64,000 bases of DNA. Source: Synechococcus sp. ROS8604. GTDB lineage: Bacteria > Cyanobacteriota > Cyanobacteriia > PCC-6307 > Cyanobiaceae. A model generated the notes under the pieces. The model saw only the letters and a program-made list of their open reading frames with translations. It had not been told where the DNA came from and made no database searches. The stretch lies in contig NZ_CP047946.1 of NCBI RefSeq assembly GCF_014279655.1, forward strand, positions 124,001 through 188,000, in the 5' to 3' direction. Made by a program: the position numbers and the translations under genes. Each line of letters begins with the position of its first letter. Within the stretch, counting starts at the first letter, position 1. Positions 1 through 64,000 of this stretch are shown here, in pieces.

Positions 1-426
1 TTAAGTCAAGAGCTGGGCCGCACCCCCTCGGTAACGGAATTGGCCTCGTTTGTGGAACTTCCTGAAGAGGAAGTGAAGGATTTGATGTGCCGTGCCCGTC
101 AGCCTGTGAGCTTGGAGATGAAGGTGGGAGATGGGGATGACACCGAATTGCTGGAGCTGCTGGCCGGTGATGCTGAGCTGCCGTCTGAACAGGTGGAAGG
201 CGAATGCTTGAAGGGAGACCTGCGTGATCTATTGAGTCAGCTGCCTGAATTGCAGGGAAAGGTGTTGCGTATGCGCTACGGGATGGACGGGGAAGAGCCG
301 ATGAGCCTCACGGGCATTGGCCGCATCATTGGCATCAGTCGTGACCGCGTGCGCAACTTGGAGCGCGATGGCCTAGCTGGATTGCGTCGTCTAAGCGATC
401 AAGTTGAAGCTTATGTTGCATGTTAA
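1..426 (+). CDS. RNA polymerase sigma-70 factor, C-terminal part (5' end outside window)
   Basis: The reading frame is open from base 1, so only the last 141 residues are seen. They correspond to sigma regions 3 and 4: an N-terminal helical stretch ending in VSLEMKVGDGDDTEL, then the region 4 core LPELQGKVLRMRYGMDG and a helix-turn-helix, GRIIGISRDRVRNLERDGL, that would bind the -35 element. This pattern is typical of cyanobacterial group 2 (non-essential, SigB/C/D-like) sigma factors. The last residues, LSDQVEAYVAC, are repeated in slightly different form at 1263-1298, so the present 3' end may have been exchanged during an insertion. The exact paralog cannot be named without the N-terminus. 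Confidence 0.9.
   Translation, partial: LSQELGRTPSVTELASFVELPEEEVKDLMCRARQPVSLEMKVGDGDDTELLELLAGDAELPSEQVEGECLKGDLRDLLSQLPELQGKVLRMRYGMDGEEPMSLTGIGRIIGISRDRVRNLERDGLAGLRRLSDQVEAYVAC
391..426 (+). repeat. Left copy of sigma-gene 3' end repeat
   Basis: These 36 bases encode LSDQVEAYVAC plus stop, the end of the sigma gene. Aligned by eye with 1263-1298 without gaps, 28 of 36 bases match and the translations differ at only two residues (DQ versus EK). Most differences are therefore silent, as expected for two alleles of one gene end and not for chance similarity. Confidence 0.75.
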
Positions 427-662
427 AAGATAACAGCTCAGTTAGTTGACTTTTCTGAAAAATTTTACTAGCTGCTCAAAGTTAAGATAGCCAGCTTGGA
501 TCGAATCTTGTTTTTTAATAATTAATTTGGTTTAATTCAAAATTATATCATTTTCTATAGTTTATTTTTAAATTTTGAATTTATTGTTATGAGTTTATTG
601 CGGCATTTGCTATTAAATGCCTTTAGGATGTATATCTTTGCTGTCTTTGATCGGTGCATAAA
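427..662. other. AT-rich intergenic stretch
   Basis: This stretch is strongly AT-rich compared with the sigma gene before it and holds no reading frame that looks coding. It probably carries the promoter of the methyltransferase, but no clear promoter element or terminator hairpin was recognised. Confidence 0.5.
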
Positions 663-664
663 GC

Positions 665-1267
665 ATGAATAACACGTGCTTGCCAGTTTTTTTACATGTT
701 GGTTGCGGTCCTCAAGGCCAATCTGAAACTCCCTTTGCGGATAAGGTATGGAAGGAGATCCGACTGGATATTGATTCGTCTGTACAGCCAGATGTAGTGG
801 GCACTATGACTGACATGGCTGCAGTTGGAGATTGCACAGTTGATGCGGTTTATTCTTCTCACAACATTGAGCATCTTTACCCTCATGAAGTCCCTACTGC
901 CTTGGATGAGTTCCGTAGGGTCTTAAAGCCTGAAGGTTTCGTCTTGATTACCTGCCCAGATTTGCAGTCAGTCTGTCGTCTGATCGCTGAAGATAAGCTT
1001 TGTGATCCTGCTTATGAAAGTGGGATGGGACCTATTGCGCCACTTGATATTCTTTATGGCCACAGGGCTTCGTTGCAAAAGGGTAATTTATATATGGCCC
1101 ATCGATGTGGGTTTACGGCCAAAGTGTTGGGGGGAACTTTGCGCCAGGCGGGATTTTTGTCTGCTGTGAAGTCGCGTTCCAGGGCTTTCGACCTTTGGGC
1201 AATTGGTGCTGTTAATCAATCGGAAGAATGGCTACTTGAGCACGCTAATCATTTCTTTCCTGCTTAG
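665..1267 (+). CDS. Class I SAM-dependent methyltransferase
   Basis: A 200-residue protein with the methyltransferase type 11 layout: a glycine-rich SAM-binding loop HVGCG (residues 11-15), an acidic residue after strand 2 (RLDID), the segment DAVYSSHNIEHLYPHE, in which SHNIEH matches the usual post-strand-4 motif, and FRRVLKPEGFVLITCPD for strand 5. Similar proteins sit in surface-polysaccharide and natural-product clusters, but the substrate is unknown. It is preceded by an AT-rich gap, followed by a second copy of the sigma 3' end, and is itself less GC-rich than nearby core genes. These signs suggest it was acquired as a small insertion. Its stop codon lies inside the right-hand repeat copy. 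Confidence 0.8.
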   Translation: MNNTCLPVFLHVGCGPQGQSETPFADKVWKEIRLDIDSSVQPDVVGTMTDMAAVGDCTVDAVYSSHNIEHLYPHEVPTALDEFRRVLKPEGFVLITCPDLQSVCRLIAEDKLCDPAYESGMGPIAPLDILYGHRASLQKGNLYMAHRCGFTAKVLGGTLRQAGFLSAVKSRSRAFDLWAIGAVNQSEEWLLEHANHFFPA

Positions 1268-1298
1268 CGAAAAAGTAGAAGCCTATGTTGCTTGCTGA
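1263..1298 (+). repeat. Right copy of sigma-gene 3' end repeat, displaced gene end
   Basis: Read in frame from 1263, these bases encode LSEKVEAYVAC and a TGA stop, nearly the same tail as the sigma gene ending at 426. The convergent hydrolase gene stops at 1283, inside this copy. A sigma gene ending here would overlap its neighbour by 16 bases, a normal arrangement in compact genomes. This suggests the right copy is the original gene end and the left copy arrived with the inserted DNA. Confidence 0.7.
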
Positions 1299-2281
1299 TT
1301 GAGAATCAGCAGTAAACGTTCATTTACTTCGCTTGGAGATTCGTCATGGGGGCAATGTCCTGCATGGGGAATCACCAATAGAGATTGAATGCAATCAAAT
1401 TGTTGTTCCCAGTTTTTGGCCTCTTTGACCGGTTCCCAGGGATCAGCTTCCCCCCAAATCATGTGAACGGGAAGGGATAGGGATTCCAGTAAAGACGGCG
1501 CCAAATGATCATTAAAGAGGTTGATAAATCCGCGAAACGCTTCAGGGGCTCCTGGTCTTTGGCTTGGTTTGAATAAAAGCGAGACCAAGTCATCATCCAC
1601 ATTGCTCCCACTGGGATAGGCCTGATGGAGCACGCTACGGATCAGCGCTGGGCGGGCCGCATTGCGGAAAAGGGCTGTGCTCAGCCAGCGCTGACTTACC
1701 AGGGTTTTAAGGAGGGGGCGGATCCAAGCCATCCAGGCAGGTTGCGTTGCCAATTGCTTGTCATCCATGAGCCGCTGCGCGCAGTCGATCAGTACCACAC
1801 CCTCGCAGGACACACTTTGGCTCTGCTCTTGCAAAAGTTGTGCGGCTCTGAGGGCAACGACGCCTCCAATGGAATTTCCCACCAACACCACAGGTTGTTG
1901 CACGACCTGTTGGCAGAAAGCCACCACCTGTGCCGCCCAGAGATCAAAGCTGTAGCAAAGGTTGTCACCTTCAACGGCATCGTTGTCGCTGAAGTCGTCG
2001 CCGAGAAGTGCTCGCGGTTGACTGCTCGTGCCAAAGCCGATCAGGTCGATGGCATACGTGTTAGCAGCGTTGGCCAGCACCGGCATGTTGTATCTCCAGT
2101 GCTCTTTGCAAGCTCCGAAACCGTGAATTAGCACAACGGCTAAGGCATGCTCTGGATCAGGTTTGTTTGGCTTTTGGCAGCTCCACCCCACTTGCAATGG
2201 CTGACCACAAGGACTGGTCCAGGTCCAGGGTTCTGGAGGGTCAGGGTGCATTGGCAACTGTGGATTCACCGGAGCCGGCAT
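1283..2281 (-). CDS. Alpha/beta hydrolase
   Basis: A 332-residue alpha/beta-hydrolase fold protein. The oxyanion-hole segment is VLIHGFGACKEHWR, the nucleophile elbow is VLVGNSIGG (serine in GNSIGG), the acid is likely in MIWGEADPWEP, and the catalytic histidine is in IPHAGHCPHDESP. The family includes esterases, haloalkane dehalogenases and chlorophyll-related hydrolases, and the substrate is not evident. The ATG at 2281 overlaps the 3' end of the upstream RND gene. A TTG at 2293 and an ATG at 2251 are alternatives. It looks co-transcribed with the RND pump and adaptor. Confidence 0.85.
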   Translation of the reverse strand: MPAPVNPQLPMHPDPPEPWTWTSPCGQPLQVGWSCQKPNKPDPEHALAVVLIHGFGACKEHWRYNMPVLANAANTYAIDLIGFGTSSQPRALLGDDFSDNDAVEGDNLCYSFDLWAAQVVAFCQQVVQQPVVLVGNSIGGVVALRAAQLLQEQSQSVSCEGVVLIDCAQRLMDDKQLATQPAWMAWIRPLLKTLVSQRWLSTALFRNAARPALIRSVLHQAYPSGSNVDDDLVSLLFKPSQRPGAPEAFRGFINLFNDHLAPSLLESLSLPVHMIWGEADPWEPVKEAKNWEQQFDCIQSLLVIPHAGHCPHDESPSEVNERLLLILNQQAT

Positions 2282-5200
2282 GTTTGTGACCAAACCATCG
2301 GGAACTGAGGCCCTTCACTACAACATAGAAAGGCGGCACTACTCCCAGAGAAAGAATGGTGGCTACGATTAAGCCACCAAAAATTACGGTGCCAAGAGAT
2401 TGTTGGCTTTGAGCTCCTGCCCCATTGGCAACCACTAGGGGGAGAAATCCTGCCAAGGCAGCAATGGCTGTCATCAGGATTGGTCGCAGACGTGACTCTG
2501 CTGATGTGATGACAGCTTCTGTAGGGGTTTTGCCTGATTCGAGCTGCTGTTCTGCAACTTCCACGATCAAAATTCCATTCTTGGCGGCAAGGCCAATCAG
2601 GGTCACCAAACCGACCTGGGCATAGATATTTAAGTCGATCGAGCGGATCGCCAGAAAGGCCAGGGCCCCCAGCATTGCCAGAGGTACTGTCATCAGGATG
2701 ATCACCGGTGTGATGTAACTCTCGTATTGAGCTGAAAGCACTAGATAAACAATTAATATCCCAAGTCCGAAGACTAAAATACTGGCGTTTCCTGCTGAGA
2801 GTTGAAGTGCTGCGAGTCCTGTAAAGGCGTAGCCAATGTTGTTGAAATTAAGTTTTTGGAAGAGGGTTTGAATGGTGCTTAAGGCTTGCCCAGAACTTGT
2901 GCCGACGGCTTGTACGCCTTGAATTAATATCGACCTGTAGAGGTTGTAATGGCTAATAATTGGAGGAGCACTATCTAAATTAGCTGATGCAAACTGAGAC
3001 ACTTGTATTAAGTCTCCATCTCTGCTTTTCACGTAGTAATTGAGGATGTTGTCAATGGCCGAGCGTTCTTCGGCCGTTGACTGAACATAAACATTGCGTA
3101 CTTGACCATTTTCATAGGTTAGACCCGTGTAGCTGCCACCGGCGAGAGTTGAGATGGTTTTCATTGCATCTTGATAGTCCACATTGAGTGCACCCATCAC
3201 TGACCTATCTATGTTGACGCCGAAGGCTGGAGCACTAGGAATAAACTGGGAATACAAGGATGAAAATAGACCACTCTCCTTGCCAGCTTTCACCAGTCGC
3301 TGGGCTTGAGTGTTCAGCTGATTGAAAGTGTAGTTACCGCTCAGATCGTTAAATTGAAGAGAAAAACCACCTTGCGCAGAAAATCCTGGTACAGCAGGTG
3401 GCTGTCCAACGCGGACAAAGCCACTGTTCAATTGAATGAACTTTGCATTTAATCGATCTGCGATCGCGAAAGAACTATGTTTTTCTCCTGAGCGCTCACT
3501 TAATGGCTTTAGTCCGAGTAGGATCGCTCCTTGGTCAGGGCTTGAGCCGTTAAATCCAAAGCCGTTAATTACACTGCTGTTGAGGATATCTTTTTCTTGT
3601 TCGAGAATCGAAGCGATTTCGCTACCAACGATTTCGGTTTGGCTCAAAGAGGCGCCGTTTTGCAGCTGATAAAAACCCATCAGGTAACCCTGATCTTCAT
3701 CGGGGATGAAGGCTGCTGGTAAAGCCATGAACGCTAATCCGGTGACGATAATACCGCTGCCTAAGGCCACCATCACCCATCGTCTTGCTGCGATCAGTGT
3801 CCTGATCAAATATGAGTATCCACGCTCTAAACGCGCAAAATTTGTATTAAAGAGTCGAAAAATGATGGCGAGGTTGGCACCAGCGAGACCGAACAACACC
3901 ATGCCCAGTGGATAGGTCCATGCCCCAAATGAGGCTGCACTGAAGCGGCCGAAGGCGAGACCGACAATGACGCCTGCAGTTGGCCAGATCCAGCCCCGTG
4001 GTTCAGGTGCTTCGTCGCCGCGTAACAGCAATCCAGAGAGCATGGGTGAAAACGTCAGTGCGTTGAAGGCGGAAATCGCGATGGAGAAGGCGATCGTTAG
4101 GGCGAATTGTTTGTAGATGATGCCGATGCTGCCCGGATAAAATGCGACTGGAACAAAAACAGCCATCAGAACCAAAGCCGTTGAAACCAACGCGCCAAAG
4201 AGCTCTCCCATGCAGCTCAGAGCTGCTTGGCGAGGTCTCATTCCCGATTCAATGTTTTTCGAAACAGCTTCGATAACGACGATTGCGTCGTCGACCACAA
4301 GGCCTGTGGCTAAGACCAATCCAAGGAGAGTCAGTTGGTTAATTGAGAATCCAAATACCTTGATGAAGGCGAAGGTTCCGATCAAGGAAATCGGAATCGC
4401 AAGGCTTGGAACAATGGTGGCGCGCCAATTCTGGAGAAAGAGAAAAAGGATTAGCAGCACCAATACAATTGCTAAACCCAGTGCATCGACAACACCGTCC
4501 ACTGAAGACTCGATAAACTGCCCAACGTTGTAGATTTGATTAACTGAAACTCCTGGTGGAACTTTTGTCGCAAATTCATCAATCTTGTTGATCACGTCTT
4601 TGGCTACATCAAGAGCATTGCTGTCGGAGGTTTGGTAAATGGCGATAGATATGGCATCATGCTTCTTGGAATTAATTGCCGAAGTTGTGTAGTCATTGAA
4701 GCCGTATGTGACTTCTCCTACATCTCGAAATCTCAATAAATTTCCGCTGCTTGTGCGGCCTACGATCAGATTCTCAAAGTCATCAATCGATAGTAAATTA
4801 CCGTTGCCCTCAACGAGTAGTGGATAGGTATAGGCCTGGTCACCCGATGCAGGTGGTCCTCCCACCAAGCCTCCTACCGCCGTACTGTTTTGGGCCTGTA
4901 GAGCGCTAACTATGTCGTTGGCGATAAGGTTGTTGGCTTTGAGTTTATTGGGATCAGCAAATAAACGATAAGCAGGATTGCTGCCGCCGATGATAGTGAC
5001 GTTGGCCACTCCTGGCACGCGTCCAAGTTGGTAATAAAGTTTGTCATAAATCAGGCCATTAAGGTAGGCGGAATCAAATTGCCCCTGTGTTGAAGACACT
5101 TGGTAAGCAAGTAGGATTGAAGGGGTGCTCTGCTTGACTGAAACACCTAAATTTGCGACTTGAGAGGGTAGCTGGTGCATCGCCAGAGAAACTCTGTTTT

Positions 5201-5528
5201 GCACGTTTACCTGTGCTATATCAATATTAGTTGACTCGTTGAAATAGACTGAAATGAGGCTTTGGCCCTCCATATTGCTTGTGGAGGAGATATAAGCTGC
5301 GTCAGGTACACCATTGATTTGCTGTTCAAGCGGGTTTGTTACTGCTTGCTCCGTAGCTAAAGAGTTGGCGCCATTGTAAGTGGCTGTAACTGATATTAAA
5401 GGTGGTGCAATGTTAGGGAGATTCGCTATTGGCAGGCTGGGGATTGCAATGATCCCCAGCAATACAATTAAAATGCTACAGACTGTGGTGAGAACAGGCT
5501 TCCTGATGAAATTATCCGAAAATGCCAT
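2241..5528 (-). CDS. RND efflux pump inner-membrane transporter (AcrB/HAE1 type)
   Basis: At 1095 residues this is slightly longer than AcrB (1049). It opens with the typical first transmembrane segment (NFIRKPVLTTVCSILIVLLG) and has the two duplicated halves with large periplasmic loops and twelve expected membrane helices. The proton-relay aspartates appear in LVVDDAIVVIEAV (TM4) and the partner lysine in GLAAKNGILIVEVAE (TM10). It would export hydrophobic or amphiphilic compounds using the proton gradient, with the lipoprotein adaptor encoded 4 bases upstream. A TolC-like outer-membrane partner is not in the window. The pump substrate cannot be read from sequence. Confidence 0.95.
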   Translation of the reverse strand: MAFSDNFIRKPVLTTVCSILIVLLGIIAIPSLPIANLPNIAPPLISVTATYNGANSLATEQAVTNPLEQQINGVPDAAYISSTSNMEGQSLISVYFNESTNIDIAQVNVQNRVSLAMHQLPSQVANLGVSVKQSTPSILLAYQVSSTQGQFDSAYLNGLIYDKLYYQLGRVPGVANVTIIGGSNPAYRLFADPNKLKANNLIANDIVSALQAQNSTAVGGLVGGPPASGDQAYTYPLLVEGNGNLLSIDDFENLIVGRTSSGNLLRFRDVGEVTYGFNDYTTSAINSKKHDAISIAIYQTSDSNALDVAKDVINKIDEFATKVPPGVSVNQIYNVGQFIESSVDGVVDALGLAIVLVLLILFLFLQNWRATIVPSLAIPISLIGTFAFIKVFGFSINQLTLLGLVLATGLVVDDAIVVIEAVSKNIESGMRPRQAALSCMGELFGALVSTALVLMAVFVPVAFYPGSIGIIYKQFALTIAFSIAISAFNALTFSPMLSGLLLRGDEAPEPRGWIWPTAGVIVGLAFGRFSAASFGAWTYPLGMVLFGLAGANLAIIFRLFNTNFARLERGYSYLIRTLIAARRWVMVALGSGIIVTGLAFMALPAAFIPDEDQGYLMGFYQLQNGASLSQTEIVGSEIASILEQEKDILNSSVINGFGFNGSSPDQGAILLGLKPLSERSGEKHSSFAIADRLNAKFIQLNSGFVRVGQPPAVPGFSAQGGFSLQFNDLSGNYTFNQLNTQAQRLVKAGKESGLFSSLYSQFIPSAPAFGVNIDRSVMGALNVDYQDAMKTISTLAGGSYTGLTYENGQVRNVYVQSTAEERSAIDNILNYYVKSRDGDLIQVSQFASANLDSAPPIISHYNLYRSILIQGVQAVGTSSGQALSTIQTLFQKLNFNNIGYAFTGLAALQLSAGNASILVFGLGILIVYLVLSAQYESYITPVIILMTVPLAMLGALAFLAIRSIDLNIYAQVGLVTLIGLAAKNGILIVEVAEQQLESGKTPTEAVITSAESRLRPILMTAIAALAGFLPLVVANGAGAQSQQSLGTVIFGGLIVATILSLGVVPPFYVVVKGLSSRWFGHKHAGSGESTVANAP

Positions 5529-5532
5529 GAAT

Positions 5533-6699
5533 TTAGTTGATCCCGCCAGATGAGTTAACGGTTGTTGCCTTTACGGGCATGCCACTTTTCAGACGAGCAG
5601 TATTACTTACTGCAACATATTCTCCTTCTCGTAGGCCTGACTCGACTGGGTATGTATTGTTGTCGAGTGGACCAAGTTGTACTGGCCTTTGTATGACAAT
5701 AGTTGTGTCACCGGGCAGTTCTTCAAGCTTCTTTTTATCTGCTTCTTGAATTGTCGTTGATGCTTTGATTTTGGTTAAAATCTGATTTAGTGGCTTCACT
5801 ACGTATACAAAGGATTTCTCGGCTTCCATGAAAACGGCTTGAACCGGTACGCCGAGGCCTTGCGTTCTGCTCGTAATGATCTCGCTGTTGACAAACTGTC
5901 CGGTTTTAAGTTGGTTTGTGAGATTTGGAAAAGTCGCTTTTACTTTGACTGTATTTGCACCTTCATCAGTTCCTGGAAGTCCAAAGTAGGGTGAAATAAA
6001 AGTAATTTTTCCTTGCCCAACGATGGGTGGTTTTCCTTGTGATGCGACATTTACATCTTGTCCAATTTTGATTCGGTTGGCTTGAGTGGCAGGGATTTGC
6101 ATCAAAGTCCAAAGGGTTGAATTGTTGACAATTCCTGTGATTGCTTCCCCCGTTTTAATGTAGTCCCCAATTTTGACAGTATCGAGATCACCGACAATTC
6201 CATCAATTGGTGACCGCACAAACTTGTAATTAAGGGTGGCCTTGTCAGTAATAGCCTGGTCGCGAGATTGAATCGCCAATGTGGCGTAGTAGTCTCTCTG
6301 TTTCGCTGATGTTGCTCCCCGCTCGTAAAGATATTGATAGCGTTCAGCGTTAATGAAATTTGTTCTTGCTTCCGCTTTTGAAGCGTTGAGTGCAGCACTC
6401 TGCTGCGTGTTGTCTAATACGATAATGATTTGACCTGCTTGTACCGTGTCTCCTTCTTTTACCAATTTCTTGATCACTCTTCCATCGGTTTCTGGTCGAA
6501 GTGCCACATTGGTTGTGGACTCGAGCACACTGACCGTATTTACGCTTTGCTTAAAACTACTGTCTGTAATTTTGGCAGTTTGAACTGCTAGGGCTTGTCT
6601 ATTGGAATTGTTAGTCTGACTGCATGCTGCAAGGGCAGCTGACGCTATCAGAGCAAAAGTGAGTGGACCGCGCACACGGGTGTGTATTTCTCTACTCAT
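5533..6699 (-). CDS. RND efflux periplasmic adaptor (membrane fusion lipoprotein)
   Basis: The 388-residue protein starts at the ATG at 6699, giving a signal peptide with a lipobox ending LAAC, so it should be a lipoprotein. A longer frame to 6726 exists but would spoil the signal peptide. The lipoyl-like and hairpin parts are visible in EGDTVQAGQIIIVLDNTQ and RSPIDGIVGDLDTVKIGDY, followed by the beta-barrel region. It bridges the RND pump to an outer-membrane channel. It ends 4 bases before the pump gene, so the two are one operon. A decayed paralog lies just upstream (about 7230-8190). Confidence 0.93.
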   Translation of the reverse strand: MSREIHTRVRGPLTFALIASAALAACSQTNNSNRQALAVQTAKITDSSFKQSVNTVSVLESTTNVALRPETDGRVIKKLVKEGDTVQAGQIIIVLDNTQQSAALNASKAEARTNFINAERYQYLYERGATSAKQRDYYATLAIQSRDQAITDKATLNYKFVRSPIDGIVGDLDTVKIGDYIKTGEAITGIVNNSTLWTLMQIPATQANRIKIGQDVNVASQGKPPIVGQGKITFISPYFGLPGTDEGANTVKVKATFPNLTNQLKTGQFVNSEIITSRTQGLGVPVQAVFMEAEKSFVYVVKPLNQILTKIKASTTIQEADKKKLEELPGDTTIVIQRPVQLGPLDNNTYPVESGLREGEYVAVSNTARLKSGMPVKATTVNSSGGIN

Positions 6700-6999
6700 G
6701 TTACTGATTCCTAGCGTTCTCGCCAAGCTTTTGTTAATGATTGATAGGTATTCCTTCTTTTGTTGTCATGAAAGCGAGATGGGCGCAACTTGTCAGTGAG
6801 AGTTTGAGTGCTTACTGCAAACATCTATAAATATGGTGTTTTGGATTCAAGGCCCTTGGTATTCAAAGTCCCAATGAGGAGGCTGTTTTTGTGGGTTTGT
6901 CAGTGTTTATAGATTGTTTTCTGTGTGCAGCTTTCGGTTTGGAGTATTGCAGCTGCTTTAAGGTTGAGGATTTAAGTGATTTTATTCTGATTGGGCGTA

Positions 7000-7185
7000 T
7001 CAATCCTCGGTTGACGGGTTTTCAAGCATTTTTGCGAGGCGGTTAGTGTTATCAACGTGAGCTTCTGGATCGCCTACTAACCTGAAATCGCCATTCTGTT
7101 GCCACCAATTGAGTTTCAGGTTGCTAGCTCTATTATCAATGCCAGCCATTTGAAAGCCACCTTTGTTTTGCCATCGGCAAGGCAC
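7000..7185 (-). CDS. Small hypothetical protein, possibly a remnant
   Basis: This minus-strand frame gives a soluble polypeptide with protein-like composition ending NRLAKMLENPSTED. A GTG at 7185 gives 61 residues. The frame stays open to about 7230, reading GSLGELQELVCQLGVP before the GTG, but without a standard start codon. It lies between the intact and the decayed RND adaptors and resembles neither. It could be a small conserved protein with an unusual start or the tail of a lost gene. I do not recognise the family. Confidence 0.4.
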   Translation of the reverse strand: MPCRWQNKGGFQMAGIDNRASNLKLNWWQQNGDFRLVGDPEAHVDNTNRLAKMLENPSTED

Positions 7186-7229
7186 TCCGAGTTGGCAGAC
7201 GAGTTCTTGTAATTCTCCCAGGCTTCCTT

Positions 7230-8190
7230 AGAAATGTATGTTTATCTTTAATTGCCTTTGCTACTTTTGAGCGGTGACAGCGCCTGCTTTTGGGGACCAC
7301 TTCATAAACAAAAGGCTGTTGCGCTTGCATCACCACGGCCTGCACCCGTAACGACATCTAGGCACTCGATCCTGTAATGATTTCGGAGGACACCTATTGG
7401 CTTTTGTTGAATTGTCCGGTGAGGTTGGAGAACACCGCCTTCACCATCAGGGTGTTGGAAGGGTTGCTGGCTTCTGGAATGGCGTGGCATGGCGATACAA
7501 CGGTGATTGTGCTTTCACCAGTGATTTGTGGGGTGGATGCGATGCGAGTTGTACAGGTTGCCCCACCTTGATCTGGGATCCCCGTGCGGCATGAATTTCC
7601 ATCAAGGTCCATATGGTGGGGATGTCCTCAATGTCGGTGATGATGTCTCCTGTATTGACGTAATCGCCGATTTTTACGGCGTCCAAGTCACCCACCACAC
7701 CATCAATAGGAGAGCGAATAAATTTGTAATTAAGATTGGACTTGTCTGCGACGGCTTGATCCCGAGATTGGATCACCTTGGTCTCGTAGGCATCACGGCG
7801 CTTTGCGGATGCGGCTCCTTGTTCGTAGAGAAAAGGATAACGCTTAGCATTCACTCTGTCGTAGCGAGCTTGTGATCGAGATGTATCGAGCTGAGCGCTG
7901 AGTTGCGTGTTGTCAAGCACAAGAATCACTTGACCCGCCCTCACTTGATCTCCTTAACTGACCATTTTCTTGGTCACTTTTTCATTGGGTGCTGGTCGAA
8001 GTGCCACATTGGTTTTGGGTCCTAGAGGGCTTACGACTTTGATGCTGGGTTGGAATCGGCCCTGGAAATCGTTGCGGTGTGATGGATAAAAAAGTTGTGC
8101 CGGATGCTTGCTCTGGCCGCATCCTGCAAGCGCAACGGTGAGAGTCAGTCCAACAGCAAGGGGGCCGCACAGTGCAACCGATGAGTTTCG
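7230..8190 (-). pseudogene. Decayed RND periplasmic adaptor, paralog of the intact copy
   Basis: Pieces in several minus-strand frames align in order with the intact adaptor at 5533-6699. A signal peptide with lipobox ending VALAGC lies near 8130, and NVALRPAPNEKVTKKMVS near 7990 is followed by an in-frame TAA at about 7955. The longest piece (7447-7944) carries RAGQVILVLDNTQ, LYEQGAASAKRRD and RSPIDGVVGDLDAVKIGDY. A later fragment has VQAVVMQAQQPFVYEV (about 7310-7350). At least one stop and several frame changes rule out a working protein. A matching second pump gene is absent. Confidence 0.9.
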
Positions 8191-8197
8191 CGGACAT

Positions 8198-8548
8198 TGT
8201 GGCCTTTGGCGACCGATGACGCCTTAACGAGTTGTGTGTTGCAAGGCGTTGAGCTCGATCTTGCTCAGATCTGCTCGCTTACTCCTGAACGGTCCGAATG
8301 TCAGAACATCACGCGTGGATCGATTTGGCCAAAGTGGTTGATGAGATCGGGCAGTCCCTTCTCGTTCCGCGTTGCGATCGTTTCATTCTTAGGTGCTTGA
8401 TTGTTTTTGGAGGCAGTAATAAGTCTCTTTGAATATGAATGATTATGCGGATTATGCTGTTTTGGCCTATGATTGAATTGATTAATGCTTTGTTGCTCAG
8501 GATTCTTGTGGCGAAGGGATTGATTGGAAAAGTGATTTGTTCCTTCGC
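8198..8548. other. Intergenic region without a recognised gene
   Basis: About 350 bases between the decayed adaptor and the receptor-like channel gene. Short frames exist on both strands. One minus-strand frame near 8320-8390 reads NEKGLPDLINHFGQIDPRVMF and could be the tail of a lost gene, but it has no start or partner and I do not recognise it. The AT-rich part after 8400 probably holds the promoter of the next gene. Confidence 0.4.
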
Positions 8549-9712
8549 GTGAATCAACTCTTGAGACGTCGCTTTTGGATGGCTAACGCCGTGCTCATTG
8601 GCTGTTGTGTTTTTGCTCCTGCAGGTGGTTTGGCAGCACCACGTGTTTTAAGAGTTGGTGTGGTGGAAGGGAGCCAGCCTTGCAGCTATCGCGAAGGTGG
8701 TGTTTGGAGGGGGCTGGCTGTCGACCTTTGGACGCAAGTTGCACAACGGGAGAACCTTCATTACAGGCTGATTCAGATGCCTTCCATCCAATCGATGTTG
8801 GATGCGACGCGCGTAAATGAACTAGATGTAGCCGTTGAGTGCATTAATCTAAGCCCTAATCGTCTTCGTGTGTATCAATTTAGCTTGCCTTTCCAGGAGG
8901 ATGGTCAGGCCTTCTTGGTTGCCAACGATCCTTTCAGTTTGAGTCGAGCCTTCCTGGCGGCGTTGCTTAGCCCTTCGTTGATGCGCATGGTTGCCCTTTT
9001 AATGTTGTTGTTGTTTGTGATGAGTGCACTGGTTTGGTGGGTTGAGGATTACTCAAGCTTGGCCAAGTGTGGTCGAAAAGGACCCTTGCATCGCTTTATC
9101 AAAGTCTTCACGATCATCCTCACGGGAGAAGGTGATGCGGAGATTGTAGATACATCTAGAGGCCGTGCTGTCTTAATGGCGGGTTACGTTGTACGCAATA
9201 TTTCTAGTGCTGTTTTGGTGGGGTTTTTAACGGTTGAACTGGTCCAGGAAGCGCAAGGTTTGGCGAGTCGTCGTTTGAGCTCTTTTGATGAACTATCAGC
9301 GATGCGCGTTGGTTATAAATCCGGAACGGTTAGCGAAGAATTATTGAAAGAGCTTGGTATGCAATTGGCTGATTCTTCGCCTTCGTCCAAACCTGGCCGT
9401 GTGCCGATTGATTCGATTCGCCAGTCCTTGGTTGCGGTCAAGGAGGGTCGGGTGAATGGGGTGCTGGCAGACGAGTTGCAGCTCCGTTATCTCAAGGCTC
9501 ATGCGGCTTCTTCCGAAATCATTCCTGTATTGGCGATGTCTGGGATTCGCCCAGAACTTCAAGGATTTGCTTTGTCACCCGATCTCGATCCTGAAACGGT
9601 GAAGCGCATTAACCTTGCGATCAGCCAGCTCAAGCGCAACGGCTTGGTGCAACAGCTTCGAAATGAAGCTCTTGCAGGACCTGGAGCTAAGAGCGATCTC
9701 TCAATGTTTTAA
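8549..9712 (+). CDS. Glutamate-receptor-like protein with ligand-binding halves around a pore-like domain
   Basis: The layout is that of a prokaryotic ionotropic glutamate receptor (GluR0 type): signal peptide ending GGLAAP, first half of a periplasmic binding domain, a membrane helix (LLMLLLFVMSALVWWVE), a pore-loop-like segment, a second helix (VVRNISSAVLVGFLTVEL), then the second binding half. Likely ligand contacts are the arginine in SPNRLRVYQ and the aspartate in VLADELQL. Where GluR0 has the potassium filter TVGYG, this protein reads ILTGEGD. It may be a channel with altered selectivity or a non-conducting sensor. GTG 8549 gives a charged n-region. ATG 8579 and TTG 8537 are alternatives. 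Confidence 0.8.
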   Translation: MNQLLRRRFWMANAVLIGCCVFAPAGGLAAPRVLRVGVVEGSQPCSYREGGVWRGLAVDLWTQVAQRENLHYRLIQMPSIQSMLDATRVNELDVAVECINLSPNRLRVYQFSLPFQEDGQAFLVANDPFSLSRAFLAALLSPSLMRMVALLMLLLFVMSALVWWVEDYSSLAKCGRKGPLHRFIKVFTIILTGEGDAEIVDTSRGRAVLMAGYVVRNISSAVLVGFLTVELVQEAQGLASRRLSSFDELSAMRVGYKSGTVSEELLKELGMQLADSSPSSKPGRVPIDSIRQSLVAVKEGRVNGVLADELQLRYLKAHAASSEIIPVLAMSGIRPELQGFALSPDLDPETVKRINLAISQLKRNGLVQQLRNEALAGPGAKSDLSMF

Positions 9713-9771
9713 AGCGAATTGAACCCCAATGCATTAGTTCAACAGCAGGCGATCGACGACATCACGCCATC

Positions 9772-10017
9772 TCAAACTTTCTGCTTGTTGTTGAACACCA
9801 ACGCTTGTTCTTTTGTGCTGAGTGCTGGCTGAACGATGCTCTGCAGGAGTCGGTCTAGTTCGTCTTGATCCAGGCGATCGTTGCCATTGCTATCCACTGG
9901 CATTAAATACAACAGCAAGCGTTCTTCTCCCTCTCGGAGGCGTTGCAGTCGTTGGATGAGTTGGTTGAATTCTGTGCAATCAATGCGTTCATCACCGTTG
10001 AGATCTATCGACGCCAT
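9772..10017 (-). CDS. Small EF-hand calcium-binding protein
   Basis: An 81-residue protein with two canonical EF-hand loops. DLNGDERIDCTEF starts at residue 5 and DSNGNDRLDQDEL near residue 42, and both have acidic residues at loop positions 1, 9 and 12. The protein begins almost directly at the first loop, so the usual entering helix is missing or the true start is non-standard. No signal peptide is seen. It starts 8 bases after the stop of the glycosyltransferase gene and is probably co-transcribed with it. A calcium-buffering or sensing role is inferred from the loops only. Confidence 0.8.
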   Translation of the reverse strand: MASIDLNGDERIDCTEFNQLIQRLQRLREGEERLLLYLMPVDSNGNDRLDQDELDRLLQSIVQPALSTKEQALVFNNKQKV

Positions 10018-10025
10018 TGTTGCCG

Positions 10026-11345
10026 TTAATTGATCGTTGATGGATGAGGTTCGGCGTTCCTCGGTTCGAGCACGTGCTCGATTGCCTCGGCTGTTTGAGA
10101 GAGGCCCTTCTCTTGTTGGATGAGCTTCTGCAGTTGGAGAGCACGCTTTTTGAAGCTTGAGCTAGTGGAGAGGATCTGCAAGCTTTCACTGAGAGACTCT
10201 GTTGTCACCGTTCTTGCTGAGAATGTGGCTGGACTGACGCCCAACTGCTCAAGGGTGTGGCCCCATGCGGGTTGATCGGCGAAGAAGGCCACCACAATGC
10301 TGGGGATCCCGCTGATCAATGTGGTGGCTGTTGTCCCAGCACCACCGTGGTGGATGGCTGCTTGCAACCGAGGGAAGAGCCACTGATGGGGACAGTGTTC
10401 GAGCACAAACACTGACTCCGGTAAGGAGCCTTTCGGCAAGACACGACCCCATCCCGGCGAGAGGATCAGTCTCTGATTGGTTTGGCATGCCGCGGTGATG
10501 ACGATCTCGGCAAGCCGTTCTGGATCTCTTGGGATCATGCTTCCAAAACCGGCATAAAACGGTGCTGGGCCTTGTTGCAGAAAGTCCCTCAGCTCTTTTG
10601 GGGGGTCATAGGACTGGGTTTCGTGGTTTTTGGAGAGGCAGAACCCCGTGACCTTGGCGTCAGAAGGCCAGTCAGAGGGGCGGGGGACAACGTGCTCGCT
10701 GAAGAGATGCAGAACCGTTGGCGATTGCAGCAAGGGAGGAGCATCCTCTCTGGCGGATGCTCCGTTCCAGGGCAGTTTGGGTAGTCCCAGCTTCTGACGA
10801 AAGGACTGAATCGTTTTGCTTTCCTGTCGCCATTTGAGGAGACGAATGGCTTCATAGCTGAGCTGGTTGAGTTTTCCCTTGATCCGATTGCGAAGTCCTT
10901 TCTCATTGCCAGAAAGGTTCTTTGGCCAGTTCAGAAAGGGGAACGTTGTTGTGCTGATTAAAGGAATGGGGCTAACCACGGCGAACCGACAGCCCTCCGC
11001 CTCGGCAAGGTGATAACCCCAGAGAGCCAATGGAGGAGTGATGAGTAGGTCGCAGCCATCGATTGCTGTGCGAGCCGTTTCCAACCATTGAGTGAGCAAA
11101 TTGTTCTGGATTAAGCGAACGGGCTTGCCCTCCATCAATTGAAGTCCGTCTTCTGAAGCCATAAGCTCATGGAAGTCTCCGGGAAGGGAGGTGAACCGCA
11201 TCCCGGCGTCTTCTGCGGCCTCTTGGAAGTTGGGGCTGCCGATGAGGTGCACCGTATGACCGCGCTCTTGAAGTTCCTTTAGAAGGGCTAGGTAGGGCTC
11301 GAGATCACCGCGTGAGCCAACGCTGATCAGATGGATGGATGCCAT
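10026..11345 (-). CDS. Glycosyltransferase, GT1/UGT-like family (YjiC type)
   Basis: A 439-residue protein with the two-domain GT-B layout. The N-terminus ISVGSRGDLEPYLALLKELQ matches the UDP-glucose:sterol/flavonoid transferase family. The donor-binding half contains FYAGFGSM, VLEHCPHQWLFPRL, AAIHHGGAGTT and the late segment FFADQPAWGHTLEQLGV. It would move a sugar from a nucleotide donor to a lipid or small acceptor, and the acceptor is unknown. The EF-hand gene follows directly downstream. Confidence 0.9.
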   Translation of the reverse strand: MASIHLISVGSRGDLEPYLALLKELQERGHTVHLIGSPNFQEAAEDAGMRFTSLPGDFHELMASEDGLQLMEGKPVRLIQNNLLTQWLETARTAIDGCDLLITPPLALWGYHLAEAEGCRFAVVSPIPLISTTTFPFLNWPKNLSGNEKGLRNRIKGKLNQLSYEAIRLLKWRQESKTIQSFRQKLGLPKLPWNGASAREDAPPLLQSPTVLHLFSEHVVPRPSDWPSDAKVTGFCLSKNHETQSYDPPKELRDFLQQGPAPFYAGFGSMIPRDPERLAEIVITAACQTNQRLILSPGWGRVLPKGSLPESVFVLEHCPHQWLFPRLQAAIHHGGAGTTATTLISGIPSIVVAFFADQPAWGHTLEQLGVSPATFSARTVTTESLSESLQILSTSSSFKKRALQLQKLIQQEKGLSQTAEAIEHVLEPRNAEPHPSTIN

Positions 11346-11740
11346 GGGTAACGACGTTTAGATCCAGTTATTGTGTGCAATTTCTGTGGGGTGTGCTGGT
11401 TTTTACTTTTAGAAATTTCTGAGATATTTGTTAGCGCTCCTGCCCCTTCATTGATTGCTACTGAGCAGCACGATTAAAGAAAATATTCTCTCCCTTGGTT
11501 CGGGGCTAGGACCGTCAGCATTCACCTTTGATCACGAGGAAATTCATTTCTGAATGGAGCAGCTTTCATCCTTGAGATGATCTGACACCACAGTCCATCT
11601 GCGTGGTCGGTCTCATCTCGCATTTTGTGAAGGTGTCCTTACGTCCGTCAGTCGACTGCCGTTACCCAGTCCATTGGGCAGCCCTGAGAAGAGTGGCTAA
11701 GAGTTGATTACCAACACCGCTTCATTGGAGGAAAGCGACT
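11346..11740. other. Divergent intergenic region
   Basis: About 395 bases separate the start of the glycosyltransferase gene (minus) from the start of the oxidoreductase gene (plus), so promoters for both should lie here. A GGAGGAAAG ribosome-binding site sits just before the GTG at 11741. No other feature was recognised. Confidence 0.5.
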
Positions 11741-14032
11741 GTGGACGCTGCCCAAGCCAAGAATGGGGATGTTGATGCAGACAACCTCAGACCTCCGCAA
11801 CCCAAGCGTGGTGGCGGATGGTCCGTGATCACAGGATGGGGACGGGCTTTATTGAGCAGAAGGGGCAAAAGGCTCTGGCGAACGTTGAATCACAAAAGTG
11901 CTTGTTTGTCTTGTGCTTGGGGGACTGGAGGTCAGAACGGTGGCTTTCGCGATGAGCTAGGGGAGCCGCTCCAGCGTTGTATCAAAAGTGTTGAGGCGAT
12001 CCAGTCCGAACTGCAGCCAGCTGTTCCTCGCCATGTTTTTGATCGCCTCAGCCTGGGTGAACTGCAGAACTTTGACTCAGCGTCCTGTGACCGACTTGGG
12101 CGCCTGGATCGCCCCTTGATTCATCGGGCGGGTCAGGATTTTTATGAACCGATTCAGTGGGACGAGGTTTACAAACGTCTGGCCGATGCTTTCCTGGCCT
12201 CCCCTCCCGAGCGAGTTGCCTCTTACAGCTCTGGACGATCCTCCAATGAAGCGGCTTATTTGCTCCAGTTGTTGATGCGGGCGCGAGGGTCGAATAACCT
12301 CGCGGACTGTTCCGATCTCTGCCATGCACCATCGAGTGTGGGACTCACTCGCGTTTTCGGCAGCGGCACCTCCAATGTGAGCTTGGAGAGTTTGCGTCAA
12401 GCCGATGGCGTCGTTTTGGTCGGCTCTAACGCCCCGGCGAATCACCCTCGCTTGATGAATGAGTTGATTCGCCTCCGCGATCGAGGGGGCACGGTGGTGG
12501 TGATCAATCCTGTGGTTGAAGGGGGTCTTCTCAAATTTGGCTCCCCTGCCTTCCCGATCCGTTCCCTATTGCTCGGGAGTGAGATCGCTTCTCTCTTCTT
12601 GCAACCGATTCCAGGATCGGATACGGCCGTTTTTCTTGGTTTTCAAAAGGCCTGGTTGGAAAGTGGCGCTATCGCATGGGAGTTTGTGAAGTCGCATAGC
12701 GACGGTTGGGAGGCCTTGCAAGAACAACTGATGTCAACCAGCTGGGAGTCGATCACCCAGTGCTGTGGCCTCAGTCGAGAAGAGTTGGAACACACCGCTG
12801 CCCGTTTGGCGAGTTGTCGTGCTGTGGTGTTCGCCTGGGCCATGGGGATCACGCATCACTCCAATGGAACGACCAATGTGCAGGCCATTGCTAACTCGGC
12901 TGTTTTAAGCGGAAATGTGGGCCGTCCTGGCACGGGAACAATGCCGATCCGTGGTCATTCCAACGTGCAGGGGTTTGGCTCGATGGGGGTGTCCATTCGC
13001 TTGCGCGAACCGATGCGACTGGCCCTCGAAGCATTACTGAAACGCCCCTTGAGCCGCACTCCCGGCTATCACGCCCGTGATCTGATCGAGGCTGCCGATC
13101 AGGGGCAGGTGGATGCATTGCTCTGTCTTGGCGGCAATCTGTATGGCGCCAATCCTGATAGCAATCAGGCTCGTCGCGCCCTTGGTCAGATTGACACGGT
13201 TGCCTATCTCGCGACCAAACCTAATCAGGGTCATTTTCATGGGCTTGGTGCTCGCCAGACCTTGCTCCTTCCCGTCTTTAACCGATTTGAGACGCCTCAC
13301 CGCACAACCGTGGAATCTGGTAATAACTGGGTCCGATTGAATGAGCCCGGAACCACTCACTTAAAGCGAGCGAATCTCACCAGCGAAGTGGGATTTTTGG
13401 CGGAGTTGGCAGATCGGATTTTTGGTGATGCTCCGATCCATTGGAGACGTCTTCAGGATCCAATTTATGTGCGTGAATTGATTGCTCGCACTGTTCCTGG
13501 TTATGAGGAGATGGCCGGCATTGATGTAACGAAGCGCGAATTTGAAGTCAGCGGCCGGGTGTTTCAGACGCCTTGCTTTGCGACGTCAACAGGTCGTGCC
13601 CAGCTCGCCCCAACGCTCCTACCCGATCTCAGGTTGCCCGATCCTGATCATTTTGGAGGGTTGGCGGATGGCGAGCGCGGCCTTGTCTTAAGTCTCATCA
13701 CAGCCCGTAGCCATGGCCAGCACAACACTGTTGTTTATCAATCAGGTGATCGTTATCGGGGCATGCCCCATCGGAAGACGCTGTTGATCAATTCTGAGGA
13801 TTTGCAGCGCCAAGGGCTCGAGGCTCATGAACGGGTCACGGTTCAGGGCGATGCGGGGCGCCTTGAACAGATCGAATTAATCCCAGGATCGATCCGGCCA
13901 GGTTGTGGACTGATGTTTTTCCCAGAAGCCAATGCGTTGATGCTTGGTGTGTCCGACCCGGCATGTGGCACGCCGGCCTTTAAGCGCGTGCCTGTTCTGG
14001 TGCGGGCTCCAGCATGGCCAACTGGAGTGTGA
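11741..14032 (+). CDS. FdhF/YdeP-family molybdopterin oxidoreductase
   Basis: At 763 residues the length fits the formate-dehydrogenase-alpha-like YdeP family. Seen in order are a short N-terminal CLSCAWGTGG stretch, DLCHAPSSVGLTRVFGSGT, VVLVGSNAPANHPRLMNEL, the cofactor-binding GNVGRPGTGTMPIRGHSNVQG and a C-terminal molydopterin dinucleotide-binding domain with SLITARSHGQHNT. The N-terminus lacks the four-cysteine 4Fe-4S motif of true formate dehydrogenases. It uses a GTG start behind a strong GGAGG site. Substrate and electron partner are unknown, and no fdhD or other subunit is adjacent. Confidence 0.88.
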   Translation: MDAAQAKNGDVDADNLRPPQPKRGGGWSVITGWGRALLSRRGKRLWRTLNHKSACLSCAWGTGGQNGGFRDELGEPLQRCIKSVEAIQSELQPAVPRHVFDRLSLGELQNFDSASCDRLGRLDRPLIHRAGQDFYEPIQWDEVYKRLADAFLASPPERVASYSSGRSSNEAAYLLQLLMRARGSNNLADCSDLCHAPSSVGLTRVFGSGTSNVSLESLRQADGVVLVGSNAPANHPRLMNELIRLRDRGGTVVVINPVVEGGLLKFGSPAFPIRSLLLGSEIASLFLQPIPGSDTAVFLGFQKAWLESGAIAWEFVKSHSDGWEALQEQLMSTSWESITQCCGLSREELEHTAARLASCRAVVFAWAMGITHHSNGTTNVQAIANSAVLSGNVGRPGTGTMPIRGHSNVQGFGSMGVSIRLREPMRLALEALLKRPLSRTPGYHARDLIEAADQGQVDALLCLGGNLYGANPDSNQARRALGQIDTVAYLATKPNQGHFHGLGARQTLLLPVFNRFETPHRTTVESGNNWVRLNEPGTTHLKRANLTSEVGFLAELADRIFGDAPIHWRRLQDPIYVRELIARTVPGYEEMAGIDVTKREFEVSGRVFQTPCFATSTGRAQLAPTLLPDLRLPDPDHFGGLADGERGLVLSLITARSHGQHNTVVYQSGDRYRGMPHRKTLLINSEDLQRQGLEAHERVTVQGDAGRLEQIELIPGSIRPGCGLMFFPEANALMLGVSDPACGTPAFKRVPVLVRAPAWPTGV

Positions 14033-14246
14033 TCAAACCTCTGTTGCCGCTGGCCTACAACAATCACTTCATCCCATGGGGTTTGGCTTTTGCATTGTCC
14101 AGAAGCGGGGTGACTACTAAACGGCTCCCTTGCTTTGGACGGTTAGAACAAGCTTTAGCAACACTCTCCCCTTGCTTTCAGGCGCCTTCAGGTGCCTAAA
14201 AGCTATCGGATTAAGGTTGTTTTGACTCGCTCGATGGGCGCGAACA

Positions 14247-15331
14247 ATGGCTGAAAGTGATTTTGATCCCTCAGTGGTGAAGGTCCCTGAGCCCGACTGG
14301 ATCGGTGATGTTCTTGGCTGCAGGATCAAGAATCTGCGTGTCAATCGTCTTGGTGATGGACGTGGACTTCAATCCACAGCATGGAGGCTTGGCCTTGAAG
14401 CCGAGCCGGCTGATGGATGTCCCGCAACGCTCATCCTCAAGAGCGAAACAGCGGATCCAATGTTCAACGAACTCAGTCGTTTGAACAATGCCTTTGAGCG
14501 TGAAGTTGGTGTGTATCAACATTGCACGCCGCGCTTGAAGGGCTATCAGCCCGCTGTGTATGCCAGCAGTGGGGAGGCTCCGGCTTGGTTGTTGATGGAG
14601 GATCTGTCACACCTGCTCGCAGGAGATCAAGTGGTTGGTCTGACCTATGAGCAAACGCTTTCGGAGGTGCGCAATATGGCAGCCATTCACGCGGAGTTCT
14701 GGATGGATTCTGCCTTGGAGCAACACAGCTGGCTCCCCCAACACGGCCTTTGGTTTGCATCACCAAAGCAGAGTGTTATCGAAGACTTTTTTGCGACTTA
14801 CGGTGTTCGTTTTGGTTCGGAAGTGACCGCTCTTTATGGCGCTGTTCTGGAACAAAGTGACGCAATCAATGCAGCATTGAATCAACGAAAATGGACCCTG
14901 ATTCATGGTGATTTAAGAGCCGATAATCTTTTGTTCGATGCCAACTTAGAGCCCCTAAATCGGTGATCCTTGATTGGTCATGGGCTGCCCGTGGCCATGC
15001 AGCCGTTGATGTGGCCTTTCTGGTGGGTGGCAGTACGCCAGTGGCCCAGAGATTCGGCCGTTACGTTGATTTTGTTCAGGCTTGGCATGCGGTACTCATT
15101 GCTAATGGCGTTGAGAATTACAGCTTGGATGATGCTTGGTACGACTGGCGTCTGGCTGCTTTGCGCTGCATGACTGCTGGCGATGCGATGCACGGCTTTG
15201 CTTCAAGCGATGCCGCCTCGACTCGCGTGGCGTTGTTTATGGACGATGCGATTCAGCGGCACGCTGCATTTGCCCTGGAATTGGAAGCGTGGCGCGCTTT
15301 GCCAGATGCTTCTGTTTTTGCTGCGCCCTGA
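14247..15331 (+). pseudogene. Phosphotransferase (APH/choline-kinase-like), interrupted by a frameshift
   Basis: Two overlapping frames make one kinase-like protein of about 360 residues. The first (14247-14966) holds the N-lobe, with a probable ATP-contacting lysine in LILKSETADP, and ends just after the catalytic motif LIHGDLRADNLLFD. The second (14963-15331) begins VILDWSWAARGHAAVD, which carries the metal-binding aspartate that normally follows about ten residues later. The shift (one extra base needed) lies between 14940 and 14963. A GTGA overlap could mimic coupled genes, but neither half alone would be a complete kinase. It may be a real mutation or a sequence error. Confidence 0.8.
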
Positions 15332-15524
15332 TCGGCGAAGTTGGATGGCATCGATCGATCATCAAGGCTGCATTTCGCGTCGCTTCCTCATCTCCTCCCC
15401 GTTGGGTGATGTGTGAGGAATGACAGCTGCGCGTTCAGCGCAGAAGGGGGGATGTTCACTCCGGGGCTTAGCTGATCCCTGCGATCACCTGAATCCATTC
15501 CACTCCATGCTCTGAGGCGAAGCT

Positions 15525-17659
15525 TCAGCCACCAGCCGTATCGGCTGGCTCCGATTGCCGCAGCGGTTGTGCTGGATTGGCATCGACTCCCTGATTGCTG
15601 CCGGCAGGTGTTGTGCCAGGAAGAATCTCGAAGTCCGGGCTGAACTGGACCAGCATGGAGCGCAAGTTGTTTGCCACAGCCCGGCTGCCATCCAGCTGCA
15701 TGACGCCTTCCTGAACCAGTTGATCGAAATCGGCGCTGCCGGTCATCAGGCGCTCGAGTTGCTCCCGCTCGATCGTGATCGTCAAATCGGGGGCCTTCCC
15801 GCTGTATCCCTCGATGCTGGTGAGGGCCTCGTTGCTGAGCTCAACGGCAAACCGCTCCCCGTTGTCCGGAGTGTTCAGATTGATGCGGAAGGCCTTGCCT
15901 GCGGTTTGTTCCGGATCCAGGCGGATCCCTAGGAAATCAAGCCATAACTGGGTGGACATGGCTTTGATCATGTCTGGACCAGAGGTTTTGGGACTGGAAC
16001 CCGAGGGGATGCCGGAGCGAAGCTCCAACGCCGCCGCAAGAAAGCTGTTGCGCACGCTTGGACTTTCTTTTTGGTAGCCGATCTGTTCGAAGGCATCAGC
16101 GAGCAGATCCTTGGCTGTGTTGTTGTTGGGCTGGGCATAGACCAGCTTGTCGAGAATTTCTGTCGCCAGAAGGTACTGCCCGGCCTTGATCAGGACCTTT
16201 GCTTTGGTGAGAATCGGTTTTACACCTCCCATCATTTCCACGTAAAGCGGGGCTGAATCAGACGGCGAAAGCGGCGTCAGTGTTGTGGGGTTGGCGTCCC
16301 AATACCCCAAATAGCGGTTGATCACGGCACGGCTGTTGTGTTCTTCAGAGCCGTGATAGCTGTGAGCTGCCCACTGCTGTTTCAGGCTCTCAGGAAGGGT
16401 GTAAACATTGTGGATCTCATTAATCGTCACGAATTTGTTGGCGTGATGAAGCACGTTGTTGTTGAGATGGGCGTAAGCATCACGCTGGGCCCGCATCACT
16501 TCCTGAATTCGTGCATTGCCCCAACGTGGCCAGCTATGGGAGGCAAACATCACATCGGCCCTACTGCCATAACGAAACAGAGCCTCATTGATTTTTTTGC
16601 TTTACTCCAGTGGGTCGCGGATCAAGGCTCCTCGCAGGGTGTAGATGTTGTGGATGGTTCCGGTGATGTTCTCTGCGGCCCAGAACGTTTTGAACTGCGG
16701 GAACCAGGTGTTCATTTCCGCTGGGGCTTCGGTGCCAGGGGTGTTCTGGCACTCCATCTCAATCCCGTCGATGGTGATCTTTTCGATCGGCTTGCTGATG
16801 ATTCGGGAAGGTGGAATTAAACCGGTGGTTCCAGCAGCGGTATTTTTGCCAATGGATTGATCCACATGTCCGAAGGGGCTGCGTGATAACAAAACGCCGT
16901 ACTGATAAAAAAGACGGCGGTTCATCGCATTGCCGGCGTAGACGTTTTCGCTGACGGCGTGATCCATGAATCCCACCGGAGCAATCACTGGCACCTTGCC
17001 TCTACTCACATCTGCTTCGTCGACCACACCGCGGATGCCGCCGAAGTGATCGGCATGGGAATGGGAGATCACCACAGCAGTGACAGGCCGTTCGCCTAAC
17101 TGATCATTGATGAAGTCGAGAGCAGCGCGGGCGGTTTCCTTGGCCGTAAGCGGGTCAAAGACGATCCAGCCCCGATCCCCCTTAATGAAAGAGATATTGG
17201 CTAGGTCGTAGCCCCGCACTTGATAGATGCGATCCGGAACAACTTCATACAGGCCATAGGCCATGTTCAGCACGGCTTGTCGTTGCAGGGAGGGGTGAAT
17301 GCTTTCGAAGTCCTCTCCGTTGAGCAGCCATTGGTAGCTCTCCATATCCCAGACGACGGTTCCGTCCTCTTTAAGGATTTGTTTGTAGGGGGGTACTGCA
17401 ATCAATCCTTTTTTGCTTCGTCGAAATCGCGGGTGTCATCAAAAGGAAGGTCACCTTTGTTCTTCAGCCAGAGCTCGACGGTTGCCGCACTAGGCCCCTT
17501 GCCCTTCGGATGAAAATGCTGTCCGTGGGCTGCACCTGGATCGGAAAGAACAGCTCCTCCGCCAGCGGCCAGCGCCGTAGCGGGAAGGCTCAAGAGCGGA
17601 ATGAGTGCACTCGCTCCAGCAATCAGCAAGTTGGTTGTCAAAGCCATGATTGCGAGCAA
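15525..17659 (-). pseudogene. Alkyl sulfatase (BDS1/SdsA1-like metallo-beta-lactamase), broken twice
   Basis: Three consecutive pieces form one secreted alkyl sulfatase. Residues from 17659 carry a signal peptide ending ATALAAGGG. The zinc site HSHADHFGG and the NTPGTEAPAEMN segment lie in 16602-17405. The dimerisation and C-terminal SCP2-like domains lie in 15525-16553. Break one is a -1 frameshift at 17402-17415 on a run of six A (coding strand), inside DEAKKGLIA. Break two is an in-frame TAA at 16602-16604, between RDPLE and SKKINEALFRYG. The enzyme hydrolyses sulfate esters such as dodecyl sulfate. As it stands, no complete enzyme can be made. Confidence 0.88.
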
Positions 17660-17723
17660 GCTTGAAAGGTACTAAGTGCTTTTTAGGGGATTCAGTTCAC
17701 GTTTGCTGCTCCATCTTTGTTTG

Positions 17724-18902
17724 ATGGGTGAGTTAATTGAAAGCGTTTCAAACGCTCGCACGGTCCAAGCTTTAGAGCTCAGTTTCTCTTTGTTGGCCTG
17801 GTGGGAGATGCATGGCCGGAAGGACCCAGCTCTGAAGCCATGGATGTTCACCAAGGACGGCAGGTGGCCTGAGCCCCATGAACATTTGAATGTCCTGGAG
17901 TGCTGGATTGCCGAGGTGATGTTGCAGCAAACCCAGTTGCAGGTGGTGTTGCCGTACTGGGAGCGCTGGATGGAGGCTTTCCCCACGCTGGAGCGACTGG
18001 CTGAGGCGCGCGAACACGACGTGCTCTTGCTTTGGCAGGGGCTTGGTTATTACTCACGAGCCCGCCGTCTTCTCGCGGGAGCCCAGCAACTGATGGGTGA
18101 GATCGCTCCTGCCTCCAGCACGACCCTGTCCGCTTGGCCGACGGATCTGGACGACTGGCTGCTCCTTCCTGGGATTGGTCGCACCACCGCGGGGGGGATC
18201 CTCTCGTCTGCGTTCAACAGCCCGCTGGCGATTCTTGATGGCAATGTGCGCCGCGTCTAGGTTCGGATTCAGGCCCATCCCAGGCCTCCATCACGTGATC
18301 AAGCATTGTGTTGGCAATGGAGTGGGGCGCTTGTTGCGGCTGTACCCGGCCGTGCTCGTGATCTCAATCAGGCCCTGATGGATCTCGGTGCCACGGTCTG
18401 CACTCCCCGTGCGCCGAATTGCGGGTGCTGTCCTTGGCAGATGCATTGCGCTGCTTACGCTGCTGGCGATGTGGAGCGCTACCCCGTGAAAGACACCCCT
18501 CGAGCTGTGCCCTTTCAAGTGATTGGTGTGGGAGTGGTGCTGAATGAAGCCGGAGAGGTGTTGATCGATCAACGCCTGAATGAAGGGTTGTTGGGCGGGC
18601 TATGGGAATTTCCAGGCGGGAAGCAGGAGCCGGGCGAGGCCATTGTTCAGACCATCGCTCGCGAATTGCAGGAAGAATTGGCGATTGAGGTGGCTGTGGG
18701 AGAGGAGCTGATCAGCCTCGACCATGCCTACAGCCATAAAAAGCTGCGGTTTGTGGTGCATCTCTGCCAGTGGCAAAAGGGCGAACCCCAGCCACTTGCG
18801 AGCCAGCAGGTGCGCTGGGTGCGTCCGGAGTCTTTGGCCGACTATCCCTTCCCTGCTGCCAATGCGCGCATCATTGCTGCGTTGTTGGAGCATGTCTCCT
18901 GA
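17724..18902 (+). pseudogene. mutY: A/G-specific adenine glycosylase MutY, interrupted by an in-frame amber codon
   Basis: The frame from ATG 17724 reads through the MutY catalytic core: EVMLQQTQLQVVLPYWERW, the helix-hairpin-helix LLLPGIGRTTAGGI and the catalytic aspartate in AILDGNVRRV. It then meets TAG at 18258-18260. The same frame continues without any shift through VRIQAHPRPPSRDQA, the iron-sulfur cysteines (CTPRAPNCGCCPWQMHC) and the C-terminal NUDIX-like domain (GLLGGLWEFPGGK). Family members usually have leucine at the stop position, one base from TAG. MutY removes adenine opposite 8-oxoguanine. The truncated product would lack the cluster and the lesion-recognition domain. Confidence 0.9.
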
Positions 18903-18965
18903 GTTTGGGATGTGGTTGGCATCAGGCTCAGCCGTAGCCAGCCTGAAGGCCTCTGACTTGCTGTC

Positions 18966-19958
18966 ATGGCCGATCTCTCTGCGTTGGCTCCCCATGTGCT
19001 GTGTCTAGGGGAGGCTTTGGTGGATCGACTTGGGCCGCTCGGCGGTGATCCGTCAACGGCGGCGATTAATGAATGCGATGACCGCTTGGGCGGGGCACCC
19101 GCCAATGTGGCCTGCGCTCTTGCGCGGCTTGGCACACCCGTTGGCCTGATTGGGCGGCTGGGCGAAGACGCCATCGGGGCTGCCTTTCGCGATTTGTTTC
19201 GGCAGCGGGGTGTAGCTGTTCAGGCGCTTCAACGTGATGCCAGTCACCCAAGCCGAGTGGTGTTGGTGCGCCGGCATGCCAATGGTGAGCGGGTGTTTCA
19301 GGGCTTTGCCGGAGATCGGGCCCTGGGTTTCGCGGATCAACTGCTGGATCGTGGCTCTTTGGAAGCGGTCTGGCCGGGCTTGGCTGAGCAGGCTCGCTGG
19401 CTATTGATCGGCACGATTCCCTTGGCATCGATGGCTTCTGCCGGTGCGTTGCAATGGGTGTTGGCTCAGGCCAAGGCCGCTGGGCTTGCTTTGGCTGTGG
19501 ATGTGAACTGGCGTCCCACCTTCTGGAATCCCGAGGCAGATCCAGCGGCAGGCCCTACCGCCGATGCATTGGCGGCGATCAGGCCATTGTTGGAGCAGGC
19601 CTCCCTGCTCAAGTTGGCGCGGGAGGAGGCCGTTTGGTTCTTTGGAAGTGATGATCCTGCTGTGATTGCTGCCGGTTTGCCGCAGCAGCCCGACGTCGTC
19701 GTGACCGATGGAGCCGCGCCCGTTCGCTGGTTCATCGCCAAGGAAGCCGGGAGCATGCCGGTGTTTCCGCCCGCTCAGGTGATCGACACCACAGGGGCAG
19801 GGGATGCGTTCACCGCCGGTTTGTTGCATTGTTGGGATCGCCCTGTCAAGGAGCGGTTGCGCTTCGCGTCAGCCTGTGGTGCGCTTGTCTGTGGAGGGGC
19901 TGGAGCGATCGACCCACAGCCACGGGAGCCGGACGTTTTCGCTTTCCTCGATCAATGA
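18966..19958 (+). CDS. PfkB-family carbohydrate kinase (fructokinase-like)
   Basis: A 330-residue kinase with both PfkB signatures: LGGAPANVACALARLG near residues 38-54 and DTTGAGDAFTAGLLHCW near 275-291, which contains the catalytic aspartate and anion hole. It resembles bacterial fructokinases and would phosphorylate a free sugar such as fructose, but the sugar cannot be fixed by eye. Its stop overlaps the start of the deformylase gene (ATGA at 19955-19958), so translation of the two is probably coupled. Confidence 0.9.
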   Translation: MADLSALAPHVLCLGEALVDRLGPLGGDPSTAAINECDDRLGGAPANVACALARLGTPVGLIGRLGEDAIGAAFRDLFRQRGVAVQALQRDASHPSRVVLVRRHANGERVFQGFAGDRALGFADQLLDRGSLEAVWPGLAEQARWLLIGTIPLASMASAGALQWVLAQAKAAGLALAVDVNWRPTFWNPEADPAAGPTADALAAIRPLLEQASLLKLAREEAVWFFGSDDPAVIAAGLPQQPDVVVTDGAAPVRWFIAKEAGSMPVFPPAQVIDTTGAGDAFTAGLLHCWDRPVKERLRFASACGALVCGGAGAIDPQPREPDVFAFLDQ

Positions 19959-20497
19959 CAGTACGGACGTTGCTACGGATGGGGGATCCTCTGCTTCGCC
20001 AGGTGGCCCAGCCGGTCATGGATTGCCAAGCCCCGCATTTGGTCGAGTTGGTTGCGGATCTTCAGGACACGATGGCAGCGCATTCCGGTGCCGGTTTGGC
20101 AGCACCACAGATTGGTGTTCTTCTACGCGTGGTGATCTTCGGTGGCGGAGGCCCCAATCTCCGCTATCCCGATGCTCCACCGCTGCCATTCACGGTGCTG
20201 ATCAATCCCGAGCTGACGCCTCTGGGTGAAGAGCGTGCCCTGGGTTGGGAAGGTTGCCTCAGTGTTCCGGGTCTGCGTGGCGAGGTGAAGCGCTGGAACC
20301 GGATGCGTTACTGCGGCTGGACCCAGGAAGGCGTCTGGTTGGATCGGACTGTGGATGGCTTCCATGCCCGTGTAGTGCAGCATGAATGTGATCACTTGAA
20401 TGGGGTCCTTTTCCCTGATCGCCTCGATACCCCTCAGGCCTTTGGCTTCATTGCTGAATTAGAGCAAGCAGGTCGAATTCCCATCGTGCCCTCCTGA
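19955..20497 (+). CDS. def: Peptide deformylase
   Basis: The 180-residue protein from ATG 19955 has all three deformylase motifs: GAGLAAPQIG, EGCLSVPG (metal-binding cysteine) and the metal site HECDHLNG. It removes the formyl group from new proteins. The frame extends upstream, but the start is set by the 4-base overlap with the kinase gene and by the family's typical MTVRTLLRMGDP beginning. The 3' end overlaps the opposite-strand ATP-grasp gene by 64 bases. Confidence 0.95.
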   Translation: MTVRTLLRMGDPLLRQVAQPVMDCQAPHLVELVADLQDTMAAHSGAGLAAPQIGVLLRVVIFGGGGPNLRYPDAPPLPFTVLINPELTPLGEERALGWEGCLSVPGLRGEVKRWNRMRYCGWTQEGVWLDRTVDGFHARVVQHECDHLNGVLFPDRLDTPQAFGFIAELEQAGRIPIVPS

Positions 20498-21906
20498 GTC
20501 AGCGGGGCTTTCACGATCCAGGTGTCCTTGTAACCCCCGCCTTGGGTGGCATTCACCACGAGGGAACCGGCTGGTCTCGCGACCCGGGTGAGCCCAGCAT
20601 TCAGCAACGCCATGCTGTCTCCCCGATTGAGGACAAAAGGACGAAGGTCGACGGCGCAGGGCTCAAGGGTTCCATCGATCAGGGTGGGAACGGTGGAGAG
20701 CTGTTGCAGCGGTTGGGCGATGTACTGGCGAGGGTGGCGCTGGATGCGTGTTGCCATGGCTGCCCGTTCTTGCGGTGAAGCCTGTGGTCCCATCAACATG
20801 CCAACGCCTCCAGCACCGTTCACTTGTTTCACCACCAGTTGATCGAGCTCGCGAATCACTTTTTGCCGTTGGATTGGTGCCGTGCAGTCGTAGGTGGGGA
20901 CCTGCAAGAGCAGAGGATCCTCTCCTAGGTAGTAGCGGATGATGGCAGGGACGTAGCTGTAGAGCAGCTTGTCGCTCGCAACCCCGATGCCAGGAGCATT
21001 CGCGATGGCGACACCGCCTGCGCTGTACACCTCATCAAGACCATGAACGCCTAAAAGGTGTCTGGTTGTGCCGTCTGAGCTATGGATTTGGTCGTCGTTG
21101 CGTCTGTAGATCACATCAACCAGTCGACGTTTGTCTTGTTGATGCCAAACCCTGCCGCCATCACAGTGCAGCTCTTGGGCTTCCACCAAAGCAATGCCCA
21201 TCGTGCGCGCTAAGACCTGATGGTCATGGTGGGCGCTGCTGTTGCGACCTGGGCTTAGGAGGACGACGGTTGGAGCATCACTCCACGGTGCCAGGCCGCA
21301 CAGACCCATCAAGAGTTGCTGTGGTGCGCTGAAGGGTGAGGCCAGTTGGAGACCGGTTGCCATCCAACCGAGTTGATCCTGCTGAACCCTGCGGGCCGTC
21401 AGGCTGAAACCGAGTCCAAATCCACGACGAAGGTTGTCCTCCAGCACCCGCCATTGGCCCTGGGAATCACGGATCAGATCCGGTGTGGCGATGGTGCACC
21501 AGCGCTGGCATGGCTGGGTTAAGTCACGCAGCTCAGGCTGCCAATAGACCGAACTTTCCAGCAACCCTCTCGGGAGTTGCCCATCTCGCACGATGTGCTG
21601 TGGGCCATAGGCATCAAAAAGCAGGAGTTCAAGGGCTCGCAAGCGTTGGATGAGTCCAGCTTCTAAACGTGTCCAGTCCTCCTGACTGATCAGGCGAGGC
21701 AGTGGATCAAAGGGGAAGAGATCATCGCGACGGTCGGTCGCCGCGTTCGTCTCCAGTTGGAAGTTGGCACCCAACGTCCGAAGTTGCGTTTGGGCTTTGC
21801 TGCCGTCCTCTCGCAAGCGAGCTGGGCCTGCGTTCTCAAGCTTGAGAAGCAGTTGCCGTAGGGCTGGTTTGAGCGGTCCTGCCTGCTTGAGGTCGTATTC
21901 ATTCAC
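20434..21906 (-). CDS. Circularly permuted ATP-grasp protein (DUF404/DUF407 family)
   Basis: A 490-residue protein matching the CP_ATPgrasp family. Seen are ESSVYWQPELRDL, RVLEDNLRRGFGLGFSLTARR, VVLLSPGRNSSAHHDH, VDVIYRRNDDQIHSSDGT and VVKQVNGAGGVGMLMGPQ. Its C-terminus has the typical VARPAGSLVVNATQGGGYKD. Members are thought to form amide bonds on unknown substrates and often travel with an alpha-E protein and a transglutaminase-like protein, neither of which is seen here. It is the last gene of the eight-gene overlapping operon, and its start overlaps the cysteine dioxygenase stop by 4 bases. The 3' end runs 64 bases into def on the other strand. Confidence 0.88.
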   Translation of the reverse strand: MNEYDLKQAGPLKPALRQLLLKLENAGPARLREDGSKAQTQLRTLGANFQLETNAATDRRDDLFPFDPLPRLISQEDWTRLEAGLIQRLRALELLLFDAYGPQHIVRDGQLPRGLLESSVYWQPELRDLTQPCQRWCTIATPDLIRDSQGQWRVLEDNLRRGFGLGFSLTARRVQQDQLGWMATGLQLASPFSAPQQLLMGLCGLAPWSDAPTVVLLSPGRNSSAHHDHQVLARTMGIALVEAQELHCDGGRVWHQQDKRRLVDVIYRRNDDQIHSSDGTTRHLLGVHGLDEVYSAGGVAIANAPGIGVASDKLLYSYVPAIIRYYLGEDPLLLQVPTYDCTAPIQRQKVIRELDQLVVKQVNGAGGVGMLMGPQASPQERAAMATRIQRHPRQYIAQPLQQLSTVPTLIDGTLEPCAVDLRPFVLNRGDSMALLNAGLTRVARPAGSLVVNATQGGGYKDTWIVKAPLTQEGTMGIRPACSNSAMKPKA

Positions 21907-22571
21907 GCTCTTTCCGCTTTGGCCCGCCTTTGTTGAAGAAGGTCGTTCTGTTCTTGTTGTAGTTGGCGATCAGCTGTGAGACCTGTTCTGCAGGAGAGCA
22001 CTTGCTCCTCTGGAAGATCGAAGAACACTCCCCCGTCGGTGGTTTGAATGCAGCCTTCTGGCACATTGAAGATGCGGGCTGAGCCGGTGATCTTTGAGCA
22101 GGGACTGCTGGTTCCATAGATATGCAGGCTCAAAAAGGTCGACTGGCCTGGATTCCCCATCTGGTGGATTAACCCGGATTCAATGACGCGAATCTGTTGA
22201 GGGGCAAAGGGTTGTTCGGCTTTGCGAGAAATCAGGTTCCCTTGCAATTCAAAACTCTGATGCCGCGCTTCACCAAAACATTGAACGGCTCCCCACAGGG
22301 CACTGCCGTGGTCATGGATGGCCGAGTAATCCCCAGGCAACCAGGTCATCACCATCACCTCCACATGGCCGCCGTGCCAGACCAGCATTCTTCCGTAGCT
22401 GTCCGTTGGGGAATGGTGTGGTGTCGCCCAGGGGGTGAGATCGCTGGCTTTGATCTCGCAGCGTGCAAGACCTTGACGCAGGCCGTCTTGCGTTGGTTGT
22501 CGTATGTCCTTTAGCTGCTGGATTAAGGCCTGCAGACTGACTGGCCAGGACAGGGTTGAGTCCAGCGACAT
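21903..22571 (-). CDS. Cysteine dioxygenase family protein (cupin)
   Basis: A 222-residue cupin with the bacterial cysteine dioxygenase pattern. The iron ligands would be H86 and H88 in SAIHDHGSALWG and H136 in GLIHQMGNPG, with LHIYGTSSP near 150 matching the conserved tyrosine segment. Known relatives oxidise cysteine to cysteine sulfinate with oxygen. Related thiol dioxygenases use other thiols, so the substrate is not certain. It lies one base after the ATP-grasp/GNAT fusion gene and overlaps the permuted ATP-grasp gene by 4 bases, which suggests that a sulfur-containing amino acid is handled in this operon. Confidence 0.85.
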   Translation of the reverse strand: MSLDSTLSWPVSLQALIQQLKDIRQPTQDGLRQGLARCEIKASDLTPWATPHHSPTDSYGRMLVWHGGHVEVMVMTWLPGDYSAIHDHGSALWGAVQCFGEARHQSFELQGNLISRKAEQPFAPQQIRVIESGLIHQMGNPGQSTFLSLHIYGTSSPCSKITGSARIFNVPEGCIQTTDGGVFFDLPEEQVLSCRTGLTADRQLQQEQNDLLQQRRAKAERA

Positions 22572-22572
22572 G

Positions 22573-24066
22573 TCAGGAGAAGGTTCGCTCGAGGATCACG
22601 ACATCGAACCAGGTGTTTCGCAACCTGCCAATGCGTTGTTGCGTGCCCACGATCCTGTACCCATGTCGCTGATGGAAGGCAACACTATCTGGATTGCAAG
22701 CCACAACTTTGGCAACCAAATGGCAGTCTCCTTGCTGTCTCGCATGCTGGATGAGCTGACGCTGAATCGCGCTGCCGATCCCGCGGCCTTGTTCCGATTG
22801 GTGAACGTAGACGGAGGTTTCGGCGGTGTATTGATACCCGGCCCTGTTGGAATAGCGCTTGAGTTCCCCCCAGCCCACCACTTCATCGCGTTTTTCGGCA
22901 ACCAGTAGGAGATCGCGCGGATGATGGTCGATCCGTTTGAGGGCCACATCCTCAGGTCCAAACCGGCGGTCATCCATGGTGATCCTTCCTGCATCAATCG
23001 CCTGTTGGTAGATCCAGGCGATGGCCGCATGGTCGCTTGCGGTAGCGGGTCGTAGCCGTAGAGCTTCTGGCCGTTCTGCGAAGGCCTGGATCCAGGACAG
23101 CAGTTGCCCCATCGCATTGGTTTGAGACAGCGCATCCAGCCGCTTGAAGCCCCCCACATTGCCAGCGTTGATCTCACTGATGCACCAGCGCCCGCCATCG
23201 TTCATGAGAAAGTCGTAACCCAAAACGCGCAGTCCCATGGCGCGGTATTGAGGCCAGGTTTCGGCAATGGCGATGCGCTCATCGTCGCCGATGGTGTCTG
23301 CGCTACACAGTCCTCCTGCAGCACGGTTATTCACCCAGTGGCCGCGGCTGGATCGGCGGCGGAAGGCGCCAAGAATGGTGCCATCAACGACAACAACGCG
23401 CTTGTCTCCGGCTGTCGTGCCGCGAAGAAAACGGCTGAATTGAAGCGGCTCCTGATGTCCGAGCTGCAGGGCTTTGAGCAACTCGGGGAGAGACGTATCG
23501 CGGCGTTCGGGCTCCCGCGCATGATCGGTTGTCCATCCAGATGTTGTGCGCTGAATGCGATACACACCTTGGGCTTGTGTGCTGTTGCTGCGCTTGGCGA
23601 CCACGGTGCCTTGATCGGCGATGAAGCGCTCGATAACCTCCGGATCGTGGCTGCAGAGCGTGGGTGGTGTGAAGGCCCCCGCCACTTCGTTCAGAAAAAC
23701 AGCCTCCATCTGGCGTTTTTTGCTCGAGGGCCGATTTAGAAACCTCAGGGAGGATTCCAAGCGTTGCAAGCGATCTAAATATCCTTCTTGAAAAGGTTTC
23801 AGGGTCCTGCAAAAGGCGGCACTGATCTGTGTGAGGGGAAGGTCTGTTGTTGTGCCACGGTCCAGCTGCGTGAAGTCTGCGTGATGCAGTCGTTGGGGAA
23901 GACGAATGGCGGGGATGGTGCGTCCTGTCTTGAAAGAAGCAAGCGCGGACGCAGACACGTGCCATGTTGTTGTTTCGTTTGCAGCAGCGCGATAAAACTC
24001 TGCGACATCTGAATCCGCTGTCGGATACGAGCAAGGATCACAGATCAGCAGAAGATCCTTACTCAT
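22573..24066 (-). CDS. ATP-grasp ligase fused to a GNAT N-acetyltransferase
   Basis: Residues about 1-335 form an ATP-grasp enzyme resembling glutathione synthetase/RimK ligases: TVVAKRSNSTQAQG with the ATP-binding lysine K158, AGDKRVVVVDGTILGAFRRR near 219-238, and a metal-binding end, CISEINAGNVGGF, near 295-307. Residues about 337-497 form a GNAT domain of the phosphinothricin-acetyltransferase type (LRPATASDHAAIAWIYQQAI), with the acetyl-CoA loop QGRGIG in EQGRGIGSAIQRQL. The fusion suggests a peptide-like bond is made and the product or a substrate is N-acetylated. Both neighbouring genes are coupled to it (4-base overlap upstream, one-base gap downstream). The real substrates are unknown. 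Confidence 0.85.
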   Translation of the reverse strand: MSKDLLLICDPCSYPTADSDVAEFYRAAANETTTWHVSASALASFKTGRTIPAIRLPQRLHHADFTQLDRGTTTDLPLTQISAAFCRTLKPFQEGYLDRLQRLESSLRFLNRPSSKKRQMEAVFLNEVAGAFTPPTLCSHDPEVIERFIADQGTVVAKRSNSTQAQGVYRIQRTTSGWTTDHAREPERRDTSLPELLKALQLGHQEPLQFSRFLRGTTAGDKRVVVVDGTILGAFRRRSSRGHWVNNRAAGGLCSADTIGDDERIAIAETWPQYRAMGLRVLGYDFLMNDGGRWCISEINAGNVGGFKRLDALSQTNAMGQLLSWIQAFAERPEALRLRPATASDHAAIAWIYQQAIDAGRITMDDRRFGPEDVALKRIDHHPRDLLLVAEKRDEVVGWGELKRYSNRAGYQYTAETSVYVHQSEQGRGIGSAIQRQLIQHARQQGDCHLVAKVVACNPDSVAFHQRHGYRIVGTQQRIGRLRNTWFDVVILERTFS

Positions 24067-25061
24067 GTCACGGGTGAGGCTGTATCCGAGGCATTGAGGC
24101 TCAGCTCTGCCATGCGTTGCTTGGTCTGACTGGGCTGCTGTTTTGTGGTTGGGGATAAAGCCGTCACCACAACCCCGATCATGATGATGATCAATCCAAT
24201 GATTTGACTTTCAATGGGCCATTGACGATTGAGCAGTCCCGCTGCCAGAACTCCGATCGCTGGAGCTGGCGTTGCCCATCGCCCCAGACTGATCGAATCG
24301 AGCTGTCGGGTGGCATCGAACCATAAAAATTGAGCAAAAACGATCACGATGAGGGCATAGATGCCCATCAAAATCCATAATTGCCCATGAAAAGCGTCAG
24401 CAAAGTGGTGCCAGCCATAATTAATATTCGCGAGAACGAAGAAGATAAGGCTGGAGCTAGCATTGCGGATAAAAACTAGGCTTCTAAGTGATACATTGTG
24501 ATTCAGGGCCGCTTTGCCCAGGATTGAAGAAATGGCAAAGACGACTGTGGAGGCAAGAATCAAGGCGTCTCCTTTGTTGATGCTTCCGTTGCCGCCAAAC
24601 AGGGCAACAGTCAGCGTTCCAACGATGATGAAACTGAAGCCAAGCCATTCTTGGCGCATGATCATTCGGCCGAAGATCAAGGCGCCTGAAAGGGCGGAAA
24701 GCACGGGGCCGATGCGGCCCAGAAGGATGGCGTTTGTGGATGAGGTGTAGGTCAGTCCGGTAAAGATCAGTCCAGACGTGAGTGCTGCGAGGCCTCCATC
24801 GATTAGCAGGGTGAGTTGGGTTGACCTGGGCAGTCTTTTTAAATCCGAGACAATCGGCCCAGGTCGAAACCAAATGAGCACCACCAGTGCAGCGCAGAGA
24901 TTGCCAACAAACAGCACATTGCAGAAGGAAAGAGCGTCTTCAATGCCGGGGGCCAGCGTCATTGCGTTGGCCACCATGTATGCGATCAAAACGGGCCGTA
25001 GGGCGGCCAGTACGCGCGACAGCAACACCTCAGCCCGCGGGTCCAGTGGCATGACCATCAC
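24063..25061 (-). CDS. EamA/DMT-family transporter
   Basis: A 332-residue protein with about ten hydrophobic helices in two repeats, as in the EamA (drug/metabolite transporter) family. Recognisable pieces include TYTSSTNAILLGRIGPVLSAL in the first repeat and WATPAPAIGVLAAGLL in the second. Characterised members export amino acids or metabolites. Here it sits between a membrane redox module and three amino-acid-type enzymes, all linked by 4-base overlaps, so export of the operon's product is a reasonable but unproven guess. Confidence 0.88.
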   Translation of the reverse strand: MMVMPLDPRAEVLLSRVLAALRPVLIAYMVANAMTLAPGIEDALSFCNVLFVGNLCAALVVLIWFRPGPIVSDLKRLPRSTQLTLLIDGGLAALTSGLIFTGLTYTSSTNAILLGRIGPVLSALSGALIFGRMIMRQEWLGFSFIIVGTLTVALFGGNGSINKGDALILASTVVFAISSILGKAALNHNVSLRSLVFIRNASSSLIFFVLANINYGWHHFADAFHGQLWILMGIYALIVIVFAQFLWFDATRQLDSISLGRWATPAPAIGVLAAGLLNRQWPIESQIIGLIIIMIGVVVTALSPTTKQQPSQTKQRMAELSLNASDTASPVT

Positions 25062-25810
25062 GGCTTCAGAGGTTGATAGCTCTCGGGATTGGCCCGAATC
25101 GCCAGCAGATTGTCAAAGCGAATCACCTCTCCCTTGAGCTCTAACGGTTGGGCGACCAGGGGCAGCACACGTTCATTCACCGTTTGGTTTTGATCGTCGA
25201 TCAAAACAAAGTCCAAAGCGGATCCGTCCTCGCGGCGGACATGAAAGACGGCGGGAACCCCACCGCTGATGCAACGAATGGCGCAGCCCATATGGGCTTT
25301 GCCGCTTCCCGGTTTCATCACCCCAGAGAAGCATTTGCTGTCGACGATTTCTCCGCGCAGGGTGAATTCCCCTTCGGAGTGGCCCACGACGTTGGCTTCA
25401 GGGGTCCCTAAAGGAGGCCGCATGGGAGTGGCTTTGCGTGTGTTCATGACATCCAGGGGGCCACGGCTAAAGAGGGAGCCGCGCACCTTCACCCAGTCGC
25501 CAACGTGGTCCATAACCGCAGGGGGCGGGATGGTTTTGCCAGGTCCTGCAAGAAGCACCCTGTTAAACGTTTGGCCCTGAGTGGTTTGACCGGGTTGAGG
25601 AACCAACAGTTGGGCCCCACCGGGGCCATCCAGGAGCCACCCGCTGAGCTCTTTGACAGGCTGCCGTCGGCCTGGACCGTATTGATTTTGGAGGCTTGGC
25701 TCCCAAAAGCCCAACACCACGATGAGCGTGACCAGCACCGTCAAGACGAGAAGCAGAAAGCGCTTGAGCCCAGGTGGTAGGGGGCGGTAATGGACGAAGA
25801 AATTATTCAT
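25058..25810 (-). CDS. Membrane-anchored protein of unknown function with a Cys/His-rich motif
   Basis: A 250-residue protein with one N-terminal membrane helix (FLLLVLTVLVTLIVVLGFWEP) and a large domain likely outside the membrane. The middle carries EIVDSKCFSGVMKPG followed by KAHMGCAIRCISGGVP, with three cysteines, a histidine and a methionine in a compact pattern that could bind a metal or form disulfides. The pattern seems family-conserved, but I cannot name the family. It overlaps the Rieske/ferric-reductase gene by 4 bases and probably works with it. A role in electron transfer is inference. Confidence 0.7.
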   Translation of the reverse strand: MNNFFVHYRPLPPGLKRFLLLVLTVLVTLIVVLGFWEPSLQNQYGPGRRQPVKELSGWLLDGPGGAQLLVPQPGQTTQGQTFNRVLLAGPGKTIPPPAVMDHVGDWVKVRGSLFSRGPLDVMNTRKATPMRPPLGTPEANVVGHSEGEFTLRGEIVDSKCFSGVMKPGSGKAHMGCAIRCISGGVPAVFHVRREDGSALDFVLIDDQNQTVNERVLPLVAQPLELKGEVIRFDNLLAIRANPESYQPLKP

Positions 25811-26904
25811 CGCTGAACGGCTGCCATCGGAACGGGGCTGATCAAAATCCGACCCTCCCGGAGCTGAACGGGGAAGGTGGGAACGCTCTCATGGAATGGA
25901 GGTGGGGAGGCGCCGGTGTCAAGCTCGTATTCGTAGCCATGCCAAGGACAGACGGCGCAGTTGTTCACAATGCGACCCTCTCCAAGAGGACCGTTTTGGT
26001 GCTGGCAGACGTTGGAAAGCGCGAAGACGGAGCCTCCCCTGCGAAACACGGCCACGCGCTCACCGCTCAGCATCACCACCTTCGCGGCTCCATCGGCAAT
26101 GTCCTGGAGGGCTCCCACGTCCACCCAGGATTGTCCCGGTTGAGCAAGGTCAGCCCTATCGGGACGCCATTCCCTCCAACCACTGAGAAGGTGAAGCGTG
26201 AGAAGGGCGAGAGCGCCACTGAGAACCAGTACGGCGAGCCAGGGGTTGCGGTTCGTTTGCAAAGCCCCCAGCAAGACATGACCTACGAGGGCTGCGTAGC
26301 CCACATACACGCTCATGTGGATGGCTTTCCACACGGGAGCGGTGAGATTGGCCAACCAGAAGTCATGACTGATGGCCGCCATCACAAACAGCACAATGAG
26401 GCCAATGACGCCGAGTAGTTCGAAGGGAAAGAGGGCCAGGCTGCCGAAATGGCGATTAACCGTAAACAGGCTGACCAGTGGCTTCAGGTCGCCAAAATTG
26501 TTGTACCAGGCCACAGATCCATAGAAGGCCCAGGGCAGTTTCGGGGTCCTCATGCCGAACCAAATCCAGGGTTGGCTCGGCAGGGTCCAACCGCTCACAT
26601 GAATGGCTCCCAGCAGGAAGACCATCACCCCCATATGGCGTCTGTTGAAGAGCAGGGTGTGAAACCAGGGATGAAGCCGACTCAGCGGCCCGATAGCCAA
26701 GGTGAGATGGAGCAAGATGTAGGCCGCACTTCCATAGGCGCGAATCGCCACCCCATCGGTTTCGAGTTCGATTCCGCGCAGATCGGCGATCCAATGGCTG
26801 GTCTGCATGAAGGCCAGGAGGTAGAGCGCCATCAGCCCGATCAGGATCGCGTCGTAGATGAACTTGCGACGCGTCCATTGCACCGCTACGTACTGATGAC
26901 TCAT
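25807..26904 (-). CDS. Ferric-reductase-like membrane protein fused to a Rieske 2Fe-2S domain
   Basis: Starting at ATG 26904 (ATGA overlap with the upstream gene) gives 365 residues. The first about 240 hold six or seven membrane helices of the ferric-reductase/YedZ type, with likely haem-ligand histidines in AYILLHLTLAIG, RRHMGVMVFLLGAIHVSGW and IHMSVYVGYAALVGHVLLG. Residues about 260-360 are a Rieske domain with CQHQNGPLGEG and CAVCPWHGYEYELDTG, the complete C-x-H and C-x-x-H ligand boxes. Electrons would pass between a soluble 2Fe-2S site and membrane haems. The longer frame to 27099 is a false extension over the previous gene. Confidence 0.88.
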   Translation of the reverse strand: MSHQYVAVQWTRRKFIYDAILIGLMALYLLAFMQTSHWIADLRGIELETDGVAIRAYGSAAYILLHLTLAIGPLSRLHPWFHTLLFNRRHMGVMVFLLGAIHVSGWTLPSQPWIWFGMRTPKLPWAFYGSVAWYNNFGDLKPLVSLFTVNRHFGSLALFPFELLGVIGLIVLFVMAAISHDFWLANLTAPVWKAIHMSVYVGYAALVGHVLLGALQTNRNPWLAVLVLSGALALLTLHLLSGWREWRPDRADLAQPGQSWVDVGALQDIADGAAKVVMLSGERVAVFRRGGSVFALSNVCQHQNGPLGEGRIVNNCAVCPWHGYEYELDTGASPPPFHESVPTFPVQLREGRILISPVPMAAVQR

Positions 26905-27407
26905 GTCCGGACTCTTGCGGGGCGGGATGGGGGGTGTGGAATGCGGATCAGCGTGTGGGTCTTGTTGTTGGAGACAAGCAGGATGTCCCCCCCTTGCATC
27001 GCGGCTGGAAGCCACCATCCGCGGCTGCCGAGACCGCTCAGGCTGCCGATCACCGTGGCATTGCTGAGGTCCTTTGGCTGTGGATTGGCTGGGGTCCACA
27101 CGATCAGGGGATCACTGACGGGTAGCTCTCGCTCTGGAGTGATCTTGAGCCACAGTTGCCCGCCAGGATGGCGGGACAGCTCGAGATCAATCGTGGTCCC
27201 ATCAACCCTTTTGGTTTGATGAATCAGAGGTTGAAGGTCGGGGGGAGAAGCTTGGTGATATCCCGCGGCGACAAACAAGGGATCACTGCTAGGGCTGGCG
27301 ACGGGGCGATCTGGTCGTTGCAGCAGAGCCGCTGCCGCGAGCAGGGGGAGCCCGATGGCGATGGCTGTCATCAAGCGGCGATGCCAGCGTCGGAGGGACG
27401 TGATCAT
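26901..27407 (-). CDS. Hypothetical protein with one N-terminal membrane segment
   Basis: A 168-residue protein starting at ATG 27407. A twin-arginine-containing n-region (RRWHRRLM) precedes a hydrophobic stretch (TAIAIGLPLLAAAALL), so it is membrane-anchored or secreted. The rest is a beta-rich domain with DGTTIDLELSRHPGGQLW and an IVWTPANPQP segment. I do not recognise the family. It overlaps both neighbours by 4 bases and belongs to the membrane redox part of the operon. A longer frame to 27497 overlaps the preceding gene and is unlikely. Confidence 0.7.
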   Translation of the reverse strand: MITSLRRWHRRLMTAIAIGLPLLAAAALLQRPDRPVASPSSDPLFVAAGYHQASPPDLQPLIHQTKRVDGTTIDLELSRHPGGQLWLKITPERELPVSDPLIVWTPANPQPKDLSNATVIGSLSGLGSRGWWLPAAMQGGDILLVSNNKTHTLIRIPHPPSRPARVRT

Positions 27408-27598
27408 GGCCTGGCCGTGAGGCGATGGGCCTGTCGTTCCGTCGGCGGTTGACTGCCTCGCCAAAGCCGTTTGACCATCAACGGCCAAAACACGCAAAGC
27501 CCTGGAATGATCAGGATTCGGAAGCCTGGTGAGCGCCAGCTGCGAGCGGAGGTATCGATCCTTTGCACGCCGAAGATGGCGATCATCGTTGCGATCAC
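27404..27598 (-). CDS. Small membrane protein, first gene of the redox operon (start uncertain)
   Basis: The GTG at 27598 gives 64 residues. The same frame is open to about 27688 and reads LDPFESVVSALLSAGSAYLG before the GTG, which looks like real protein with a first membrane helix, but only a CTG at 27667 could start it. A second hydrophobic stretch, FRILIIPGLCVFWPLMV, follows. The stop overlaps the next start by 4 bases. It is probably a two-helix membrane subunit starting at 27667. The family is not recognised. Confidence 0.55.
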   Translation of the reverse strand: MIATMIAIFGVQRIDTSARSWRSPGFRILIIPGLCVFWPLMVKRLWRGSQPPTERQAHRLTARP

Positions 27599-27765
27599 AA
27601 GGCTGGCGCCGAGGTAAGCAGATCCAGCACTTAAGAGGGCGCTGACGACGCTTTCAAAGGGGTCCAGAACAAAATTTCAGTGCCTGATGTCAGGGATAGC
27701 AAGGTCACACCATGGAGACCACTCTGTTGCGATCAGTCTGTTGAGATCCCTCGGTGAGCCAACGG

Positions 27766-28740
27766 TTAGTGCGGCGTCATCGGCTCTGGATTCTCGATGT
27801 CGTAATCGATGATCTCTGCAGGGAGTCCCCGTAGAGACTCTTTTGGATAGATCGTGAAATCTTCGACGCGTTTGAACAGGGGTAAAAGCACCCTCGCGAG
27901 GGCATTGGGAGCCCCGTAAAAGAAGGTGTGATGACCGAGGAGGAATTCGGTGGTCCCTGTCCTTGCGTCACGATCGCAACCGTTTAGGAATTGGCGCATG
28001 CTGATGCGTTCCTCAGCTGTCAGGCTTGGATGTGCCATCACTGGAAAGTCGCGTTGGGCTGCGATGAGCCCAGCTTTGCGCCAGTCGATCTTGGAGAGGT
28101 TTTGGATGAGAGATGGGCGTTCCAGGCTGAAGTCAATGCAGACCAGTTGCTGTTCCTCAATGGCCATCACCTCCTCGATGCAGTGGCGCTGAAGCAAGCG
28201 CCACTTGGTTCGGGCATCGTCATGCACCACCAGTGAGCAAAGTCTGGCGCGCTTGTAGGAGCTGATCAGATCCGTATTGGATGGGCTACGCCCTAGAAAT
28301 TGAAAAATGAATTGGGACCCTGTGCCGATGTAGTCATCCAAGATCACGATCGCTCGTTGGCTGCGATCCTCGCGACTGTGATGCAGGGCCTCGATCGTTT
28401 TGAAGTGGTTGACGGACAGACAATTCGCTTTGCGGTAGACGTATGAGGCGATGTCGCCGCTTTTGCAGACGAACGCTCTGGTGAAGTCGATGTCCGTGAA
28501 CCCATCGACGTCAAACCCGTCATCGCGAAGATCCATGCAGAGGCGCTGGTGGAGCAAGCGGCACTCGCGCAGCATGCGTGCCCAGCTGTGAAGCTCCATG
28601 CACTCCAGAAGCCGGATGGCGATCGCTTGGTCTTCAGCAGGAAATTGCGTCAGCCAGCGTTGGATGGCGCTGAGGCTGATCTCGGGTTCGTTCCAGGCAT
28701 GGCTGAGGTTCTGTAGTTGTTGCGCGGCTGAGGGCATCAA
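27766..28740 (-). CDS. Phosphoribosyltransferase-like protein of unknown function
   Basis: A 324-residue soluble protein. Residues about 130-150 read RAIVILDDYIGTGSQFIFQF, the DD-x-x-G-T-G loop used by phosphoribosyltransferases to bind PRPP, here within a family that I associate with bacterial conflict-type operons (PRTase-CE). The N-terminal part is helical (LLECMELHSWARMLRECRLL) and could be a winged-helix or effector-binding part. It lies 51 bases after a glutamine-synthetase-like gene on the same strand and about 90 bases before the redox operon. The substrate is unknown. Confidence 0.65.
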   Translation of the reverse strand: MMPSAAQQLQNLSHAWNEPEISLSAIQRWLTQFPAEDQAIAIRLLECMELHSWARMLRECRLLHQRLCMDLRDDGFDVDGFTDIDFTRAFVCKSGDIASYVYRKANCLSVNHFKTIEALHHSREDRSQRAIVILDDYIGTGSQFIFQFLGRSPSNTDLISSYKRARLCSLVVHDDARTKWRLLQRHCIEEVMAIEEQQLVCIDFSLERPSLIQNLSKIDWRKAGLIAAQRDFPVMAHPSLTAEERISMRQFLNGCDRDARTGTTEFLLGHHTFFYGAPNALARVLLPLFKRVEDFTIYPKESLRGLPAEIIDYDIENPEPMTPH

Positions 28741-28791
28741 ACGTTCATCGCTGTTTGGTTTGGGAGCAGCCTTTGAGCTGCGGCTGAGGCT

Positions 28792-30147
28792 TTAAAGGAG
28801 TCCTCCAACGATGGGCCACCAGCACCGTTCATTCGCCTGCTGCTCCGCAGTCTTGGTTTCTGCATTGCGGATTTCTGCGGCGAGGCTGTCCAAGAGCGAT
28901 CCATGCAGCAGGGGGCCCATCGCTTGACGCAGGACTTCGTCGTGCTCGAGTGCTGTTCGTGCTTCAACCAGGCTGGAAGGAAGTCGGTCAATGGTGCGGT
29001 CCTTCACCAGGGCGGGATCACCGCTTTGTTCCGCTGGGAGACTGCGTTGATGCCTTAGGGCGTCGAGAACTTGGGCCTGGAGTGCACCAAGCAACAGGTA
29101 GGGATTCGCCGTGGGATCCACCGCTTTGATCTCGAGGTGGGCGGGGCTCTGATCGACGGTGGTGGGGATCAATCGAACGGCGGCTTCTCGGTTTTCCATT
29201 CCCCAAACTTGGAAGGGGGCGGACCAACTGCTTGGAACCAGTCTTAAGTAGGAGACAGGTGATGGGCTTGCAAGGGCGACCAAGCCCGGCAGCTGCTCCA
29301 GCACCCCTGCGATTAGAGCCTGTCCTTCCGGACGCAGTCCGTAGGGGCCAGGGCCATCCTGAAGTAATGGTCCTTGCACATCGCGCACGCTGAAGTGCAG
29401 GTGACCGCCATTGCCTACCCAATCGAGGCGAGGCTTGGCACTGAAACTGCTGTACCAACCGAAGCGGCGGGTTACGCGCTGGATCACCAACCGTGCACGG
29501 ATCAATTGGTCCGCTGCTTGAAGCGGTGCCTGGGCCCCGAAGGACAACTCGAATTGGGAGGGTCCGTACTCAGGATGAAACTGAAGCCAATCCACATCGG
29601 CTGCATCCAGCGCCTCGAGCAGGGCCGATGCGTAATCAAGGCCCTCGATTAAGCGGTCTGCGCCATAGGGCCCACCAGCGATCACCGCCTTTGGGGAGCC
29701 ATCTTGATCTGGGGTGATGACGACCCACTCCAGTTCAAATCCGGCTGTAAGGGAAAGCCCTTCTCGACACAACGTTTCACCCATGCGGCGGCAGAAGTGG
29801 CGCTGATCTGCGCCGTATGCCTTTCCACTCATGGGGTCCCAACGCTCGCCGGCGGCCCAGGCCCAGCCCTGATCAGGATCAAGCATCGCCAGGGATGCTG
29901 GATCAGCCTTGAGGCGCAAATCTCCATCCGGCCTGGAAAGGCGATGCGCCGGATCGATGATTCCGTCAGAGCGGAAGGCATCCGAGATGGGCGAAAAACC
30001 AACGCCGATGTCGACGGCGTGTTGCCAATGCCGCCACGGCACAACCTTTACAAGCGACTCGCCTGCATGGTTGTCCCAGGTGATCGCAATCCGGTGCACG
30101 CCCTTGGCGCTGAGCGCTTCGAGGGATGCATCATGCTCCGTGCTCAT
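28792..30147 (-). CDS. Glutamine-synthetase-family ligase (gamma-glutamyl ligase type)
   Basis: A 451-residue protein with the glutamine synthetase catalytic fold. AGFELEWVVITP holds a metal-binding glutamate pair region, QFHPEYGPSQFELSF the second metal site, GNGGHLHFSVRD the ATP/metal histidines, and ENREAAVRLIP the substrate arginine. It differs from true GlnA in length and in the N-terminal domain and is closer to the PuuA/GlnA3-like enzymes that attach glutamate to amines. The real amine is not known. It is divergent from the symporter pair at 30269. Confidence 0.85.
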   Translation of the reverse strand: MSTEHDASLEALSAKGVHRIAITWDNHAGESLVKVVPWRHWQHAVDIGVGFSPISDAFRSDGIIDPAHRLSRPDGDLRLKADPASLAMLDPDQGWAWAAGERWDPMSGKAYGADQRHFCRRMGETLCREGLSLTAGFELEWVVITPDQDGSPKAVIAGGPYGADRLIEGLDYASALLEALDAADVDWLQFHPEYGPSQFELSFGAQAPLQAADQLIRARLVIQRVTRRFGWYSSFSAKPRLDWVGNGGHLHFSVRDVQGPLLQDGPGPYGLRPEGQALIAGVLEQLPGLVALASPSPVSYLRLVPSSWSAPFQVWGMENREAAVRLIPTTVDQSPAHLEIKAVDPTANPYLLLGALQAQVLDALRHQRSLPAEQSGDPALVKDRTIDRLPSSLVEARTALEHDEVLRQAMGPLLHGSLLDSLAAEIRNAETKTAEQQANERCWWPIVGGLL

Positions 30148-30268
30148 GGCGTGGCGTGTCGTCCTTTCAGGATGCAGTTGATTGGCTTCAGGTGCTGTGG
30201 GTTGATGCCCTGACGCTGGAGCCTTGGGTTTCCATGTGGCCGTCCAGGGGGGTGATCAGAATCAACAC

Positions 30269-30472
30269 ATGGATGGGTTGAATTGGATGGTGTTGGTGCC
30301 CAATCGCTGGCCATGGTTGGCCGTGCTTGCTGCGGTTGTTTTGGCCTTGGTGGTGCATGGTCAGGCGCAATCGGCCTTGCCGTTTTGGGCTGGTCTGCCT
30401 GTTTGGGTGTTGATGTTCATCGTTCTGCAGGCGGTACTCACCGTTGTTGCTGCTTGGATCGCCCGCCCATGA
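30269..30472 (+). CDS. Small two-helix membrane protein paired with a sodium/solute symporter
   Basis: A 67-residue protein with two hydrophobic helices (WLAVLAAVVLALVVHG and VWVLMFIVLQAVLTVVAAWI). This is the usual layout of small DUF3311-like proteins encoded just before sodium/solute symporters. Its stop overlaps the symporter start (ATGA at 30469-30472). ATG 30269 was chosen. ATG 30287 is also possible. Confidence 0.75.
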   Translation: MDGLNWMVLVPNRWPWLAVLAAVVLALVVHGQAQSALPFWAGLPVWVLMFIVLQAVLTVVAAWIARP

Positions 30473-31926
30473 ACACCACCCTGATTGCAGCGTCTCTCGC
30501 TCTTGTTGCTTACCTGCTTGCGTTGCTCTGGCTCGGGACTCAGAGTCTCGGTGGCCAAACCAACAGCGCCGACTCCTATTTCCTGGCCGATCGCCGGCTG
30601 CGTGCCGGAGTGCTGTTTTTCACGCTGATCGCGACCAACTTCAGCGCCTTCTTTTTTCTTGGTTTTGCTGGTGCGGGCTATCGCATCGGGATGGCCTACT
30701 ACCCAATGATGGCCTTTGGAACAGGATTGGCTGCCCTCAGTTTCGGAAGCCTGGGCTGCCGGGTCCGCAGGCTCAGCGCTGACCATGGTCTGATCACCCC
30801 GTCCGAATTGATTGGCCATCTCTTGCCTGGGGAAGGGGTGCGTCTGTTGGTGCTTGCGGTGATGGTCCTGTTCACCCTTCCTTATTTAGCCCTGCAACCA
30901 CTCGGTGCCGGTTATTTGCTCGAGAGCCTCACGGGAGGAGCGGTTCCTTTTGAGGTTGGCGCTGTCCTACTCACCGTCGTGATCGTGCTGTACGTGGTGG
31001 GCGGCGGCATGCGAGCTGTGGCGCGGACCGACGTGCTTCAGGGGATCCTGATGTTTGTACTGATGCTGATGGCTTTTGTGGCTATCGCCCAAGGCGTCGG
31101 TGGCATCGCGGTGGCCAATCGCACGCTGGTTGTGCAACGTCCTGAGCTGTTCACTCCGGCAGGACTGGGCAATTTTTTTACGCCGCAAATGCTGGCCAGC
31201 TATCTGCTGCTTTGGCCGTTGTGTCTGCCGATGTTTCCGCAGATGCTGATGCGTTTCTTTGCCGCCGGTGATGATCGCTCGCTGAAAACTTCCATGGTGC
31301 TCTACCCAGTGGTGGCGGGAGTGTTGTTTGTGTGTCCTGTGATGATCGGAATGTGGGGGCATCTGGCCTTCCCTGATCTGGTGGGGCGCGCCTCCGATCA
31401 GATCATGCCTTTGATGCTCGGTCGTTACAGCCCGGATTGGTTAACGGGAATCGTGATGGTGGGGGCTCTGGCTGCGTTTATGTCCACCCTGGATTCGCAG
31501 TTGTTAGCGCTGTCGTCGATGCTCACTCGCGACATCTATAAAAGGTATTGGCGACAGCAGGCATCTTTGGCGGAGCAAGTGCGGGTTGGGCAGCTCGTGG
31601 TGATTGCCCTTGCCGTCGCTGGTCTTGCCATCGCCCTGCGTCCGCCGGAGGCCATTCTGTCGCTGGCGACCTATGCGTTCTCGGGTCTTGCACTGCTGTT
31701 CCCGATGCTGGTGGGGGCGATCTATGGCCTGCGCTGGTCCGTTGTTGGCGCGATGTTGTCAGTGATTGGCGGCGAAGCTGTGCTGCTCGGTTTTGCAACG
31801 GGCGTGATTCCAAAAGTGTTTCAGGGGGGCTGTTTGCCCTTGATCCCTGCACTCGTTGTGTCTTGCATGATTTTGGCAATGGATCAGCTCATGGCGCGCC
31901 GCTCGCTGTCATGTTCGCGGGCCTGA
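30469..31926 (+). CDS. Sodium/solute symporter (SSS family)
   Basis: At 485 residues with about thirteen hydrophobic helices it fits the SSS (PanF/PutP) family. ATNFSAFFFLGFAGAGYRIG early in the protein and GALAAFMSTLDSQLLALSSM later match the conserved sodium-binding helices. The substrate is unknown and could be a carboxylate, amino acid or vitamin. The start at 30469 is fixed by the overlap with the small partner gene; the longer frame to 30283 is out of place. The 3' end overlaps tsaE on the other strand by 18 bases. Confidence 0.9.
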   Translation: MNTTLIAASLALVAYLLALLWLGTQSLGGQTNSADSYFLADRRLRAGVLFFTLIATNFSAFFFLGFAGAGYRIGMAYYPMMAFGTGLAALSFGSLGCRVRRLSADHGLITPSELIGHLLPGEGVRLLVLAVMVLFTLPYLALQPLGAGYLLESLTGGAVPFEVGAVLLTVVIVLYVVGGGMRAVARTDVLQGILMFVLMLMAFVAIAQGVGGIAVANRTLVVQRPELFTPAGLGNFFTPQMLASYLLLWPLCLPMFPQMLMRFFAAGDDRSLKTSMVLYPVVAGVLFVCPVMIGMWGHLAFPDLVGRASDQIMPLMLGRYSPDWLTGIVMVGALAAFMSTLDSQLLALSSMLTRDIYKRYWRQQASLAEQVRVGQLVVIALAVAGLAIALRPPEAILSLATYAFSGLALLFPMLVGAIYGLRWSVVGAMLSVIGGEAVLLGFATGVIPKVFQGGCLPLIPALVVSCMILAMDQLMARRSLSCSRA

Positions 31927-32412
31927 AGTGGGGGGGTAGAGCGAGAAGATCCGTCCGCGTTCAGGGGCGTAGTTGAGCTCCAAGAGCCAGGCATCAGGGA
32001 GGGAAAGGCTCAGTCGCTCCGGCCACTCCACCACGAGCACGGCTTCCATCGCGGTTGCCTCTTCTTCCTCTTGGAGGAAGAGGTCGTCTGCGGCCGCGGC
32101 TTGCTCGAGGCGGTAGAGGTCGAGATGGATGAGGGGTGGGGTGCCTTCGGGGTAATGCTGAGCGAGCGCAAAGGTGGGGCTGGTGATCGGTTCTTGGATG
32201 CCTAGCGCGTTGGCTAGCCCCTGCACGAGCGAGGTTTTGCCTGCACCGAGTGGCCCTCGTAGCAGCAGGATGTCGTGCGCTTTGAGGCGTGCTGCCACCA
32301 TCCGACCAAGGGCTTTTGTGGCCTCGAGATCATCGAGGAACCTTGTCTCATCTGTAGATTGGCTGACAAGGGAGCCCGAAGCCTCGGCGTCTCCGAAGTA
32401 TTTATCGTTCAC
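31909..32412 (-). CDS. tsaE: tRNA threonylcarbamoyladenosine biosynthesis ATPase TsaE
   Basis: The protein (167 residues from GTG 32412) has the TsaE core: [24 protein letters not shown] (P-loop), [24 protein letters not shown] and [10 protein letters not shown]. It acts with TsaB and TsaD in making t6A on tRNAs. The GTG follows a GAGGAGG stretch, though the spacing is very short, so the start is less certain than the function. The start lies only 24 bases from the divergent ahcY start, so the two genes must share promoter or leader sequence. Confidence 0.9.
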
Positions 32413-32436
32413 ATCCTCCTCAGGGAGCTTTTCAAT

Positions 32437-33867
32437 ATGGTGGCAACAGCCGCGGCAACGGCCGAACTTCAGGTCGCAAAGGACTACGTCATTGCGGACA
32501 TCGGTTTGGCCGATTTCGGACGCAAGGAGCTTGATATTGCTGAGACCGAGATGCCCGGTCTCATGGCATTGCGTGCCAAGTACGGCAAGGAGAAGCCCTT
32601 GAAGGGAGCACGGATCGCCGGCTCTCTGCACATGACGATCCAGACAGCTGTTCTGATCGAAACCCTTGTGGAGCTTGGTGCCGATGTGCGCTGGGCCTCC
32701 TGCAATATTTTCTCCACCCAAGACCACGCCGCAGCTGCGATGGCTGCCGGTGGAATTCCCGTTTTTGCCGTTAAGGGTGAAACCCTTGAGGAGTACTGGG
32801 ATTACACCCACAGCATCCTCGAGTGGGGCGATGGTGGAACGCCCAACATGATCCTCGACGATGGTGGCGATGCCACCGGTCTGGTGATGTTGGGTAGCAA
32901 GGCCGAGCAGGACATCACCGTGCTCGATAACCCTTCCAACGAAGAGGAGACCTTCCTGTTCGCTTCGATCAAGAAGAAGCTGGCGAAGGATTCCAGTTTC
33001 TACAGCCGCATCAAGGCTGAAATTCAGGGCGTGACCGAGGAGACCACCACGGGCGTGGCTCGCCTCTACAAGATGCAGAAGAGTGGAGAGCTTCCCTTCC
33101 CTGCGATCAACGTCAACGATTCGGTTACGAAGAGCAAGTTCGACAACCTCTATGGCTGTCGTGAATCGCTGGTTGACAGCATTAAGCGTGCGACCGACGT
33201 GATGGTGGCTGGCAAGCAGGCCCTCGTTGTTGGCTACGGCGATGTGGGCAAGGGTTCTGCGCAGTCATTGCGCGGCCTTGGTGCCACCGTTTGCATTGCT
33301 GAAGTGGATCCCATTTGCGCTTTGCAGGCTGCGATGGAGGGTTACCGGGTGGTTCGCCTCGAGGATGTGGTGGATCAGATGGACATCTTTGTGACCGCCA
33401 CGGGCAACTACCAGGTGATCCGCAATGAGCATCTGGTGAAGATGAAGGACGAAGCGATCGTCTGCAACATCGGACACTTCGACAACGAGATTGATGTGGC
33501 CTCACTCAAGGCCTATGAGTGGGACAACATCAAGCCTCAGGTGGATCACATCACCTTGCCAAGCGGCAACAAAATTATTCTTCTTGCCGAAGGTCGTCTC
33601 GTCAATCTGGGCTGCGCCACTGGTCACCCCAGTTTTGTGATGAGCAACTCCTTCACGAACCAGGTGTTGGCTCAGATTGAGTTGTTCACCAAGGGCAAGG
33701 AATACGGCAAAGAGGTGTATGTGCTGCCTAAGCACCTTGATGAGATGGTGGCTCGCCTCCACCTTGAGAAGATCGGAGCCAATCTCACTGAGTTGAGCAA
33801 AGATCAAGCTGACTATATCAACGTTCCAGTGGAAGGCCCTTACAAGCCGGATCACTACCGTTATTGA
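32437..33867 (+). CDS. ahcY: Adenosylhomocysteinase
   Basis: A 476-residue S-adenosylhomocysteine hydrolase that splits SAH into adenosine and homocysteine in the methyl cycle. Clear features are [29 protein letters not shown], the NAD-binding [17 protein letters not shown] and the C-terminal [16 protein letters not shown] 32437 follows an AGGGAG site; the frame extending upstream to 32275 covers tsaE and is not coding. A strong terminator follows at 33885. Confidence 0.97.
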
Positions 33868-33884
33868 TCTTTTGGGGATCGCTT

Positions 33885-33910
33885 AAGGGCTGTGTATGCA
33901 GCCCTTTTTT
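33885..33910 (+). terminator. Rho-independent terminator of ahcY
   Basis: An 8-base stem AAGGGCTG/CAGCCCTT with a 6-base loop runs straight into six T, 18 bases after the ahcY stop. Confidence 0.9.
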
Positions 33911-34367
33911 CATGGCCTGTGTGCTTTTTGGAACTCTCTCTTGAGCCAGAAAATGTTTTGGTTTCAATTTGTTTTAGAGTTGAAACATGGCTTTTGTTGA
34001 GCCTGTTAAGCGGCTTAAGAGTTTGAGTACTTGTTCGCTATATAGTATGTAGCGTCTCTGCGAGCGGATGCTAAATGCGTTGAAAGTTGTTTTGCTGTGA
34101 GCTTAAAGTTCATCATTCGCGTGATGAATGATGGGATGGAATGTGTGGCAAGTCTTCATCAAGGGTCGCCCTAGGCGTCTTAATCCAAAGCATTTAATTA
34201 TGAATTTAGGTTGTCTTTTCTCTGGTTTTGATAAGAGGCTCGGATCTTTGTTGTGTCTGAAGTAATGCTTTATTAATACCTAGGCTGAGGGGTTTCTCCC
34301 TTCGCTATGGCTGATTCCTATGGCCGATAAGGTGTGAAATACTAGTTAGACTTTATTTTAGCTGTTG
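33911..34367. other. Long AT-rich intergenic region with two small inverted repeats
   Basis: About 450 bases without a coding frame lie between the ahcY terminator and the DedA gene. Two perfect inverted repeats are visible: GTTTCAA/TTGAAAC at 33961-33986 and CATCATTC/GAATGATG at 34111-34133. They could be protein-binding sites or parts of a small RNA, but no known RNA family was recognised. Confidence 0.45.
34111..34133. repeat. Inverted repeat in the ahcY-dedA gap
   Basis: Arms CATCATTC and GAATGATG are perfect over 8 bases with a 7-base spacer. There is no T run, so it is not a terminator. It could be an operator for the DedA-type gene about 230 bases downstream, but distance makes this doubtful. 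Confidence 0.35.
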
Positions 34368-35027
34368 ATGGGTCTGTCTGAACTGATTACCCAGCTTCCA
34401 GAGCTGATTGGACAGGCCGTCGAGGCAAATCAATGGTTGGGGTATGGCGCCATTTTTGCGGCCATGTTTCTCGAAAATTTGTTTCCGCCTATTCCCTCTG
34501 AGCTGATCATGCCTTTGGGAGGATTTTATGTGCAGCAAGGGCAACTGCAATTCGTCCCCGTTGTGCTTGCGGGTTTGATTGGAACGGTGCTGGGAGCGTT
34601 GCCTTGGTATGGCATCGGCCGTCTGATCAATGAACAACGCATTGAGCAATGGCTCGAGCGCCATGGCCGCTGGATCGGCATTAGCCCCGAGGAATTGGCG
34701 CGCAGTCGCCGTTGGTTTAGCCGCTACGGGACGGCCCTCGTGTTTTGGGGACGGTTGGTGCCAGGCATTCGCACCTTGATTTCGGTTCCTGCAGGAATCG
34801 AGTTGATGCCGATGGCGCCATTTTTAATTTGGACCACGGCTGGCAGTCTGATCTGGACGCTGTTGCTCACCATCGCCGGGATGGTTCTTGGTGAGGGATA
34901 CAGCAATGTTGAGGTCTGGATCGATCCCTTCTCCAAGGTGATCAAGGTGGGCTTAGTGATTGCCGTTTTGGCTGGTGGGATCTGGCTGGCCCTGAGGATT
35001 TGGCGTCGCCGCCAGTCGGCCGATTAA
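34368..35027 (+). CDS. DedA-family membrane protein
   Basis: A 219-residue protein of the DedA/SNARE-associated family. FLENLFPPIPSELIMPLGGF is the family signature near residue 35, and the second is FWGRLVPGIRTLISVPAG near 127. Several membrane helices and a basic C-terminus (RIWRRRQ) are present. The family is linked to lipid carrier recycling and membrane homeostasis. ATG 34368 was chosen over the TTG one codon before. Confidence 0.92.
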   Translation: MGLSELITQLPELIGQAVEANQWLGYGAIFAAMFLENLFPPIPSELIMPLGGFYVQQGQLQFVPVVLAGLIGTVLGALPWYGIGRLINEQRIEQWLERHGRWIGISPEELARSRRWFSRYGTALVFWGRLVPGIRTLISVPAGIELMPMAPFLIWTTAGSLIWTLLLTIAGMVLGEGYSNVEVWIDPFSKVIKVGLVIAVLAGGIWLALRIWRRRQSAD

Positions 35028-35105
35028 CCAGCGGTCAGGTGCTGGCGACCGGCTGTTTTGAGCCCCTCAACGCGAGGAAGTCGCCGGTCGTCATGCACTC
35101 CTGTT

Positions 35106-35486
35106 TTAGAAGGGAACTTCTTCGTCGCTCGGGCTCCCTCCCCCGAATCCACCGGATCCTGCTTCGCTGTCGCGTTTGGAACCGAGGAGTTCGAGGCGAT
35201 CGACGCGAACAACAGGCTTGCTGCGTTCTTCACCGCTGTTGCGATCGGTCCAGCGATCCAATTTGAAGCTGCCGATGATGCCCAGGAGTGATCCTTTTTT
35301 GACGTAATCGGCGGCAACCTGGGCCTGCTTGCCCCAGATCTCAAGGTTGAACCAATCTGGTTCGTCGTCGCGGCTGCGGCGATTCACGGCAATGGTCAGG
35401 TTGGCCACCATGCTTCCCGATTCGAAGTAACGAACTTCGGGATCTCGGCCGGCGCGGCCGACCAGGGTTACGGAATTGACACCCAT
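35106..35486 (-). CDS. ssb: Single-stranded DNA-binding protein
   Basis: A 126-residue OB-fold protein with the typical N-terminus MGVNSVTLVGRAGRDPEVRY, WFNLEIWGKQAQVAADYVKK in the core, and the acidic C-terminal tip ending DEEVPF that recruits repair proteins. It is short for the family, which is common in picocyanobacteria. It is convergent with the DedA gene and divergent from mreB. Confidence 0.96.
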   Translation of the reverse strand: MGVNSVTLVGRAGRDPEVRYFESGSMVANLTIAVNRRSRDDEPDWFNLEIWGKQAQVAADYVKKGSLLGIIGSFKLDRWTDRNSGEERSKPVVRVDRLELLGSKRDSEAGSGGFGGGSPSDEEVPF

Positions 35487-35634
35487 AAAGGTCTTGTTCT
35501 GTGTGGATTAATGATGCGCCACGGTTGACGTGGCTGCTTTTAAGGAGTTCCACCCTCAGCGCCGGATGTATCAACTGATGCATCAGCCAGCGCATGACAC
35601 CCCTCCTAAGATTCGGCGACTTGTGCCCCATCCA

Positions 35635-36687
35635 GTGCTTTTTCGTCGATTTCAACTCTCCCGTGACATCGGTATCGACCTCGGCACTGCCAACACCCTG
35701 ATTTACGTCTCCGGCAAGGGGATCGTGTTGCAAGAACCTTCTGTGGTGGCGATTGATCTGGAGAGGGGAGTGCCCCTGGCCGTCGGAGATGAAGCGAAGC
35801 TGATGCTGGGCCGGACGCCCGGGAACATTCGCGCCATCCGGCCCCTACGTGATGGCGTGATCGCCGACTTTGATGCGGCTGAGCAGATGCTCAAAAGCTT
35901 CATTCAAAAAGGCAATGAGGGGCGCGGGATCATTGCTCCGCGTTTGGTGGTGGGCATCCCAAGCGGTGTGACGGGTGTGGAGCGCCGCGCCGTGCGTGAG
36001 GCGGGCCTGGCCGGTGCCAGAGAAGTGCATCTCATCGATGAGCCCGTGGCTGCTGCGATTGGTGCTGGGCTGCCGGTGACAGAGCCCGTCGGCACGATGA
36101 TTGTGGATATCGGTGGTGGAACCACCGAAGTGGCGGTGCTCAGCCTCGGAGGCACCGTGTTGAGTGAATCCGTTCGCGTTGCTGGTGATGAAATCAGCGA
36201 TTCGATTGGTGTCCATCTCAAAAAGGTTCACAACCTCGTCGTGGGTGAGCGCACCGCAGAAGACATCAAGATTCGAATCGGCTCTGCGTTTCCAGACAAC
36301 GACTTCGACCAGACCGTGATGGATGTGCGTGGTTTGCACCTCTTGTCTGGTTTGCCGCGCACGATTCAGCTCCAAGCGGGTGATCTTCGTGAGGCGATTG
36401 CTGAGCCCCTCAACGTGATTGTTGAGGCGGTGAAGCGCACGCTTGAACGCACTCCCCCTGAGCTGGCCGCGGACATCGTCGATCGCGGAATCATGCTCGC
36501 GGGCGGCGGGGCTCTGGTGAGAGGGATTAGTGATCTGATCAGCCATGAAACCGGGATCTTTACCCACGTGGCGGAAGATCCGCTGCTGTGTGTGGTGAAT
36601 GGCTGCGGACAGGTGCTGGAGGATTACAAGCGCTTGCAGCGTGTGTTGGATACCCCTGAATTCGTTCGTTCTGCCTCGAGCCTCTAA
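35635..36687 (+). CDS. mreB: Rod shape-determining protein MreB
   Basis: The GTG at 35635 starts 350 residues beginning MLFRRFQLSRDIGIDLGTAN, the usual MreB phosphate-1 motif. Phosphate-2 (MIVDIGGGTTEVAVLSLGG) and the adenosine-binding region (GIMLAGGGALVRG) are present. It is a bacterial actin that organises cell-wall synthesis. The frame upstream to 35530 is open, but the start matches family length. It is first of the mreBCD operon. Confidence 0.95.
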   Translation: MLFRRFQLSRDIGIDLGTANTLIYVSGKGIVLQEPSVVAIDLERGVPLAVGDEAKLMLGRTPGNIRAIRPLRDGVIADFDAAEQMLKSFIQKGNEGRGIIAPRLVVGIPSGVTGVERRAVREAGLAGAREVHLIDEPVAAAIGAGLPVTEPVGTMIVDIGGGTTEVAVLSLGGTVLSESVRVAGDEISDSIGVHLKKVHNLVVGERTAEDIKIRIGSAFPDNDFDQTVMDVRGLHLLSGLPRTIQLQAGDLREAIAEPLNVIVEAVKRTLERTPPELAADIVDRGIMLAGGGALVRGISDLISHETGIFTHVAEDPLLCVVNGCGQVLEDYKRLQRVLDTPEFVRSASSL

Positions 36688-36692
36688 TCCCG

Positions 36693-37436
36693 ATGGGCTC
36701 CTCGCCGTGGCCGCAGGGAACGCGTTCCCGGAGCCTGAAACGAATTTGGCCTTGGCTGGCTCTTCTTGGCGTGCTGGGGATGGTGCGTTGGAGCAAGGGC
36801 GCTGGTTTCGCGGATGCCTTTGCCTTGCTCACGCGTCCGTTTTGGCCAGGTTCAGCTCAGAAACAGTGGGTCCAGTCAGCGCAGCAGCAGGACGATGCCA
36901 CGCGTTTGCAGTTGCTTGAGGTGGATAACGCCCGTTTGAGGGGGTTGCTTTCCTTGGATCGTCAAGGCGCCCAAGGGGCGATTTCTGCTGCCGTGATCTC
37001 TCGAACGCCTGAGGGCTGGTGGCAGCAAATCGTGCTGGGGAAGGGGGGGCTAGCTGGCATCAAAAAAGGGGATGCGGTGAGCGGCCCGGGTGGATTAATT
37101 GGCCTTGTGCAAAGTGCCACTCCAGCGACAAGCCTTGTGCGTTTGCTCACCGCCCCGGGAAGTCGTGTCGGCGTTTGGGTGCCGCGGACCCGTCAACATG
37201 CCCTCCTGGTGGGAATGGGCACGGCCCGTCCTGAACTGAAATTCATCGACAAAGACGTGAAGGTTCGTCCTGGTGATTTGGTGAGTACCTCCCCGGCCAG
37301 CACCCTGTTGCCTGCAAACCTTCCTGTGGCCGTTGTGCAGTCCTTGAACTCCAGAGCGGTTCCCGCTCCCACGGCCCTGGTTCAGTTGATTGCGCCTCCG
37401 GATGCGATCGACTGGGTCCAGGTGAGTCGGCGCTGA
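36693..37436 (+). CDS. mreC: Rod shape-determining protein MreC
   Basis: A 247-residue protein with one N-terminal membrane helix (IWPWLALLGVLGMVRW), a coiled region (DATRLQLLEVDNARLRGLLS), and the beta-domain AAVISRTPEGWWQQIVLGKG followed by GVWVPRTRQHALLVGMG. It starts 5 bases after mreB. It is a periplasmic scaffold of the elongation machinery. Confidence 0.93.
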   Translation: MGSSPWPQGTRSRSLKRIWPWLALLGVLGMVRWSKGAGFADAFALLTRPFWPGSAQKQWVQSAQQQDDATRLQLLEVDNARLRGLLSLDRQGAQGAISAAVISRTPEGWWQQIVLGKGGLAGIKKGDAVSGPGGLIGLVQSATPATSLVRLLTAPGSRVGVWVPRTRQHALLVGMGTARPELKFIDKDVKVRPGDLVSTSPASTLLPANLPVAVVQSLNSRAVPAPTALVQLIAPPDAIDWVQVSRR

Positions 37437-37439
37437 TTG

Positions 37440-37943
37440 ATGGCTCGTCTTCACAGCCAACCGATCTGTGTTGCCTCCGGATTGTTGGTGCCGTTGATCA
37501 GCTTGGCGGCACCGTCATGGCTGAGCTTGGGAGGTGTCTTGCCGAGCTGGGCGGTGCTGTGGCTGTTGCCCTGGGCACTGGTGGATGGACCGGTATCGGG
37601 GGTGGTCGCGGGGGCGGCGATGGGATTGGTCCTGGATGGCCTCAATGTGGGAGATGTCAGTCAGGTGCCCGCTTTGATGCTGTTGGGCTGGTGGTGGGGA
37701 CGGCTTGGGCGGCGGGGCCGACCGATTCAACGCAGTCTCAATCTGGGGCTGCTGGCTTGGATCGGCACGATGTTGCTAGGGCTGAGCCTCTGGGCGCAGC
37801 TGTTGGTTCAGGGTGTGGATGCTCCTTTGGCCCAAGCCTTTGCATTACACACCTGTTTGGCTCAAGGCCTGATGACGGGTCTGATGGCCCCGATGATTGG
37901 GTCTTGGCAACTTCTGATCTGGCGACGGCGCACTCCCGCATGA
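37440..37943 (+). CDS. mreD: Rod shape-determining protein MreD-like
   Basis: A 167-residue hydrophobic protein with about five helices, including GPVSGVVAGAAMGLVLDGLN, the part best conserved in MreD. Sequence is weakly conserved in this family, so the call leans on position directly after mreC and on topology. Its stop overlaps the next gene by 4 bases (ATGA at 37940). ATG 37440 was chosen over TTG 37437. Confidence 0.85.
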   Translation: MARLHSQPICVASGLLVPLISLAAPSWLSLGGVLPSWAVLWLLPWALVDGPVSGVVAGAAMGLVLDGLNVGDVSQVPALMLLGWWWGRLGRRGRPIQRSLNLGLLAWIGTMLLGLSLWAQLLVQGVDAPLAQAFALHTCLAQGLMTGLMAPMIGSWQLLIWRRRTPA

Positions 37944-39262
37944 TTCAGCACACTTCTCATCGCCATAGGTCCCATCGCCTTAGGTGGCTCGCCTTGGCAG
38001 TTGTCAGCACGTCGTTGCTGATGGGGGGATGCCGGCGTGCGGCCGCTCCAGATGGAGCTCTCCAGCTTTGGACGCTGCAACTAGCGCCCAAATTCAACAC
38101 CTACATGGAACAGGTGATTGATCGCTGGGATGATGAGCATCCCGATGCGCCGGTGCGTTGGACCGACCTGCCCTGGGGTTCGGTGGAACGGAAGCTCCTG
38201 GCAGCCGTGTTTGCGCGCACCGCTCCTGATGTGGTGAATCTCAATCCCCCCTTCGCGGCCAATTTGGCAAGCAAGGGTGGGTTGACCGATCTCACGCCGC
38301 TCTTGCCGCCCGATGCCGCTCAGCGCTATTTGCCTTCGGTGTGGCGTGCCGCGCGCGATTCAAAGGCGGGCCAGATTGCCGTGCCCTGGTATCTCACGGT
38401 CCGCCTCAGCTTGGTCAACCAGCAGCTGCTTCAACAAGCTGGCGTGAAATCGCCACCCCGTCGTTGGGATGATGTCCCTGAGTTTGCCCGCCGCATTCGA
38501 GAGCGAACCGGGCGTTATGGGCTGTTTGTCACGGCCGTGCCCGACGATTCCGCTGAATTGCTGGAGTCGATGGTGCAGATGGGGGTCGTTTTGCTCGATG
38601 AGCAACAGCGCGCTGGATTCGATTCGCCAGAGGGGCGCAAGGCGTTTGCGTTTTGGACCGATTTGTATCGAAAGGGGCTTCTCCCTCGGGAAGTGGTCAG
38701 TCAAGGGCAGCGCCGGGCGATTGAGCTCTACCAAAGTGGTGAGCTTGCCTTGCTGGCCAGTGGGGCTGAATTTTTACGCAGTATTCAGACCAATGCCCCT
38801 GGAGTGGCGGCGGTGACCATCCCTCAACCGCCTCTTACAGGAGACGATGGCACCGCCAACGTGGCTTTGATGACGCTCGCTGTTCCTCGCCAGAGTCAGC
38901 GACCTCAAGAGGCGTTGTCGTTCGCCCTGGATCTCACCAACGGACCGAATCAAGCGCGCTTTGCGCGTGAGGCCAGAGTGTTGCCCTCCTCTCTGGCAGC
39001 TCTCAGGCAGGTGCGTGCTGAGCTCGAAGCCGAGCGACCTGCCACTCCCGAGCAGGCTCAAATTCGAGAGGCGAGGTTGCTGTCGGCCAAGACGCTGGAG
39101 GGAGCGAGGGTCCTGGTGCCTGCGACGCCAGGGGTGAAGCGTCTGCAAAGCATCGTTTACACCCAGCTTCAGAGGGCGATGCTGGGTCAGATCAGTAGTG
39201 AGGAGGCGGTGCGTAGCGCTGCTGAACAGTGGAACCGTTATTCAGAGGCGCGCTGGCCCTAA
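37940..39262 (+). CDS. Extracellular solute-binding lipoprotein (sugar ABC type)
   Basis: A 440-residue protein with a lipoprotein signal ending LLMGGC and the family-1 solute-binding pattern: LQLWTLQLAPKFNTYMEQVI at the N-terminus, PDVVNLNPPFAANLASKGGL, IAVPWYLTVRLSLVNQQLL and the middle segment RRAIELYQSGELALLASG. It would deliver a sugar or related solute to an ABC importer. No permease or ATPase gene is nearby. It overlaps mreD by 4 bases, so it seems transcribed with the cell-shape genes. Confidence 0.88.
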   Translation: MIQHTSHRHRSHRLRWLALAVVSTSLLMGGCRRAAAPDGALQLWTLQLAPKFNTYMEQVIDRWDDEHPDAPVRWTDLPWGSVERKLLAAVFARTAPDVVNLNPPFAANLASKGGLTDLTPLLPPDAAQRYLPSVWRAARDSKAGQIAVPWYLTVRLSLVNQQLLQQAGVKSPPRRWDDVPEFARRIRERTGRYGLFVTAVPDDSAELLESMVQMGVVLLDEQQRAGFDSPEGRKAFAFWTDLYRKGLLPREVVSQGQRRAIELYQSGELALLASGAEFLRSIQTNAPGVAAVTIPQPPLTGDDGTANVALMTLAVPRQSQRPQEALSFALDLTNGPNQARFAREARVLPSSLAALRQVRAELEAERPATPEQAQIREARLLSAKTLEGARVLVPATPGVKRLQSIVYTQLQRAMLGQISSEEAVRSAAEQWNRYSEARWP

Positions 39263-39387
39263 GGGAGCTATTCACTGCCTTGAGTTGAAAACATAAAGAC
39301 AATCAAAAACCTGAGTCGATAGCTTTTTGTCACTCACGAATCGTTTGCGCTGACCGGTAGAGTCGCTTCTCTTCATATTGTGTTGCG

Positions 39388-40155
39388 ATGCCCACAGATG
39401 GGCCTTCTGTAAAAGGAACCATTCTTGTGGTTGACGACGAGCCCGCAGTTAGGCGGGTTTTGTTGATGCGTCTGCAATTAGCTGGTTTCAACGTCATTTC
39501 CGCTGAGGACGGGGAGGAGGCGTTGGAGATGTTCCACAACGAAGCTCCAGACCTTGTTGTGCTCGACGTCATGCTTCCCAAAATGGACGGTTTTGCCGTG
39601 TGCAGGCGTCTGAGAGCGGAATCCTGCGTCCCCATCATTTTTCTTTCCGCGCTGGAATCGATTTCTGAACGCGTCGCTGCCCTCGACCTTGGCGCCGATG
39701 ACTATCTGCCAAAACCCTTCAGTCCAAAGGAGCTGGAAGCCCGTATCTCCACGATTTTGAGGCGGGTTGGATCTGGTTCCGCCACCGTTGAGCCACGAGA
39801 GATTCCAAGTGGCCAAGGGGTGATGCGGGTTGGAGACCTCGTGGTCGATACCAATCGCCGTCAGGTGAATCGTGGAACTGAGCGCATCGCTCTCACCTAC
39901 ACAGAATTCAGCCTCCTTGAGCTGCTGTTTCGGGATCCAGGTCATGTGGTGCCTAGGGCTGAAATCCTTGAGCAGCTCTGGGGATACCCGCCTAGACGCG
40001 CGGCCGACCTCCGGGTTGTTGATGTTTACGTCGCACGCCTGCGAGGCAAGCTTGAGCCCGACCCTCGCAATCCTGAATTGATTCTCACGGTGAGAGGGAT
40101 TGGTTATGCGTCTCAGCGCATGGGTGAGCCCGCGGGAGCACCGGCAGCAGTTTGA
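39388..40155 (+). CDS. rpaB: OmpR-type response regulator RpaB
   Basis: A 255-residue two-domain regulator. The receiver has the acidic pair VVDDEPAVRRVLLMRLQL, the phosphorylated aspartate in LVVLDVMLPKMDGFAVCRRL and the lysine in DYLPKPFSPKELEARI. The winged-helix domain contains GTERIALTYTEFSLLELLF and RVVDVYVARLRGKLE. This combination, and the position before lysS, matches cyanobacterial RpaB, the essential regulator of high-light and photosystem genes. Confidence 0.93.
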   Translation: MPTDGPSVKGTILVVDDEPAVRRVLLMRLQLAGFNVISAEDGEEALEMFHNEAPDLVVLDVMLPKMDGFAVCRRLRAESCVPIIFLSALESISERVAALDLGADDYLPKPFSPKELEARISTILRRVGSGSATVEPREIPSGQGVMRVGDLVVDTNRRQVNRGTERIALTYTEFSLLELLFRDPGHVVPRAEILEQLWGYPPRRAADLRVVDVYVARLRGKLEPDPRNPELILTVRGIGYASQRMGEPAGAPAAV

Positions 40156-40226
40156 TGATTTTGGCGTAATCCGCTCGCTCTCGTGCCCGTCGCAGGGCAG
40201 GATGGCGCCCGACTGCTTCTTCTCTC

Positions 40227-41696
40227 TTGTCTGAACTTCGTGAGACCCGCTTGGAGAAGGCGAATGCTCTCAAAGAACAGGGGCAAGAGCCGTATGCGTT
40301 GCGCTTTGATCTCACCGATCGCATGGCGCGCCTCCAAGCCGATCATGCTGATCTCCCGAAAGGAACCGAGCGTGACCTGAAGGTTTCGGTGGCTGGTCGG
40401 GTGATGACGCGCCGAGTGATGGGCAAGCTTGCGTTCTTCACGCTGGCGGATGAAACGGGAACGATCCAGTTGTTTCTCGAAAAAGCAACGCTGGGAGACC
40501 GCTTTGCTCAGCTCAGTTCCTTGGTGGATGCAGGTGACCTGATCGGAGTTCACGGCATTTTGCGCCGCACCGATCGCGGTGAATTGTCCGTCAAGGTGAG
40601 CGAATGGCAGATGCTCACCAAGTCGCTGCAGCCCCTGCCAGATAAATGGCATGGCCTTGCGGATGTGGAGAAGCGTTATCGCCAGCGCTATTTGGATTTG
40701 ATCGTCACGCCGCAGTCTCGTGAGACCTTCCGGCGTCGAGCGATGGCCGTGAGTGCGATCCGCCGTTGGTTGGATGAACGCGACTTCCTAGAGATCGAAA
40801 CACCGGTCTTGCAATCCGAAGCCGGTGGAGCTGAGGCGCGACCGTTCATCACGCATCACAACACCCTCGATCTGCCTCTCTACTTGCGGATTGCCACGGA
40901 GCTCCATCTCAAACGTCTCGTGGTGGGTGGATTTGAACGGGTGTATGAGCTCGGACGGATCTTTCGCAACGAAGGGGTGAGCACGCGCCATAACCCTGAA
41001 TTCACCTCGGTGGAGGTGTATCAAGCTTATGCCGATTACAACGACATGATGACGCTCACCGAAGAGCTGATCGCCTCGGTTTGTGAGCAGGTTTGCGGGA
41101 CGACCCGCATCAGCTACCAGGGCGTGGAGGTGGACCTGACGCCGTCCTGGAGGCGCGCCACGATGCATGAACTCGTGCAGGAGTCCACCGGCCTGGATTT
41201 CGCCTCTTTCCAGACCCGTGAGGCGGCTGTGGAGGCGATGCGAGCTGCGAATCTCCCTGCACCGGATAAGGCCGACACGGTCGGACGGCTCTTGAACGAA
41301 GCGTTTGAGCATGCGGTGGAACCCAATTTGATCCAGCCAACCTTTGTGCTCGATTACCCGCAGGAAATTTCCCCCCTTGCGCGTAAACATCGCAACAAGC
41401 CAGGTTTGGTGGAGCGGTTTGAGTTGTTCATCGTGGGCCGAGAAACGGCCAATGCCTTCAGTGAGCTCACGGATCCTTTGGATCAAAGAGGCCGCATGGA
41501 GCTCCAGCAGGAACGCCGTGCGGCAGGAGATGTGGAAGCCAGCGGCGTGGATGAGGATTTCATTCAGGCCCTGGAAGTGGGGATGCCCCCCACCGGTGGA
41601 CTTGGAATCGGGATTGATCGCTTGGTGATGCTGCTCACGGATAGCCCCTCCATTCGGGATGTGATTGCCTTTCCGTTGATGCGACCTGAGGGGTGA
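40227..41696 (+). CDS. lysS: Lysyl-tRNA synthetase, class II
   Basis: A 489-residue enzyme. The anticodon-binding OB domain is seen in [18 protein letters not shown]. Class II motif 1 is around [21 protein letters not shown], motif 2 around [20 protein letters not shown], and motif 3 is [12 protein letters not shown]. The TTG at 40227 gives the family-like start [11 protein letters not shown]. No better in-frame ATG is near. Confidence 0.96.
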
Positions 41697-41741
41697 CCTG
41701 TCAGCATGGATAATTAAACCCAGTGGCAGGGTCCAATTCCC

Positions 41742-42005
41742 ATGAGTGGTGAGCGCGTAGGTTTCCGCTTCAAACACGCCGATGCGGTGGTCAAGCGCAA
41801 TCCGCAGGGGCGGTCCCGTCGCGGATGGGTGATGGAGCCCGTGGAACAGACCACGAGCCGAGGCACCAAGATGCCCGCTTATCGCATCCGCTGGCGTGAC
41901 AGTGAGCGTCCTGAGATCGTGCTTCAGCACATGCTGATTGCTGATCCAGATCCCACTCCTCCGCCTGAAAATGTGAGCCTTGAGCCACCCGCCCCGAAGG
42001 CTTGA
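41742..42005 (+). CDS. Conserved hypothetical small protein
   Basis: An 87-residue soluble basic protein: GFRFKHADAVVKRNPQGRSR, then a compact domain RGTKMPAYRIRWRDSERPEI and a proline-rich acidic tail. The composition is protein-like and the start ATG is clear. It looks like one of the small proteins limited to picocyanobacteria, but I cannot name the family. It is convergent with the coiled-coil gene at 42043. Confidence 0.7.
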   Translation: MSGERVGFRFKHADAVVKRNPQGRSRRGWVMEPVEQTTSRGTKMPAYRIRWRDSERPEIVLQHMLIADPDPTPPPENVSLEPPAPKA

Positions 42006-42028
42006 TCGAGAGAGATGACACGTGCGAT

Positions 42029-42072
42029 GAGCTGAGGCCCTTTTAGCTGAGCCCTTTACTGCGCCTCAGCTC
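42029..42072. repeat. Long-stem inverted repeat between convergent genes
   Basis: Perfect 10-base arms GAGCTGAGGC and GCCTCAGCTC flank a 24-base loop and overlap the end of the minus-strand gene. It could terminate transcription from both sides, but there is no T run next to the stem. Confidence 0.4.
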
Positions 42073-42528
42073 TTCGATCTCTTGCTGTGCTTCGAAGAGG
42101 GCCCAGTCCTCATCAAGGCTTCGCCGAGATGTTGACTGCTTTTCCTGGGTTTTCAGGCTGTTGAGCTGCTCCTCGAGTTCGGCGAACTGAAGGCCAAGCG
42201 CCTCGAACTCCTCCCAGAGTTCACGACCTTGCTGCATCAAGGCGACAACGTGCTGATCCGCCCGTTGCCCAAGTTCAAGGGCGCCAGCTCTACGTGCTTT
42301 CTCTCCACGCTGTGTCCAGGCTTGGACTTGTTCAGCAAGCGTGAGCAGCTGGCGGCGCAATTCCTTCGCTTGGAGTTGCTGTTGCCCGCGACGGTTGTGA
42401 AGATCCCTTTGACGGTCTTGCAGATGTTGTTCGCGCAGAAGTTGATCTTGGCTTGGATTGCTACGCAAAAACTGCTCAAGCCGTTCTTCCAAGCTGCGTT
42501 CGAGGTTGTCAAGCCAGGAGGGACTCAT
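42043..42528 (-). CDS. Coiled-coil protein of the hercynine cluster
   Basis: A 161-residue almost wholly helical protein rich in Gln, Glu, Arg and Leu (QLLREQHLQDRQRDLHNRRG) with strong coiled-coil character and no membrane segment. Its position after egtD and the small protein matches a cyanobacterial family named as a hercynine metabolism protein (TIGR04376 type, from memory). The function is unknown. It overlaps the small-protein gene by 4 bases. Confidence 0.7.
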   Translation of the reverse strand: MSPSWLDNLERSLEERLEQFLRSNPSQDQLLREQHLQDRQRDLHNRRGQQQLQAKELRRQLLTLAEQVQAWTQRGEKARRAGALELGQRADQHVVALMQQGRELWEEFEALGLQFAELEEQLNSLKTQEKQSTSRRSLDEDWALFEAQQEIEELRRSKGLS

Positions 42529-42758
42529 GGGATTTGATCCGGTGCGCGCGTGATCAATGGAGCTTCGATCTCCTGCTCGAGCGGATTGATCGCCCCTTCC
42601 CGTGACCGCAGCAACAGCTGGGTGAGACGGGCGACCGAGCCCTCGCCCAGCTCGAGAGCGCCTAGGCGATCGAAGGCATTGCGGTAGACCGTTTCCAGCT
42701 CTTCGATCAGGGTTTCACGTTGTAGGCGGACGGTGGCCCGTTGCTCGTCGCGACTCAT
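42525..42758 (-). CDS. Hercynine-cluster small protein
   Basis: A 77-residue helical protein (RETLIEELETVYRNAFDRLG) with no membrane segment. Its place between egtD and the coiled-coil gene fits the small protein family linked to hercynine genes in cyanobacteria (TIGR04375 type, from memory). It may help EgtB/EgtD, but nothing in the sequence shows how. Confidence 0.7.
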   Translation of the reverse strand: MSRDEQRATVRLQRETLIEELETVYRNAFDRLGALELGEGSVARLTQLLLRSREGAINPLEQEIEAPLITRAPDQIP

Positions 42759-42785
42759 GGCTCAGCAGGGATGAAGGTCTGGATC

Positions 42786-43778
42786 TCAGTCTGTGGGCTC
42801 TAAGAGATGCAAGGAGAGATCATCCTCTGGATCATGCCAGCGACGCAGCCAGCGCCATCCGGCCTGTTGCGCTAACGCAACAGCGCGTTCAGGGCTGTAC
42901 TTGAGGCTGTATTCGGTGATCAGGGGTTCATCGCATTGGAAGCTCCAACGCTCACCGGCGATCCTGACCACTTGGTCGCAGCGGCTGATCAAGGCCATCT
43001 GCACGCGTTGTTGCTCGGCTTGCCAACCCGCTTGGTACGAAAAGGCTTGGGGGTCAAAATTTGCTCCCAAATCGGCATTGAGGCGATGCAGCAAGTTGCG
43101 TGCAAAGGCGGCTGAGATCCCAGCGGCATCGTTGTAGGCGGCTTCGAGGCGGACCTTGCTCTTGGGTTGGTCAAGACCAAGAAGGAGAGGTCCCCCATTC
43201 AGCAACTGCTTGAACTGGCGCAGCACGCGGATGGCATCGTCCTGTTCAAAATTGCCGAGCGAGCTGCCAGGGAAGAAGCCGATCCGCCGTTGCTTTCGCA
43301 GCAATGGGTGCTCAGGCAGGGATGAAAGCGTGCTGTGATCGCAGCAAATGCCCAGCATGGGCACCCTTGGGTGGCGTTGTTGCAGGGCAGTGGTGGCTTT
43401 GCGTAGATGCTCGGCACTGATGTCCAGCGCTACATAGGCGGCTGGATGGGCTGCCTCGAGAAGAGGGCCTACTTTTTGGGCGCTGCCAGCACCGAATTCC
43501 ACGATCACCCCTTCACCGATGGCGGCCGCAATCTCTGGGGCCGACGAATCGAGCAGGGCAATTTCGGTGCGAGTCAGGCTGTATTCGGGTTGCTCACAGA
43601 TGCGATCGAACAGGCGTGACCCCTCCTCGTCATAGAGAAACCAGGCCGGCAGCTGGCGGGGACAACGGTTGAGCCCGATCCTGACGAGCTGTTCCATATC
43701 TGCTGCTGGCGGATGGAGGTCGATCAGTTCTGTTTTTCGATCGGTTGTGTAATCGGGTTGTTGAGAGGTGGTGGTCAT
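42786..43778 (-). CDS. egtD: L-histidine N-alpha-methyltransferase EgtD
   Basis: A 330-residue SAM methyltransferase of the EgtD family: RQLPAWFLYDEEGSRLFDRI near the N-terminus, the SAM loop VEFGAGSAQKVGPLLE, and FFPGSSLGNFEQDDA. It converts histidine to hercynine, the first step of ergothioneine synthesis. The start overlaps the egtB stop by 4 bases, so the two steps are co-expressed. Confidence 0.94.
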   Translation of the reverse strand: MTTTSQQPDYTTDRKTELIDLHPPAADMEQLVRIGLNRCPRQLPAWFLYDEEGSRLFDRICEQPEYSLTRTEIALLDSSAPEIAAAIGEGVIVEFGAGSAQKVGPLLEAAHPAAYVALDISAEHLRKATTALQQRHPRVPMLGICCDHSTLSSLPEHPLLRKQRRIGFFPGSSLGNFEQDDAIRVLRQFKQLLNGGPLLLGLDQPKSKVRLEAAYNDAAGISAAFARNLLHRLNADLGANFDPQAFSYQAGWQAEQQRVQMALISRCDQVVRIAGERWSFQCDEPLITEYSLKYSPERAVALAQQAGWRWLRRWHDPEDDLSLHLLEPTD

Positions 43779-45058
43779 CGGGCCAAGCGCAGCCCAGCCG
43801 CCATCCAGCGGCTAGAAGGAGCAAAAAAGTTCCGGTAGGTGTTGCGGGAGTGGCCATCCGGGGTGAGCTGACTGCTGCCCCGCAACACGAATTGGGAGGT
43901 CATGAACTTGCCGTTGTACTCGCCAACGGCTCCTTTGGCCGGCTGAAATCCGGGATAAGGCCTGTAGGGACTCGCTGTCCATTGCCAAAGCTCAGCATGG
44001 CTTTGCATGAGCTGAAGTCCCTGCTCCTTGGCGCCCCTCTCCCATTCGGCCTCCGTTGGTAGGCGAGATCCAGCCCAGCGTGCATAGGCATCGGCTTCAA
44101 ACCAGCTGAGATGGCGTACCGGGCGATGGGCCTCCAACGGGCAGCGGCCTGCCAGGGTGAATTCCCAGGCCCAGGCTGACGGGTCTCGCTGTTGTTGAGC
44201 ACGCTTCTGTTCATCCCACTCTTGGCGCCAATAGCGCGGTGCTTGCCATTGCCGCTCTGAGCGGATGGCCCAGCCTTCACTCATCCAGAGTTCGGGGCGT
44301 TCATAGCCGCCGTCCGCGATAAAGGCCTTGTACTCGCCGTTGCTCACCAAGCGATCCGCGAGGGCATAGGGCTCGAGCCAAACGCGATGACGGGGTTCCT
44401 CATTGTCGAAATGAAAGGGGTGGGCGTTGTGGGTGCTGTTTGGCTCGATGTCCTGGCCGATCTCCACCAGGCCCCCCGCACAGGGCAGCCAAACGGGAGC
44501 TGTTAGGTCATCCGTTGTTCCGTTAGGAGAAGAGTCTTCGGGCTCCGGCCAATCCGTTCGGTAGGCCGGTTCCAAGGGCTGACGGCTGAAGGCATCGAGA
44601 AGATCCATCAACATCAATTCCTGATGCTGTTGCTCGTGTTGAAGGCCCAGTTCGACGAGTTCCAGCCAGGGGGAAGGGGAGTCGCCGTTGCTTTGAAGCA
44701 GATCCTCCAGGGCCTGGTCCACTTTGTGGCGCCAAGCGATCACCTCTTTCATCGGCGGCCGGCTGAGTAAACCCCTCTGCGGTCTGGGTTGCCGAGGGCC
44801 AACCGCTTCGTAATAGGAATTGAATAAGTAGTTCCAGCGAGGATCGGCTCCCTCGTACCCAGGGCAGTGGGGGATCAGAACAAAGGTTTCGAAAAACCAG
44901 GTGGTGTGGGCGAGATGCCATTTAGGGGGGCTCGCATCGGCCATGCCCTGGAGGCAGAGATCTTCGGCTTCAAGCGGCTCAATCAACACTTCGCTGGTGC
45001 GGCGCACGTCCATCAGCCGGCGGATCAGCGTGCCGGAGTCCATGGCGGGTTGATGCAC
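43775..45058 (-). CDS. egtB: Ergothioneine biosynthesis sulfoxide synthase EgtB
   Basis: A 427-residue fusion of an N-terminal DinB-like domain and a C-terminal formylglycine-enzyme-like domain. Iron ligands are likely the histidine in KWHLAHTTWFFETF and the pair in QHEQQHQELMLMDLL. The C-terminal domain has RLPTEAEWERGAKEQG and NGKFMTSQFVLRGSS. It joins hercynine to a thiol donor (cysteine or gamma-glutamylcysteine depending on type). GTG 45058 follows AAGG at suitable distance. ATG 45043 is an alternative. Confidence 0.93.
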   Translation of the reverse strand: MHQPAMDSGTLIRRLMDVRRTSEVLIEPLEAEDLCLQGMADASPPKWHLAHTTWFFETFVLIPHCPGYEGADPRWNYLFNSYYEAVGPRQPRPQRGLLSRPPMKEVIAWRHKVDQALEDLLQSNGDSPSPWLELVELGLQHEQQHQELMLMDLLDAFSRQPLEPAYRTDWPEPEDSSPNGTTDDLTAPVWLPCAGGLVEIGQDIEPNSTHNAHPFHFDNEEPRHRVWLEPYALADRLVSNGEYKAFIADGGYERPELWMSEGWAIRSERQWQAPRYWRQEWDEQKRAQQQRDPSAWAWEFTLAGRCPLEAHRPVRHLSWFEADAYARWAGSRLPTEAEWERGAKEQGLQLMQSHAELWQWTASPYRPYPGFQPAKGAVGEYNGKFMTSQFVLRGSSQLTPDGHSRNTYRNFFAPSSRWMAAGLRLAR

Positions 45059-45140
45059 GAAATAGTGACCTTAGGGAGGCCAGGCTGCGGGTGCTTTCCC
45101 AAAACTCGCCCTAGCATCAGCCCATTTAGGCAATGTCGTT

Positions 45141-47201
45141 GTGATCGGCACGCTGCTGGCTGAGCGCTACCGCTTGGATCAATGTCTGACCTCAGACACG
45201 TCCGCACCCCAGGGGCAGCTTTGGCGTGGAACGGATGTGTTGGCCTTAGATGCGCCAGTGGCACTGCGGCAGCTGCAGGATCCTGATGCGCAAGACCGCT
45301 TTCGCCAGCTTTGGCCGGCCATGCAATCGGTTCTCCATCCGCTGATCCCACGCTTTGGAGGACTGCTGGAGGACTTGGATTCGCTCTGGCTGGTGAGGGA
45401 GTGGCAGGAAGGATCCAGCTTTGGCCAAATCCAGCAGCAGCGGCGTGAGCGTCAGCTGGTGTTCGGTGGCGGTGAAGTGCTGTTGCTGTTGCGTCAGCTT
45501 CTTCCAGTGTTAGGCGTTCTCCATGGCAAGGGACTGGTCCATGGAGACATCAATCCCAGCAATCTTCTTCGCCGGGATCAGGATGGGCTGCCGCTGTTGC
45601 TGGATTTTGGCCTGCTTCAAAAACTCGGCACCGCCCCGCTCCTCGGAGCCACGGCTGGTTATGCCCCGAGGGCACAAGGCCGCGGCGAGCTGGCCGCTCC
45701 CTGGATGGATGTTCATGCTCTTGGCGTGACCGCACTGACGTTGCTGAGTGGACGGGCCCCGGAGGCCTTGCTGCCCGCTGATGCCAGCGAATGGCCATGC
45801 CCCCCAGAGCTCGAACTCCATGAGGGCTTCCGCGATGTGTTGGAACGGATGCTGAGCGAGCTGCCAGGTCGCCGTTTTGAGCAGGCCGCGGAGGTCTTGC
45901 AGGCCTTGAAAGCGGTTCCCATGCCGGAATCGACGGGGCCGATGCCGAGTTCGGAACGAACGGTTGTGCTGGCGCCTGTGCTGCTGCCCTCTCCTGAACG
46001 TCCTGGCGTGGAGCCGGAGGCTGATGGTCCCTCGTCTCCTGAGCCTCGCCGGCGTCAACGCGCCGATGAGCGCCAAATGGCGGCGGAAGGACGGCTATGG
46101 CCCGTGGTGATCGCCCTGTTGATGTCAGCGGTGGTGGGCACGGCCATCGGTTGGTTCCTCCTCAGCCGGGGTAACGCCCCGTCTGGTGTCCCATCCACCG
46201 AGCGTGATGTGGTGGGCCGCTCGCCGACGGCCAGCCTGCCGCCTGCAGAAGTGGATCAGCGTCAACAACTGCTGAGTCGATTGAGAGCGTTGCAAGTGGA
46301 CCGCAGCTGGTTCCTGGAGCTTGTGGATGCCAGCCTGTTGGCCCGTTTCCCGGAGCGGAGCGGTCGCTTGCCCAGTGATTCCCTTGAGGATGCTCCCCTG
46401 CGCCAGGTTTGGAATGAGTTGGCCAACGAGTGGCTAGCCAGGGTGGAGCAGCTGCCTCCTGGGCTGCGTCGTCGCCTGGGGAAACTCGATCAAAAAGATT
46501 GGCAGACCCAACGTCAGGCCCTCGTGACGCAAGGGGTGAATGACAGGGTGGTGGAGCAGCTGGTCTCCGTGGCGGCCAACACCCTGTTGCCAGGTGTGGC
46601 CTCGGGTGCCAAGCCACCAGAACCCTTCCGGCAGCTTTGGTACGCCGCTGCCTTGCGCAGTCTGGAGGAGGTCAAGATTGAAAAATTGAAGGCAGGGGCT
46701 GAGATGGCCACCGTGCTTTCCAGTCGGGTACCAGCCGATAGCGCGCGCCTGATTTCCATTCAGGTGCCGGCCAATCGTCGGCTGGTGCTCGGGATTAACG
46801 GAACACCGTTGATGCAGATGACCGTCTATGCCGCTGACGGCTCAGTTGCTGCAGAACGGGGCCCTTTGCGAGTGGTCACCCTGGAGGCTGATGTGGGCAC
46901 ACCTGTGCAGGTGCTCGTGACGAATGAAGGTGTCGCATCCGGCCTGTTGACCTTGTCCTGTCGTGCGGATCTTCCGACTCCGACCCCTGCACCGAAAGCC
47001 GTGTCGAAACCGCTGCCAAGGGTGGATCTCAATCCGATTGCCGATCCGGCGACTGGAGCGCAGGGACCGGTGGAGTCTTTACCAGAACCCCCTGGGCCGA
47101 AGCCAGCAGACGTGAAGGAGGAGGTTTCCCAAGAACCATCTGCCCAAGAGCAAGCGGTCCAAGAGCCCTCCGCTGAGCCAGAAGGGCTGAGGGGTCAGTA
47201 G
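45141..47201 (+). CDS. Serine/threonine kinase-like membrane protein
   Basis: A 686-residue protein with an N-terminal kinase fold (about 1-260), a proline-rich linker, one membrane helix ([20 protein letters not shown] near 320-340) and a large likely periplasmic domain. The catalytic loop reads [12 protein letters not shown] and the magnesium motif LLLDFG, both usable. The ATP-anchoring position reads VALRQLQD, with arginine in place of the usual lysine, so activity is doubtful. The C-terminal part holds a predicted beta domain ([20 protein letters not shown]). Divergent from egtB and overlapping smpB by 7 bases at the end. Confidence 0.82.
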
Positions 47202-47689
47202 CGGGCGATGGCCTCCCGTGTTTCCTTCTTGACCTGCTTGTCTTTGGCAGCGGCCCGTTTGTCATGGAGCTTGCGTCCCTTGCCCAGGCCGATGGTCACC
47301 TTGATCCATGACCCCTGCAGGTGCAAATTGAGAGGAATCAGGGTAAGCCCTTTTTGTTCCAGGTGACCGCGCAATTTGTCGATTTCGCGGCGATGGGCGA
47401 GTAGCCGCCTCACCCGCAGTGGCTCGTGATTGAAATAGCGGCTGGCGTGGGTGTGCGGGGAGATGTGAACGTTGTGGAGGTGCAGTTCTCCGCGCCTGAT
47501 CAGGCAGAAGCCATCGCGCAGATTGGCTTGCCCCGCGCGCACCGATTTCACCTCAGTCCCCAGAAGTTCGATTCCCGTTTCTAGGGTTTCGAGGATTTCG
47601 TACTGGTGTCTTGCCAGCCGATTGTCGGCCAGCAGGCGATTGGCCGCTGCTCTCGCCGCTGCACTCTTTTTGCCGCCTCCCTTGCCCAT
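47195..47689 (-). CDS. smpB: SsrA-binding protein SmpB
   Basis: A 164-residue protein with the SmpB core: [42 protein letters not shown] and [20 protein letters not shown], and a basic C-terminal tail. It brings tmRNA to stalled ribosomes. It is divergent from ruvB. Confidence 0.95.
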
Positions 47690-47753
47690 CTCGCGTCAGG
47701 CCCTACGGCCGATCGGTCTCCTGACCTTATCCAGCTATCGGTACCCTTCGACC

Positions 47754-48833
47754 ATGGCGATTGTTTCTTCCAACGCTGGATCCTCCAAGGGAGCTCTCCG
47801 ACCGAAGCTGTCGCGGGTGGTGGATGCAACGCGTCAACATGATGAATCGGCCGAGCTGAGCGCCACGAAGGAAGACGGTCTTAGGCCGCGGCGTCTCGAC
47901 GATTACATCGGTCAGCGTGAACTCAAACAGGTGTTGGGGATTGCCATTCAGGCGGCGATTGGTAGGGGTGAGGCCCTCGACCATGTGTTGCTCTATGGCC
48001 CTCCCGGCTTGGGCAAAACCACGATGGCGATGGTGTTGGCGGAAGAACTGGGGGTCACCTGCCGGATCACCAGCGCTCCGGCCTTGGAGCGCCCTCGCGA
48101 CATTGTTGGCTTGCTCGTGAATTTGCAGCCGAAGGAGGTGTTGTTCATCGACGAAATTCATCGGCTCACCCGCGTTGCCGAAGAGCTCCTTTATCCAGCG
48201 ATGGAAGACCGGCGCCTGGATCTCACCGTTGGCAAGGGAAGTACGGCGCGAACGCGAGCCCTGGAATTGCCGCCCTTCACCCTGGTGGGCGCCACCACAA
48301 GGGCCGGTGCACTGAGTTCTCCCCTGCGCGATCGCTTTGGACTGATTCAGCGCCTGGAGTTTTACGGCCAAGATGATTTGCAAGCGATCGTGATGCGGGC
48401 TGCGGGTTTGCTCGCGCTGCAGCTTTCGCCTGAGGCTTGCGCCGAGATTGCCCGCCGTTGTCGGGGCACCCCTCGGATTGCCAACCGCCTGCTGCGCCGG
48501 GTGCGGGATGTGGCCTGTGTGCGTGAGGTGTTTGGCTGCATCGATGTGCAATTGGTGGATGAAGCACTCACCCTGCATCGTGTGGATGGCAAGGGCCTTG
48601 ATGCCAGCGATCGTCGCCTGTTGGAGCTGTTGCTTCAGTCCCATGGAGGCGGCCCGGTCGGTCTCGACACCTTGGCCGCGGCGCTAGGCGAGGATCCCAC
48701 CACCTTGGAAGCCGTGGTGGAGCCCTACTTGCTGCAGCTCGGTTTCCTTCAGCGCACGCCCCGTGGACGGGTGGTGACCGCTGCTGGCCGAGGCCACCTG
48801 GGCTGGCCCGCGGATGAGGGAGATGCGGCATGA
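47754..48833 (+). CDS. ruvB: Holliday junction branch-migration helicase RuvB
   Basis: The ATG at 47754 gives 359 residues. The ATPase has Walker [18 protein letters not shown], Walker [11 protein letters not shown], sensor 1 [21 protein letters not shown] and the arginine finger region [15 protein letters not shown], followed by the C-terminal winged helix ([19 protein letters not shown]). The frame extending upstream lies over smpB and is not used. Confidence 0.96.
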
Positions 48834-49639
48834 GCATGGATCTCAAGCGTTGGTTCTCCGTCTTGTTGGTTGCCTTCGGGGTCGTGCTGTTCCTGGGTGC
48901 CGATCCGGTTCTGGCTGAATCGCTTCCTAAGGATCAGCACCGTCAGTTGTTTGAACAGGCCCTGCGCTTCAGCCGTCAGGGTGACCCGCAGCAGGCCCTC
49001 GAGGGATGGGATCAGGTGCTGGAGCTGGCTCCGGATGACGCCGCTGCCTGGAGCAACCGCGGCAATGTGCGTTTGGTTTTAGGCGATACCGAGGGGGCGA
49101 TCGCCGATCAAACCAAGGCGATTGAGCTCGCTCCAGAGGAAGCTGATCCCCACCTCAATCGAGGCACGGCTGAGGAGGCCTTACAGGATTGGACGGCAGC
49201 CGAGCAGGATTACAACTGGATTTTGAAGCGGGATCCTCAAGATGCTTCAGCGCTCTACAACCTCGGCAACGTGCGCGGCTCTGAAGGTGATTGGGAATCC
49301 GCTGAAGCCCTCTATGGGCGCGCCGCTGAGGCCCGTCCTGGGTTTGCAATGGCGCGCTCCAGCAGGGCGTTGGCCCTTTACCAACTCGAAGCTTTTGAAG
49401 AAGCTGAGCGGGAGATGCGCAACTTGATCCGTCGTTATCCAATGTTTGCGGATGCGCGGGCTGGCTTGAGTGCTCTGCTTTGGATCCGGGGCTCTAAGGG
49501 GGAAGCTGAAAGCAATTGGGCGGCGGCTTCCGGCTTGGATCCGAGTTATCGCGAGGCCGATTGGTTGCTAGAGGTGCGTCGTTGGCCTCCACGACCTGTT
49601 GCTGATTTACAGCGTTTTCTGGCTTTGGAAAGTCCATGA
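48830..49639 (+). CDS. TPR-repeat protein with signal peptide
   Basis: A 269-residue protein starting in a 4-base overlap with ruvB. A signal peptide ([22 protein letters not shown]) is followed by tetratricopeptide repeats, for instance [19 protein letters not shown] and [19 protein letters not shown]. Similar lumen or periplasmic TPR proteins in cyanobacteria assist assembly of membrane complexes, but its partner is unknown. Confidence 0.88.
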
Positions 49640-50814
49640 CCACCACCACCAATCCTCTTCTTAAAGCCAGGCTTGAGGCGATCTTGCCCGCGTTGATCGA
49701 GTTGCGACGCCATCTGCATTCCCATCCGGAACTGAGTGGGGAAGAGCACCAGACCGCGGCCTTGATTTCTGGAGAGTTGCGTCAGTGCGGCTGGCGTGTG
49801 CGAGAAGGGGTGGGGCGCACCGGGGTGATGGCGGAACTGGGGCCTCAAAGTGGGCCCCAGTTGGGTTTGCGCGTAGATATGGACGCGTTACCCGTAGAGG
49901 AGCGCACGGGTTTGGCCTATGCCTCCTTGCGGCAGGGAGTCATGCACGCCTGCGGTCATGACATTCACAGCTGTATTGGACTGGGGGTTGCGCGTTTGTT
50001 GGCGCAGGAGTCGTCCTTGCCCGTGGGGATGCGCCTGTTGTTTCAGCCTGCTGAGGAGCTTGCCCAAGGGGCCCGCTGGATGCGCGCTGACGGCGCCACT
50101 GATGGGCTCAACGCCCTGTTTGGCGTGCATGTGTTCCCCTCATTGCCGGTGGGCACGATCGGTGTACGCAGCGGCAGCCTGACGGCTGCTGCGGGAGAAC
50201 TGGAAATCGAGGTGATCGGTGAAGGCGGCCATGGCGCGCGGCCCCATCAATCAGTCGATGCGATTTGGATCGCAGCCCGGGTGGTGTCGGGATTGCAGGA
50301 GGCGATCAGTCGTCGCTTGGATGCCCTGCATCCGGTGGTGGTGAGCTTTGGAAAAATCGAGGGGGGCAAAGCCTTCAACGTGATCGCTGATCGGGTCACG
50401 CTCCTCGGCACGGTTCGCTGCCTCTGCGCAGACCTCCATGAACGCTTACCAGCTTGGATTGAGGAGACGGTGCAAGCCATTTGCGGGAGCTTTGGTGCCA
50501 GCGCCCGGGTTCGCTATCGCTGCATTGCACCCCCGGTTCGTAACGATCCCGCCCTCACTGCCTTGCTCGAGCGCAGTGCCGTTGAGCAATTGGGGGCAGA
50601 TCAAGTGCAACGCCTTGAGCAGCCTTCTCTTGGCGCCGAGGATTTTGCCGAACTGTTGCAGGATGTCCCCGGCAGCATGTTTCGCCTGGGGGTGGCGGGT
50701 CCTGATGGATGTGCAGCGCTCCACAACGGCCATTTCAATCCTGAGGAAGGGGCCCTGGGCGTGGGTGTGCAGGTGTTAACCGCTGCGATGTTGGCCTGGA
50801 CTCCCACACCATGA
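49636..50814 (+). CDS. M20-family amidohydrolase/peptidase
   Basis: A 392-residue metal-dependent amidohydrolase with LRRHLHSHPELSGEEHQTA, the metal sites MHACGHDIHSC and FQPAEELAQGARWM, EGGHGARPHQSVDAIW in the lid domain, and the last ligand region PSLGAEDFAELLQ. Relatives release acyl groups from N-acyl amino acids such as hippurate or indole-acetyl conjugates. The substrate is not clear. 4-base overlaps join it to both neighbours. Confidence 0.92.
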   Translation: MTTTTNPLLKARLEAILPALIELRRHLHSHPELSGEEHQTAALISGELRQCGWRVREGVGRTGVMAELGPQSGPQLGLRVDMDALPVEERTGLAYASLRQGVMHACGHDIHSCIGLGVARLLAQESSLPVGMRLLFQPAEELAQGARWMRADGATDGLNALFGVHVFPSLPVGTIGVRSGSLTAAAGELEIEVIGEGGHGARPHQSVDAIWIAARVVSGLQEAISRRLDALHPVVVSFGKIEGGKAFNVIADRVTLLGTVRCLCADLHERLPAWIEETVQAICGSFGASARVRYRCIAPPVRNDPALTALLERSAVEQLGADQVQRLEQPSLGAEDFAELLQDVPGSMFRLGVAGPDGCAALHNGHFNPEEGALGVGVQVLTAAMLAWTPTP

Positions 50815-51041
50815 GCCGTCAATCCAGGACAAGGATCCACATCGTGTTGTCTCTGGCGGCACCGCTGATGGTGCTGCTTGGCGTGTCGGCAATGCTGCAG
50901 CGAGAGGGGCCCGACAGCTGGCAAGCACTTCCTGCCATCCTTGTGGGATCTGGTTTGGTGATCCATGCCGTGGTGGGCCGTCGTCAGCGCCGCCATCAGT
51001 TGTTGATCGCCTTGCGCACCACCCGTTCTCAGGAGGATTGA
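50811..51041 (+). CDS. Small two-helix membrane protein
   Basis: A 76-residue protein with two hydrophobic helices (HIVLSLAAPLMVLLGVSAML and ALPAILVGSGLVIHAVVG) and a basic end. It resembles small picocyanobacterial membrane proteins (DUF3188-like, from memory). Its start overlaps the amidohydrolase stop by 4 bases, and it carries the AGGAGG site for the next gene. Confidence 0.7.
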   Translation: MSRQSRTRIHIVLSLAAPLMVLLGVSAMLQREGPDSWQALPAILVGSGLVIHAVVGRRQRRHQLLIALRTTRSQED

Positions 51042-51042
51042 G

Positions 51043-51672
51043 ATGGCCAGTAGCACCCCTGAACAGACCGCACCCAACCCTGAGGAGCTGCGCGTAGCGA
51101 TCGCGTCGGGTGACCCAGTGCAAGCGATGCCAGCCCTCGCGAAATTGCGAGCGCTGCCCGATTCAGACAACGACAGTGTTGTGATCCCCCTGCTGATTTT
51201 GGGGAGTGAGCAACAGGCATTTTTAGTGCGCTCCCTGAGCTGCAGCGGCCTGGGTTACCGGCGCAATGAGCAGGGCTGGGAGGTGCTGACGCGTCTGGTC
51301 TCGACAGACGAAGATCCCAATGTGCGCGCTGAAGCGGCGAATGCCTTGGCGAGCTACGGGGTGGAGCGATCCTGGCCCCTGTTGCGCGACAGCTTCGCGA
51401 AGGATGGCGCTTGGCTGGTGCGTTGCAGCATTCTCTCCGCTCTCGCTGAGCAACCTGGAATCAACCCGTCTTGGCTGCTGGATCTCGGCAGGCAAGCGAT
51501 CGCCGACGCCGACGGAACTGTGCGGGTGAGTGGTGCGGAAATCTTGGCCCGGGTGGTGCGTGAGCAGGGCGGAGATGCCCATGGATCTGAAGCAAGGGGG
51601 CTGCTTCAGCCGTTGCAGCAGGACGCGGATCACCGTGTAGTGGCTGCTGCCCTGAATGGTTTGCAGCCCTGA
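51043..51672 (+). CDS. HEAT-repeat protein
   Basis: A 209-residue helical repeat protein. Units such as EDPNVRAEAANALASYG and DGTVRVSGAEILARVVREQG have the HEAT/armadillo pattern seen in phycobilisome lyase-like and assembly proteins. The 5' AGGAGG at 51031-51036 is a strong ribosome-binding site inside the previous gene. No catalytic motif. The function is unknown. Confidence 0.85.
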   Translation: MASSTPEQTAPNPEELRVAIASGDPVQAMPALAKLRALPDSDNDSVVIPLLILGSEQQAFLVRSLSCSGLGYRRNEQGWEVLTRLVSTDEDPNVRAEAANALASYGVERSWPLLRDSFAKDGAWLVRCSILSALAEQPGINPSWLLDLGRQAIADADGTVRVSGAEILARVVREQGGDAHGSEARGLLQPLQQDADHRVVAAALNGLQP

Positions 51673-51723
51673 AAGCAGAAGTGCACCAGACCTGAAAAGC
51701 GTTGCTAGCTTTCAAAGACCACT

Positions 51724-51806
51724 AGGGGTGCCCTGTCTTTCCTTGCGATCGTTGGGGCTGAGATCACACCCTCTGAACTTGATCCGGGTCATGCCGGCGC
51801 AGGGAA
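51724..51806 (+). promoter_or_regulatory. TPP riboswitch upstream of thiC
   Basis: The conserved thiamine pyrophosphate (THI-box) parts are visible in order: AGGGGTGCCC, the pyrimidine-sensor core GGGGCTGAGAT with ACACCC closing, TGAACTTGATCCGGGTCATG, and CCGGCGCAGGGAAG. It lies about 60 bases before the thiC start and should reduce thiC expression when TPP is plentiful. Confidence 0.95.
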
Positions 51807-51867
51807 GTGAACGATGTGATCTTCGGCTGTTTGGTCGGCTCCTGGCAATCCCGCTGCTGCCAAGGAC

Positions 51868-53271
51868 ATGCGTACTGAATGGGTTTCCGCTCGCAAGGGC
51901 CAGGCCAATGTGTCTCAGATGCATTACGCCCGTAAGGGTGTGGTGACGGAGGAAATGGCCTATGTGGCCACGATCGAGAACCTTCCGGAATCCCTCGTGA
52001 TGGAAGAGGTGGCGCGCGGTCGGATGATCATTCCCGCCAATGTCAATCACACCAATTTGGAGCCGATGGCGATCGGCATCGCCAGCAAGTGCAAGGTGAA
52101 CGCCAACATTGGTGCGTCTCCCAATGCGTCGGATGCAGCGGAGGAGGTGAACAAGCTGAAGTTGGCTGTGAAATATGGCGCCGACACCGTGATGGATCTG
52201 TCCACTGGCGGCGTGAACCTGGATGAAGTGCGGACGGCAATTATTGGCGCCTCATCCGTTCCGATTGGCACGGTGCCTGTGTATCAGGCCTTGGAAAGTG
52301 TGCACGGCTCGATCGAGAAACTCGATGAAGATGACTTCCTGCACATCATCGAAAAGCATTGCCAACAGGGCGTTGATTACCAGACGATTCATGCTGGCCT
52401 GTTGATTGAACATCTCCCCAAAGTGAAGGGACGTCTCACCGGAATTGTGAGCCGAGGCGGCGGAATTTTGGCCCAGTGGATGTTGTATCACCACCGTCAA
52501 AATCCTTTGTTCACGCGTTTTGACGACATTTGCGAGATTTTTAAGCGCTACGACTGCACCTTCTCCTTAGGAGATTCCTTGCGTCCTGGTTGCCAGCATG
52601 ATGCTTCCGATGCGGCCCAGCTCGCTGAACTGAAAACGCTCGGTGAGCTCACCCGCCGGGCTTGGAAGCACGACGTGCAAGTGATGGTGGAGGGTCCAGG
52701 CCATGTGCCCCTGGATCAAATTGAATTCAACGTGAAAAAGCAAATGGAGGAGTGCGATGAAGCGCCCTTCTATGTGCTCGGTCCGTTGGTGACCGATATC
52801 GCTCCTGGCTACGACCACATCACCTCAGCGATTGGTGCGGCGATGGCCGGTTGGCACGGCACCGCGATGCTTTGCTACGTGACGCCGAAGGAGCACCTTG
52901 GTCTTCCCAATGCAGAAGATGTGCGCGAGGGGCTGATTGCCTACAAGATTGCAGCTCATGCTGCTGATATCGCTCGTCATCGTCCTGGTGCGAGGGATCG
53001 TGATGATGAACTGAGCCGGGCCCGTTACAACTTTGACTGGAACAAGCAGTTTGAGTTGTCTTTAGATCCTGAGCGTGCGAAGGAGTATCACGATGAAACC
53101 CTGCCAGCAGACATCTACAAACAAGCTGAGTTCTGCTCGATGTGCGGGCCCAAGCACTGCCCGATGCAAACCAAGATCACCGATGAGGATCTTGCTGGCT
53201 TGGAAGATGTGCTGAAGGCGAAAAGTGGTGCTGGTGAATTAGCTGGTGTGAAGCAACAGAAGGAATCCTGA
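51868..53271 (+). CDS. thiC: Phosphomethylpyrimidine synthase ThiC
   Basis: A 467-residue radical SAM enzyme that makes the pyrimidine half of thiamine from AIR. Typical parts are [17 protein letters not shown] at the start, [35 protein letters not shown], and the C-terminal iron-sulfur site [11 protein letters not shown]. The length fits the short bacterial form. It is controlled by the TPP riboswitch just upstream. Confidence 0.97.
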
Positions 53272-53277
53272 GGTTGA

Positions 53278-53303
53278 GGCAGGTTGGCCTTGGTCAACCT
53301 GCC
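53278..53303 (+). terminator. Hairpin after thiC, possible terminator
   Basis: Perfect 9-base arms GGCAGGTTG/CAACCTGCC with an 8-base loop lie 6 bases past the thiC stop. There is no T run after the stem, so it is either a weak terminator or an RNA-stabilising hairpin. Confidence 0.5.
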
Positions 53304-53547
53304 AGCATAAAAGATTGCTTTGGTGAGTGGGAATGTGATTGGATAAAGTTAAAATATAGTCAATGGATGTGATGCTTACTCTAAGGATTGATTTGAGATT
53401 CAGTGCATTTTCCGTCAGTTTGGACTGATTTTAAGTTTGCCTTTGAAGTAGTTTATTGTTTGATCCATCCCAGTCTCAAGTTTTATCGTTGGCTGCTAAT
53501 GCAATTGATTTGTAGCCGGTTCAATGATCGGCTGCCTTTGTATGGGA
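53304..53547. other. AT-rich spacer at the edge of the island
   Basis: About 240 bases of AT-rich DNA follow the thiC hairpin. Short frames exist on the plus strand but none has a recognisable product or ribosome-binding site. It marks the junction between core genes and the accessory island. Confidence 0.5.
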
Positions 53548-54365
53548 TCATCCACAGGCAAATCTCTGTGAGCAATCGAAAGTGATCGATTGACTTTTTT
53601 GTCTAATTAGTTCGGCGAGTTCTAAAATTGTGAATTCATTTTGATTGCCGATATTGATTGGCCTTCTGTAGTCGCTATTCATAAGCCTGATCAATCCTTC
53701 GATTAAATCGTCTACATAGCAAAAAGAACGAGCTTGTTGCCTATTCCCATGAATTGTTAATGCTTCGCCACGGAGTGCTTGCACAATGAAGTTGCTGACA
53801 ACACGCCTATCATTGGGTAACTTCTTGGTCAGTAGGTATTAATGATACGGCTAATGCGTATTTCTGTTCCATGCATTCGCTTGTAATCCATGCAGAGTGT
53901 TTCTACAATGAGCTTGCCTTTGTCATAACAACTCCCACTCCGATGGTGATCACTGAGCTCCTATAGCTTTCCTGTTGTGGATGCACTTTTGGATCGCCAT
54001 ATACTTCACTAGTGCTCGCTAGTAGTAAGCGTGCTTTGGTTCGTCGAGCCAAGCCCAGCATGTTGTAGGTGCTTAAAAAGCTTGTCTTCGCTGTCATTAC
54101 CGGATTAAATTGGTAATGGATGGGTGAAGTTGGGCATGCAAGATGCCAAATCCGATCGATCTCAAGCTTGATTGGTTCAGTAACGTCGTGGCGGATTAGC
54201 TCGAAATTAGGATGGCCAATCCAGGACTGGATATTAATTTTCCTACCGGTTAAGTAGTCGTCTAGGCAGATGACTTATTCATCCGTCTGCATCAGTCTGT
54301 CAACTAAGAAGTGAGAGCTTAAGAATCCTGCGCAGCCAGTAACTGAATTTCTCGCTTTGAAGTCT
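53548..54365 (-). pseudogene. Broken UDP-glucuronate decarboxylase (UXS)
   Basis: Fragments in several minus-strand frames align in order with UDP-glucuronate decarboxylase. The NAD-binding start VTGCAGFLSSHFLVDRL is near 54340, then an in-frame stop (TAA near 54280). GRKINIQSWIGHPNFELIRH and DRIWHLACPTSPIHYQF follow, then LARRTKARLLLASTSEVYGD (54000-54060), [17 protein letters not shown] with another stop near 53835, and finally [20 protein letters not shown] (53690-53750). The C-terminal part is missing. It would have made UDP-xylose for surface sugars. Confidence 0.9.
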
Positions 54366-54511
54366 GAACTGGTTTAATAATTGTAGAAGTAGCGATAAAG
54401 AGCTGTCTCACTAGGCCGCTATTTATTTCGATGCATTTTGTGGACCCCAATTAGTATTGGGTAGATTTTGTTTTGCATTCACATTCTTCTGCATTGGTCA
54501 CTGCTTAACTT

Positions 54512-56218
54512 TCATCTAACCCTGTATTTTGGTAGAGATGGATTGCATTGGCGTTTGAACTTTTTAGAGTGCCTCCTGACTCTATTGTAAATATCTGGAT
54601 TGTCATAGATTTGCAGTCTTTGGCTTGTTTGGATCGGCTTTGTCGTGAATCTTCTCTCCTCATTGTTGTAGTTCCATGTCTCAGTAGGAGCACCATACTT
54701 GTCCTCAAATTTCTCTTTGAATGCATTGTCTTCGGTAAGCAGGTAGGTTTTCTCTTTGTTGAGAGGTTTTATTTGCCTGCGTATATCTTGTGGTGTTGCT
54801 CCCCAGAAGTCAGGAAGTCCTGTGGAGTGAATGGCAACAACATTTATTTTAGAGTTGCTTGCTAGGGTGGCACCCGACATCCAATAATCTCCTAACCCTA
54901 GGTATGAATCATATCCCATCTGATTGATAAAGTTTGCCGCATCATTCTTAAACGGTTCTATTCGTTTGCTTCTGTCTAATAGCTCTTGTTTTAATGATAG
55001 CTTCCCGTCCATATTTATTGCAGGTCGATCTGGATGCTGAAACGAAATTAATGTAGCAACCAGCAACAACACAAGGATGATGGTTGGTCGTTGTTCCCCG
55101 ATCTTGTTGGCATAAAAAACCAGGTAGACAGTTATTAAGGCGTAGGCAATGCAAATGTATCGGAGTGGTGCTTCTCCACTACTTGTAAGCATTGGAAGAT
55201 ATATAAAGTATGAGAGGCTGCTCGTTGAGATTGCAAGGAGTCCTGCGGCGGTTTGTTTGGGAAGATTAAAGCGAGATGTTCTTGCTGTTAGGACATAGAG
55301 GATCGATCCAGCTGCGATCACAGCGCTTGCAGGTGTGATCCAGCTGATTTGAAAGTATTGTTGGATGGCTGATAGTGTTCCTGAAAGGTTGAACTCAGGT
55401 GTTGCGCATTGCTCATTAAATAGGCTCCCTATGAAGACCCCTACTAAGCTCGATAGGAGTACTGTGATTAGATGATTTCTTCGTTGCGTGCCCTGTAGAT
55501 ATACAATGAATATTGATATTGTAGGAAATACTGCTGTAAAAATAGCCATCTTATTGGACAGTGTGGCGAGTACTATTAGGCCACTTAAAAGAATGTGAAG
55601 CCCTCGCTTGTTGGCTGCTCCTATAGAGAAGACGGCTAGCGTGAGTATGAGTAGTGTATTGAGAACATTGCCGCCATGATGGGCGGGAGTAATAAAATGT
55701 GAGTAGGCAATATTAAACGGATTGCTTATGTTTAGAAGGAATATTGTGACCAGGCTTATTTTAATGGAGTCTGCTGTTAACAGTTGTTTGCCCTGTTTAA
55801 TTGTGTTCGTGAGGAGTGTTGCAAGCAGTAAGAATAGTGAGGATGCACACCACGCATAAAGGCTGAAGATTTCTAGAAATCCGGCTTTTGAAAAGATCAG
55901 CTGTAGCATCGTATTGATTGTGAGATCTGGAAAAATACTCGCTATTCTTGAAACGTGGATGTTAAAAAGATTGGTTTTTGGATTGCTGATTAAGCTTTTT
56001 GCTTCTTCAAAGGGTGCTAGTGCATCAGCATTGAGTGGCAGCGAATCAAAGCCTTGAAGAGTGGCCAGGTATCCAGCACCTATGCACACCAGGATTAGAC
56101 ACAGATAATCCGCGATGATTATCTCTCTCGTGCGATTTGGCTCCTCCCGTGACTGATTAATGCCCAGCAGGCTCGTGACGATGTTGGTACGTCTCTTTGC
56201 TTCCTTCGGGGTAACCAT
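54512..56218 (-). CDS. Large polytopic membrane protein, GT-C-like (copy 1)
   Basis: A 568-residue protein with about ten or more hydrophobic helices after a basic cytoplasmic start, and a soluble C-terminal domain (about 430-568). After the first helix comes LQGFDSLPLNADALAPFEEA, an acidic loop placed where membrane sugar transferases of the GT-C fold keep their catalytic residue. The C-terminal domain has DFWGATPQDIRRQI. It is clearly related along its length to the next gene. The AT-rich composition and the neighbouring broken sugar-nucleotide gene suggest a surface-polysaccharide island. The function is an inference. Confidence 0.7.
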   Translation of the reverse strand: MVTPKEAKRRTNIVTSLLGINQSREEPNRTREIIIADYLCLILVCIGAGYLATLQGFDSLPLNADALAPFEEAKSLISNPKTNLFNIHVSRIASIFPDLTINTMLQLIFSKAGFLEIFSLYAWCASSLFLLLATLLTNTIKQGKQLLTADSIKISLVTIFLLNISNPFNIAYSHFITPAHHGGNVLNTLLILTLAVFSIGAANKRGLHILLSGLIVLATLSNKMAIFTAVFPTISIFIVYLQGTQRRNHLITVLLSSLVGVFIGSLFNEQCATPEFNLSGTLSAIQQYFQISWITPASAVIAAGSILYVLTARTSRFNLPKQTAAGLLAISTSSLSYFIYLPMLTSSGEAPLRYICIAYALITVYLVFYANKIGEQRPTIILVLLLVATLISFQHPDRPAINMDGKLSLKQELLDRSKRIEPFKNDAANFINQMGYDSYLGLGDYWMSGATLASNSKINVVAIHSTGLPDFWGATPQDIRRQIKPLNKEKTYLLTEDNAFKEKFEDKYGAPTETWNYNNEERRFTTKPIQTSQRLQIYDNPDIYNRVRRHSKKFKRQCNPSLPKYRVR

Positions 56219-56330
56219 TCTGTTGACGACTTAAGCCCTGAGTATCGTGATTTTATGCTGGCCTTGGTAGGAAGGACAGCTGTAGCTCCCTACAGAAATG
56301 ACTTTTATTGATTGGTTGTTGTGAAGAGAT

Positions 56331-58028
56331 TCACCTTTTTCTGTAGTTAGGGAGGGATTGATTGCATTGACGTTTGAAATGCTTGGCTTTCTTGTTGATA
56401 CGATTGAAAATTACCTTGTTGTTGTAAATGAGGAGTCGATTGCTTGTATCGATTTCTTCCTGCGTGAACTCCCTCGTTTCATTGTCATAATTCCACGTCA
56501 GCATTGGTAGTCCGTACTGCTTTTCAAGTTTTTTTATAAAGCTGTCGTCATTTGATAGAACATAAGCCTTATTCCCCTTGATGGGTTTTATTTGCTCTCG
56601 GATGTCTTGTGGTGTTGCACCCCAGAAATCAGGTTTTCCATCTTTCAGGATCGGGATTAGGCTGATCTTAGAATTAGATATTAATGTAGCTCCTGTCATC
56701 CAGTATTCGCCAAGTCCTAGGTAGGAGGCGTAGCCCTTCGTTTGTATAAATTCTGCTGCATCGTACTTAAAGCGATCAATACGTTCGCTTCTATCGATTA
56801 GGTCTTGTTTTAATGATTGGTGAGTTGTCAAGTTGAGGTATGGTCCAACTGGTGATTGGAAGGAAACAATGGTGATGATCATCAGTGCAATCAATCCAGT
56901 TGCTTGTTTCTTTGTGGTGCTTCTGTCGATATAAAAAACGATGAAGACGACGATCAGTAGATAGGGAATGCAGATATAGCGAAGAGGTGCTTGCCCGCGT
57001 CCCGTCAGAATTGGCAGATAGAGAAAATAGGACAGACTGCTCAAAGAGATGGCAGTCAGTCCAGCACTAGTTGCTTTTGCTAGTCCTGATCTTTCTTTAT
57101 AGCAGTAGAGAAGTGATGCAATGGATAGGAATGCACTGGCCAGTGTGATCCAGCTGATTTGAAAGTACTGCTTGAAGGAGATGAATGTGTTCGATAGGTT
57201 AAATACTGCTGAGGCGCACTGCTCGTTTAAGAGGCTTCCAATGAATAATCCGCTAGAAGTAGCGATGATCAATTGAACTAAAAGATCTCTTCGCGTCTTG
57301 CCACGCAGATGAACCAGGAAAATGAATGCTGCTGGCAGGGCTGTGGTAAAGATTGCAAGTTTGTTTGATAATGCTGCCAGGACTATCAGGCTTGTAAATG
57401 CAATTCTGAGCCCTCGTTGTTTCGGGTTTTTGAGGAGTCGTAAGGATAGGGTTAGTAGGAGAAGAGTATTGAGAGCATTCCCTCCATGGTGAACTGGAGT
57501 GATGACATGGGCATAGGCAATATTGAATTGATGGCTGATATTCAGTAGGGTTATGGTGACAAGGCTTATCTTGATTGCATTCGAGGTTAAGGTCTGTTTC
57601 CTTGGCCTGATTTCATTGATTTGAAGTGTCGCTAGCGCCAAGAATAAAAATGATGTGCACCAGGAATAGAGGCTGAATATTTCAAGGAAGCCTGCGTCTG
57701 GTCGGACGATTTGTAAAAGAGTATTGATTGCTAGGTCTGGAAAGATGCTTGGGATCCGTGAAACGTGGATGTTGAAAAGATGGGTGCCTGGAGTGTTGAT
57801 AAGGCTTTTGGCTTCCTCGAATGGTGCCAGAGAGTCTGCATTGAGGGGTAGGGAATCAAAGCCCTGCATGGTGACAAGGTATCCAGCTCCCAGGCACACA
57901 ACGATGAGGCAAAGGATGTCAGCGACTCTCTGCTTCTTTGTTGGCTTCAGTTGACTGCTTTGCTGATTGATTCCTAGTAGGTTCAGGACGAATTGTTTCT
58001 TGCTTATGGGTTGTCCTGACCTGATCAT
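56331..58028 (-). CDS. Large polytopic membrane protein, GT-C-like (copy 2)
   Basis: A 565-residue tandem paralog of the preceding gene. Shared stretches include LLGINQ near the N-terminus, MQGFDSLPLNADSLAPFEEA, FNIAYAHVITPVHHGGNALN and DFWGATPQDIREQIKP. Similarity runs from end to end, including the soluble tail (KHFKRQCNQSLPNYR). ATG 58028 matches the start of copy 1; a TTG at 58058 would add 10 residues. The duplication may have produced two transferases with different acceptors. Confidence 0.7.
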   Translation of the reverse strand: MIRSGQPISKKQFVLNLLGINQQSSQLKPTKKQRVADILCLIVVCLGAGYLVTMQGFDSLPLNADSLAPFEEAKSLINTPGTHLFNIHVSRIPSIFPDLAINTLLQIVRPDAGFLEIFSLYSWCTSFLFLALATLQINEIRPRKQTLTSNAIKISLVTITLLNISHQFNIAYAHVITPVHHGGNALNTLLLLTLSLRLLKNPKQRGLRIAFTSLIVLAALSNKLAIFTTALPAAFIFLVHLRGKTRRDLLVQLIIATSSGLFIGSLLNEQCASAVFNLSNTFISFKQYFQISWITLASAFLSIASLLYCYKERSGLAKATSAGLTAISLSSLSYFLYLPILTGRGQAPLRYICIPYLLIVVFIVFYIDRSTTKKQATGLIALMIITIVSFQSPVGPYLNLTTHQSLKQDLIDRSERIDRFKYDAAEFIQTKGYASYLGLGEYWMTGATLISNSKISLIPILKDGKPDFWGATPQDIREQIKPIKGNKAYVLSNDDSFIKKLEKQYGLPMLTWNYDNETREFTQEEIDTSNRLLIYNNKVIFNRINKKAKHFKRQCNQSLPNYRKR

Positions 58029-58125
58029 TCTTGACTGTTTGTTTCTTTGATTCGGCAACTTTAAATCGGTTCCTTTGGTTGCGATTTTGTCTGGAGCAGA
58101 TCGACTTGTATTGATAAATTGCCAA

Positions 58126-58155
58126 TAAAAAAGCCTGCTAATGGATTGCAGGCTT
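58126..58155 (-). terminator. Rho-independent terminator of tktA
   Basis: Read on the minus strand, arms AAGCCTGC/GCAGGCTT with a 9-base loop are followed by a run of six T, about 30 bases after the tktA stop. This separates tktA from the island genes downstream on the same strand. Confidence 0.9.
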
Positions 58156-58184
58156 GGAGTGATTTGTTGTTGCTGTGTGAGGAC

Positions 58185-60194
<2,010 letters not shown>

Positions 60195-60240
60195 GGAGTG
60201 AAGAGAAGGGGGACGAGGGGGGATTGGGCTGAGCTTGGTG

Positions 60241-61488
60241 TTAGCTCATGCGTCGGAAGGCGAGGCAGACGTTGTGACCGCCGAAGCCGAAGGAGTTGGA
60301 CAGCACTGTTCCTAGTGTTAGTTCACGGGCTGTGTTCGGCACAATATCCAGATCACAATCGGGGTCCGGATTGTTGTAGTTGATGGTGGGGGGCACGACG
60401 CCGTTGCGCAGGGTTAGCACACAGGCCACAGCTTCAATGCCGCCTGAGCCTCCAAGCAAGTGGCCCGTCATCGACTTGGTGGAACTCACCGGAATGTCTT
60501 TGGCACGACTGCCAAGAGCACTTTTGATCGCTGCGGTTTCGTTGCTGTCGTTGGCCGGAGTGCTGGTGCCGTGGGCGTTGACGTAGTCCACGCTGTCAGC
60601 TGAGATTCCGCCATCTTCAAGAGCGAGGCGCATCGCAGCGGCGCCACCGACGCCGCCTGGCGTGGGTGAGGTGATGTGGTGAGCGTCGCAGGTGGTGCCG
60701 TAACCCACGATTTCGGCCAAAATCGTGGCACCCCGTGCCTCGGCATGGGCCAGGGTTTCAAGGACCAAAATCCCTGAACCTTCTCCGATCACGAAGCCAT
60801 CCCTGGTTTTGTCGAAAGGTCGACTCGCACTGGCGGGATCGTCGTTCCGGAACGAGAGCGCCTTGGCACTGGCAAATCCGGCAACCCCCAGCGGCGTGAT
60901 CGCTGATTCGGCACCGCCGCAGATCATCACGTCCGCCTTGCCCAACTGCAAGAGCTGGAAGGCATCGCCGATGGCATTGGAGCCTGCGGCACAGGCGGTG
61001 GCCACGGCGGAACTCGGACCTTGGGCTCCGAGAGCGATCGCGGCGAGCCCTGTGGCCATGTTCGGGATCATCATCGGCACCGTGAACGGGCTGACGCGAC
61101 CCGGAGCTTTGTCTTTCAAGACATGGGCCTGGGTTTCCATGGTGAGCAGCCCGCCCACCCCAGAGCCGATGCTGACGCCAATGCGATGGGCATTGTCTGG
61201 AGTGATCGTGAGGCCGGAGTCGGCGAGGGCCTGCTTAGCCGCCACCACGCCGAACTTGCAGAAACGATCCCAGCGTTTGGCGTCTTTGGGCTCAATGAAG
61301 CCGCTGGGATCGAAATTCTTGACTTCAGCAGCGAAGCGACAGGCGTGCTGCGCTGCATCAAACAAGGTGATCGCTTCGACGCCGTTCTTTGCGGAGGTCA
61401 AGCCCTCCCAATAGTCGGCGACGGTATTGCCGATCGGTGTAACAGCACCGAGGCCCGTGACCACGACGCGCTGGAGACCCTCCACCAT
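60241..61488 (-). CDS. fabF: 3-oxoacyl-ACP synthase II
   Basis: A 415-residue ketoacyl synthase with the active-site cysteine in [17 protein letters not shown] and the catalytic histidines in [14 protein letters not shown] and [15 protein letters not shown]. It elongates fatty acids on the acyl carrier protein encoded 8 bases upstream. Confidence 0.97.
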
Positions 61489-61496
61489 GCAGATCC

Positions 61497-61739
61497 TCAG
61501 GCTTGCTTGTCTTCGATGTATTTGACGGCATCGCCGACCGTGGCAATTCCTTCGGCGGCTTCATCGGGAATTTCGATGTCGAAGGCTTCCTCAAGAGCCA
61601 TCACCAACTCGACGGTGTCGAGTGAATCCGCTCCCAGATCGTTCTGAAAGTTGGACTCAGGTTTGACTTCGCCGGCATCAACGCTGAGCTGCTCCGTAAC
61701 GATCGAACGGACTTTTTCGAGGATCGATTCCTGGGACAT
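61497..61739 (-). CDS. acpP: Acyl carrier protein
   Basis: An 80-residue protein starting at ATG 61739 ([10 protein letters not shown]) with the phosphopantetheine serine in [19 protein letters not shown] longer frame to 61781 exists, but family members start here. It is the first gene of acpP-fabF-tktA. Confidence 0.97.
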
Positions 61740-61810
61740 GGCCGTGCAGACGTGACGCCGCATCTTACGGGCTTGGCCCATGTGTCACCTCGTGGCGTTA
61801 ACAACGGTGA

Positions 61811-62134
<324 letters not shown>

Positions 62135-62160
62135 ATTTGGCTCAATACCCATTCGATCAG

Positions 62161-62184
62161 CCCGGCTAAGCCGGGTTTTTTTTT
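62161..62184 (+). terminator. Rho-independent terminator of psaC, directly against glmS
   Basis: Stem CCCGGC/GCCGGG with a TAA loop is followed by nine T, and the glmS ATG begins at the next base (62185). The hairpin takes the place where a ribosome-binding site for glmS should be. Confidence 0.95.
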
Positions 62185-64000
62185 ATGTGCGGCATCGTTG
62201 CGGTGATCGGTTCGCGAGACGCGGCACCGCTCCTCCTGGAAGGACTTCGCCAGCTGGAGTACCGCGGCTACGACTCAGCGGGCATCGCCACGTTGCAGGG
62301 CAAGGATTTGCACTGCCTTCGCGCCAAAGGAAAGCTGAACAACCTCACCGTTCGTGTGGACCGTGACGGTGCGCCAGGGCTTTGCGGGATCGGCCATACC
62401 CGCTGGGCGACCCATGGCAAGCCTGAGGAGCACAACGCCCACCCCCACCGTGATGGAAGCGGCAGGGTTGCGGTCGTTCAGAACGGGATCATTGAAAACC
62501 ACCGGGCTTTGCGAGAAGAGCTCACGGCTGCGGGTGTGAGCTTTCAGTCGGAAACCGACACCGAGGTGATTCCCCACCTGATTGCAGCGCAATTGCAGTT
62601 GATGGGGGCAGGCGAAGGAGCTGGAAACGGCCAAATACTGTTAGAAGCTGTGCAGACCGTGTTGCCCCGGCTGCAAGGGGCTTATGCCTTGGCGGTGCTT
62701 TGGGCAGATGCGCCAGGAGCGTTGGTGGTGGCACGCAAAGCGGCACCGCTTTTGATTGGGCTTGGGGAAGGGGAGTTCCTTTGTGCCAGTGACACGCCTG
62801 CCTTGGCGGGATTCACGCGCACGATTCTGCCGATGGAAGACGGCGAAGTCGCGCTGCTCAGTCCGCTTGGGATCGAGCTGTATGACGCGGATGGGGCGCG
62901 GCAACAGCGCATGCCAACCACGCTGAGTGGGTCGGATCACATCGCCGACAAGCGCCACTTCCGCCACTTCATGTTGAAGGAAATCCATGAGCAGCCAGAA
63001 ACGGCGCGGCTCTGGGTCGAACGGCATCTGCCCGTGGGGCTGCCGGTAAGCAATCCGGTGGCACTTCCTTTTGATGAATCCTTCTACGAAGGGGTGGAGC
63101 GCATCCAAATTTTGGCCTGCGGCACCAGTCGCCACGCCGCTCTGGTGGGGGCGTACCTGCTTGAGCAATTCGCAGGACTTCCCGCCTCGGTGTTTTATGC
63201 CAGTGAGTTTCGTTATGCCCCACCACCACTGGCGCCCCACACCCTCACGATTGGGGTGACGCAGTCTGGAGAAACGGCCGACACGCTGGCGGCGCTCAGC
63301 ATGGATGCCAAGCGACGGGAGGCTTATGGCCAGCCCGTCTATGCCGCGAAGCAGCTTGGCGTGACCAATCGCACCGAGAGTTCCTTAGCCCGGCAGGTGC
63401 CCTACATCCTTGATATTGGTGCGGGGATTGAGGTGGGGGTGGCGGCCACCAAAACCTTCCTGGGTCAGCTGTTGGCGTTCTATGGCCTGGCGGTTGCCTT
63501 TGCGGCAAGGCGCGGGCATCGCTCTGAGGCTGAAATCAGCGCATTGCTCGAAGAACTGCGGGCTTTGCCGGAACAGCTGGAGCGTCTGGTGGAGCATCAC
63601 GACAAGGGCTCAGAAGCTCTGGCGCACCGCTTTGCTGAAACTCAGGATGTGATTTTCTTGGGCCGCGGAATTAACTACCCGATTGCCCTCGAGGGTGCCC
63701 TCAAGCTCAAGGAAATCAGCTACATCCATGCTGAAGGCTATCCAGCTGGGGAGATGAAGCATGGGCCAATCGCCCTGCTCGATTCGCACGTGCCGGTGGT
63801 GTCGATTGCGATGCCTGGCCCCGTGTTTGAGAAGGTCCTGAGCAACGCCCAGGAGGCCAAAGCCCGCGACGCGCAAATGATCGGTGTGGCGCCGGAAGGC
63901 CCCGACACCGAGTTGTTTGACGCGCTCTTGCCCGTGCCTGAAGTGAGCGAGTGGGTGAGTCCCCTGCTCACCGTGGTGCCGATGCAATTGCTGAGTTATC
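62185..64000 (+). CDS. glmS: Glutamine-fructose-6-phosphate aminotransferase, 3' end outside window
   Basis: The frame from ATG 62185 is open to the end of the window (605 codons; family members are about 610-630). Cysteine 2 in MCGIVAVIG is the glutaminase nucleophile, which fixes the start. LEYRGYDSAGIA, GHTRWATHGKPEEHNAHPH and NGIIENH are the glutaminase site. ILACGTSRHAALVG and TQSGETADTLAAL belong to the two sugar-isomerase domains. It makes glucosamine-6-phosphate for the cell wall. No Shine-Dalgarno sequence is possible between the terminator and the ATG. Confidence 0.96.
   Translation, partial: MCGIVAVIGSRDAAPLLLEGLRQLEYRGYDSAGIATLQGKDLHCLRAKGKLNNLTVRVDRDGAPGLCGIGHTRWATHGKPEEHNAHPHRDGSGRVAVVQNGIIENHRALREELTAAGVSFQSETDTEVIPHLIAAQLQLMGAGEGAGNGQILLEAVQTVLPRLQGAYALAVLWADAPGALVVARKAAPLLIGLGEGEFLCASDTPALAGFTRTILPMEDGEVALLSPLGIELYDADGARQQRMPTTLSGSDHIADKRHFRHFMLKEIHEQPETARLWVERHLPVGLPVSNPVALPFDESFYEGVERIQILACGTSRHAALVGAYLLEQFAGLPASVFYASEFRYAPPPLAPHTLTIGVTQSGETADTLAALSMDAKRREAYGQPVYAAKQLGVTNRTESSLARQVPYILDIGAGIEVGVAATKTFLGQLLAFYGLAVAFAARRGHRSEAEISALLEELRALPEQLERLVEHHDKGSEALAHRFAETQDVIFLGRGINYPIALEGALKLKEISYIHAEGYPAGEMKHGPIALLDSHVPVVSIAMPGPVFEKVLSNAQEAKARDAQMIGVAPEGPDTELFDALLPVPEVSEWVSPLLTVVPMQLLSY

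Follow-up and report, generated by a model that had tools for sequence, protein, structure and literature searches.

Among prokaryotic glutamate receptors GluR0 is the best known, and the locus described here encodes a relative of it with a remodelled pore. Within the window, i.e., the whole 64,000-nucleotide stretch of the Synechococcus sp. ROS8604 genome that was analysed, lies a gene whose product carries TGEGD at the place of the filter. An earlier note, made from the DNA letters alone, had left two options for this protein, a channel for another cation or a sensor that no longer conducts, and these are still the leading ones. PMC13099474 describes GluR0 itself as a K+ channel of the plasma membrane whose two ends both lie outside, and reports its expression in a K+-uptake-deficient laboratory strain of E. 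coli. Departures from the K+ type have been recorded among its kin: Ger et al. 2010 (PMC2950845) count 22 prokaryotic proteins of iGluR topology, of which 12 have a K+ filter while the P regions of the other 10 went unrecognised, and by their account no resemblance to a channel of known selectivity could be recognised in the P regions of their Group 2. Group 2 shares with our query the prokaryotic iGluR topology without the K+ signature. Bacterial members of this topology without a K+ filter are thus already known, and what appears to be new is a clade in which a G-x-G loop, a cysteine pair and an arginine in the second membrane helix occur together.

The open reading frame is where the earlier note had placed it. 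Given the base composition, an open frame of this length has a chance of about 1e-8, so the frame is not a product of chance, and in pairwise comparison of the TGEGD orthologs dN is far below dS. Translation probably begins at a GTG, whose position is matched by an ATG in the homolog L034; a TTG 12 bases upstream is a possible alternative start. The gene is laid out as follows.

8549 to 9712, forward strand: receptor-like gene, 387 aa, GTG start at 8549, TAA stop ending at 9712
8549 to 8638, forward strand: probable Sec signal peptide, residues 1-30 (a hydrophobic stretch, assigned by eye)
8639 to 8950, forward strand: S1 half of the ligand-binding domain, residues 31-134 (SBP_bac_3; profile match to the bacterial GluR binding core and GlnBP)
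8681 to 8683, forward strand: Cys45, of the clade-specific cysteine pair (conserved in clade rows)
8840 to 8842, forward strand: Cys98, partner of Cys45 (conserved in clade rows)
8861 to 8863, forward strand: Arg105, the alpha-carboxylate-binding Arg of the family (role from Ger et al. 2010, PMC2950845)
8972 to 9043, forward strand: M1 helix, about residues 142-165 (hydropathy and low-confidence models)
9095 to 9124, forward strand: P segment or putative pore helix, residues 183-192 (hydropathy; part of helix 179-192 in low-confidence models)
9122 to 9136, forward strand: TGEGD at the filter position, residues 192-196 (alignments and reading of the pore rows)
9167 to 9244, forward strand: M2 helix, about residues 207-232 (hydropathy and low-confidence models)
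9194 to 9196, forward strand: Arg216 in M2 (conserved in clade rows)
9236 to 9238, forward strand: Glu230 at the end of M2, which switches jointly with D196 and R206
9245 to 9709, forward strand: S2 half of the ligand-binding domain, residues 233-387 (SBP_bac_3; profile match)
9470 to 9472, forward strand: Asp308, the alpha-amino-binding Asp of the family (role from Ger et al. 2010, PMC2950845)

The order of binding half, helix, pore loop, helix and binding half that had been read from the translation is that of GluR0 (S1-M1-P-M2-S2), and it is borne out by the Pfam span and hydropathy. SBP_bac_3 matches residues 34-372 (E 7.1e-16), which means that the binding domain is interrupted by a membrane insert; the periplasmic amino-acid-binding proteins (SBP family 3, GlnH and others) share this domain with the query but lack the interrupting membrane module. 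In a search of solved structures the best hit was 2pyy, the binding core of a bacterial GluR (E 9.3e-8); GlnBP-like proteins and NMDA receptors came next, and with a profile of 15 relatives the match to 2pyy improved to E 2.1e-23. The general prokaryotic topology, with two binding halves flanking two transmembrane helices and a P region, is present as well, the re-entry of the P region being weakly suggested by structure models. By hydropathy M1 spans about residues 143-165 and M2 about 207-229, the P segment is short (ten residues, 183-192) and hydrophobic, and the best 19-mer beyond M2 scores 1.11, against 2.58 for M1. The M4 helix and amino-terminal domain of the eukaryotic type are absent from the 387 residues, S1 following directly after the signal peptide. 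The signal peptide region has the highest dN among the regions compared in the TGEGD orthologs; a lipoprotein box considered there was rejected, its Cys not being kept in L032 and L034.

The presumed ligand is an amino acid. According to Ger et al. 2010 (PMC2950845), a family Arg binds the alpha-carboxylate of the amino acid and an Asp its alpha-amino group. Both are present in the query, the Arg of S1 as R105 and the Asp of S2 as D308. Arg105 is conserved in 101/101 rows of our alignment, and residue 308 is Asp in 4/4, 32/33 (one Glu) and 8/9 (one Glu) rows of three branches, 44/46 in total.

The pore module is where the protein parts from GluR0. The same genome has a second match at 1,805,331 (L002), a GluR0-like paralog with the filter TVGYGD, and the window gene is thus a second, altered relative beside an ordinary K+-type copy. 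GluR0 (Synechocystis slr1257) and L002 resemble the query in domain order, ligand Arg and Asp, size and the two helices around a P segment, and their binding halves are homologous to its own. The TxGYG potassium filter of the GluR0 type, however, is absent from the query, whose TGEGD has no aromatic residue, and set against the paralog the loss of the K+ signature claimed earlier is confirmed. The Pfam models Lig_chan and Ion_trans_2, whose recognition of the pore module is a GluR0-type trait, both match the control paralog L002 above their cut-offs but are not reported for the query up to E 1, nor for its relatives L003 and L037 up to E 0.01. Pfam-A reported no channel pore family for the query up to E 1; beyond SBP_bac_3 it listed only Lig_chan-Glu_bd, which matched weakly (E 0.15) and within the binding domain.

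A match to the query at E 0.001 or better was found in 82 of 201 genomes sampled from its family (f1); the genus sample had matches in 29/31 genomes and the class sample in 163/291, many of the latter being partial and covering one binding half. Scanning genome contigs with the single query sequence added just L032, which shares its contig with L035, and L033 from Bosea, and no relatives were found in two scans of viral contigs. The Bosea protein reads TTGKP at the filter, a non-K+ variant outside cyanobacteria.

Several types of pore can be read from these sequences. TVGYGD belongs to GluR0-like proteins and TLATQADEMP to other cyanobacteria; in a third type TGPG is continued by S, T or G and then by N, in a fourth GSG or GTG is continued by x-YKM, and the fifth is TGxGD. 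The TLATQADEMP type sampled here probably corresponds to the Group 2 of Ger et al. 2010. TGxGD takes the form TGEGD in four genomes (the query's and three others of its genus, whose orthologs are 82-84% identical and all read TGEGD), TGSGDDA in L190 (genome G760), and TGGGDND in L191 (genome G159), a sequence cut off by the contig end. Residues 193-195 read GPG in 61, GSG or GTG in 11 and GEG in 4 of 93 pore-profile rows, with 17 scattered, two of which (L071, L085) are K-side proteins admitted by a loose cut-off; the 93 rows include two duplicates (L180 of L062, L188 of L054). One of the rows, L184, reads GEYGD, which can be aligned as YGD, its placement being unsure. It belongs to a set of far relatives of unsure place (L054, L181, L182, L184 and L185) with the loop variants NDGID, GRGVD and GEYGD and with His or Arg at residue 216. 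A profile of 22 clade pores (A3) matched 9 of 386 genomes of the phylum sample, all of them in family f1, and 84 of 400 genomes of that family, some weakly. Within the genomes sampled, the clade is seen only in this one family of small cyanobacteria.

The clade itself is defined by trees. Frames of at least 300 aa were available for 102 of 107 loci (L060, L061, L062, L089 and L102 were left out), and with L035 dropped as lying on the same contig as L032 the alignment had 101 rows. A careful tree of 44 chosen rows, from which residues 166-217 were excluded, united the TGPG, TGEGD and GSGxYKM proteins in a clade of 28 rows (support 100/99), separate from the K+-type and QADEMP-type proteins, which group with each other. 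TGEGD is nested within TGPG (supports 100/99 and 96/82). A tree of 35 rows with the pore columns kept and with L190 and L191 added joined the six TGxGD proteins in one group (100/100), again inside TGPG. The quick tree of all 101 rows gave the clade 49 rows with support 96, with long-branch warnings and the careful search unfinished; the 49-row clade used below is defined by this quick tree, and 28 of its rows are covered by the careful one. By these trees the acidic loop would have arisen within the TGPG branch. It may be a return, since a D behind GYG and the R of GR before M2 are found in K+-type proteins as well.

Two marks outside the loop set the clade apart. Cys45 and Cys98 occur together in 49/49 clade rows and neither occurs in the 52 others, which have mostly Phe at the first position and Pro, Gly or Ala at the second; in the GluR0 types it is mostly Phe and Pro or Gly that stand against the cysteine pair. 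The second mark is Arg216, present in 47/49 clade rows (L095 has Ala, L054 His) and in 82/93 pore-profile rows, whereas the 47 xGYGD and TxxQADEMP rows have Ser, Gly or Ala and never Arg (0/47), the GluR0 types in particular Ser or Gly. Counting from the GR before M2, we take residue 216 to be the hinge-glycine position of KcsA. Three relatives in the same genus (L104, L105 and L107) have kept their binding halves with a filter loop five residues shorter, and are possibly pore-less receptors. They also carry Arg at 216 but fall on the K side of the quick tree, on a long branch and without the cysteine pair, and so the arginine alone does not define the clade. The GSGxYKM or GTGxYKM proteins (L037, L093, L094, L096, L098 and L101), which keep both the cysteine pair and the M2 Arg, represent a second remodelled pore with a Lys after the glycines. 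In the titles and abstracts of the open-licence literature searched, no description was found of a clade with the G-x-G loop, the cysteine pair and the M2 arginine, and this receptor branch is apparently unstudied.

How far the loop itself can be equated with a filter was judged from alignments. Both MAFFT and profile-profile alignment put G193, E194 and G195 on the G-Y-G of GluR0, which makes the earlier description of an acidic residue at the tyrosine position a fair one, with a shift by one residue possible and the profile-profile placement weak. When the TGPG and TGEGD pores are compared with the GluR0-like ones, TGEGD falls on VGYGD with a probability of 78 (E 1.7e-5) over 60 columns, M2 lying outside; once GSGxYKM is added to the profile the probability falls to 69 and only M1 is aligned. 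The QADEMP pores match the same GluR0-like profile with a probability of 99.8 (E 1.8e-28) over 100 columns. Thus the TLATQADEMP type both aligns to the GluR0 pore along 100 columns and groups with the K+ type, while the present clade does neither. Judged by its sequence, the pore module of the clade is recognisable as GluR0-related but far gone. Both glycines of G-x-G are kept in 45/49 full-length clade rows, with P, T, S, E or D between them, and an aromatic residue at 194 in 0/49.

These observations bear on the reading that the protein is still a K+ channel, in which TGEGD would form a K+ filter by its backbone carbonyls despite the altered side chains. Common descent with GluR0 and the retained glycines speak for it. 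The universal loss of the aromatic residue, on the other hand, speaks against it, and so does the position two places before the first filter glycine, which is Thr in 39/39 GluR0-type proteins but L in the query and A in 33/33 TGPG rows (one further row, L159, has T). The genome, moreover, already has a TVGYGD paralog. We give this reading scarcely any credence.

The loop itself is conserved. When the whole protein was scanned, the 12-column window of lowest entropy was the P-loop in all three branches, starting at residue 187 in TGPG (33 rows), at 186 in the 29 GluR0-like rows and at 182 in the 9 rows of GSGxYKM. Between the query and L032 this loop differs by 2 nonsynonymous and 12 synonymous changes, and between the query and L034 by 4 and 14. 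Residues 192-199 are identical in 4/4 TGEGD orthologs, two of which (L032 and L036) are near-copies of each other. The P-loop therefore appears, from these comparisons, to be under purifying selection. The homolog check proposed earlier accordingly had a divided outcome: in every branch no stretch of the protein is more conserved than the P-loop motif, but TGEGD as such is found in one genus only (4/93 pore rows), its Glu194 being Ser (TGSGD) or Gly (TGGGD) in the two proteins closest to it from outside that genus and Pro in most others. A pore that had lost its function should tend to drift, and the conservation thus favours a functional one.

The main rival to a conducting pore is a receptor that no longer conducts, in which the pore module would be a hairpin, structural or signalling in role, through which amino-acid binding is relayed to a partner protein, and the loop a docking or gating element rather than a filter. 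We judge it somewhat improbable. It draws on the silence of the Pfam channel models for the query and its relatives, on the Arg conserved in M2, and on the variation of loop sequences among the branches, to which the shortened loops of L104, L105 and L107, outside the clade, may be added. It also draws on the fact that the pore profile A3 is unlike any solved pore in sequence, as no solved pore was matched when it was run against solved structures (best E 0.4). Yet the query has no cytoplasmic output domain, no conserved partner gene was recognised in the flanks read (where annotation was partly by eye), and the loop is the most conserved stretch, with a G-x-G that survives several changes of its middle residue.

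Predicted structures lend the pore a shape without great confidence. An AlphaFold2 model of the full-length protein, built from three input sequences, had a pLDDT of 44.5, and a model of the pore alone (two input sequences) had a pLDDT of 66.5 and a pTM of 0.36. In the latter, residues 142-172 and 179-192 are helical, the chain breaks at 193-196, and a short helix (197-201) and a longer one (203-239) follow; this is the order of a P-loop and is not proof of one. With this pore model Foldseek returned 45 weak rows (E 2.2 to 9.8), of which we count 26 as P-loop channels, taking row 9ogk to be TRPV1. The VIA search gave a maximum Z of 6.7, within the stated noise range of the tool, with an unrelated Rad6-Bre1 complex as its top row.

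NaK and NaKTs, two non-selective bacterial channels of the 2-TM kind, offer a further comparison, with the difference that they have no ligand-binding clamshell, are oriented opposite to GluR0 and show no sequence match to the pore profile of the clade. As in the query, their filters keep G-x-G with the Tyr of GYG replaced, by an acidic residue in NaK and within a proline-rich filter in NaKTs. It is reported that NaK, with the filter TVGDG (G-x-G without Tyr), conducts non-selectively (PMC8689586), and that NaKTs, with the proline-rich filter LPMGNGPLSP, does so too, with a Ca2+ ion that is bound in the filter and required for activity (PMC5052707). Because these Tyr-less filters conduct non-selectively, the simplest guess for TGxGD is a cation pore of poor selectivity.

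Our preferred reading, which in our estimate has about an even chance of being right, is an amino-acid-gated P-loop channel of the GluR0 kind that is not K+-selective and perhaps forms a poorly selective cation pore. The protein would presumably be located in the membrane as a tetramer, with its clamshell in the periplasm. On binding an amino acid the clamshell would close, and its closure would pull on M2 and open the two-helix pore, as is supposed for GluR0. The P-loop would enter the membrane from the cytoplasmic side. In its branch the potassium filter has been rebuilt, with the glycines mostly kept, the aromatic lost and an arginine in the second helix, and the acidic loop residues E194, D196, E198 and D201 could attract cations. 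The joint switch of D196, R206 and E230 set out below also speaks for this reading. Against it stand the silence of the Pfam channel models, the weak alignment to the GluR0 pores, the restriction of E194 to one genus, the weakness of the models, the want of a solved match to the pores and neighbouring genes that give no hint of a channel. The M2 arginine, too, is awkward for a cation pore, and it keeps both the non-conducting and an anion reading alive.

According to the latter, most of the clade would form anion-permeable or mixed channels, anions being let through by the arginines of M2 together with the neutral loop of TGPG, and TGxGD would have regained a cation bias through D196 and E230. 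The presence of R216 in nearly all clade rows is in keeping with this, as is the absence of any acidic residue at positions 187-199 in the GPG rows (0/61). So is a joint switch at three positions: residues 196, 206 and 230 are D, R and E in 6/6 TGxGD rows, whereas the TGPG proteins have, in 33/33 rows, S or T at the first, N, H or Q at the second, and N (31 rows), K or D at the third, as if loop and M2 interact. R216 may, however, form a pair with a loop residue or point toward a different helix. We know of no anion-selective channel of the P-loop fold, which counts against the anion or mixed reading, and we give it little credence.

A calcium channel working with a neighbouring EF-hand protein had also been tentatively suggested, on account of a small frame just downstream of the gene.

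9772 to 10017, reverse strand: EF-hand ORF, 81 aa, 72% identical to residues 433-524 of a 536-aa protein encoded beside L032

The frame is real. At the L032 locus, convergent to the receptor, a frame of 536 aa (urea transporter and EF-hands) and one of 510 aa (EF-hands and an arginase-family domain) are found, and the match of the window ORF to the former is limited to residues 433-524. At the receptor locus of genome G203 only residues 320-520 of the urea-transporter/EF-hand protein are left, together with a separate tail. Full-length copies of the protein lie elsewhere in the genome of the query (G000), in G203 and in G205 (73, 48 and 73%). The full-length copies adjoin an arginase-family gene, which in the query's genome consists of two overlapping pieces. 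The most likely origin of the window ORF is therefore the C-terminal part of a urea-transporter/EF-hand gene, of which it is a remnant. We do not count it as part of the receptor system, and as a relic it provides no evidence that the receptor is involved in calcium signalling. The acidic residues of the loop would suit a calcium channel, and the EF-hand stretch stands in convergent orientation at 3/4 TGEGD loci (the query, L032 = L035, and L036). It has no match, however, at the fourth locus (L034, within the 19-kb stretch L108), nor beside 29 TGPG loci, read mostly with 1.5-kb flanks, and what is present is the tail of a larger protein that has been cut down in both G203 and the query. No conserved, intact EF-hand partner gene of the kind expected for a Ca2+ signalling pair was found at the TGEGD and TGPG loci examined. 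The proposed calcium link is weakened by the relic nature of the ORF and by the full-length copy elsewhere in the genome, and we give this reading very little credence. The fusion of EF-hands to two urea-related proteins looks unusual in its own right; the two genes, urea-transporter/EF-hand and EF-hand/arginase-family, are at 1706-4817 of L032 (reverse strand) and at C1:1637954-1641043 in the query genome.

In the flanks read, none of the other neighbouring genes points to a channel role. Eleven TGPG loci have a psaK-like frame downstream (named by eye). At L190 (2894-5893) the TGSGD receptor gene is directly downstream of a glutamine synthetase gene (also named by eye), a neighbour without a match at the other loci compared (flanks mostly 1.5 kb) except for a stretch of 27% identity 19 kb away in the window. 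With no such neighbour at the other loci compared, a link to nitrogen metabolism is not claimed. The 27% match, at 29047-29838 of the window on the reverse strand, is possibly a synthetase-like ligase. Upstream of the receptor, at about 7208-8166 (reverse strand), there is a broken second copy of an HlyD-type membrane-fusion protein, its pieces in different frames, adjoining an intact HlyD/RND pair at 2241-6726. Such a pair is also present upstream of the receptor in L108 and L110, as judged by eye.

The clade described here bears on how glutamate receptors left K+ selectivity, which it did in its own way; some of its genomes, the query's included, also keep a K+-type copy. A bolder account, which we hold to be improbable, is that one cyanobacterial family evolved its own amino-acid-gated pore, in which a G-x-G loop with M2 arginines replaced the GluR0 filter and then diversified in charge (neutral in TGPG, acidic in TGxGD, basic in GSGxYKM), possibly giving anion, mixed and cation channels. 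The family offers a natural series on one scaffold, with TVGYGD, TGPGS/TN, TGSGD, TGGGD, TGEGD and GSGxYKM, which would allow the change of selectivity and the role of the pore-helix arginine to be measured. If the pores do not conduct, the clade would be an example of a channel that became a receptor yet has no output domain.
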